Assembly (NCBI RefSeq): GCF_002937075.1
Contig: NZ_NHSJ01000074.1
Location: forward strand, 5,466-41,138
Length of the DNA: 35,673 nt
Reading direction: 5' to 3'
Source of the DNA: Rhodoblastus sphagnicola
GTDB taxonomy: Bacteria; Pseudomonadota; Alphaproteobacteria; Rhizobiales; Beijerinckiaceae
Shown here: positions 1-35,673 of the stretch, in pieces
How positions within the stretch are numbered: position 1 is the stretch's first letter
Layout: every line of letters starts with the position of its first letter
Notes under the pieces: generated by a model
What the model was told of the DNA's origin: nothing
The model's input: the letters and a program-made list of their open reading frames with translations, nothing else
Database searches by the model: none
Program-made: the position numbers and the translations under genes

Positions 1-236
1 AACAATCGCGCAAGAGCGACGCCATCGTCACGGCGGTGACCGATCTGTGCAAGGGGCTGGAGATGTGCGCCACGGCGGAGGGGGTGGAAACCGAAAGCCA
101 GTTCGAGGCGCTGCGCCGGCGCGGCTGCCAGGAGGCGCAAGGCTATTTGTTCAGCCGTCCCTGCGAGGCCGGGGAGATTCCGGCGCTGATCGCGCATCTC
201 GGCATATACGTCGCCCTGCCGGAGGCGGCGGAATAG
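1..236 (+). CDS. EAL-domain c-di-GMP phosphodiesterase, C-terminal end (5' part outside window)
   Basis: This is the last 77 or so codons of an EAL-domain protein, in frame from position 3 to the TAG at 234-236. The late EAL motifs are visible: AEGVET (codons from about 75) and QGYLFSRP. In the family these lie in the C-terminal part of the TIM barrel that hydrolyses cyclic di-GMP. The EAL motif itself and the metal-binding DDFG motif would lie upstream, outside the window, so activity cannot be judged. The reading frame is open to the window edge and may belong to a full-length gene. The same 3' end recurs at 1901-2134 with about 98 percent identity, on the far side of the GGDEF-hemerythrin gene. 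Confidence 0.8.
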   Translation, partial: QSRKSDAIVTAVTDLCKGLEMCATAEGVETESQFEALRRRGCQEAQGYLFSRPCEAGEIPALIAHLGIYVALPEAAE

Positions 237-318
237 ATGATTCCGTGGCTATCCGTTTAACGCGGATACCCACATGCAAAGGGGGCCGCACGCTCGACGC
301 AACGGCGGAGATCGGCGG
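3..318 (+). repeat. Long direct repeat, copy A (EAL gene 3' end plus downstream 80 bp)
   Basis: Positions 3-318 match 1901-2216 at a constant offset of 1898 with no indels. I count five substitutions: two silent changes in the coding part, TAG versus TAA at the stop, and two in the 3' flank. Position 2 also differs (a versus g at 1900) and position 1 matches, so the repeat may continue upstream of the window. It covers the EAL gene tail and a downstream stretch with the ATCCGTTTAACGC motif. Confidence 0.95.
244..285 (+). repeat. Lone copy of an insertion-element end motif (copy 1)
   Basis: The sequence CGTGGCTATCCGTTTAACGC and the following 22 bases closely resemble the terminal inverted repeat at 25452-25494 (CGTGCCTATCCGGTTAACGC, then a related ACCCACA...AGGGG stretch). 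The orientation is that of a left end, pointing towards the GGDEF-hemerythrin gene. I see no matching right end and no target duplication, so this is either a solitary or decayed element end or a related interspersed repeat. Confidence 0.55.
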
Positions 319-411
319 AAAGCGAGGCCGAAATGACCGGCGGCGCGCCTTTGTTTGACTGGGAGGAGGCCCCCCAGTCCGCCTCGCGTCGCAACTGCAT
401 TGGAGAGGAAT

Positions 412-1737
412 ATGGCCGACACCCTGAAGCGATCCGCCGGCCGGAACTTGGCTAAGCTGGCGACAAAGCCAGCGGCGGCCGATATCATCGAATGCTTCCC
501 GTTGCCGATCGCCGTGCTCGATCACACCGGGGAAGCCGTGTTGCTCAACAAGCTCTTCAATCAGAAGTATCGGCAGGAAATCCTGCATTCGCAGTCGGTG
601 CGAGAGACCCTTCATGAGTCCGGCGCAGGTTGGAAGACGCTCAATATTCCTCATGGAGTTAACGACGCTGTGGCCTGCCGGGCCCAAACCGTCGATCTGC
701 CCGCGGGATCGATGTTGATCTTCGACGATACGGCCGACGAAAAAGCGCTTCGCGAGCTCGATCAACTCGAAACGCAGGTCTCGGCGCTTCGGCGTTTATG
801 CTCCACAGACGTATTAACCGGCGCCTGGAACCGACGCCATTTTGAGGAGGTCGTCGTCGCCGAGCTCGAACGAGGCGTCCGTCACCGACAGCCTGTGTCC
901 CTTGTTCTCTTTGACATCGACCACTTCAAGCGCATCAACGACACATACGGCCATCAGGCCGGAGACCTGGTGCTTCGCGAGCTCGTTTCCGTCGTACGGG
1001 CGACCATCCGTTCGATAGATATGCTGTTCCGCTGGGGCGGCGAAGAATTCGTCGTGATCGCGGCGTCAACGGGGTATCGCGGAAGCGCCGCGCTCGCGGA
1101 AAAGATCAGGGAAGCGGTCGAGACTCATCTTTTCCAGGGCGTTGGTTCGGTGACAGTCAGTCTCGGAGTCGCGGAGCGCCTCGCGCCCGAGTCGGCGGAG
1201 ACGTGGTTTCGTCGACTCGACGACGCGCTGTATCTGGCAAAAAACAATGGCCGCAATAGAGTATGGGTCGAGCGGCTTGGAAGTTCGGACTTATGGGCGG
1301 CGGAGAGCGGCCCGTCCGTCGTTCGTCTGGTTTGGCAGGAGGCATACGAGTGCGGCGAGCCGACCATCGACGCGCAGCACCTAGAACTCTTCGCGTTGGC
1401 CAACGCCGCCTTGGACGCTTCCTTCAAGACGGCGGAGCCGCGCGGGCCATTCGAAGCGGCTATCGACAAACTGCTGGCCCATATCGTGAAGCATTTCGCC
1501 GATGAAGAGGCCATCCTCGACGCGCGCGGCTACAGCGATTTGGCTCGGCATAAGGCGGCTCACGCCAGCCTGCTCGCCCAGGCCGACAAATTGCGAGCCG
1601 CCGTCGCCGCAGACCGGACCTCGACCGGAGAACTCGTCCAGTTCCTTGCGGACAAGGTCATAGCGCGGCACCTGTTCGCCGCGGACAGGAAGTTCTTTCC
1701 TCTGTTTGCAAATCAGTCCGCCCAAGGGTCGAAATGA
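412..1737 (+). CDS. PAS-GGDEF diguanylate cyclase with C-terminal hemerythrin domain
   Basis: This 441-residue protein is predicted to make cyclic di-GMP from two GTP under control of an oxygen- or redox-sensing di-iron domain. Residues about 24-110 look PAS-like. The GGDEF domain spans about 130-290, with the active-site motif GGEEF at 209-213 and an inhibitory I-site RSID at 200-203, exactly five residues upstream, so product inhibition is expected. The bacteriohemerythrin domain (about 306-435) has the W-x-x-x-Y start, the first ligand His323, and the HxxxHFxxEE, HxxxH and HxxxD ligand patterns. The ATG at 412 follows GGAGAGGAA; an in-frame upstream start at 355 lacks this. No membrane segment is visible, so it is probably cytoplasmic. 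It sits between two copies of an EAL gene end. Confidence 0.9.
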   Translation: MADTLKRSAGRNLAKLATKPAAADIIECFPLPIAVLDHTGEAVLLNKLFNQKYRQEILHSQSVRETLHESGAGWKTLNIPHGVNDAVACRAQTVDLPAGSMLIFDDTADEKALRELDQLETQVSALRRLCSTDVLTGAWNRRHFEEVVVAELERGVRHRQPVSLVLFDIDHFKRINDTYGHQAGDLVLRELVSVVRATIRSIDMLFRWGGEEFVVIAASTGYRGSAALAEKIREAVETHLFQGVGSVTVSLGVAERLAPESAETWFRRLDDALYLAKNNGRNRVWVERLGSSDLWAAESGPSVVRLVWQEAYECGEPTIDAQHLELFALANAALDASFKTAEPRGPFEAAIDKLLAHIVKHFADEEAILDARGYSDLARHKAAHASLLAQADKLRAAVAADRTSTGELVQFLADKVIARHLFAADRKFFPLFANQSAQGSK

Positions 1738-2134
1738 GATTGATCGCGATCGAGCGCCGGCGTCGGCGGCGCCCTCGGAGCGGCTCGGCGCCCGCATCGC
1801 CATGGACGATTTCGGCGCCGGTTATTCCTCGCTCAGCTCGCTGCAGAGTTTTCCGTTCGACAAGGTGAAGATCGACCGCTCGTTCACCCGGGGGCTGGAG
1901 CAATCGCGCAAGAGCGACGCCATCGTCACGGCGGTGACCGATCTGTGCAAGGGGCTGGAGATGTGCGCCACGGCGGAGGGGGTGGAAACCGAAAGCCAGT
2001 TCGAGGCGCTGCGCCGGCGCGGCTGCCAGGAGGCGCAAGGCTATCTGTTCAGCCGCCCCTGCGAGGCCGGGGAGATTCCGGCGCTGATCGCGCATCTCGG
2101 CATATACGTCGCCCTGCCGGAGGCGGCGGAATAA
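1738..2134 (+). pseudogene. EAL-domain fragment without N-terminus (second copy)
   Basis: Recognisable EAL sequence runs from about 1775 (RIAMDDFGAGYSSL, then KIDRSF, AEGVET, QGYLFSRP) to the TAA at 2132-2134, about 119 residues. The first half of an EAL domain, including the EAL signature, is absent: immediately upstream is the end of the GGDEF-hemerythrin gene, whose TGA is at 1735-1737. In-frame triplets before 1775 could be a little more of the EAL linker. No ribosome binding site or sensible start is seen. It is best read as a 3' remnant left by duplication or recombination, since its last 234 bases are nearly identical to 3-236. Confidence 0.8.
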
Positions 2135-2216
2135 ATGATTCCGTGGCTATCCGTTTAACGCGGATACCCACATGCAAAGGGGGCCGCCCGCTCGATGCAA
2201 CGGCGGAGATCGGCGG
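1901..2216 (+). repeat. Long direct repeat, copy B
   Basis: This is the partner of 3-318, colinear and gap-free. Here the homologous coding sequence continues further upstream (to about 1775) than the window shows for copy A. The repeat stops sharply after ATCGGCGG at 2216, where the sequence turns to the flank of the beta-lactamase gene. Confidence 0.95.
2142..2183 (+). repeat. Lone copy of an insertion-element end motif (copy 2)
   Basis: This is identical to the motif at 244-285 and was carried along in the long direct repeat. It is oriented towards the beta-lactamase gene. No inverted partner was found between 2200 and 3400. Confidence 0.55.
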
Positions 2217-2294
2217 ATTCCGGACCACCGCGAGCAGCGCCGGCAAGGGCAATGACATTCCTCCCTTGGGCATCGCACGTCGGCTCTTCGTGGA

Positions 2295-3134
2295 CTATCG
2301 CTCTGTGAGAGAATCTAAAATAGCAGGCAGTTCATTTAGAAATGTGGAACGGGCTCGCAGGCCCGCCGGGTCTGTTTCTTCCTTTTCATCTTGGATCAAG
2401 CGCGCGAAGACCACGGTCTGGGAACCCTTTGTCGCCCATCCGACGAACCATCCATAGGTGTGCGCTTGATCACGCAAGCCATCCGGCGCGACGGGAGAAC
2501 CCGTGCCTGTTTTTCCGTGAATATCCCATCCGTTCGGCAGCATTGTTATCTGCGTAATTCGGCTCGTCATGTCGAATGCATGAGAGGTGACAGGCAATCG
2601 TCGATTGACGACCTTCTCCAAGAAGACCAATTGTTCCAAGGGGGAAATTTTTAAAGACGAACTGAGCCACGCCCGAGTCAAGCCATCATGCTTTCCCGGA
2701 TTTCCAGAAATGTCTTCGTTGCCGTAGCTAAAATCTCTAATGTATTTCTGAAAACGATCTTCCCCAAGAAATTGGGTCACCTGCTGAGAAAACCAGACCA
2801 CTGAATATTTTATCCAGTTCGATGGGTCAGTCGTCTGGCGCCAAGCGGGCATCCAATCAGCGTACCCTTCATGGAATGATAAAGCAGGAAAATGCTCGTC
2901 TTTCAGGAACTGCGCATCGAAGCCCATCAGGCTTATTGCGATTTTGAAAGTCGACGCAGGCGTGACTCGCTCGCTGCATTCGCCTTGCTGCTCGACGATT
3001 CGTCCAGTCTCGGCATCGGCGATAGCCGTGCAAACTGTTCGAGCTTGGCTTGTTGAAGCGGCTAATCCCGCCACCAAAACGCTTAACGCCATGTATCGCA
3101 AATTTATCAAATCTTGCCTCGTCTGAAGCGCCAT
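2295..3134 (-). CDS. Class D (OXA-type) serine beta-lactamase
   Basis: This predicted periplasmic enzyme hydrolyses beta-lactams through an acyl-serine intermediate. Numbered from the ATG at 3134 (279 residues), the class D signature elements are all present: STFK at 61-64 (nucleophile Ser61, general-base Lys64), SVV at 111-113, YGN at 137-139, Trp156 in the AWLSSSLKIS segment, and KTG at 208-210. A signal peptide ends near SQA-R (residue 31). The overall pattern is closest to OXA-1-like enzymes. The start is uncertain: a GTG at 3179 adds 15 residues and an ATG at 3092 gives a shorter leader; none has a strong ribosome site. The gene is visibly AT-richer than its neighbours and lies next to a duplicated region, which suggests acquisition by transfer. 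The resistance spectrum cannot be read from sequence. Confidence 0.9.
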   Translation of the reverse strand: MALQTRQDLINLRYMALSVLVAGLAASTSQARTVCTAIADAETGRIVEQQGECSERVTPASTFKIAISLMGFDAQFLKDEHFPALSFHEGYADWMPAWRQTTDPSNWIKYSVVWFSQQVTQFLGEDRFQKYIRDFSYGNEDISGNPGKHDGLTRAWLSSSLKISPLEQLVFLEKVVNRRLPVTSHAFDMTSRITQITMLPNGWDIHGKTGTGSPVAPDGLRDQAHTYGWFVGWATKGSQTVVFARLIQDEKEETDPAGLRARSTFLNELPAILDSLTER

Positions 3135-3374
3135 CGGTCGGCACAGGCAGTTATAGGTCTTCCGACGCCGATTTTCCACGCAAGACAGTTCCCATTACGC
3201 AGCAAATGGAAACATTCTGCTTGATGCCGTTGGGGCATGGTGGGGGCGTTCGAGACGGCCGCGGGCCTGCTCGGGACTGACGCCTTCGAGCCGATTGCGG
3301 CCGATCAGACGGTCTCGATCTCGCTCGCCGCCAAGTCCATATGTCGTGGGCGCCTGCGTGATCGGATGGCCGGA
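3135..3374. other. Intergenic stretch between beta-lactamase and lysR
   Basis: No gene is recognisable. Composition changes from AT-rich next to the beta-lactamase to GC-rich from about 3235, which places one edge of the foreign-looking segment near there. I found no inverted repeats, transposase remnants or tRNA. Confidence 0.5.
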
Positions 3375-4271
3375 TTATTCGGCCTTGCCGCCGCTGAGCA
3401 ACGTTTTGCGCTTGCTGAGCTGCGCGCCGGCGTGGTCCATGAAGGCGCGCACGCGCGCGGCGTGGCGCAGATCCGGGTGGGTGAGCAGCCAGAGGTCGGC
3501 GCCGCGTCCGTTCATCGGTTCGTCCAGGCAGACGATGTCCGGGTGCTGGTCGCCGACGAAGCGCGGCAGGAAGCCGATTCCCAAACCCTCGCCGATGCAG
3601 CGGGCGAGGCCGACCACGGTGTTGACGCGCATGGCGATGCGGTTGCGCGGGATGCTTTTCTCGATCCAGTCCAAAACCTCGACGCCGCCGAAATGTTCGT
3701 TGAAGCCGATATAGGCATGGCCGTCGTCGTTGGCGTCGAGGTCGGGCTTGTGCAACGAGCGGGCGATATAGCGGCCCCAGACCGAGGCGCCGATGCGCCG
3801 GCCGACCAGGGTTTCCGGCGGCGCATAGGTGGAGCGCACGGCGATGTCGGCGTCGCGGCGCGACAGGTTGAGCGGCTGGTTCATCACGAGCACGTCGAGC
3901 TGGATGTCCGGATAGGCCTTGCGGAAACTGGTGAGGACGGGGGCGAGCAGATAGCTGAACAAAGCGTCGTTGGTGGTGACGCGCAGCAGGCCTGAGGGCT
4001 TTTCGTCGCGGCCGGCGATGCGGCGCTCGAAATCGGTGACGTCGCGGCCCATGCGCTCGGCCAGCGCGATCATTTCCTGCCCGGCGGCGGTGGCGGCATA
4101 GCCGTTGCGCGACCGCTCGAACAATTTGGCGCCGATCGCCGTCTCCAGCGCGCCGAGGCGGCGGAACACGGTCGAATGGTTGAGGTTCAAGGCCGAAGCC
4201 GCCCCCACCAGCGAGCCGGATTCGGCGATGCCCCGCACCAGCCGGAAATCATCCCAGGAAATCTGATTCAT
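3375..4271 (-). CDS. LysR-family transcriptional regulator
   Basis: This is a 298-residue DNA-binding regulator. The N-terminal winged helix-turn-helix (residues about 4-63) has the LysR pattern of a GSLVGAASALNLNHSTVFRRL helix pair followed by LEXXXGXKLFERSRNGY. The remainder, from about 90, is a LysR-type effector-binding domain. It begins 31 bases downstream of the Sua5 gene on the same strand and may be co-transcribed with it. LysR regulators often control a divergent neighbour, but no divergent gene is adjacent here, so the target is unknown. Confidence 0.88.
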   Translation of the reverse strand: MNQISWDDFRLVRGIAESGSLVGAASALNLNHSTVFRRLGALETAIGAKLFERSRNGYAATAAGQEMIALAERMGRDVTDFERRIAGRDEKPSGLLRVTTNDALFSYLLAPVLTSFRKAYPDIQLDVLVMNQPLNLSRRDADIAVRSTYAPPETLVGRRIGASVWGRYIARSLHKPDLDANDDGHAYIGFNEHFGGVEVLDWIEKSIPRNRIAMRVNTVVGLARCIGEGLGIGFLPRFVGDQHPDIVCLDEPMNGRGADLWLLTHPDLRHAARVRAFMDHAGAQLSKRKTLLSGGKAE

Positions 4272-4302
4272 GACCGCAACGTTAAGGAATTCTGGGCGGT
4301 TT

Positions 4303-5274
4303 TCAAGGGCGCGGCGCGGCGGCGCGGGTCAGGCGGTCGTTGATCGCCTCGCCCAAGCCCAAGGCGGGAATGGGCGCGACCGCGATCGCGGCGGCGCCGC
4401 TGGCGTCGAGCGCGCGCAAGGCGCTGAAGAGATTGGCCGCCGCTTCAGCAAGATCGCGCGACGGCGAGAGATCGAGGACGTTGTCGCCGCCGGCAAACCG
4501 GCCGCCGAAATCGAGCCCGGCCTCGCCCGGCGCCAAGGTCAGCGCATTGAGGCGGACGGCCGCCGCCGGCGCGTAATGCGAAGCGAGCAGTCCGGGCGCC
4601 ACGGGCGATTCGCTTTTTGGCGCCTCCGCGAGCGCGCAGCCCAGCGCGGCGTCGATGGCTTCACGCGCGAGTCCCCCCGGCCGCAGCAGGCGCGGCGTGT
4701 CGTCGAGCAGGGCGACGATGGTGGATTCGACGCCGACCGCGCAGGCGCCGCCGTCCAGAACGGCGTCGATGCGCCCATCGAGATCGGCCAGGACGTGTTC
4801 CGCCGTCGCCGGGCTGACATGGCCGGAGCGATTGGCCGAGGGCGCCGCGATGGGGCGGCCGCTCGCGGCGATCAGGTCGAGCGCGACTTTTTGCGCGGGC
4901 ATGCGCAGGCCGAGGCTTTGCAGGCCGGCGCGGGCGAGAGCGCAGACGCTGGCGGTCTCGTTGAGCGGAACCACCAGGGTCAGCGGCCCCGGCCAGAATT
5001 TTTCCGCCAGCATTTCGGCCCGCGGTGAAAAAACGCCCTCGCGCCGCGCCTGTTCGACGCTGGCGACATGGGCGATCAGCGGATTGAAGCGCGGGCGGCC
5101 CTTGGCCTCGTAAATGCCGGCGACGGCGCGGGGATTGGCGGCGTCGGCGCCGAGGCCGTAAACCGTCTCGGTCGGAAAGGCGACCAGCCCGCCGTTGCGC
5201 AAAATTTCGGCGGCTTGCGCCTCGCCCGACGCGTCGGCGGCCAGCCGCCGCGTCGCGCGCGCTTGTTGTGTCAT
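4303..5274 (-). CDS. sua5: L-threonylcarbamoyladenylate synthase (Sua5/YrdC/YwlC family)
   Basis: This enzyme makes threonylcarbamoyl-AMP from threonine, bicarbonate and ATP for the t6A modification at position 37 of ANN-decoding tRNAs. From the ATG at 5274 the protein has 323 residues. The YrdC domain shows PTETVYGLG at 34-42, the KGRPRFNPL nucleotide/threonine-binding motif at 58-66, and SAN at 146-148. A C-terminal Sua5 domain (about 220-323) makes it the long form. In-frame ATGs at 5346 and 5322 would add up to 24 residues that do not resemble the family start. The downstream gene is lysR; the crotonase gene at 5401 is divergent. Confidence 0.92.
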   Translation of the reverse strand: MTQQARATRRLAADASGEAQAAEILRNGGLVAFPTETVYGLGADAANPRAVAGIYEAKGRPRFNPLIAHVASVEQARREGVFSPRAEMLAEKFWPGPLTLVVPLNETASVCALARAGLQSLGLRMPAQKVALDLIAASGRPIAAPSANRSGHVSPATAEHVLADLDGRIDAVLDGGACAVGVESTIVALLDDTPRLLRPGGLAREAIDAALGCALAEAPKSESPVAPGLLASHYAPAAAVRLNALTLAPGEAGLDFGGRFAGGDNVLDLSPSRDLAEAAANLFSALRALDASGAAAIAVAPIPALGLGEAINDRLTRAAAPRP

Positions 5275-5400
5275 GGCGAATCCCAAGGCAAATTCATTGA
5301 CGGATCGGCAGGATTGGTTCATGTATGAACTAAATCCCGGCGACAAGAACGAACGCGCAAATTACATTCGGCCGGGCTGCTGGCAAGCAGGGGAGGGGAT

Positions 5401-6153
5401 ATGGAGATTGAAACATCTGTCGCCGACGGGGTGCTGGAACTCACCCTCAACCGGCCGGCGAAGAAGAATGCGCTGACCGAGGCCATGTATCAGGCCCTGA
5501 TCGACGGCCTTTTGCGCGCCGAAACCGATGAGGCCATCGGCGCCGTGCTGATCCGGGGCGAAGGCGGGGTGTTTTCCGCTGGCAACGACATCGGCGATTT
5601 CATCGCCGCCGTGCGGAAGGGTCACGGGCTGGCGGCTGCCGATTTCGTTCGCAGGCTCGCGGGTTTTTCAAAACCGCTGGTGGCGGCGGTGGACGGGCTG
5701 GCGGTCGGGGTGGGCTGTACGCTGCTGCTGCATTGCGATCTGATCTATGCCTCGCCCGAGGCGCGCTTTTCCCTGCCCTTTGTCGATCTCGGCCTGCCGC
5801 CGGAGGCCGGCTCCTCGCTGCTGCTGCCGCGCCGCGTCGGCAGGGCGCGCGCCAGCGCCTGGCTGCTGCTCGCCGAACCGTTCGACGCCCAAGAGGCGAA
5901 AGAGGCGGGACTGGTCAATGCGGTGATCGCCGCCGACGAACTGCTGGGCGTCGCGCGCGAAAAGGCGCGCAAACTGGCGGCGAAACCCCGCGCGGCGTTG
6001 CTGGAAGCGCGCCGGTTGCTGCGCGGCGACGCGGCGGAAATCGCCGCGCATATGGAAGAAGAGTTCCGCGCCTTCATGACCGCGCTGCATTCGCCGCACA
6101 CGCAAGCCGTCTTCGCCGCCTTTCTCGCCAAGAGCAAACAGGAGTCCCCATGA
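5401..6153 (+). CDS. Enoyl-CoA hydratase/isomerase (crotonase) family protein
   Basis: This 250-residue crotonase-fold protein acts on acyl-CoA, probably in fatty-acid or related catabolism. The oxyanion-hole motif SAGNDI is at 59-64 and the second oxyanion loop is DGLAVGVGCTLLLHCDL from 98. At the first hydratase glutamate position there is Phe (LPFVDLG). A glutamate sits at 135 in PPEAGSS, the place used by delta3,delta2-enoyl-CoA isomerases of the ECI2 type, so an isomerase is at least as likely as a hydratase. The ATG follows a strong GGGGAGGGG ribosome site. Its stop overlaps the next gene's start (ATGA), showing translational coupling with the SDR. Confidence 0.87.
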   Translation: MEIETSVADGVLELTLNRPAKKNALTEAMYQALIDGLLRAETDEAIGAVLIRGEGGVFSAGNDIGDFIAAVRKGHGLAAADFVRRLAGFSKPLVAAVDGLAVGVGCTLLLHCDLIYASPEARFSLPFVDLGLPPEAGSSLLLPRRVGRARASAWLLLAEPFDAQEAKEAGLVNAVIAADELLGVAREKARKLAAKPRAALLEARRLLRGDAAEIAAHMEEEFRAFMTALHSPHTQAVFAAFLAKSKQESP

Positions 6154-7019
6154 CGTCGCTTGCGGGCAAGACCCTTTTCATCACCGGCGCCTCGCGCGGC
6201 ATCGGCCTCGCCATCGCGCTGCGCGCCGCGCGCGACGGCGCCAATGTCGCGATTGCGGCGAAAACCACCGAGCCGCACCCCAAGCTGCCGGGGACCATTT
6301 ACACGGCCGCTGAAGAAATCGAGGCGGCGGGCGGCAAGGCGCTGCCTCTTGTCGTGGACGTGCGCGACGAGGGGCAGGTCGCGGCCGCCCTGGCGCAAAC
6401 GGCGGAAAAATTTGGCGGGCTCGATATTGTCGTCAACAACGCCTCGGCGATTGCCTTGGGCGACAGCCAGGCCATCGACATGAAGCGGTTCGATCTGATG
6501 CACCAGATCAACTCGCGCGGCTCCTACATGACCGCCAAGCTCGCCGTTCCCTATCTGCTCAAGGCCGAAAACCCGCATATCCTGATGCTGTCGCCGCCGC
6601 TCGACATGAAGGAGAAATGGTTCGCCGCCCACACCGCCTATTCCATGGCGAAATTCGGCATGAGCCTCGCCGTGCTCGGCCTCGCCGGCGAGTTGCGCGC
6701 CAAGGGCGTCGCCGTCAACGCGCTGTGGCCGCGCACCACCATCGCCACGGCCGCCGTCAACAACCTGCTCGGCGGCGCGCAACTGATGCGCGCCTCGCGC
6801 AAGCCGGAGATCATGGCCGACGCGGCGCATGCGATTTTTGTGTCGCCGAGTCGCGAGACGACCGGCCGGTTCTTCATCGACGATGTGGTGCTGGCGGAGC
6901 ATGGCGTGACGGAGTTCGATGTTTATCGGGCGGACCCGACCTCGCCGCTGGCGCCGGATTTTTTCGTGCCGGAGGACACGCCGATTCCGGCGGGGGTGAG
7001 TTTGAAGCCCTTGGGGTGA
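6150..7019 (+). CDS. Short-chain dehydrogenase/reductase, HSDL2-like
   Basis: This 289-residue NAD(P)-dependent oxidoreductase has a classical Rossmann fold. TGASRGIG is at 12-19, NNAS at 96-99, and the catalytic set is Asn121, Ser148, Tyr164 and Lys168 (YSMAK). The wide spacing around the AAKTTEPHPKLPGTI segment and the LSPPLDM active-site stretch are typical of the hydroxysteroid-dehydrogenase-like 2 (HSDL2) branch of SDRs, whose substrates are poorly defined. It overlaps the crotonase gene by four bases, and GGAG lies just upstream of its ATG, so the pair probably works on the same acyl-CoA or branched-chain substrate. Confidence 0.88.
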   Translation: MTSLAGKTLFITGASRGIGLAIALRAARDGANVAIAAKTTEPHPKLPGTIYTAAEEIEAAGGKALPLVVDVRDEGQVAAALAQTAEKFGGLDIVVNNASAIALGDSQAIDMKRFDLMHQINSRGSYMTAKLAVPYLLKAENPHILMLSPPLDMKEKWFAAHTAYSMAKFGMSLAVLGLAGELRAKGVAVNALWPRTTIATAAVNNLLGGAQLMRASRKPEIMADAAHAIFVSPSRETTGRFFIDDVVLAEHGVTEFDVYRADPTSPLAPDFFVPEDTPIPAGVSLKPLG

Positions 7020-7026
7020 CGCGACT

Positions 7027-7171
7027 CCTTCTCCCCTTGCGGGAGAAGGTGGCCCCGACGGGGTCGGATGAGGGGGCGGCCCCGCCGATGAAAGCCCGTT
7101 TTTTAGCAAGACCCCTCATTCGTCTCGGCGGCTATCGCCGCCGATCCACCTTCTCCCGCGAGGGGAGAAGG
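7027..7171. repeat. Long imperfect inverted repeat (interspersed-type element)
   Basis: Arms 7027-7052 and 7146-7171 are complementary over 26 bases with one mismatch; each arm also contains a short self-complementary core (CTCCC...GGGAG). Inside are a second palindrome at 7127-7142 (GGCGGC-TATC-GCCGCC) and a GATGAGGGG/CCCCTCAT pairing. The RNA would fold into a branched structure. It lies between the SDR gene and thrB, both on the plus strand, with no T-run, so it looks like an interspersed repeat rather than a classical terminator. Confidence 0.8.
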
Positions 7172-7283
7172 CAAGCAAACGCCCAGCGCTGAAGATCACG
7201 GCAAGGAGCCAGACCGCAAAAGTTTGACGCCTCCGCCCCGCCGCTTTAACAGAGGGCGACACGCGCAGCACAGAGTCGGGGCC

Positions 7284-8249
7284 ATGGCCGTTTATACCGA
7301 TGTTACGGACGAGGCCCTTTACGCCTTTCTCACGACTTACGATCTCGGCCGGGCGCGATCCTTCAAGGGCATAGCCGAGGGGGTGGAGAACACAAACTAC
7401 CTGCTCCACTGCGAATCCGGCTATTTCATCCTCACCCTCTACGAAAAGCGGGTCAATCCCACCGAACTGCCGTTCTTCATCGGGCTGATGGAGCATCTGG
7501 CGGCGCAGGGCCTTTCCTGCCCGCTGCCGGTCAAACGGCGCGATGGCGGCGCCCTGGGCGAACTCGCGGGACGGCCGGCGGCGCTGGTGACCTTTCTCGA
7601 CGGCGTGTCCGCACGCAAGCCGGAGGTGCATCATTGCCTGGAGACCGGCCGCGCGCTGGCCCGCCTCCATCTGGCCGGCCAGGGCTTTGGCCTGCGCCGC
7701 GAAAACGCGCTGGCGCAGCCCCACTGGCGCCCGCTGTTCGAGACCTCGCGCGCCGGCGCCGATACGGTGACGCCGGGCCTGGCCGGGGAAATCGCCAGAG
7801 AACTCGACACGCTGGAGAAAAGCTGGCCCAAAAACCTGCCGCGCGGCATCATCCACGCCGACCTCTTTCCCGACAATGTGTTCTTCATCGGCAAGACCCT
7901 GTCCGGGCTGATCGATTTCTATTTCGCCTGCGAGGATTTCTTCGCTTACGATCTGGCGATCTGCCTCAACGCCTGGTGTTTCGAGCCGGACGGGGCCTTC
8001 AACGCCACCAAGGGGCGGGCGATGTTGCAAGGGTACGAAAGCCTGCGTCCCCTGGAAGCCGAGGAGCGCGCGGCCCTGCCGATTCTGTCGCGCGGCGCCG
8101 CCATGCGCTTCCTGCTGACGCGGCTCTACGATTGGCTGAACGTGCCGCCGGGCGCCCTGGTCAAGCCCAAGAACCCGCTGGATTACCTCGCCCGGCTGCG
8201 CTTCCATCAGGCGATTTCCGCGCCGTCCGAATATGTGTGGCGCCCGTGA
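7284..8249 (+). CDS. thrB: Homoserine kinase (ThrB, APH-fold type)
   Basis: This enzyme phosphorylates L-homoserine to O-phosphohomoserine in threonine biosynthesis. The 321-residue protein belongs to the aminoglycoside-phosphotransferase-like fold used by ThrB in Hyphomicrobiales, not the GHMP kinase fold of E. coli ThrB. The [11 protein letters not shown] segment lies near residue 30-40, the Brenner-type catalytic motif HADLFPDN near 191-198, and the metal-binding IDFYFACED about 20 residues later. The ATG at 7284 gives the usual N-terminus (MAVYTDV); the extension to 7224 is not family-like. The stop overlaps the GTG of rnhA (GTGA), and thrB-rnhA adjacency is common in this order. Confidence 0.93.
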
Positions 8250-8692
8250 CCAAGCGCGTGGCGATCTGGACCGACGGCGCCTGTTCCGGCAATCCCGGAC
8301 CCGGCGGTTGGGGCGCGATTCTCACCTTCAACGGCGTGGAAAAGGAATTTTGCGGCGGCGAGACGCTCACCACCAACAATCGCATGGAACTGCTCGCGGC
8401 CATTTCCGCGCTCGAAGCCCTCAGCCGGCCCTGCGCGGTCGATGTCCACACCGATTCGCAATATGTGCGGCAGGGCGTGACCGGCTGGGTCCACAACTGG
8501 AAGCGCAACGGCTGGCGCACGGCCGACAAGAAGCCGGTGAAGAACGACGATCTCTGGAAAAGGCTCGACGAGGCCGCCAACCGCCACGAGGTCGAATGGC
8601 ATTGGGTGAAGGGCCACGCCGGTGATCCGATGAACGAGCGCGCCGACGCCCTCGCGCGGGCGGGCATGGCGCCGTTCCAGAACAAGCGCTAG
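8246..8692 (+). CDS. rnhA: Ribonuclease HI
   Basis: This enzyme cleaves the RNA strand of RNA-DNA hybrids, such as R-loops and Okazaki primers. The protein has 148 residues from a GTG start at 8246, chosen because it gives [18 protein letters not shown] and overlaps the thrB stop by four bases; no in-frame ATG is nearby. The metal-binding and catalytic residues fall at Asp10, Glu48, Asp70, His124 and Asp134, the same numbers as in the E. coli enzyme. The basic protrusion ([20 protein letters not shown]) is present, as in the E. coli type. Confidence 0.96.
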
Positions 8693-8796
8693 CGCATATT
8701 CCCGAAAAGTGTGCGCGGTTTTCGGAAAAGAATATGCGCAAAACCAAAGATTTAGAGCAAGTTCGGTGAACGGGAGTTCACCGAACTTGCTCTAAA
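8692..8796. repeat. REP-type composite palindrome (copy 1)
   Basis: There are two adjacent palindromes. The first, 8692-8739, pairs GCGCATATT with AATATGCGC and, inside, CCGAAAA with TTTTCGG. After an AAAACCAAAGA spacer the second, 8751-8771 with 8776-8796, is a perfect 21-bp stem (TTTAGAGCAAGTTCGGTGAAC) closed by a GGGA loop. The same two-part layout occurs at 31947-32043 and, split by an insertion, at 25367-25447 plus 27326-27344. It lies between the convergent rnhA and rhlE genes. Confidence 0.85.
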
Positions 8797-8824
8797 AAAA
8801 AGGCCGCCCGGTGAGGGGCGGCCC
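8794..8824 (-). terminator. Rho-independent terminator of rhlE
   Basis: Read on the minus strand, an 8-bp GC stem (GGCCGCCC/GGGCGGCC, at 8816-8823 and 8802-8809) with a 6-base loop is followed by eight T residues (8801-8794). It lies 20 bases past the rhlE stop. Confidence 0.9.
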
Positions 8825-8842
8825 GAAATCGGCGGTTCAGAT

Positions 8843-10150
8843 TCAGCGACGGGCTTGCCTGCCGTCGCGCGGGCGGCCTTCGCTCGCGGCGCGCGGCGGA
8901 CGCGCCTTTTCACCGTCGCGACGCGGCGCCGGCCTCTGGCCGGTCGGTGCGGCGCGATTGGGCGGACGGCCGGACCGGGGGGCCGGCTTTTTCACCACGG
9001 GCGCATCGTCGGGCGTGTGCGGCGACAGCCGCATGTCGGTGGAGGGAATCGTCTGCTTGGTCAGCTTTTCGATGGCCCGCAACAGATCGCGCTCTTCATG
9101 GTCGCAGAGCGAAATCGCCGCGCCGTCCGCGCCCGCGCGCGCCGTGCGGCCGATGCGGTGGACATAGGCTTCGGGGACTTCCGGCAGTTCGAAATTCACC
9201 ACATGGCTGACGGCGTCAACGTCAATGCCGCGCGCGGCAATGTCGGTGGCGACCAGCACGGCGACGCGGCCGGCCTTGAACCCGTCGAGCGCGCGCGTGC
9301 GCTGGCCCTGGCTCTTGTTGCCGTGGATCGCCTCCGCGGTCAGCCCGGCGTCAATTAAAGCCGAAGCGACGCGGTCGGCGCCGCGCTTGGTGCGGGTGAA
9401 GACGATGGAGCGGCTGAAATCGGGATTTTGCAGCAGATCGACCAAAATCTCGCGCTTGCGCTTGGCTTCGCACAGGATCACGCGCTGGGAGACGAGGTCG
9501 GCGGTTTTCGCCACCGGCGTCACCGAGACCTTTGACGGCTGGTGCAGCATTTCCCCCGCCAGCGTGGCGATTTCCGACGGCATGGTGGCGGAGAAGAACA
9601 GGGTCTGGCGCCGCTTCGGCAGTTTCGAGAAGATCTTTCTGATCGGAACGAGGAAGCCGAGGTCGAGCATGTGGTCGGCCTCGTCCAGCACCACGGCGCT
9701 GGTGCCTTCAAGCCGCAGATTGCCCTGCTGCATATGGTCGAGCAGGCGGCCGGGGGTCGCCACGAGCACATCGAGGCCGCGGGTGAGGGCGGCGACCTGC
9801 GGGCCGAAGCCGACGCCGCCGAAGACCGTGGCGATGCGCAGACCGGCGAAACGGCCGTAGGCCTTAAAACTCTCGCCGATCTGGGCCGCGAGTTCGCGGG
9901 TCGGCGCCAGCACCAGAATGCGCGTTTGCTTGGGACGGGGATGTTCGGGATATTGCAGCAGCCGCGTGATCAGCGGCGCGGCGAAGGCGCAAGTCTTGCC
10001 GGTGCCGGTCTGGGCGATGCCGAGCAGGTCATGGCCGGCGAGCAAGGGAGGGATGGCTTGCGCTTGAATGGGCGTGGGCGTCTCGTAGCCTTCGGTCGTG
10101 AGAGCGCGCAAAACGCTTTCGGCCAGGCCGAGATCGGAAAATTTGGTCAA
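8843..10150 (-). CDS. rhlE: DEAD-box ATP-dependent RNA helicase, RhlE-like
   Basis: This 435-residue RNA helicase probably remodels rRNA or mRNA. Both RecA-like domains are complete: Q motif (GYETPTPIQ, 21-29), Walker A AQTGTGKT (46-53), PTRELAAQ, TPGRLLD, the DEAD box in VVLDEADHMLDLGF, SAT, ARGIDVDAVSHVVNFELP and HRIGRTARAG. The tail after about 370 is a disordered basic segment rich in Arg, Pro and Ala, typical of RhlE and likely to bind RNA. The start is a TTG at 10150: the resulting MTKFSDLGL matches the family and no in-frame ATG or GTG lies close upstream. It ends at a good terminator. Confidence 0.92.
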   Translation of the reverse strand: MTKFSDLGLAESVLRALTTEGYETPTPIQAQAIPPLLAGHDLLGIAQTGTGKTCAFAAPLITRLLQYPEHPRPKQTRILVLAPTRELAAQIGESFKAYGRFAGLRIATVFGGVGFGPQVAALTRGLDVLVATPGRLLDHMQQGNLRLEGTSAVVLDEADHMLDLGFLVPIRKIFSKLPKRRQTLFFSATMPSEIATLAGEMLHQPSKVSVTPVAKTADLVSQRVILCEAKRKREILVDLLQNPDFSRSIVFTRTKRGADRVASALIDAGLTAEAIHGNKSQGQRTRALDGFKAGRVAVLVATDIAARGIDVDAVSHVVNFELPEVPEAYVHRIGRTARAGADGAAISLCDHEERDLLRAIEKLTKQTIPSTDMRLSPHTPDDAPVVKKPAPRSGRPPNRAAPTGQRPAPRRDGEKARPPRAASEGRPRDGRQARR

Positions 10151-10529
10151 GTGGTTGCTTTCGTGAGGGTCACGCTCGCCAGTTTGTTCGCGGCGGGCGT
10201 TACAGGCCGCTCGTGCGAACTGCGAGGTGAGCTATCGATGTCTTGGAGATCATGAACTTGGAGATCATGAACTTGGTGATCATGAACGCGGCGGAGTCGC
10301 CTGCCTTACGGCCAAAACTCGATGGACAAGGAGATAGGCGACAATGATGTCGAAAGCAAGGCTGATTTTGCTTGGCCGTTGCGGGAGCGCGCCGCCGCAA
10401 TCGATCGGCCTCGCCTCCGAAAAGCCAAAATTGTGAACTTCTTGCCTGCCAATGCCGGATTGAGCTAGATTGCGCGCAAGCTCCCGTCTCGGGACAAACG
10501 CGCCCGGTTCGGGACAAGACGGAAAACTT
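10151..10529. other. Divergent intergenic region rhlE / small secreted protein
   Basis: These 379 bases between divergent genes should contain both promoters, but no confident consensus pair is visible. It contains the 15-bp tandem repeat at 10242-10286. A 48-codon ORF (10322-10468) has no ribosome site or recognisable sequence, so I do not call it. Confidence 0.5.
10242..10286. repeat. Three tandem copies of a 15-bp unit
   Basis: The unit CTTGGAGATCATGAA occurs at 10242-10256 and 10257-10271 exactly, and at 10272-10286 with one change (GTGAT for AGAT context). Each unit contains the palindrome ATGATCTCCAAG/GATCAT core. The repeat lies about 95 bases upstream of the rhlE start, in a divergent promoter region. 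Confidence 0.85.
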
Positions 10530-10979
10530 ATGGTCAGTCTGAAACACGCCTTCGTGCGGCGCACCGCTCTTCTCGCAGCAATCGGTTTTGCCGCGCTGCT
10601 GGCGTCCGCACCCGCCCGCGCGCAGAGTTGCAACGAGGACATCGCCGCCTTCGGCCAGAAGCGCAACGCCGCCATTCAAAAACTCAACGCCATTTCCAAG
10701 GCGCATGGCGGCAAGCTCGACCCGGTCGAGGCCTGCCCGGCGCTGCGAAACTTGAGTGCGGTCGAGGGGCAGATGGGCGCCTATCTCACCAAGAACAAGG
10801 AATGGTGCAACATTCCCGAGGACTTCCTCAACAATTTCAAGACCGGCACGGCGAAAACCGGCGGCATGGCCAGCCAGGCCTGCGCCCTCGCGGCCAAGGT
10901 CAAGCAGATGCAGCAAAACGGCGGGCTCGGCGCCGCCGCCGCGCCGCCGCCGGTGAAACTGCCGGCCGGGCCGTTGTAA
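10530..10979 (+). CDS. Small secreted protein, conserved-hypothetical type
   Basis: This 149-residue protein of unknown function is exported. A Sec signal peptide (charged MVSLKHAFVRR, hydrophobic core to about 28) ends in APARA-Q near residue 32. The mature part has four cysteines (SCNED, EACPAL, EWCNI, QACAL), suggesting two disulphides in the periplasm, and a proline/alanine-rich C-terminus. The ATG at 10530 follows GGAAAACTT; the frame is open further upstream, but that extension would bury the signal peptide. It is four bases upstream of ubiA and probably co-transcribed, though no functional link is evident. Confidence 0.75.
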   Translation: MVSLKHAFVRRTALLAAIGFAALLASAPARAQSCNEDIAAFGQKRNAAIQKLNAISKAHGGKLDPVEACPALRNLSAVEGQMGAYLTKNKEWCNIPEDFLNNFKTGTAKTGGMASQACALAAKVKQMQQNGGLGAAAAPPPVKLPAGPL

Positions 10980-10983
10980 TCCG

Positions 10984-11913
10984 ATGAGCAGCGCGGCCCT
11001 CCTTCCCGATTCCAGCGCACAGGGTTTTTGGGGGCGCCTGCCGGCGTCGTGGATGCCCTATGTGCAACTGGCGCGACTCGACCGCCCGGTGGGCTGGCAA
11101 TTGTTGCTCGCGCCCTGCCTGTCGGCGACCTGTCTCGCCGCCATCAACCATGCGGAAAAGCCGCATTTCGGCCTGCTGGTCCTGTTCGCCATCGGCTCCA
11201 TCGCCATGCGCGGCGCCGGCTCGACCCTGAACGATTTCATCGATCGCGACATCGACGCCAAGGTGGAGCGCACACGGGGGCGCCCTCTGGCGTCGGGACA
11301 GGTCACGCCGCGCGCCGTGCTGATCTTCCTGATGGCGCAATGCCTGATCGGGCTTTGCGTCCTGCTCTCGCTTAATCCTTATTCGATCGTGCTGGGGTTT
11401 GTGTCGCTGCTGCCGGTGGCGGTCTATCCGTTCATGAAGCGGATCACCTCCTGGCCGCAGGCGGTGCTCGGCCTCGCCTTTTCCTGGGGCGCGCTGATCG
11501 GCTGGTCGGCGGTCTCCGGCGAACTCGCCGCGCCGGCCTTCTGGCTCTACGGTTCGTGCATTCTCTGGACCATCGGCTATGACACGATCTACGCCATCAT
11601 GGACCGCAAGTACGATGTCGAGGCCGGGGTGAAGTCCACCGCCCTGCTGTTCGGCGAGCATGTGGTCGCCGGGGTCGCCTTGCTCTATTTCGGCGCGGTC
11701 CTGCTGGCCGAAATCGCGCTGCTCTCCGCTGGCGCGGGGGTGGTGGGGCAACTCGGGCTGGTCGCCTTCGGCGCGCATCTCGCGCGACAGGTGCGCCGGC
11801 TCCATGGCGACGAAGAGGCACAGGCGTTACAGCTGTTTCGCTCCAACGCGCTTGCGGGGTTCCTGCTGTTCGGCGGTCTCCTCGCGGAGAATGTGCTGTT
11901 TTACTTCGTGTAG
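10984..11913 (+). CDS. ubiA: 4-hydroxybenzoate polyprenyltransferase
   Basis: This integral membrane enzyme attaches the polyprenyl tail to 4-hydroxybenzoate, an early step in ubiquinone synthesis. The protein has 309 residues and several hydrophobic helices. The two aspartate-rich motifs that bind magnesium and prenyl diphosphate are present: NDFIDRDID at 83-91 and YDTIYAIMDRKYD beginning near 199. The RGRPLASG segment follows the first motif, as in the family. It converges on the DUF6101-type gene with only 16 bases between their stops. Confidence 0.95.
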   Translation: MSSAALLPDSSAQGFWGRLPASWMPYVQLARLDRPVGWQLLLAPCLSATCLAAINHAEKPHFGLLVLFAIGSIAMRGAGSTLNDFIDRDIDAKVERTRGRPLASGQVTPRAVLIFLMAQCLIGLCVLLSLNPYSIVLGFVSLLPVAVYPFMKRITSWPQAVLGLAFSWGALIGWSAVSGELAAPAFWLYGSCILWTIGYDTIYAIMDRKYDVEAGVKSTALLFGEHVVAGVALLYFGAVLLAEIALLSAGAGVVGQLGLVAFGAHLARQVRRLHGDEEAQALQLFRSNALAGFLLFGGLLAENVLFYFV

Positions 11914-11929
11914 GACGCGGACCCCGCGC

Positions 11930-12448
11930 TTATTCGTAGCAGATGATCTCGCGCTCATCGCGGTGAACCACATGCGGCCGGCTTTTTGCCGACTTGCGCG
12001 AGGCGGACATGCGCGAGCGCCGGAATTTTAGCGGCCAGCCGCGCTTGCGCGGCTGCGCGGCGCCGAGCACCAGTTCGCCCAGCCGTCCGTCGAGCGCCAC
12101 CCAGCTTGTGTCCGCGCCCTGCGCCAGCCGCGGCAGCCGGAAGAATTTCGCCCAGCCGCGCCATTCCGGCACGAGCGCTTCCGGGTTGAGGCTTTCCGCC
12201 AGCGTCACCCGCAAGTCGGGGTCGGCGTGGTCCAGCGCGACGCGGTAGAACGGGCCCTGCGCGCCCTCGATCACCGAAAGCGTGACGCCGCGATAGCAGC
12301 GCACCGGAAGGGCGAGTCTCATGCGAATGCCGGAGAGGCTGCGGTCGATGCCGATCGTATCGGCGCAAAGGGTGATCCGGCGCTGGCCGCCGTCGGCGCG
12401 GGGATCGTCGGCGACGATGTTGGCGAGGGGGGAGGCGGTAAACGACAT
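11930..12448 (-). CDS. DUF6101-type conserved protein
   Basis: This 172-residue protein of unknown function resembles the DUF6101 family of Hyphomicrobiales: a short N-terminus, a DPRADGGQRRITL stretch, an SLSGIRMRLALPVRCYRGVTL stretch and a basic C-terminal tail. No signal peptide or membrane segment is visible. The ATG at 12448 is preceded by GGAG at good spacing; the in-frame ATG at 12487 is not. I recognise the family from memory of its pattern, so the assignment is moderate; the call as a real gene is firmer. Confidence 0.7.
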   Translation of the reverse strand: MSFTASPLANIVADDPRADGGQRRITLCADTIGIDRSLSGIRMRLALPVRCYRGVTLSVIEGAQGPFYRVALDHADPDLRVTLAESLNPEALVPEWRGWAKFFRLPRLAQGADTSWVALDGRLGELVLGAAQPRKRGWPLKFRRSRMSASRKSAKSRPHVVHRDEREIICYE

Positions 12449-12694
12449 GGCGACACTCCGCTGACAAATCCTGTCTTTCCTCACCATCGCGCCCCCGCCG
12501 CCTCCGTCGGCCTAAAAACTTCCCACAAATTTTATTCAATTCCCGCTGCCGCGCGGCAAGGGGAACAACACCCCAAGATAGTGCTGAAAATTGTCGGCAT
12601 CTCCGCAGCAAAGCCGAAAACTCTTGCGCGGATCGCCGCGCGCCTTTACATCGGAAAAGCCTTCAACAACGATCCCGCGACTTAGCTCAAGACT
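12449..12694. other. Divergent intergenic region DUF6101-type gene / cysQ-like gene
   Basis: These 246 bases have no recognisable gene. The plus strand stays open in one frame to a TAG at 12683, but codon content and lack of a start give no support for a gene. The middle (around 12515-12540) is AT-rich and may hold promoter elements, though no clear pair is seen. Confidence 0.4.
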
Positions 12695-13519
12695 TTGGCC
12701 CAAACCTTGGCCCAGACTTTCGATCCCGCCGCCCTGGCGCCTCGCGTCGAAGAGATTCTTCGCGAAGCGGGACGCATGGCCCTCGGCTATTTCCGGCCCG
12801 GCCGGACGGCGGCCGCCGAAGTGACGCACAAGCATTGCGGCAGCCCGGTGACCGAAGCCGATCTGCGCATTGACGCCTTCCTGCGCGACAGCCTGCCGCC
12901 GCTCGCCCCGGATTTCGGCTGGCTGTCGGAGGAAACCGCCGACAGCCCCGAACGGCTCGATCACGATTGCGTCTTCATCGTCGATCCCATCGACGGCACG
13001 CGCGGCTTCATCGCCGGCGACCCCTGCTTCGCCATCTGCGTCGCCGTCGTGAGTTCTGGCCGCCCCACGCTGGGGCTGGTCCACGCGCCGGCGCTCGACC
13101 AGACTTTTGTCGCGCTGCGCGGCGGGGGCGCGACCTGCAATGGCGCGAAAATCGCGGTTTCCGCGAGAAAACAGCTTGTCGGCGCGCGGCTGGCGGCGCC
13201 CGATGCGCTGGCCGCCGATCTGCGGCGCTCCGGCCTCGCCTTTGAAGAAAGGCCGCGCCTGCCCTCGCTGGCCATGCGCCTGCTGCGCGTGGCCGAAGGC
13301 GCGTTGGATGGCGCCCTCGCCAACCGCAACGCCTGCGACTGGGACATAGCGGCGGCCGAAATCATTTTGCGGGAAGCCGGCGGCGTCCTCACCGATTTCC
13401 TGGGACAGGCGCCGCTCTACAATCGCGCTGACCCGAAACATCCGGCGCTGGCCGCCGCCCCCCCGGGTCTCCAGACCGAGCTGATCGCGGCGGCGCAAAA
13501 GGGAAAACGTCCGGCCTGA
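12695..13519 (+). CDS. cysQ: Inositol-monophosphatase-family phosphatase, CysQ-like (3'(2'),5'-bisphosphate nucleotidase)
   Basis: This Mg-dependent phosphatase probably converts 3'-phosphoadenosine 5'-phosphate to AMP, recycling a sulfate-assimilation by-product. In the 274-residue protein the family motifs are SPVTEADLRID (50-60), the metal-binding pair Glu79-Glu80 in LSEET, DPIDGTRGF (97-105) and WDIAAAEIILREAGG near 218-232. Only TTG starts are possible: an in-frame TAG lies at 12683, and the TTG at 12695 or the one at 12707 must serve. DUF4170 and waaA follow on the same strand, an order typical of this bacterial order. Inositol-phosphatase activity cannot be excluded. Confidence 0.87.
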   Translation: MAQTLAQTFDPAALAPRVEEILREAGRMALGYFRPGRTAAAEVTHKHCGSPVTEADLRIDAFLRDSLPPLAPDFGWLSEETADSPERLDHDCVFIVDPIDGTRGFIAGDPCFAICVAVVSSGRPTLGLVHAPALDQTFVALRGGGATCNGAKIAVSARKQLVGARLAAPDALAADLRRSGLAFEERPRLPSLAMRLLRVAEGALDGALANRNACDWDIAAAEIILREAGGVLTDFLGQAPLYNRADPKHPALAAAPPGLQTELIAAAQKGKRPA

Positions 13520-13546
13520 ACACTCCGCGAAACCAAGGGAACGCCC

Positions 13547-13780
13547 ATGTCTCACGAAGTCGAACCCAAGCAGTTGCTGCATCTGGTCTTCGGCGGCGAG
13601 TTGAAGGATCTCGCCACCACGGAATTCAAGGATCTCGAAAAAGTCGATCTCGTCGGCATGTTCCCGGATTTCGCCAGCGCAAAGGCCGCCTGGAGAGCCA
13701 AGGCGCAATCGACGGTGGACAATGCGCATATGCGCTATTTCATCGTCCACCTGCATCGCGTGCTCGACCCGTCGGACTGA
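13547..13780 (+). CDS. DUF4170 small conserved protein
   Basis: This is a 77-residue soluble protein of unknown function. The pattern LHLVFGGELKDL, VDLVGMFPDFASAKAAWRAKAQSTVDNAHMRYFIVHLHRVLDP matches the DUF4170 family, which in alphaproteobacteria usually sits between cysQ and the Kdo transferase gene, as here. The ATG at 13547 lies 27 bases after the cysQ stop and has AAGGGAACG upstream. It may be part of the lipid A locus by position only. Confidence 0.85.
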   Translation: MSHEVEPKQLLHLVFGGELKDLATTEFKDLEKVDLVGMFPDFASAKAAWRAKAQSTVDNAHMRYFIVHLHRVLDPSD

Positions 13781-13996
13781 GCGCGGAGTCCCGGCAAGGC
13801 TGGCGCCGCGCCCGCCCGCTTTTCGCCACAACTGGCGTATAGCAAGCGCTCTCACTCGCCTTTCGCACGGGCTTGCGCTAAAACTCGACCTTGCGTTCGG
13901 GCGTCGCTTCGAAAAAATGGCGCGCGAGAACAAAGATATCATGGACGGCGCGCGACGAAGAGCGCAGGGTGGGAGCAAGGGGTTGAAACGGACGCG
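13781..13996. other. Gap between DUF4170 and waaA
   Basis: These 216 bases contain no supported gene. In many relatives a lysophospholipid acyltransferase-like gene lies here; nothing resembling one is present. A 27-codon ORF (13917-14000, ATGGCGCGCGAG...) overlaps the waaA start but has no clear ribosome site, and I do not call it. Confidence 0.45.
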
Positions 13997-15283
13997 ATGA
14001 AGACGCAAATGTTTCTGCCCGTCTATCGCGCCGCCACCCAATCGCTCGCGCCGTTCAGCGGCCTGTTCCTGCGTCGCCGGGCGCAACGCGGCAAGGAAGA
14101 TCTCGCGCGGCTGGACGAACGGCGGGGACGGCCGGGCCTCATGCGTCCGGCCGGACGGCTGGCTTGGCTGCATGGCGCCAGCGTCGGCGAGGGCCTCGCC
14201 CTGCTGCCGCTGGTCGACCGGCTGATCGCCAAGGGCTTTCATGTGCTGGTGACCACGGGGACCGTCACCTCCGCGCGCATTCTCGACCAGCGCCTGCCGT
14301 CGGGCGCCTTCCATCAATATGCGCCGCTCGACGCCCCCCGCTTCATCGAAAGATTTTTGGACCATTGGCGGCCCGATCTGTTCCTGCTGGCGGAATCCGA
14401 AATCTGGCCGAACATGATCTGCGCTGTCCACGCCCGCGCGATCCCCATCGCCTCGGTCAATGCGCGGCTGTCGGCGCGCTCGTTTCGGCGCTGGCGGCTG
14501 GCCCCCGGCTTCATTTCGGCGCTGCTGAGCCGCATTGACATCTGCCTCGCCCAGAGCGAGGACGACGCCGCCCGCCTGCTCCAGCTCGGCGCCCCGCGCG
14601 TCCATGCCGCCGGCAATCTCAAATATGACGTCGAGGCGCCGCCGGCCGACCCGGCGCGGCTCCGGGCCCTGTACGCAGCCATCGGGCCGCGCCCGGTCTG
14701 GATCGCCGCCTCGACCCATTCGGGCGAGGAGGCGCTGGCGCTGCTGGCGCACAAGCATCTCGCCCGCCAATTCCCCAATCTGCTCACGGTGCTCGCGCCC
14801 CGCCATGACGCGCGCGGCGACGAAATCACCCTTTTGGCGCGCGAAACCGGGCTTGAGGCCGCGCAGAGGTCACGCGGGGAGCCGCCGAATAGCGCCACGC
14901 AGGTCTATGTCGCCGACACCATGGGCGAACTCGGTCTGTTCTATCGGCTGTCCAACGCGATCTTCGTCGGCAAGTCGCTGATGGGGCGGGGCGGCCAGAA
15001 CCCGATCGAACCGGCCAAACTCGGCTCGGCCATTCTTCACGGCCCCCATGTCGGCAATTTCGTCGATGTTTACGCCGCCCTGGACCTGGCGGGCGGCGCC
15101 TTCGTCGTCAACGACGCCGACGAACTGGCGCGCCGGCTGGCCGTCCTGTTCGGCGATCCCGGCGCGCTGCGCCGGGCGGCGGATGCGTCGCGGGACTCGG
15201 TCGCCGCCATGAGCGGCGCCTCGGATCGGGTGATGCGCGCGATCGAACCTTACTTCGCTGCGATGATCGTATCCGGGCAGTAA
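13997..15283 (+). CDS. waaA: 3-deoxy-D-manno-octulosonic acid transferase
   Basis: This family GT30 enzyme transfers Kdo residues from CMP-Kdo to lipid A precursor on the inner face of the cytoplasmic membrane. The protein has 428 residues. The N-terminal domain contains LAWLHGASVGEG (the conserved glutamate region) and LLAESEIWPN; the C-terminal domain has VLAPRHDARGDEI and GRGGQNPIEPAKLGSAILHGPHVGNF, the CMP-Kdo binding region. The ATG at 13997 is preceded by GGACGCG. lpxK follows after 73 bases. Confidence 0.94.
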   Translation: MKTQMFLPVYRAATQSLAPFSGLFLRRRAQRGKEDLARLDERRGRPGLMRPAGRLAWLHGASVGEGLALLPLVDRLIAKGFHVLVTTGTVTSARILDQRLPSGAFHQYAPLDAPRFIERFLDHWRPDLFLLAESEIWPNMICAVHARAIPIASVNARLSARSFRRWRLAPGFISALLSRIDICLAQSEDDAARLLQLGAPRVHAAGNLKYDVEAPPADPARLRALYAAIGPRPVWIAASTHSGEEALALLAHKHLARQFPNLLTVLAPRHDARGDEITLLARETGLEAAQRSRGEPPNSATQVYVADTMGELGLFYRLSNAIFVGKSLMGRGGQNPIEPAKLGSAILHGPHVGNFVDVYAALDLAGGAFVVNDADELARRLAVLFGDPGALRRAADASRDSVAAMSGASDRVMRAIEPYFAAMIVSGQ

Positions 15284-15356
15284 TTATTTTGTTCGCCGCA
15301 TTCCTTTGCCGCCCGCGCGGGTTTAAGCTCAAAGACTTCTGTTTGGTGGGGGAGCG

Positions 15357-16421
15357 ATGCGCGCGCCGGATTTCTGGTGGTCCGCCAATCCCGGTCCTTT
15401 TCAACGCCTGATCCGCGCCGTGCTGGCGCCGATCGCGGCGGTGTACGGCCGCGTCGCCGTGCGCCGGATGAACCGCGGCGGCGCGCGGGTCAACGCGCCG
15501 GTGATCTGCATCGGCAATTTCGTCGCCGGCGGCGCCGGCAAGACGCCCACGGCGCTGGCCGTGGCCAAATGGCTGAAACGCGCCGGCGAAACCCCCGCCT
15601 TCCTGACGCGCGGCTATGGCGGCGCGATGTCGGCCGACGGCGGCGCGCATCTGGTCGACCGCCGCCGCCACGACGCGGCGCAAACCGGCGACGAACCCCT
15701 GCTACTCGCCCAGGTCGCTTCAACCGTGGTGGCGCGCGACCGCCCGAGCGGCGCGCTGCTGGCGCTGGCCGGCGGCGCCACCATGATCGTGATGGACGAC
15801 GGCTTGCAGAACCCCAGCCTCGCCCGCGACTTCACCCTGGCCGTGATCGACGGCGCCGTCGGCTTCGGCAATGGCCGCCTGATCCCCGCCGGCCCGCTGC
15901 GCGCGCCGCTCGCCCTGCAACTGGAGCGCACCGACGCCGGCCTGGTGATCGGGGAGGGCGAGGCCGGCGACGCCGCCGAGAAAATTTTGCGCGAGGCGGG
16001 AAAGCCGGTTTTTCACGGCCGGCTGGCGCCCGACGCCCATGCGGCGCTGCATGTTCTCGGCGCGAAAGTGGTGGCCTTCGCGGGGATCGGCCGTCCCGGC
16101 AAATTCTTCGCCTCGCTGGAAGGCTGCGGGGCGCGCATCGTCTCGCGCCACGCCTTTCCCGACCATCACCCCTATCGCGCGGCGGAAATCGTCGCCTTGC
16201 AACGGCGCGCGGCGGCGCAGGACGCCCTGCTTCTGACCACCGAAAAGGACATGGTGAAGATCGCGCCGTTCCTGCCAGGCCTGTGGCAGGATCTGCCGCT
16301 GCCCGAGTCCTTGCCGGTGGCGCTGGTGGTCGAGGAGGCCGACGCCTTGCGCAAACTGTTGCTCGACGCTCTCTCGCGCGCGCGGCGGGAGCAACTGGGC
16401 GATCGCCCCGCCTGCGCCTGA
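15357..16421 (+). CDS. lpxK: Tetraacyldisaccharide 4'-kinase
   Basis: This membrane-associated kinase phosphorylates the 4' position of the lipid A disaccharide. The protein has 354 residues. The P-loop lies in GNFVAGGAGKTPT at 53-65, followed by FLTRGYGG, DDGLQNPSLARDF and an N-terminal hydrophobic helix (about 15-32) typical of LpxK. The late TTEKDMVKI motif is present. The ATG follows GGGGGAGCG. It is the last gene of the lipid A block. The DUF2093 gene often found next in this order is absent; a DksA-like gene comes instead. Confidence 0.94.
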   Translation: MRAPDFWWSANPGPFQRLIRAVLAPIAAVYGRVAVRRMNRGGARVNAPVICIGNFVAGGAGKTPTALAVAKWLKRAGETPAFLTRGYGGAMSADGGAHLVDRRRHDAAQTGDEPLLLAQVASTVVARDRPSGALLALAGGATMIVMDDGLQNPSLARDFTLAVIDGAVGFGNGRLIPAGPLRAPLALQLERTDAGLVIGEGEAGDAAEKILREAGKPVFHGRLAPDAHAALHVLGAKVVAFAGIGRPGKFFASLEGCGARIVSRHAFPDHHPYRAAEIVALQRRAAAQDALLLTTEKDMVKIAPFLPGLWQDLPLPESLPVALVVEEADALRKLLLDALSRARREQLGDRPACA

Positions 16422-16500
16422 CGAAAATCGGGCTTGCGCGCGCCGCGCTCGCTCTTAATCTGTTGCCGTCAAGCGGACGGCAAAGCGGATAACAACAACA

Positions 16501-16812
16501 ATGTACGAGGATATCGCCAAGGCGCTCGAACTCAGGCTCGCCGAGCTTTCGGGCCACGTCACCGACATCGACCAGGAATTGCGCAGCGCGTTGCCCGCCG
16601 ACTGGGAGGAGCAGGCCACCCAGTTGGAAGGCCAGGACGCGCTGGGAGGCATCGAGAAGCAGAAGTTGCGAGAAATCCAGCAGATCCGCGCCGCCTTGCA
16701 GCGCATCGCCGATGGCCGTTACGGCGTTTGCGCCAAATGCGGCGGCGACATCGACCCCAAGCGATTAAAAGCCCTGCCGACCGCCATTCTCTGCTTGTCC
16801 TGCGCGGGTTGA
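16501..16812 (+). CDS. TraR/DksA-family zinc-finger protein
   Basis: This is a 103-residue short member of the DksA/TraR family, which binds the RNA polymerase secondary channel and modulates initiation together with ppGpp. A coiled-coil N-terminus (about 5-70) precedes a C4 zinc finger: Cys77 and Cys80 (CAKC), Cys98 and Cys101 (CLSC). The glycine-rich GRYGVCAKCGGDI segment is characteristic. Full-length DksA has about 150 residues, so this is the short TraR/YbiI-like form. The upstream sequence (AACAACAACA) lacks a purine-rich ribosome site. A decayed copy of its 3' end lies at 17590-17625. Confidence 0.85.
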   Translation: MYEDIAKALELRLAELSGHVTDIDQELRSALPADWEEQATQLEGQDALGGIEKQKLREIQQIRAALQRIADGRYGVCAKCGGDIDPKRLKALPTAILCLSCAG

Positions 16813-16893
16813 GTTTTGATTTGGCTCAGAAACCCGGAGCGGTTCTGCGAGAAACGGGCAGCGATCAAATCATTTTATTTTTGAAATTCGCGG

Positions 16894-17562
16894 ATGTTCA
16901 TTATGGGCGCTGGCGCCATTTCGTTAATTCTCACCTTGGTCAGCGGCTTATGCTGGACGATTGTCTACATCGAAGGCATCAGACTCGGATTTCGCGAGAA
17001 AACATACGCCATGCCGCTTTGGGCCTTGGCGCTTAATTTTTTCTGGGAAATTTTCAACAGCATCCTCGGGTATGCAGAGGTCGGCTTCGACGCCCAGGTG
17101 GTCATTAATATCGTCTGGGCGATCTGCGATGTCTTCCTGGTCGTCACATTCTTCCGTTATGGCTATCGCTACGCCAAGAAATATTTGTCGTTCAAATCTT
17201 TCATTTTCGGCAGTCTGCTGGTCTTTGCCGTGGCCGCCGTGGTGGAATATGCCTTCATCATGGAATTCGGACTGGCCCATGGCCGGGCCTATGCCGCCTT
17301 CCTGCAAAATCTGCTGATGTCCGTCCTGTTCATAAAAATGTTCATCGACCGCCGGGGCGATGAAGGCCAAAGTCTCATCATCGCCGTGGGCAAGTGGATC
17401 GGGACCCTGGCGCCGACGATCCTGTTCGGCTTGATCGGCGGCGGCGGCCTGCCGGGGCCGAATACATTCCTTTTGATCGTGGGATTGCTGTGTTCGCTGT
17501 TCGATATCGTCTATATTCTTCTGGCCGCCGGGAAGCTTGAGATTTTCGCGCGCTCGCAGTGA
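16894..17562 (+). CDS. Membrane protein resembling transmembrane (Pyr4/PaxB-type) terpene cyclases
   Basis: This is a 222-residue integral membrane protein with about seven hydrophobic helices. The N-terminal block CWTIVYIEGIRLGFREKTYAMP and the helix ALALNFFWEIFNSI carry the W-x-x-x-Y, GF-x-x-K-T-Y-x-MP and N-x-x-WE elements of the Pyr4/PaxB family; Glu52 corresponds to the catalytic glutamate. Near the C-terminus, SLFDIVYILL supplies the matching aspartate (Asp204) and tyrosine. In fungi this family cyclises prenylated meroterpenoids by protonating an epoxide or alkene; bacterial members are mostly uncharacterised. No ribosome site is clear; a second ATG lies three codons later. No prenyltransferase or epoxidase gene is adjacent (UbiA at 10984 is the housekeeping enzyme), so the substrate is unknown. 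Confidence 0.65.
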   Translation: MFIMGAGAISLILTLVSGLCWTIVYIEGIRLGFREKTYAMPLWALALNFFWEIFNSILGYAEVGFDAQVVINIVWAICDVFLVVTFFRYGYRYAKKYLSFKSFIFGSLLVFAVAAVVEYAFIMEFGLAHGRAYAAFLQNLLMSVLFIKMFIDRRGDEGQSLIIAVGKWIGTLAPTILFGLIGGGGLPGPNTFLLIVGLLCSLFDIVYILLAAGKLEIFARSQ

Positions 17563-17589
17563 CTCTGCGCGCCTTGTGAATGAACTTTT

Positions 17590-17625
17590 CATCGACGCCA
17601 AGCGACTGAAAGCTCAGCCGACCGG
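17590..17625 (+). pseudogene. Decayed remnant of a dksA/traR gene 3' end
   Basis: Positions 17590-17625 match 16749-16784 in the DksA-like gene at 30 of 36 bases, in the same frame: IDAKRLKAQPTG against IDPKRLKALPTA. The zinc-finger cysteines that should follow are missing and a stop appears after a few codons. It sits 27 bases after the membrane protein gene, so that gene is bracketed by a dksA-like gene and this remnant. Confidence 0.65.
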
Positions 17626-17722
17626 CTCTGATCACCCTGAAATACAATTATAACGCGCATAATTAATAGTATTTCTACGTTTACGTGTCTTGTGTGAAGC
17701 GCTTGTCTTAGAGGGAATCCAA

Positions 17723-19411
17723 ATGCGCCTCGCTCGTCTGACCATCCGTTCGCGATTAACGCTCGTCATCTTGCTGAGCGCGCTCAGCGTCGTGCTGGCG
17801 ATCGTGTTCGGGTTTGTCACGATGCGGCAGCAGATGATGGATGATCGAAAGGCCATGCTCGACAACGCTCTTGACCAGATCCTGGCGGTTGGCCAGACCG
17901 CGATGGCGAAAGCAGGCGGCCCCGGCGGCGAGGCCGGTCGCAAGGCCTTTCTGGACGTGATGGCCGCCGCCCGCTTCGGCGACAGCAAGGATCTCTCCTA
18001 TGTCTTCGTCCACACGCTGGACGGCGTCACGCTGGTCGCCGTCGATCCCAAAAAGATCGGGCTCAATCGTCTCAAGGATGATACGGCTCTCGACGCGGCG
18101 ACCATTCGGGAGCAGATCGACCTGGTTTCTGGCCTGGGAGGGCGCGGCGTCCAATATTATTCGAAGGTGAGGCCCGGTCAGGACAAGCCTTTGCCGAAAA
18201 TGTCGATGCTCCGGAAAGTCGATGAACTCGGTGTCGTCGTTGGCACTGGCATTTACATTGACGATGTCGACTCGGTTTTCTGGAGCAAGACGAAATGGGC
18301 TTGCTCCTTTCTGCTCCCTCTGCTTGGCCTCATGATTGCGCTCTGTCTCGCCATTGGCCGTTCGATCACCTCCCCGCTGATGGGGCTGCGCGATTCCATG
18401 GACACCCTGGCGACAGGCGACACGTCGATCGCCATTTCGGGCCAGGAATACAAGACCGAGCTGGGCGCCTTCGCGCGCGCGCTGGAAAAATTCCGCGACG
18501 ACGCGATCGAACGCGAGCAGGCGCTGGCGCGCGAAAAGGAGCAGGACCAGAGGCGCGCCGCGCGCGCGCAACTGGTCGATCAACTGTCCGAACGCTTCGA
18601 CGCCGACGTCACCAGCCTGCTCAACACCGTCGAGGGCAAGGTCCAGGAGTTCCTCGGCGCGTCCCGGTCGCTGGAATCCAGCGCCGAGGAGAGCAATCAA
18701 CGGATTGTCGCCGTCGCCTCCGCCTCGGAACAGTCCTCGGTCAATGTGCGTACGGCCGCCGCGGCGACGGAACAACTTTCCGCCAGCATCACGGAAATCG
18801 GCGGACAGGTGAAATCCTCCTCCGCCATGACCAGCGACGCCCTGCGACAGGCGCACAAGACCAATGAGCAGATCGCCGGACTGGCGGCGGCGACCACCCG
18901 CATCGGCGAAGTCGTCCAGCTGATTTCCGGCATAGCCGCGCAAACCAACCTGCTGGCGCTGAACGCGACCATCGAAGCGGCGCGCGCGGGCGAGGCCGGC
19001 CGCGGTTTCGCGGTGGTCGCCTCGGAGGTGAAGAATCTCGCCACCCAGACCACCAAGGCGACCGAGGAGATTTCCAGCCAGATCGCCAGCATTCAGTCGG
19101 AGACCGGCGGCGCCGTCGTCGCCATCGCCGCCATCACCAAGGTGATCGAGGATGTCGATCAGGTCAGCGTCGCCATAGCGGAGGCGGCCGAACAACAGTC
19201 CCTGGCCACGCAGGAAATCGCGCGCAGCTCCACCGAGGCGGCCCTCGGCGCGGGCGAGGTGGCGCAAAATGTCTTCGTGGTCGCCGAAGCCGTGCAGCGG
19301 ACCCTTCAAACCTCGGCCGAACTCGGCGAAGGCGCGGTGACGCTGCAGCACGAGGCCGTCAGGCTGAGGCAGTCGGTGCAGGATTTCCTGTCCGGCGTCC
19401 GCGCCGCCTGA
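17723..19411 (+). CDS. Methyl-accepting chemotaxis protein with single Cache sensor
   Basis: This is a 562-residue transmembrane chemoreceptor. TM1 is at about 10-32, followed by a periplasmic sCache_2-type sensor (about 35-190, with [13 protein letters not shown] and [13 protein letters not shown] strands), TM2 at about 194-217, HAMP to about 270, and a cytoplasmic signalling domain whose hairpin tip ([23 protein letters not shown]) is near 405-427. No C-terminal CheR-tethering pentapeptide is present. The ATG at 17723 follows GAGGGAATCC; a TTG at 17690 is less likely. The ligand is unknown; Cache sensors of this kind often bind small organic acids. No che genes are in the window. It is a relative of the receptor at 23017. 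Confidence 0.93.
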
Positions 19412-19498
19412 GGTTTTGGCCTTTTCCCCAACTTTGACGCGCCAAAACCTTGATTCCGCCGGCCTCATGGCGCCTTGTTCCAGACTGGAACAGGGTCC

Positions 19499-22400
19499 AT
19501 GAAATTCGACAAGTTACGCCTCATCGGCTTCAAGAGTTTTGTTGAGCCGACCGAATTCGCCATCCAGCCGGGCCTGACAGGCGTGGTCGGGCCGAACGGT
19601 TGCGGCAAGTCGAACCTTGTCGAAGCCCTGCGCTGGGTGATGGGCGAGAATTCCTACAAGCAGATGCGCGCCTCCGGCATGGACGACGTCATCTTCTCCG
19701 GCTCGGGCTCGCGGCCCGCCCGCAACCACGCGGAAGTCATGCTGGTGCTCGACAACAGCGCCCGCACCGCGCCGGCCGCCTTCAACGATTCCGACATTAT
19801 CGAAATCACCCGCCGCATCGAGCGCGAGGAAGGCTCGGCCTACAAGCTCAACGGCCGCGAGGTGCGCGCCCGCGACGTGCAATTGCTGTTCGCCGACGCC
19901 TCCTCCGGCGCGCGTTCGCCGGCTCTGGTGCGGCAGGGCCAGATCGGCGAGATCATTTCGGCCAAGCCCCAGGCCCGCCGCCGCATTCTCGAGGAAGCCG
20001 CCGGCATTGGCGGGCTGCATTCGCGTCGCCATGAGGCCGAACTGCGGCTGAAGGGCGCGGAGGAAAATCTCGTCCGCCTCGAAGACGTGCTGGGCCAGAT
20101 CGGCGCGCAGACGGAATCGCTGCGGCGGCAGGCGCGCCAGGCCGCGCGCTACCGGGCGCTCGCCGCCGAAATCCGCCGCCACGAGGCTTTGGTCGCCCTG
20201 ATCGCCCTGCGCGGCGCCACCGCGGAGGCGGCGGAGACCAAGGCCGCCGTCGAATCCAATGTGGTGAATCTGGCCGAAGCCACCCGTATCCAGTCCGAAA
20301 CCGCCCGCCTTCAGGCCATCGCCGCCTTGGAGGCGCCGCGCGCGCGCGAGGCGGAATCCCAAGCTGGGGCCGCCCTGCAACGGCTGATCATGGCGCGCGA
20401 GGCCCTTGAGGGTGAGGAAAAGCGCGCCCAGTCCCGCCAGCTTGAACTGGAGCGGCGCTTCGCGCAGCTTGCCAACGATCTCAGCCGCGAAGGCGCGCAT
20501 TTCGACGACGCCGCCGCCGCGCTGGAGCGCCTGCAAGTCGAAGAAGATGACATGTCCGGCGCCGGCGACGACGAGGCCGACCTCGCCGAGGAGGCGCGGC
20601 TGAAATGCGAGGAGGCCGAAGCCAGGCTGAAACAGTCGGAAGCCGCGCTCGAAGCCGCGCAAAACGCCTTCGCCGGCGTCGAGGCGCAGCGCAACGCGCT
20701 GGCCGAGAGCGCGCGCCGCGAGGAACAGGCTTTGGCGCGTTTCGAAGCCGAATTGCGCCGATTGGTCGATGAAATCGAAGCTTTGCGCGACAGCGCCGGC
20801 GAGGACGCCGATTTCGCCGAGGCGCTCGCCGAAGCCGAGCGGCTGATGGACGCCGCCGCGCAGGCCGAGGAAGAGGCGCTCGCCGCCGAAAGCGCCCTCG
20901 CCCTGGCGCGCGACGAGGAAACATTCTTGCGCGCGCCGCTTTCGGAGGCCGAGCGTCAGGCGCAGGCGCTGGAGACCGAGGCGCGGACGCTGGCGAACCT
21001 GCTGCGCTCCGAACACGGCGCCTGGCCGGCGGTGATCGAGGAGATCGTCGTCGAAAAGGGCTTTGAAGCCGCGCTGGGCGCCGCGCTCGGCGAGGATCTT
21101 CAAGCCTCCACCGACGACGAGGCCCCGGCGTTCTGGGCGCATTCCTTCGGGCTCGGCGACCCCGCCCTTCCCGACGAGGCCGCGCCGCTGTCGGGAAAAG
21201 TCCAGGCCCCAGCCTTGCTGGCGCGGCGTCTCGCCCAGATCGGCGTGGTCCCCAGCGAAACAGGGCGTCTGTTGCAAAGCCGGCTGAAGCCGGGCCAGCG
21301 GCTGGTCTCGGTCGAGGGCGATTTGTGGCGCTGGGACGGTTTGGTCCGGGCCGCCGAAGCGCCCACCGCCGCCGCGCGCCGGCTGAGCGAAAAAAACCGG
21401 CTCGAAGATCTCGAAATCGAGGCGAAAGCCGGCCGAGAAACGCTGTTTGCTCTGCGCGAGCGCATGGAGGCGGCCGCATCAGCCGTCGCCGAAGCGGTCG
21501 AGGCCGACCAGCGCGCCCGCGCCGCCACGCGCATGGCGCAAAAAAACCTTGGCGACGCCCGCGAGACCGCCAGCGCGGCGGAACGGCGCCAGGGCCAGCT
21601 TTTATCGCGGCTGTCCAGCCTTGAGGACGCGCGCCGGCGCGCCCAGGACATGCGCGACGAGGCTCAGGAGCGGCTCGCCGGCGCCCGCGAGGCGTTCGAG
21701 GATCTGCCGGAACCCGCGACTTTGCTCGGCGAGCGCGACGCGGCGCGGGCCTCCAACGCGCTCGACCGCGCTGAGGCCGCCGAAGCCCGCGCCGCCTTGC
21801 AGGCCTTCGCCCGCGAGGCCGAAGCCCGCATCCGCCGCCGCGAGGCCATCGCCAAGGAGAAGAAATCCTGGGCCGACCGCAAGGCCCGCTCGCTGGCGCA
21901 AAAGGAAGAGATTCAGGACCGGATCGCGGAGACGCAGGAGGAAATCGAGCGGCTCGCCGAGGCGCCCGACGAATTCCTGTTGCAGCGCCGCGCGCTGACC
22001 AGCGGCATCGAGGAGGCGGAGCACAAACTGAAGGACGCCGCCGACGCCCGCGCTCTCGCCGAAACCGCGCTCAGCGAGGCTGACCGCGCCGCCCGCGCCG
22101 CGCTGGAGGCGATGAGTTCGGCCCGCGAAAACCGCGCGCGGCTGGAAGCGCAGGCGGAAGCCGCGCAGCAGCGGCTGGCCTTCCTGACTCAAAGCGTTTT
22201 GCAGGAATTGCAATGCGCGCCGCATGCGCTGCGGGAGTTGGCGGGCGTCGCCGAAGACGACGAAACCGCCGGCATCGAGCCGGTGCAGCAAAAGCTCGCC
22301 GCCTTGAAGGCTGATCGTGAAAGACTCGGCGGCGTCAACCTGCGCGCCGAGGAAGAACTCGCCTCGATGGAATCCGAGCAGCAGAAGCTGGCTCAGGAAC

Positions 22401-22951
22401 AGGCCGACCTTGCCGAAGCCATCCGGAAATTGCGGGCGGCCATTGGCTCGCTCAACAAGGAGGGCCGCGAGCGCCTGCTCGCCGCGTTCGAAAAGGTGGA
22501 CGGGCATTTCCGCGAATTGTTCACCGTGCTGTTCGGCGGCGGCGCGGCAGAACTGCAACTGGTCGAATCGGACGACCCGCTGGAGGCGGGCCTGGAAATC
22601 ATGGCCAAGCCGCCGGGCAAGAAGCCGGCGACCATGTCGCTGCTGTCGGGCGGCGAGCAGGCGCTGACGGCGATGTCGCTGATCTTCGCGGTGTTCCTGA
22701 CCAATCCCTCGCCGATCTGCGTGCTCGACGAGGTGGACGCGCCGCTTGACGACGCCAATGTCGAGCGCTTCTGCGACCTTTTGGAGGATATGCGGAGCAA
22801 AACCGACACCCGCTTCATCGCCATCACCCACAATCCCATCACCATGGCGCGCATGGACCGGCTGTTCGGCGTGACCCAGGCCGAGCGCGGCGTGTCGCAA
22901 CTGGTTTCGGTGGAGCTGGCGCAGGCGGAGCGGCTGCTGGAGGCGAGCTGA
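19499..22951 (+). CDS. smc: Chromosome segregation protein SMC
   Basis: This is the ATPase of the SMC-ScpAB condensin, which compacts and separates sister chromosomes. The protein has 1150 residues, normal for the family. Walker A GPNGCGKS is at 31-38. Long coiled coils flank a hinge around 500-640; the signature LSGGEQAL begins at 1049 and Walker B VLDEVDAP is at 1075-1082, with the D-loop right after. The ATG at 19499 begins the canonical [14 protein letters not shown]; an in-frame TTG eight codons earlier is not needed. Unusually for the order, chemoreceptor genes lie on both sides. scpA and scpB are not in the window. Confidence 0.97.
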
Positions 22952-23016
22952 GCCGCGCCAGTTTCGGGCAAGACCTTGAGCGTATTTTAGGCGGCGAAAT
23001 TCAATGGGACCGCACC

Positions 23017-24705
23017 ATGACTTATCTGCATTCGATTTCAGCACGCATCGCATCGATCGCGCTGGTCGCCCTGCTTTTTATCGCCGGCGGCGGTGCGTTC
23101 AGCTATTTCAATCTCAGGGCCAATCTGCTCGCGCAAAAGGAGCTGGAGCTCAAGGATGAGGTCAAGACCGTCACGACGCTGATCGATGGCCTGCGCACCC
23201 GCGCGAAAAACGGCGAAATGACCGAGGCCGACGCCAAGGCCCAGGCGTTGGCCGCTTTGCGGCCGATGCGCTTTGGCGAGGACGCCAATTATTTCTTCAT
23301 TTATGGCAAGGATGGCGCCGTTTTGATGCTGCCGCCGGTTCCGAAGGCCGAGGGAACCAATCGGTTCGATTTCAAGGACCCCGACGGTCGGCTTTTCGTC
23401 CGCGATTTCATCGCCAGCGCCCAGGCCGGCGGCGGGCTCACGACCTATCGCTGGCTCAAGCCGGGCGAAGCCGAGCCAAGTCTTAAACTGTCCTATACCG
23501 CCTTGGAGCCGGAATGGGATTGGGTGATCGGCACGGGATTTCATATCGGCGACCTTGAGGCGCTGCTCGCCCGAAGCTCGCACAACATTGTGCTGGCGCT
23601 GATCGCCGCCCTGATCGCCGTGGCCGGTATCGCCACCCTGGTCCAGCGGAGCATAAGTCGCCCCCTCGCCAGCCTGACCACGGCGATGGAGCGTTTGCGG
23701 CGCGGCGAACTCGACGCGGCGATCGACGGCGCCGACCGGCGCGACGAGATCGGCCAGATCGCCCGCGCCGTGGCGGAATTCCGCAACCTGCTGCGCGAGC
23801 AATTGGCGCGCGACGCCGCCGACGAGCGCGACCGGCGCGCCGAAGCCGAACGTGTCAGGCGCGAGACGCTGCACAAGCTCGCCGGTGATTTCGAGGCGCG
23901 GGTGGGCGGCGCCGCCGGCGCCATCGACAGCCAGGCGCAAAAATTCGAGCTGGTTTCGCGCGATCTGCACGCCCTGTCCGGCGCGACCCGCGAGCAGGCC
24001 GCCGCCAATGCGCGGACCGGCCGCACGGTGCAGGAAAACATCCAGTCGGCCTCGGCCTCGGCGGAAGAGCTTTCCGCCTCGATCCGCGAAATCCTGTCGC
24101 AGGTGTCGCGCGCCGCCGAATTTTCAGGGATAGCCGTGGCCGAATCGGCGCAGGCGAAGGAAGCCATGCGGACCTTGAGCGAATCGTCGCGGCAGGTCGG
24201 AGAGGTCGTGGCGCTGATCGAGGACATCGCCAACAAGACCAACCTGCTGGCGCTCAACGCCACCATCGAGGCGGCGCGCGCCGGCGAGGCCGGCAAGGGA
24301 TTCGGCGTGGTGGCGAACGAAGTGAAGGCGCTGGCCGATTCGACCAAGCGGGCCATCGAAGACATTACCAAGCGAATCGAAGCCATCCAGCGCGGCGCCG
24401 ACGCCTCCATGGCCTCCAACCGGACGGTGGAGGAAACCATCGGCCGTATCGACGCGAGTTCCGCCGCCATCGCGGCGACGCTGGACCAGCAGAGCGCCGC
24501 CGTGGACCAGATCGCCGAGGCGATCACCGGCACGCTGAAACTGGTTGGCGATCTCACGCGCAGCATGACCACTCTGCAGGACCAGGCCGAGGCCGCCGAC
24601 GGCAAATCGGAGGAGGTCGCCGTCTCCGCCCGCGACATGCGCGGCCGGGCGGCGGACTTGCACGCGCAACTCGGGCAATTGAGTCAGGCCCTTCGGGCTG
24701 GGTGA
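23017..24705 (+). CDS. Methyl-accepting chemotaxis protein with sCache_2 sensor
   Basis: This is a 562-residue chemoreceptor. TM1 is at about 9-31; a textbook sCache_2 domain (about 35-185) shows [28 protein letters not shown] and [16 protein letters not shown]2 is at about 189-211, followed by HAMP (about 208-262) and a signalling domain with tip [23 protein letters not shown] near 406-428. It lacks a C-terminal pentapeptide. The gene starts 65 bases after smc, on the same strand, with GGGACC upstream of the ATG. Its sensor differs clearly from that at 17723, so the two probably respond to different ligands. Confidence 0.94.
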
Positions 24706-24817
24706 CGCTTCACGCGACGCCCTCTTGCGGGCGGGAACCGGCTCATGACGGCTCTTCTTGGTCTGATTTTGCGCCGCCCGACATTGACCCAATGGCCGCC
24801 TCATTCCATAGTTATGA

Positions 24818-24848
24818 TTGACCGCAATTTCAGGCGAACTGATAAAAT
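24818..24848 (+). promoter_or_regulatory. Predicted sigma70 promoter for the HExxH gene
   Basis: TTGACC (24818-24823), a 17-base spacer, then GATAAA (24841-24846), overlapping TAAAAT at 24843-24848. It lies in an AT-rich stretch directly upstream of the ATG at 24868 and supports that start over the ATG at 24814, which would fall before the transcript start. Confidence 0.55.
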
Positions 24849-24867
24849 ATTTTATAGAACGATAAAA

Positions 24868-25368
24868 ATGAGAACGTTGAGCGCAACCCAAAGAAAATCT
24901 CTTTCTTCCAAAAGCCCGCTTGGGCAACAAATCGCCATGGCGTTGCATGAGGCCGCGCACGCAGTTCTGGCGTATCATTTTGGCTACAATGTCACCCACC
25001 TTTTTCTGAGTGTATTAGGCGGCGAAGCCGATTACAGGTTTTCTGAACTCAAGCGTTTCAGGAACAACTGGAAGTACCTTTTTCGGCGCGGCGTCATAGC
25101 AGAGGGCGGCTGTGCGTTTGTCGGACAATACCTTGAGACCGGAGATGAGTTCGACAAGAAAACCGTTGAGTTGATCGCAAGAGAATTGCATGCGCTCAAT
25201 CCAGATGGGCCTTCAGTAACAAGACTCTCCGACTCCATCGCGAAGCGCGCGGGCCAGTTGTGCCATCGCTATCGCGCGCTGATCGAGCATGTGGCCTGTG
25301 TGTTGCTCGATCGCGGCGAACTTGATGCCGGCGCGTTCCTGGCGGAAATTGAACATTGGAAGGATTAG
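24868..25368 (+). CDS. Small HExxH protein resembling a stand-alone FtsH (M41) protease domain
   Basis: This 166-residue soluble protein has a zinc-protease motif HEAAH at 27-31, in the context IAMALHEAAHAVLAYHFG. That resembles the peptidase M41 domain of FtsH, where HEAGHA supplies two zinc ligands and a downstream aspartate the third. A GVIAEGGCAFVGQYLETGDEFD stretch (74-96) matches the region where M41 has GGRAAEE...TGASNDL, so Asp93 or Asp96 could be the third ligand. No AAA ATPase module or membrane anchor is present, so it is not FtsH. The gene is AT-richer than its surroundings. The start at 24868 follows a plausible promoter; ATGs at 24814 and 24745 are alternatives. Proteolytic activity is inferred only. 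Confidence 0.6.
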   Translation: MRTLSATQRKSLSSKSPLGQQIAMALHEAAHAVLAYHFGYNVTHLFLSVLGGEADYRFSELKRFRNNWKYLFRRGVIAEGGCAFVGQYLETGDEFDKKTVELIARELHALNPDGPSVTRLSDSIAKRAGQLCHRYRALIEHVACVLLDRGELDAGAFLAEIEHWKD

Positions 25369-25447
25369 AGCATTTTCAAGCGAAGTGGATGCCAGTTCGC
25401 GTGAAGAAAATGCGTAAAAACAAAAAAATAGAGCGCATTTGGTGAAC
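25367..25447. repeat. REP-type composite palindrome (copy 2), left part, interrupted by insertion
   Basis: The first palindrome (25367-25421) begins at the stop codon of the HExxH gene and pairs GCATTTTC/GAAAATGC and an inner AAGCGAA/TTCGCGT. It matches the reverse complement of 31988-32043 closely. Then, after an A-rich spacer, comes the left arm TAGAGCGCATTTGGTGAAC (25429-25447) of the second palindrome. Its right arm GTTCACCGAATGCGCTCTA is at 27326-27344, 1.9 kb away, because a mobile element sits in the loop. Confidence 0.85.
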
Positions 25448-25451
25448 AAGT
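25444..25451. repeat. Target-site duplication, left copy
   Basis: GAACAAGT, repeated exactly at 27318-27325. It directly abuts the left terminal inverted repeat of the element at 25452. Confidence 0.85.
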
Positions 25452-25494
25452 CGTGCCTATCCGGTTAACGCATACACCCACAACATGTAGAGGG
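25452..25494. repeat. Left terminal inverted repeat of the element
   Basis: It begins CGTGCCTATCCGGTTAACGC and pairs with 27275-27317. Mismatches are at positions 2, 6, 28, 31 and 33 of the repeat. Diverged relatives occur at 244-285 and 2142-2183. Confidence 0.88.
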
Positions 25495-25675
25495 GAGGCG
25501 AGCCAGATCGAGACCGCCGGACCGACCGAGTCCGGCTCGAAGGCGACGTTCGCATGCTTTCATGAACGACGGCTCGGTGTTCGATTGCCGACATGGTCGT
25601 CGGCTTTACTTAACGTAGCAATAATCCAGGCGCGTTAGGGTTCAAGCGTTGTCCTTCGATGAAAGAGATTGCGAG
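25495..25675. other. Inner left flank of the element
   Basis: These 181 bases between the left terminal repeat and the passenger gene hold no gene. They could carry the passenger's promoter; no convincing consensus pair is seen. Together with the interrupted palindrome this is a gene-free stretch of about 300 bases. Confidence 0.4.
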
Positions 25676-27133
25676 ATGAGTTCTTTGAACAGCTCGGAAG
25701 AACCAGAGGTTTTGGACATTCCGATGTCTGTCACCCTCAGGCGGCAAATCCCCATCCGTTTCGATGAAGCCCCGCGATCCTGGCTCGGCGGCTTGCCGAT
25801 GATGCCGAAGGGAATGAAATGGCCGCGCGACCCCGAAGGCGCTCCGCTGCATTTCGTCGCGCAAATCGCCTGCGCCGATCTCCCGGCGGCTCTCTGGTTT
25901 GGGCAGGGCCCGCGCCAGGGGTGGCTGCTGCTGTTCGTGGAAATCCTGAAATTCCAATACAGTGACGAAGCCGAACGCGGAATGGTGCAGGTTCTGCACA
26001 CCACGGAGCTCGGCGTCGAGCATGAGCCCCCGCAAGATCTTCCCACCGTCCGTCATGTGATGAGCGATTATATTGGCTATGCCAAGCCGGAGTTTCGGCC
26101 CGGCGTGCCGAAACTCTGGCGCAAATGGCCGGTCGATGTCGTCGTCAGGGAAGCTCCGTTGATGTTTTCGGTGGAGGGCCTTTACCAGGAGCCCGTGTCG
26201 GAACACTCCATCAAACTTCATGGCGGCATCGACCTCGACCGCCCGCTCACCTGGCGTGGGGCGCTCTATGTCGTCGAAGGCGTCGCCGATGACGTCAGCG
26301 CGGAGAATGTCGAACGCAACATCGACAACGCGGGCGTGCTGTTCGAGCCGCCGGAGTTCGACCAGGGGTGGATCGAACGCTGCTTTGAGGCGCTGGACAA
26401 GACGAGAGCGAAACTCCAGGAGAACCGCGACAAGAACCAGAAAAGGCTCGACAAGGGCGTGGGGGGCTCTGTCCTGAAGGCGCTTGTGGCGGATGACGAG
26501 AGCAGCCTTGAAAGGCTGGACAAAGCCCGCGCTCGCTGGGAAGACGTTCACCGGGCCTACCCCGGTCCCGAGGGCGAGGCGAGCCTGAACGCCGAGATCA
26601 AGAGCCTGGGCGAGGCGCATCTGGCGTTGATACCCGAACTGCGAGCCCTGCTCACGCGCCTGATGGACCGCATCCTCGCGCAGGACCTCGACGCGCCTCT
26701 TCCGGAGGCAGAATGGTGCGCCATTCGGGCGAGCATGGAAGACTTCAAGAGCACGTGCTGGGTCGCGGCGGAGGGTGTTCCCGAAAAGGCCGAGTGTCAG
26801 GTCGTGCGCTGGTACAACCGCCTCGACATGGCCATACGCGAAGACGTGCTGGACCTTTACGCGCGCGGACAGCGGCATCCCGCGCTGGCGGGCGCGCGCC
26901 TCCGGGATATCGAGGAAAAGCTGCGGAAACTGGATCGTCCGCATCGCATGGGAGGGATTCCAGCCTCCGGGCAATGCGATAATCCGCTCGAACTGACGCT
27001 GTTGATTGAATTGGCGACCGACGCGGCGATGGGCTGGTCCTGGCACGACGCCGGAACGCTCTTCGTGACGACTTCGCCCTCCGCGTTGCGCCGCAACCGC
27101 TTCAACAAGCTGGAAGCCTGGATCGAACAGTGA
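25676..27133 (+). CDS. DUF1963 (YwqG-like) protein, passenger of the element
   Basis: This is a 485-residue protein. Residues 27-70 match the start of the DUF1963/YwqG fold: SWLGGLPMMPKGMKWPRDPEG followed by LHFVAQIACADLP. The end (about 425-485) matches its close: GGIPASGQCD, LLIELATDAAMGWSWHDAGTLFV. Between them is an insert of about 200 residues, partly coiled-coil-like (about 240-330), longer than in typical YwqG. No signal peptide or membrane helix is seen. The function of DUF1963 proteins is not established. The ATG at 25676 has AAAGAGA upstream; a TTG at 25649 is possible. It is the only gene within the terminal inverted repeats. Confidence 0.82.
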   Translation: MSSLNSSEEPEVLDIPMSVTLRRQIPIRFDEAPRSWLGGLPMMPKGMKWPRDPEGAPLHFVAQIACADLPAALWFGQGPRQGWLLLFVEILKFQYSDEAERGMVQVLHTTELGVEHEPPQDLPTVRHVMSDYIGYAKPEFRPGVPKLWRKWPVDVVVREAPLMFSVEGLYQEPVSEHSIKLHGGIDLDRPLTWRGALYVVEGVADDVSAENVERNIDNAGVLFEPPEFDQGWIERCFEALDKTRAKLQENRDKNQKRLDKGVGGSVLKALVADDESSLERLDKARARWEDVHRAYPGPEGEASLNAEIKSLGEAHLALIPELRALLTRLMDRILAQDLDAPLPEAEWCAIRASMEDFKSTCWVAAEGVPEKAECQVVRWYNRLDMAIREDVLDLYARGQRHPALAGARLRDIEEKLRKLDRPHRMGGIPASGQCDNPLELTLLIELATDAAMGWSWHDAGTLFVTTSPSALRRNRFNKLEAWIEQ

Positions 27134-27274
27134 TCGCCGGCGGTGATTGCGTTCCGTTGGACGCGGGGGCCGCGCTTGGCAGGGTCCGCTTGGCAGGGCA
27201 TTGCTTCCCTTCGGCCTACGCCCGCAAACCGCCGCTCTCTGTCTTTGCCCAAGCACTTTGCCCAAGCGCGCGAT

Positions 27275-27317
27275 CCCTCTACATATAGTAGGTGTATGCG
27301 TTAACCGGATAAGCAAG
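27275..27317. repeat. Right terminal inverted repeat of the element
   Basis: The reverse complement begins CTTGCTTATCCGGTTAACGC and aligns without gaps to the left end. It starts immediately inside the target duplication at 27318. Confidence 0.88.
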
Positions 27318-27325
27318 GAACAAGT
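27318..27325. repeat. Target-site duplication, right copy
   Basis: GAACAAGT, identical to 25444-25451; followed at once by GTTCACCGAATGCGCTCTA (with the T shared), the right arm of the interrupted palindrome at 27326-27344. Confidence 0.85.
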
Positions 27326-27362
27326 GTTCACCGAATGCGCTCTAGCCGTCGGTTTTCGACTC

Positions 27363-28823
27363 CTACAGCGGGATGTTCTTGAAGATCTTGCCGTCCTTCA
27401 TCACCACCAGCAGAGACTTCTCCGGCTGTTCGAACAGTTTTAAATCGGCGAGCGGGTCGCCGTCGATCAGGAGCAGATCGGCCAGCGCCCCCTCCTGGAC
27501 GATGCCGAGCCTGCCTTCATAGGGACTGCGCAGGCCCGAAAGCGCCAGAAGTTCGGCATTGGTCGAGGTCGCCAACTTCAAGATTTCGGCGGCGGAATAC
27601 CAGCGCAACAGCCGCGTCAGATTCTCGCCCTGCATCGCCGCCGCCTTGGGGTCGAACAGGATATCCGTACCCCAGGCGGTCTTGACCTTGTGCTTGATGG
27701 CGAGGCGATAGGCGTTGTCCGTGCCCCGATACATTTCCTGCTGCTTCCGGTCATTCGGCGAGCCCTCGGGGAAGGCGCTGGGACCGATGTCGAGGAAGGG
27801 CTGCAGGCTCCACCAGATTTCCTTTTCCGCCAGCAGCGCCACGGTGGCCTCGTCGAGCAACTGGCCATGGTCGATGCAGCGCACGCCGGCCGCGACCGCC
27901 TGACGCACGGCGCGCGGCGTATAGGCGTGGACGGTGGCGTAGGTCCCCCAGTTTTCCGCCGCCTCGACGCCGGCGCGCATTTCCTCCAGCGTGAACTGGG
28001 TGACGTCGAGCGGATCGTAGGGCGAAGCCACGCCGCCGCCGGCCATCAGCTTGATCTGGGAGGCGCCGAGCGCCAGTTGCTCGCGGGCGCGCTTGCGCAC
28101 CGTTCCGGGATCGTCGGCGATGGCGGAGCCGCCGGCGCGTTCGGAAAAAGTGTAGTCGCCAGGCCGCGCGGGAAAATCGTTGGGCATGCGAAAATCGCCG
28201 TGGCCGCCGGTCTGCGAAATGAAGGCGCCCGCCGGCCAGATGCGCGGGCCGACCGCCAGCCCGGAATCGATGCCGCGTTTCAGTCCGAACACGGGTCCGC
28301 CGAGATCACGAACGCTGGTGAAGCCGCGCAGCAGCATGTCATGGGCGGCCTTGACCGCCGCGACATGGATGAAGCCGACATCCGAGGTGAGGATCACGCT
28401 CTGCGGCACGGTGGAAAACATGATGTGGGTGTGCGCGTCGATCAGGCCGGGGGTGAGCGTGCGGCCCTTGCCGTCGATGCGAATCAGGGTGGCGTCGGCG
28501 GGCGCGGCGATCGGCGCGGCCGAGATGGTCTGGATGAGATTGCCGACCACCAGCACGTAGGACGGACCCGAGAGCCTGTCGGCCTTGCCGTCGAAAATGC
28601 GTACATTCTCGAACAGGATGGCGGAGGGTTTTGCCGGTTGCGCGCGCGCAGGCGTTGGCGTTTCGCCGAGACTCAAGGCGCCGGCGACAGCGCCGGCGCC
28701 GATCACGAAGCCACGCCGCGACAGTTCGGTGGTGGCGCGGTGAGTGAAAGTGACCAGACGCGGATCGCAGCACGGACAGCCACGATTCTGGACAAGATGC
28801 TGATATTTACCGCCTGCGCGCAT
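27363..28823 (-). CDS. Tat-exported amidohydrolase (imidazolonepropionase/Xaa-Pro dipeptidase-like)
   Basis: This is a 486-residue metal-dependent hydrolase of the amidohydrolase superfamily. A twin-arginine signal (LSRRGFV at 34-40, hydrophobic core, cleavage near ARA-Q at 61) sends it to the periplasm already folded. The HTH motif His131-x-His133 (DAHTHI) gives two metal ligands; SQIKLMAGGG holds the probable carboxylated lysine, HAYTPRA and CIDHGQLLD the later histidines, and WGTDILF the catalytic aspartate. The C-terminus (GRLGIVQEGALADLLLIDGDPL) closes the typical beta-sandwich. The substrate is probably a dipeptide or cyclic amide, not determinable here. Unusually, three cysteines (16, 18, 19) lie before the Tat motif. 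The ATG at 28823 has AAAGGCG upstream. Confidence 0.9.
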   Translation of the reverse strand: MRAGGKYQHLVQNRGCPCCDPRLVTFTHRATTELSRRGFVIGAGAVAGALSLGETPTPARAQPAKPSAILFENVRIFDGKADRLSGPSYVLVVGNLIQTISAAPIAAPADATLIRIDGKGRTLTPGLIDAHTHIMFSTVPQSVILTSDVGFIHVAAVKAAHDMLLRGFTSVRDLGGPVFGLKRGIDSGLAVGPRIWPAGAFISQTGGHGDFRMPNDFPARPGDYTFSERAGGSAIADDPGTVRKRAREQLALGASQIKLMAGGGVASPYDPLDVTQFTLEEMRAGVEAAENWGTYATVHAYTPRAVRQAVAAGVRCIDHGQLLDEATVALLAEKEIWWSLQPFLDIGPSAFPEGSPNDRKQQEMYRGTDNAYRLAIKHKVKTAWGTDILFDPKAAAMQGENLTRLLRWYSAAEILKLATSTNAELLALSGLRSPYEGRLGIVQEGALADLLLIDGDPLADLKLFEQPEKSLLVVMKDGKIFKNIPL

Positions 28824-29095
28824 CGCAATCGCCTTTTCCAGATGAAATTCACTTCATGCCAAACGCCCGCGCCGTCGATTCTGACGCACGAACATGTCGG
28901 CCGCGATACAAAAATCCGTGGTGAGGCGAAGCAAATCGCCCCGGGCGCTCATGCCTCGGCGCTCATGCCGAGCGGCCGGCCGCACCGCGCGCGGGTTGTG
29001 TCCGCCATCTGGCGCGGAATATGCTCAAATCGCGCAAAAGCCGCGCCGCGCCAAGCGTCCCGGCCCGATTGCGACACAAGAGAGAGCAAGACGCC
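28824..29095. other. Divergent intergenic region amidohydrolase / NifX-like gene
   Basis: These 272 bases have no gene-like ORF with start and ribosome site. They should include both promoters; no clear consensus is seen. Confidence 0.4.
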
Positions 29096-29491
29096 ATGAA
29101 AGTCGCCATCGCGACAAAAGAATTTTCCGAAGTCAGCGGCCACGCCGGCCAGGCGCGGCAATGGCTGGTTTACGATCTTAGCCGTCACACGCCGGGCGAG
29201 CCGCTGCCGGAACCGGCGCGCGTCACGCTCGCCAAGGAGCAGACGCCGCATTACATCGAGGACGAAGACGCCCCGCATCCGCTCGACGGTGTGGAGGTGA
29301 TGATCGCCGGCAGCGCCGGCGACGGCTTTGTCAGGCACATGAAGAAGCGCGGCGCCGACGTGATACTCACCGGCGAACCCGATCCCGCGCTCGCCCTGAC
29401 CAAACTGATTGCGGGCGAACACCTGCCAGACCAGAAGTTCGACATCACGACGAGCCTGTGCAAGCTGCGCGATTTCTTCTCGCGGCATTGA
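29096..29491 (+). CDS. NifX/NifB-C-terminal-like (dinitrogenase iron-molybdenum cofactor) family protein
   Basis: This is a 131-residue protein of the NifX/NafY/VnfX family, which carries or inserts iron-sulfur metal clusters such as NifB-co or FeMo-co. Visible hallmarks are MKVAIATKEFSEVSGHAGQARQWLVYDL at the start and GVEVMIAGSAGDGFVRHMKKRGADVILTGEPDPALALTKLIAG in the middle. It lacks the other nif genes nearby, so a role outside nitrogenase assembly, or delivery to a distant cluster, is possible. The ATG at 29096 follows AGAGAGCAAG; an earlier start at 29021 would add a non-family extension. It converges with the NTF2-like gene. Confidence 0.83.
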   Translation: MKVAIATKEFSEVSGHAGQARQWLVYDLSRHTPGEPLPEPARVTLAKEQTPHYIEDEDAPHPLDGVEVMIAGSAGDGFVRHMKKRGADVILTGEPDPALALTKLIAGEHLPDQKFDITTSLCKLRDFFSRH

Positions 29492-29524
29492 GGCGGTCGA
29501 ACCGCTGACCGCGCGCCGGCGGCT

Positions 29525-29953
29525 TCAATCGCCGGTCAGTTTGGCGTGCCAGGTTGTATCGACATATTCGTAGAGCTCGGTCATCTTCCGGTCCCTGAAC
29601 TTGATCAAATTGCCGACCATGACATCGATTCTGGCGGAGGTGCCGCGATGGCGCAGCGTGTTGCGACGGCGGATGGCGATGGCGTCGCCCTCGACCAGTA
29701 CGTTGAGCAACTCTCCATTCGTCTGTTCGATTTCGCCGTCGATTCGTTCGAGCGCCGCGCGAATCGCGGCCTTGCCGGCGTAATCGCCGCTGAAAGGATA
29801 GTTGGGAACGCGCCCGACGATGTGAAAAACGGCATCGTCGTGAAAGAAGCCGAGAAAAACGTCGAGATCGAAGCGCGTGGCATAAGCATGGAAGACAAGT
29901 TCGCGGATCGAGGCGATTGAATCGCCGCCGTCGAGATCGTTTTCGTGACGCAT
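29525..29953 (-). CDS. NTF2-like / SnoaL-like small protein
   Basis: This is a 142-residue soluble protein of the NTF2-like superfamily. The pattern IRELVFHAYATRFDLDVFLGFFHDDAVFHIVGRVPNYPFSGDYAGKAAIRAALERI and the closing KFRDRKMTELYEYVDTTWHAKLTG are typical of SnoaL-like and ketosteroid-isomerase-like cones, used by small enzymes or ligand-binding proteins. The start is uncertain: the ATG at 29953 gives the family-like length; an ATG at 30010 adds 19 residues. Neither has a strong ribosome site, and both are followed by the same GGCTTGGG on the plus strand. Substrate unknown. Confidence 0.75.
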   Translation of the reverse strand: MRHENDLDGGDSIASIRELVFHAYATRFDLDVFLGFFHDDAVFHIVGRVPNYPFSGDYAGKAAIRAALERIDGEIEQTNGELLNVLVEGDAIAIRRRNTLRHRGTSARIDVMVGNLIKFRDRKMTELYEYVDTTWHAKLTGD

Positions 29954-30188
29954 GGCTTGGGGGTCCGGCGTTTCTGATCGTCCTTGCGTCTCGTTTATAC
30001 GTAGGACCATGGCTTGGGTAGAGGCGTTGGACGCGGTGTTTGCGCGCCCGCGCTTGCTTCTTTTCTTGCAAGGCGAATCGCCAGGCCTGCGTCAGCCCGC
30101 GTCAGACCTTTGGCCCCTGCGGGACGAAGATGCGTTTTTATAAGTCAAATCAACGCATTAATTCATAAGATGAAATCCCGCCTTTATC

Positions 30189-30217
30189 TTGACAGCGGAA
30201 AGTCGCGTCAATATGGT
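30189..30217 (+). promoter_or_regulatory. Predicted sigma70 promoter of the atpIBEF'F operon
   Basis: TTGACA (30189-30194), a 17-base spacer and TATGGT (30212-30217): a full -35 consensus and a good -10 in an otherwise GC-rich region. It lies 160 bases upstream of atpI, with no competing gene between. Confidence 0.75.
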
Positions 30218-30332
30218 GCGCCCGGTTCAAGAAGGGCGGGGCGCGCAGGCGTTCCGGGTCCGGTCCCATCGGACGGCGCTTCAAACGACCTTCTGCTGTC
30301 GAGGCGGCCGTCGGCGCGCCTTCTCCTGAAAA

Positions 30333-30364
30333 GCGATATTCGCCGATCGCGATATTCGCCGGTC
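30333..30364. repeat. 16-bp tandem duplication in the atpI leader
   Basis: GCGATATTCGCCG occurs at 30333-30345 and 30349-30361 within a 16-base period (second copy ends GGTC instead of GATC). It ends 13 bases before the atpI ATG, over or near its ribosome site. Confidence 0.75.
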
Positions 30365-30377
30365 GAACGGGGACGCC

Positions 30378-30731
30378 ATGCGGGACGGGTCGGACGACGC
30401 CGAGGACATGAAGGCGCGGCTCGCCAAGCTGGCGAGCGACCTTCAGGGGCGACGCGATGCGGACAAGGTCGACGAGCGCCGCCGCTCCGAGGTCGAGACG
30501 TCCAGCAAGAGCCTCGGGCGGGCGATGAGCCTCGGCTTTCGCGTGCTGACGGAATTTGTCGCCGCCACGGTGGTGGGCGCCCTGATCGGGTGGCGCCTCG
30601 ATGTCTGGCTGGGGACGACCCCGTTCCTGCTCATCCTGTTCCTGGGATTGGGTATTGCGGCGGGGTTCAACAATGTCTACAGGCTGGCGGCGCCGCCAGC
30701 GCGACGCGACGGCGATCCGCCGCCGCCGTGA
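30378..30731 (+). CDS. atpI: ATP synthase assembly protein I (AtpI/AtpZ family)
   Basis: This 117-residue small membrane protein assists assembly of the c-ring or magnesium handling of F-type ATP synthase. A charged N-terminal half (to about 45) is followed by two helices: about 53-72 (GFRVLTEFVAATVVGALIGWRLD) and 80-100 (PFLLILFLGLGIAAGFNNVYR). The motif G-W-x-x-D between the helices is typical of AtpI. First gene of the F0 operon, with the usual Hyphomicrobiales order. Confidence 0.88.
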   Translation: MRDGSDDAEDMKARLAKLASDLQGRRDADKVDERRRSEVETSSKSLGRAMSLGFRVLTEFVAATVVGALIGWRLDVWLGTTPFLLILFLGLGIAAGFNNVYRLAAPPARRDGDPPPP

Positions 30732-30859
30732 CAGGGTTGGAGAGTTTCCCGTCGCGATGACGGGCTTGCGGGTTTCCCGTCAAAGTGACGGGCTTGGCGG
30801 ATCTTCCGCCGTAATGACTAGGACGGCGGGTTTCGCCCGCGAAGATTGAAGGACGGAAC
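30732..30859. repeat. Tandem small hairpins between atpI and atpB
   Basis: Two near-identical units of 28-29 bases (30744-30771 and 30772-30800) each contain a CCCGTC...GACGGG stem; a third, diverged unit pairs CCGCCG with CGGCGG (about 30805-30828), then CGGG-TTTC-GCCCG. None has a T-run, so they are more likely RNA-processing or stability elements, or a small repeat family, than terminators. Confidence 0.7.
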
Positions 30860-31624
30860 ATGTCGGAAGCCGGCGCCTCAGCGGTCGATCCCATCCACCA
30901 GTTTCACATCAAGGTCATCCAGCCGCTCGATCTGTTCGGGGTGGACGCCTCCTTCACCAATTCGGCGCTGTTCATGGCGCTGGGCGCGCTGGCCGTGATC
31001 GTGGTGATGCTGATCGGCACCTCCGGCAGGAAAATCATTCCGACCCGCCTGCAGACCTCGGCCGAGTTGGCCTACGAATTCGCCGCCGACATGGTGCGCC
31101 AGACCTGCGGCGAAGCCGGCATGCGCTTCTTCCCGCTGGTCTTCACCCTGTTCATGTTCGTGCTGGCCTGCAACCTGATCGGCCTGTGGCCCTACACCTA
31201 CGAGGTGATGGCGCAGATCATCATCACCGCCGGCATGGCCTTCTCGATCATCTTCCTGTCGATCGGCTACGGCATCTACAAGCATGGCCTGCATTTCTTC
31301 GGCCTGTTCAAGCCGTCGGGCGTCGGCCCGATCATGTCCATCTTCATCGTTCCGATCGAAATCCTGTCCTTCATCTCGCGGCCGGTTTCGCTCTCGGTTC
31401 GTCTTTTCGCCAACATGCTGGCGGGCCACATTATGCTGGCCGTGTTCGGCGGCTTCTGCGTCATGCTGCTCGGCGCCGGCGGCTACGCCTTTCTCGCGCC
31501 GCTGCCGCTGCTCGGCATCACCCTGCTGACCGCTTTCGAACTGCTGGTCTCGGTGCTGCAAGCTTACGTGTTCGCCGTTCTCACTTGCGTCTATCTCAAC
31601 GACGCGCTTCACCCGGGCCACTGA
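30860..31624 (+). CDS. atpB: ATP synthase F0 subunit a
   Basis: This membrane stator subunit forms the two proton half-channels against the c-ring. The protein has 254 residues with five to six hydrophobic helices. The essential arginine is Arg181 in SLSVRLFANMLAGH, corresponding to E. coli Arg210. The N-terminus (VDPIHQFHIK) and NLIGLWPYTYE segment are typical of alphaproteobacterial subunit a. The ATG follows AAGGACGGAAC. Confidence 0.97.
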   Translation: MSEAGASAVDPIHQFHIKVIQPLDLFGVDASFTNSALFMALGALAVIVVMLIGTSGRKIIPTRLQTSAELAYEFAADMVRQTCGEAGMRFFPLVFTLFMFVLACNLIGLWPYTYEVMAQIIITAGMAFSIIFLSIGYGIYKHGLHFFGLFKPSGVGPIMSIFIVPIEILSFISRPVSLSVRLFANMLAGHIMLAVFGGFCVMLLGAGGYAFLAPLPLLGITLLTAFELLVSVLQAYVFAVLTCVYLNDALHPGH

Positions 31625-31675
31625 TAATCGACCTAACAACAAAGAGTCGCCCACAATACCAAATGGAGTCTTATG

Positions 31676-31906
31676 ATGGGTTCTGAAGCAGCTAGACTTA
31701 TCGGCGCCGGCCTCGCGGCGATCGGCGTTGGCGCGGCCGCCATCGGCGTCGGCGTGATCTGGGGCAACTTCCTGTCGGGCGCGCTGCGCAACCCGTCGGC
31801 CTCGGACGGCCAGTTCGGCCGCGTGTTCATCGGCACGGCGCTCGCCGAAGGTCTGGGCATCTTCGCCTTCCTCATCGCGCTGATCCTGCTGTTCGTCGCG
31901 AAGTGA
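31676..31906 (+). CDS. atpE: ATP synthase F0 subunit c
   Basis: This 76-residue hairpin protein forms the proton-driven ring. Two helices flank the polar loop RNPSASDGQ (from Arg38), and the proton-carrying residue is Glu58 in [10 protein letters not shown]. Glycine-rich [17 protein letters not shown] in helix 1 is typical. Two ATGs lie in tandem at 31673 and 31676; GGAG at 31665-31668 is 7 bases before the second and only 4 before the first, so I chose 31676. Hairpins and a REP element follow directly. Confidence 0.95.
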
Positions 31907-31913
31907 TTTTTTC

Positions 31914-31937
31914 GCGCCCCGGTTCCGCCCGGGGCGC
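31914..31937 (+). promoter_or_regulatory. Strong hairpin just after atpE
   Basis: A 9-bp perfect stem GCGCCCCGG/CCGGGGCGC with a 6-base loop begins eight bases after the atpE stop. There is no T-run after it. It could protect the 3' end of an atpE-containing transcript or attenuate read-through to atpF', which would help make excess subunit c. Confidence 0.6.
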
Positions 31938-31946
31938 GCCTTTCCT

Positions 31947-32043
31947 GGAGCGTGTTTGACGAGCCGCCAAACACGCTCCGGTCTTTCGTTTCCACGCGTT
32001 TTCTTCACGCGAACCGGCTTCTCTTCGCTTGAAAACGCTTCTC
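31947..32043 (-). repeat. REP-type composite palindrome (copy 3), inside the atp operon
   Basis: In minus-strand order: palindrome one (32043-31988) is closely similar to 25367-25421; after an A-rich spacer, palindrome two pairs GGAGCGTGTTTG (31947-31958) with CAAACACGCTCC (31968-31979) around a 9-base loop. The layout is the same as at 8692-8796. It lies between atpE and atpF'. Confidence 0.82.
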
Positions 32044-32062
32044 AAGGACCCAAGGAACGTCT

Positions 32063-32617
32063 ATGGCCACGCAAGGCGCTGAAGGGCTCGCCGCCGGAAC
32101 CGAGGTTCCCGCCGGTCCCGCCCACGAAGATGTGTTTCCGCCCTTCGACTCGACCTATTTCGCGCCCCAACTGATCTGGCTGGCGCTGATTTTCGGCGTG
32201 CTCTATCTGCTGATGGCGAAGATCGCCCTGCCGCGCGTCGCCGGCATTCTCGCGATCCGCAAGCAAACGATCAGCGACGATCTCCAGGCCGCCACCAAGG
32301 CGCAGGAAGACGCCGCCGCCGCCGCCGCCGCGCATGAGAAGACGCTCGCCAAGGCCAAGGCCAAGGCGCAGGCGCTCGGCCAGCAGGCCCACGCCGCCGC
32401 CGCCGCCGCCGCTGACGCCAGCCGCGGCAAGCTCGAAGCCGAACTCGGCGCCAAGCTGGCCGAGGCGGAAAAGAAGATCGGCGAAACCAAGACCGCCGCC
32501 ATGGCCAATGTCGACGCCATCGCGGTCGAGGTCGCCCACGCCATCCTGCAACATGTCACCGGCGCTTCGGCCGACCCCAAGGCGGTCGTCGCGGCCGTCG
32601 CAGCCGCGAAAGCCTGA
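32063..32617 (+). CDS. atpF': ATP synthase F0 subunit b'
   Basis: This 184-residue peripheral-stalk subunit is one of the two b-type subunits used in alphaproteobacteria and photosynthetic bacteria. After a proline-rich N-terminus (EDVFPPFDSTYFAPQLIW) comes one membrane helix (about 36-55), then a long alanine- and lysine-rich coiled coil that reaches F1. The ATG has AAGGA upstream (AAGGAACGTCT). It probably forms a heterodimer with the next gene product. Confidence 0.92.
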   Translation: MATQGAEGLAAGTEVPAGPAHEDVFPPFDSTYFAPQLIWLALIFGVLYLLMAKIALPRVAGILAIRKQTISDDLQAATKAQEDAAAAAAAHEKTLAKAKAKAQALGQQAHAAAAAAADASRGKLEAELGAKLAEAEKKIGETKTAAMANVDAIAVEVAHAILQHVTGASADPKAVVAAVAAAKA

Positions 32618-32627
32618 GGAGCGGAAA

Positions 32628-33104
32628 ATGGAATTTGACGCTGAATTCTATTTCTTGCTCGGCGCGGCGCTGTTGCTGGTTTTCTTCCTTTACATTGGCT
32701 TGCCCAAATGGATTGGAAAGTCGCTGGACGCCCGCATCGACGGCATCAAGAACGAGTTGGACGAGGCCGCGCGCCTGCGCGCCGAGGCGCAAGCCCTGCT
32801 CGACAGCTTCGCCGCCAGGACGGCGGAAGCCGAACAGCAGGCCGTCGCGATCGTCGCCCAGGCCAAGAGCGAAGCTGAGGTTCTGGCCAAGGAGGCGCAG
32901 GCCCGTCTTGAAGACTACATCGCCCGCCGCAAGAAGCAGGCCGACGACAAGATCGCGCTGGCGGAAGCCAACGCCATCGCCGAAGTCCGCTCCGCCGCGG
33001 CCGACGCCGCCGTCAAGGCGGCGGAAAGCGTGCTGAAGGCCTCCGGCAACCAGGCCGCCTTCGTCGATCAGGGCATCGCCAGCGTCAAGGCGCTGGTGAA
33101 CTGA
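32628..33104 (+). CDS. atpF: ATP synthase F0 subunit b
   Basis: This 158-residue peripheral-stalk subunit has an N-terminal membrane helix (about 8-26, FYFLLGAALLLVFFLYIGLP) and a coiled coil with RIDGIKNELDEAARLRAEAQ and ARRKKQADDKIALAEANAIAEVR, the typical b-subunit pattern. The ATG follows GGAGCGGAAA, ten bases after the b' stop. Last gene of the F0 operon; the F1 genes are not in the window, as expected for a split locus. Confidence 0.94.
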   Translation: MEFDAEFYFLLGAALLLVFFLYIGLPKWIGKSLDARIDGIKNELDEAARLRAEAQALLDSFAARTAEAEQQAVAIVAQAKSEAEVLAKEAQARLEDYIARRKKQADDKIALAEANAIAEVRSAAADAAVKAAESVLKASGNQAAFVDQGIASVKALVN

Positions 33105-33128
33105 ATTTTCAAGATAACCGAATCGACG

Positions 33129-33155
33129 AGGCCGGGGCATGTCCCCGGCCTTTTT
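33129..33155 (+). terminator. Rho-independent terminator of the atp F0 operon
   Basis: A 9-bp stem AGGCCGGGG/CCCCGGCCT (33129-33137 and 33143-33151) with loop CATGT is followed by a run of five T (33151-33155), 25 bases after the atpF stop. Confidence 0.93.
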
Positions 33156-33333
33156 CATTGGCGCGTCCAAGCCTTGGGTCCAGCATTGTTTTTTGTGGAA
33201 GCGCCGACGCGAACGACTCGGCATGGCCAAGCCCAAGCATGACCTCAATCTCGCCAACGGCCCGGTGTGGACCCGCGCGCCGGGTAGCGTGGCGGGGGCG
33301 CGGTCAATGCCGATCGTCCCCTCCACCGATTGG
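33156..33333. other. Gap between atp terminator and small secreted protein gene
   Basis: These 178 bases have no recognisable gene. The open plus-strand frame through here runs across the opposite gene and the tRNA and is not credible. Confidence 0.4.
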
Positions 33334-33687
33334 TCATTGCACCAGGCATTTTTCGGCGAAGCTTCGCCAAGTCAGACCGGTCGCCTGTCCCGCGAGTTTC
33401 CGCGCGCGCCAGTCCTCGCCGCAGGCGCGCATTCTTTCGCGCGACGCTGGCGGAAGATTGTAGGGTTGCAGACTCCCCACATCGACATCGACCGGTTGGC
33501 GCCCGGTCGCGGCGCCGGCGTTCGGGCAGTTCGGCGCGCAGGCCTCTGGCGTGGTCGCGCTGGGCGCTGCGGCCTTGCCGAATTCGGGGGGCCGCGCCGG
33601 CGGGGCCGGTGTCGCCGCGGGCGCGGCGGCCGCGAGGCCAAAGGACACAATCACCAAAGGAACGAGCGCGAAAAGGTCTGGTTTCAT
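33334..33687 (-). CDS. Small secreted protein with C-terminal Cys-x-x-x-Trp motif
   Basis: This is a 117-residue exported protein. A signal peptide (MKPDLFALVPLVIVSFGLAAAAPA) is followed by a proline/alanine linker, a CAPNC pair and the C-terminal ERMRACGEDWRARKLAGQATGLTWRSFAEKC. The pattern C-x-x-x-W...K-x-x-G...TW-x-x-F-x-x-x-C recurs in small periplasmic proteins of Hyphomicrobiales, resembling PsiF-like sequences; function unknown. The ATG at 33687 starts right after the tRNA gene region; longer frames upstream would run through the tRNA and are rejected. AGAG lies upstream of the start. Confidence 0.68.
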   Translation of the reverse strand: MKPDLFALVPLVIVSFGLAAAAPAATPAPPARPPEFGKAAAPSATTPEACAPNCPNAGAATGRQPVDVDVGSLQPYNLPPASRERMRACGEDWRARKLAGQATGLTWRSFAEKCLVQ

Positions 33688-33778
33688 CAGGGCTCTGCCG
33701 CCTGTGCGACGGTGTTGAATGCGTGTGCGGCCTTCCGTGGGGCGCGGCGCGGGGAAGGGGCGGCGCCGAAAAAAGCGA

Positions 33779-33872
33779 TGGCGGAGACGGAGGGATTCGA
33801 ACCCTCGATAGGGCTTTACAACCCTATAACGGTTTAGCAAACCGCCGCCTTCAGCCTCTCGGCCACGTCTCC
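33779..33872 (-). tRNA. tRNA-Ser (anticodon GCU)
   Basis: On the minus strand the gene starts GGAGACGTGGCCGAG and the acceptor stem GGAGACG pairs with CGTCTCC. The anticodon loop TTGCTAA between GGTT and AACC gives GCU, which reads AGC/AGU serine codons. A long variable arm (TATAGGGTTGTAAAGCCCTA) fits class II tRNA-Ser, and the T arm has GGTTCGAATCC. CCA is encoded (33781-33779). Confidence 0.96.
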
Positions 33873-33968
33873 AGCGTATGAGACATGATTCGGGCATCGC
33901 CTGTCCGAACCGGTCACCATGTTCAGACATATGCCCGACCCCGAGGCGCTTGGCAAGCATTTCGCGTC

Positions 33969-33995
33969 GGCGGCGGGCGTTTTGCGCCCGCCGCC
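33969..33995. promoter_or_regulatory. Strong GC hairpin between tRNA-Ser and OmpA-family gene
   Basis: An 11-bp perfect stem GGCGGCGGGCG/CGCCCGCCGCC with a 5-base loop TTTTG. There is no T-run on either strand. Role unclear; it lies in the 230-base divergent gap that should hold both promoters. No other structure is obvious there. Confidence 0.6.
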
Positions 33996-34102
33996 CGCGT
34001 CAAGATTGCGGCTGGTTTGGCGGCGCCGTTGCGTCTAAAAATATCCGCATGGCTGGATGTCGGCGCATCCCGCGCCGCTTTAAGAAATGGCGGGGAGGTT
34101 TC

Positions 34103-35338
34103 ATGGCGGGAAAATGGCGCTACGGCCTGTTGGCGCTGGCCGTCCTGTGGCTGGCCGCGAACTGGGTCGAGACCGGCCGGATCGAGGCCGATCTCGAAGC
34201 CCGCGCGCGCGGCGCGCTCGACGCCGTGAAGATCGCGGGCGTGACGCCGCGCGTCGCGGGGCGCGACATCAGCCTCAAGGGTGAGATCGCCAGCGACGAG
34301 GCCCGCGCGGCGGCGCTGGCCGGCGTGGCGGCCGTGACCGGCGTGCGCAAGACGGAGGATGCGCTCGCGCGGAAAGCGCCGGCCCCCGAGCCGCCGGCCC
34401 CGCCCGCGCCCGCTTTGGCCGATCAGGTCAAGACCGGGGAAGGCGGCAAGACCGGGGAAGGTGGGAAGAGTGGGCAAGCTGACAAGAGCGGAGAAGTCGC
34501 GCCCGTCGCTTCGCCCTATCTGTTCCGCGCGGAATCCTCGGGCGGCAAGCTCACGCTGAGCGGCTTCTATCCCGACGCTGATTCGCACGCCAGGATCAAG
34601 GCGGCGGCGAGCGCCGGCCGCGAACTGGTCGACCGCACGCAGGCCGGAAGCGGCGCCCCGCGCGATTTCGTCGAAGCGGCGCTGGCCGGACTCGACCAGT
34701 TGGCGCGGCTGCGCGAGGGCGCGCTCCACCTGCGCGGTCGCACGGCGCGCCTCAGCGGCGAGGCGGCCAGCGCCGAACTCGCCGACGACATTCGCGCCAA
34801 ATTCATCGGCGCGCTGCCCGACGGCTTCGCCGCGCGATCGCAACTGACGGGGCCCGCCCATGAGTCCGCGCCGGCGAAGGAAAAGGCGGCGGGCGCCCCG
34901 AGCGTCGAGAAGCTGGCCGCCGCGCGAGGACCGGAAAAGCCTGCCGAAACGCCTGCCGAAAAACCGCGCGGCGATGCGGCCGCGTGCCAGGCGCGCATGG
35001 CCGCCCTGGTCAAGGAGCATCCCATCGTGTTCCGCGTCGGCAGCGCCCGGCTCGCGCCGGAATCGGCGGCAACGCTCGACGCTGTTGCGGCGGAGGCGAA
35101 GCTTTGTCCGGGCGTCGCGTTCGAAGTGGCCGGTCACACCGACGACATCGGTTATGTCAGCGAGAATCGGGAGCTGTCGCGCCGCCGCGCCGAGTCGGTG
35201 CTGGTCTATCTCGTCGCCGCCGGCGTCGCGCCGCGTCGGCTGACGGCGGTGGGCTATGGCGAGCGCCGTCCGCTCGTCGCCAACGACAGCGACGACAACC
35301 GGGCGAAGAATCGCCGCATCGAATTCAATCTGAAATAG
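34103..35338 (+). CDS. OmpA-family envelope protein with N-terminal BON-like domain
   Basis: This is a 411-residue envelope protein. An N-terminal hydrophobic helix (about 5-20) acts as signal or anchor; residues about 30-80 (RARGALDAVKIAGVTPRVAGRDISLKGE) look like a BON domain. A low-complexity linker with repeated KTGEGG/KSGQ units runs near 110-130, and a second BON-like region follows. The C-terminal OmpA domain (about 300-411) binds peptidoglycan: VAGHTDDIGYVSENRELSRRRAESV and GERRPLVANDSDDNRAKNRRIEF, with the conserved Asp and Arg. BON-plus-OmpA layout resembles ArfA/OmpATb. The ATG follows GGGGAGGTTTC. A membrane protein gene follows after ten bases and is probably co-transcribed. Confidence 0.88.
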   Translation: MAGKWRYGLLALAVLWLAANWVETGRIEADLEARARGALDAVKIAGVTPRVAGRDISLKGEIASDEARAAALAGVAAVTGVRKTEDALARKAPAPEPPAPPAPALADQVKTGEGGKTGEGGKSGQADKSGEVAPVASPYLFRAESSGGKLTLSGFYPDADSHARIKAAASAGRELVDRTQAGSGAPRDFVEAALAGLDQLARLREGALHLRGRTARLSGEAASAELADDIRAKFIGALPDGFAARSQLTGPAHESAPAKEKAAGAPSVEKLAAARGPEKPAETPAEKPRGDAAACQARMAALVKEHPIVFRVGSARLAPESAATLDAVAAEAKLCPGVAFEVAGHTDDIGYVSENRELSRRRAESVLVYLVAAGVAPRRLTAVGYGERRPLVANDSDDNRAKNRRIEFNLK

Positions 35339-35348
35339 GGCGGCGTCC

Positions 35349-35673
35349 ATGATCTATCTGTCGCAGACCCTTCTTCCCTGGTGGCTGGCGGCCTTCGCGC
35401 TGGGCGTCGCGATCGGCTTCATCCCGGCCCGCCGCGACGCCTCGGTCGGGCGCGGGCGCGGCGTCGCGGCGACGCTCGTGTTGGCGCTTGGCGCGGTCGC
35501 GGCCACCCTGGCCCTGCCGCCCGGCCGGGCGGGTCTTTGGCTCGAAACGGCGGTGCTGGCCTCCGCCGCCTATGGGGTCGGCTGCCTGTGCGGGGCCGCG
35601 ATCGCCGCGCTTTTCGCGCGCCGCGCCGCGCTGGCGGCGAATGGCGGGGGACCCGCCCTGGCGCCGCCGGAGG
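35349..35673 (+). CDS. Small membrane protein, 3' end outside window
   Basis: The frame is open from the ATG at 35349 to the window edge (108 codons). Three hydrophobic segments are visible: LLPWWLAAFALGVAIGFI (9-26), ATLVLALGAVAATLAL (about 42-57), and ETAVLASAAYGVGCLCGAAIAALF (about 66-90), then an alanine/proline-rich tail beginning. I do not recognise a named family. Its position ten bases after the OmpA-family gene suggests a shared envelope role. Confidence 0.7.
   Translation, partial: MIYLSQTLLPWWLAAFALGVAIGFIPARRDASVGRGRGVAATLVLALGAVAATLALPPGRAGLWLETAVLASAAYGVGCLCGAAIAALFARRAALAANGGGPALAPPE

Follow-up and report, generated by a model that had tools for sequence, protein, structure and literature searches.

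The 35,673-nucleotide stretch of Rhodoblastus sphagnicola DNA that we analysed as a whole (the window) contains an element that is very probably a mobile insertion cassette, in which IS1595-type ends enclose a DUF1963 gene and which would be moved in trans. A sequence-only reading of the window had placed a transposase-less mobile cassette at 25444-27325, and this interval corresponds to the element together with both of its 8-bp target duplications (Table 1). As that reading had described, re-measurement of the terminal inverted repeats (25452-25494 and 27275-27317) gave 38 identical positions out of 43, and the GAACAAGT duplication around the element is exact (8/8). The 21-base core of the repeat, TATCCGGTTAACGCATACACC, was present in two copies in the window when up to three mismatches were allowed, compared to a mean of 0.00 in 100 shuffles. 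The claim of a single non-transposase gene inside was also correct: the one long open reading frame (ORF) matched DUF1963 in Pfam (2.3e-22), and a tblastn comparison of the element with the IS1595-family transposase of a Rhizobiales MAG (L051) gave no match. Inverted repeats, a target duplication, a passenger gene and no transposase, the marks of a mobile insertion cassette, are therefore all found in the window element.

Table 1. Coordinates of the cassettes, their ends and the interrupted palindrome in the window
Feature	Position	Strand	Details
Element proper	25452-27317		1866 bp
Left 8-bp target duplication	25444..25451		GAACAAGT
Right 8-bp target duplication	27318..27325		GAACAAGT
L-type end of window element	25452..25541	+	43-bp terminal repeat and conserved subterminal part (profile R1, 91 positions)
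R-type end of window element	27219..27317	-	Terminal repeat and conserved subterminal part (profile R2, 87 positions)
Passenger gene, DUF1963 protein	25676..27133	+	485 aa from ATG; ORF also opens at TTG 25649
Left arm of palindrome, split by the insertion	25429..25447	+	
Right arm of palindrome	27326..27344	+	Loop AAGT at 27322-27325
Second cassette (C74b), more decayed	2142..3372		R end 2142-2225; L end about 3285-3372, L terminus decayed
Passenger of second cassette, class D beta-lactamase	2295..3179	-	294 aa
Solo R-type end	244..324	+	Part of a direct duplication

The proposal that the element belongs to a family in the same genome was confirmed. The 21-base core (up to three mismatches) had 8 copies in the 5.09-Mb R. 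sphagnicola assembly, and a control pattern had 0. Alignment revealed two end types, L and R, each conserved over about 75-90 bp and unlike each other beyond the terminal repeat. Profiles of these ends each matched 8 of the 11 genomes of the genus, R. sphagnicola included (E 0.01); the raw counts in the R. sphagnicola genome, 22 for each profile, include cross-hits to the opposite end type. Nine two-ended cassettes were recovered in this genome (C74, which is the window element, C39, C71, C14, C87, C112, C45, C125 and C74b), and in all of them the L end faces the R end. The duplication is perfect in C74, C71 and C14 (8/8), matches at 7/8 in C39 and C112 and at 6/8 in C87 and C74b (AATGATTC and GATTATTC in the latter), and was not found in C45 and C125 when a boundary shift of up to 4 was allowed. 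Among eight end pairs in relatives of the genus, L057 has a 7/8 duplication once the boundary is moved by one base, duplications of 6/8 (L171) and 7/8 (L176) appear at shifted boundaries only, and the remaining five pairs have none. Several ends have decayed, so that the family is probably old; few copies are as well preserved as the window element. Solo ends, such as the one in the window, are also present in the R. sphagnicola genome. Window positions 3-319 match 1901-2217 at 98.4%, and each copy of this direct duplication ends in an R-type end.

For one family member, C71, an element-free locus was found: the relative G008 has the left and right flanks directly joined with no cassette, and 51 bp beside the cassette position are missing there too. 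This was the one informative case among ten relatives, since the other nine gave the left flank only, bar one short stray match to the right flank. The sequence-only reading had also suggested comparison with a strain having the empty window site; none was found, and the upstream neighbour was absent beside the amidohydrolase in the three relatives having the amidohydrolase.

The genes enclosed by these ends differ from copy to copy. The nine R. sphagnicola cassettes carry genes for DUF1963, PAP2-autotransporter, LGFP repeat, PAS-GGDEF and BLUF proteins, for a class D beta-lactamase (in C74b; NF000270, 356.8 bits, cutoff 280) and for three proteins without a Pfam match, while end pairs in the relatives enclose choloylglycine hydrolase, Hint_2, SDR and PEP-CTERM proteins and a TIR plus nSTAND1-WD40 pair. 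Comparison of 16 bacterial cargo proteins with each other gave no similar pair at E 1e-4. Cargo orientation, judged by the longest ORF, is mixed, running from L to R in 6 of 11 bacterial cassettes and from R to L in 5. Because a beta-lactamase is carried here by what is presumably an environmental bacterium, the vehicle is not restricted to a single sort of cargo.

A foreign base composition of the window cargo was ruled out: its GC3 of 0.77 falls within the range of seven long window ORFs (0.66-0.84), some of which overlap each other and not all of which need be genes, and a 207-aa neighbour has 0.56. GC3 was 0.63 or lower in nine of the other 13 cargos measured, the stretches used for C71 and C87 beginning without a start codon. 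Relatives of the DUF1963 gene were detected outside cassettes in five genomes of other genera (397 searched), with no clear cassette-end match in any of the five, indicating that the gene exists outside the cassette too. Searches with the DUF1963 protein gave no solved structure at E 0.01 and no plasmid homologue at E 1e-10. Defence as the function of the cargos was rejected, as a PADLOC scan of nine proteins (that of C71 lacking its true start here and in the NCBIfam scan) returned weak matches only, all of them involving the TIR and nSTAND proteins that occur together in one relative. The end pair around these two proteins (L176 2579-8336, in G009) spans 5.8 kb and its duplication is doubtful; they are possibly a defence pair carried as cargo.

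L051 contains a 1081-bp element with near-identical repeats around an IS1595-family transposase (PF12762, DDE_Tnp_IS1595, 1.3e-36; PF12760, IS1595 Zn ribbon, 5.5e-14). Across 397 genomes of the order, a sample without other members of the genus, the repeat (up to three mismatches) was found in R. sphagnicola only and a transposase, at E 1e-70, in one genome. A repeat profile of 42 positions, run with stricter filters on 385 genomes of the class, matched 10, R. sphagnicola included. L051 and, from this class survey, G729 each have a transposase and an end pair with no 8-bp duplication. G491, one of the 10 matched genomes, contains MITE-like copies of 111 bp, of which three, at different sites, have exact duplications and a fourth has 6/8. 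Complete elements on two plasmids, pHSL1 of Tardibacter chloracetimidivorans and pDC08 of Rhizorhabdus wittichii, have repeats with 2 mismatches over 27 positions, and their duplications are exact (GGTCGTTC and GAAACATG, respectively), and the pHSL1 transposase matched the NCBIfam IS1595 model NF033547 at 2.3e-61 (207 bits, cutoff 75). The transposase frame of a related element on pIBU218 is interrupted; pRW412a and an NBWT7 plasmid gave the same alignment. Transposase-less elements with exact duplications were also found on the Methylocapsa polymorpha plasmid pRX1, where the passenger is a cupin gene (GAACAATC), and in an Acetobacteraceae MAG (L052; GGAAGAAC). On a Methylocystis heyeri plasmid, the genes for a DUF4175 protein and a Crp/Fnr regulator are enclosed by an end pair (L193 3997-5470) that has no clear duplication.

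A duplication of 8 bp is the value of the IS1595 family. We measured this length in the window element, in pHSL1 and pDC08 and in 19 complete elements of viral contigs (see below). Among 24 elements with a transposase, identity to the L051 transposase correlated negatively with mismatch in the repeat (Spearman -0.71), with a p of 1e-4 that is optimistic because the 24 elements are related. The genus itself gave 16 IS1595-family transposase matches, two of them in the R. sphagnicola genome, and none of the 16 loci, a few of which are cut by contig ends, matched the repeat profile at E 1 with default filters; the two R. sphagnicola matches have other inverted repeats. With the R. sphagnicola assembly split into 141 contigs, an IS present in several copies could be missing from it. 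Complete IS1595-family elements with the same ends thus exist in other organisms (L051, pHSL1 and pDC08), but no transposase with matching ends was found in the genus, the R. sphagnicola genome included.

Relatives of the cassettes are also present in IMG/VR, whose contigs are predicted viral. Pattern scans together with a transposase search yielded 110 loci with 117 inverted end pairs 60-6000 bp apart. An 8-bp duplication (at most one mismatch) was found at 68 of the 117 pairs and at 0, 0 and 0 in three shifted controls. These 68 pairs collapse to 56 elements in 52 loci, one element (L323) being a nested alternative of another, and 52 of the elements have an exact duplication; since the loci were chosen by their ends or transposase, the counts say nothing on prevalence. 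A transposase is present in 19 elements (1579-2563 bp) and absent from 37 (235-1423 bp), and 26 of these 37 have a single ORF that occupies 70% or more of their length. Scanning of 34 cargo ORFs (three elements had no usable ORF, and for L053 and L263, each with two overlapping ORFs, the shorter one was taken by judgement) gave matches to 10 Pfam families and 22 PHROGs, counted as families and not as members. They include a Mom-like modification protein, a DNA methyltransferase, an RNA ligase, a DHH phosphoesterase, a PAPS reductase, MazG, a nucleoside deoxyribosyltransferase (3 members) and a radical SAM protein. The cassettes of L289, L312 and L319 have similar DNA (81-85%) and three different duplications, and in L312 and L319 the similarity goes no further than the element boundary, as expected if the element moved as a unit. 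Ten neighbouring ORFs from six contigs were compared: five, on four contigs, matched phage polymerase, helicase/primase, portal or exonuclease families and the other five had no match. The L051 element had no match in a phage collection of named records. One 117-kb viral contig (IMGVR_UViG_3300050119_000104) holds 235-242-bp MITE-like copies (L314, L318 and L320) with different 8-bp duplications.

The viral elements bear on where the cassettes came from. The cassettes could be deletion derivatives of complete 'transporter' IS1595 elements, with transposase and passenger, from which the transposase disappeared, and not products of gene capture between free ends. This account concerns origin and is compatible with the insertion-cassette reading; we consider it rather unlikely. 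In its favour, the 19 viral elements with a transposase are longer than the transposase alone, and their mutual similarity mostly covers about 1 kb while the rest differs. However, the 14 bacterial cassettes hold no clear transposase remnant, and their conserved subterminal parts do not resemble the ones in L051; comparison of the subterminal parts of the 14 cassettes with the L051 transposase gene gave one hit, at E 0.67, and they are not derived from it. Loss of the transposase by itself also leaves unexplained why many unrelated cargos lie between the same two types of end.

The sequence-only reading had further placed the element in the loop of a REP palindrome and considered a palindrome-loop target a notable variant. 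When the flanks were joined and a single copy of the duplication was kept, a hairpin with the AAGT loop was indeed restored, consisting of 19 pairs, one of them G-T. The claimed match to the palindrome at 8751-8796 held for the layout, which has the same 4-base loop, and for the arms, which are related in sequence, but not for a REP family: a motif search with one substitution allowed found no further copy in 176,590 bases of the R. sphagnicola genome (overlaps included), and a repeated family is therefore not established. If the loop of REP-like palindromes were the specific target of the cassette family, strong dyads would be expected at other insertion sites. In a smaller first set, 3 of 10 sites had one, the third being the second window cassette (p 0.03), and C39 lies, by eye, between the arms of another palindrome; the Fisher p was 0.02 with the window site but 0.17 without it, and C39 itself scored p 0.90. 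In a larger set, 15 bacterial and 55 viral sites were given, and one of each was dropped because its flank was too short; the bacterial part took in complete IS and MITE sites and left out C74b, C45 and C125, and the nested L323 had been removed beforehand. Unusually strong dyads (p<=0.05) were found at 2 of 14 bacterial sites, with rank p values of 0.002 for the window site and 0.007 for C71, and at 2 of 54 viral sites, leaving 12 and 52, respectively, without one. We therefore regard the palindrome loop, although real at the window site, as a very improbable special target of the family, and this part of the proposal was not sustained. The duplications of 70 sites gave a weak palindromic 8-mer, roughly GWTNNAWC, and a weak preference for palindromes within the genus is possible.

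That two independent short elements, MITEs or solo ends, flank a host gene by chance is most improbable: 111-bp MITE-like pairs with the same repeats (G491) and solo ends in the R. sphagnicola genome do exist, but the window element has one L and one R end, a single 8-bp duplication brackets the two, and the same facing of L and R recurs in 9/9 R. sphagnicola cassettes.

The best reading of the window element thus remains an insertion cassette mobilised in trans by an IS1595-type enzyme, the donor of which is absent from the genus assemblies searched. According to this model, an IS1595-type DDE transposase would recognise both ends of a unit that has one cargo gene between them and no transposase of its own. 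The enzyme, encoded by a complete IS that shares these ends (e.g. that of L051 or pHSL1) and acting in trans, would bind the terminal repeats and move the whole unit, and insertion, at a weakly palindromic target, would produce the 8-bp duplication. The cargo is interchangeable, the same pair of L and R ends enclosing different genes in different copies. We infer mobilisation in trans and the choice of transposase, as we would any benefit brought by the cargo.

More tentatively, and with a little less than even confidence, we suggest that IS1595-type ends may constitute a general single-gene exchange system common to phages and bacteria. Phages would pick up and trade one-gene cassettes (for DNA modification, nucleotide metabolism and RNA repair), the transposases coming from other phage elements that have this type of end, and certain alphaproteobacterial lineages would keep a resident set with its own cargo. 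If so, the system would resemble the integron cassette pool, but would be driven by a DDE transposase and have no array or fixed platform. Genes that arrive singly without a visible vehicle, in bacteria or in phages, may ride such cassettes, which in an annotation look like nothing more than one gene with a short repeat on either side. With the end profiles, the cassettes can be located and the exact limits of the moved DNA read off, and the long-standing question of how phage genomes acquire single accessory genes becomes testable.

Among the matches listed in the open-access literature, no title concerned phage-borne insertion cassettes, nor the size of this family, its cargo range, its resident set in one genus or the viral single-gene cassettes. 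IS231 is generally assigned to a transposase family other than IS1595. Mobile insertion cassettes and passenger-carrying IS are already known kinds, as PMC3129680, PMC3913671 and PMC5704250 describe. The designation of the window element as a passenger-only element of IS1595 type holds in that its ends are common to complete IS1595 elements, but mobile insertion cassettes were, according to PMC3913671, first described for IS231. MIC231 of Bacillus cereus likewise has inverted repeats around a non-transposase gene and is mobilised in trans by its cognate IS (PMC3913671); the window family differs from it in its IS1595-type ends, 8-bp duplications, varied cargo and relatives in viral contigs. 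Passenger genes and 'transporter ISs' are mentioned in PMC3129680 with a citation of the IS1595-family paper (its reference 6), and transporter ISs, MTnSag1 and tISCpe8 in PMC3129680 and PMC5704250. The window element has its terminal repeats in common with the IS of this family, most of whose complete elements measured also show the 8-bp duplication, but it has no transposase and has conserved subterminal parts of its own. The mic elements with qnrD and qnrS2 are similarly a gene between inverted repeats with no transposase nearby, although in the qnrD cassette the repeats are 24 bp long and the duplication is 2 bp (PMC3913671). With MITEs the window element shares the non-autonomous state, the repeats and the duplication, and the family includes 111-bp (L231, L236 and L241) and 235-242-bp (L314, L318 and L320) forms of this kind; unlike them, the window element carries a complete gene. 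Finally, integron gene cassettes are alike in outline, with one gene per unit and differing cargo, whereas the window family has inverted repeats, 8-bp duplications, mixed orientation and copies scattered singly; by their duplications, orientation and scatter, these units do not fit the integron pattern of a common recombination site, a single orientation and arrays.
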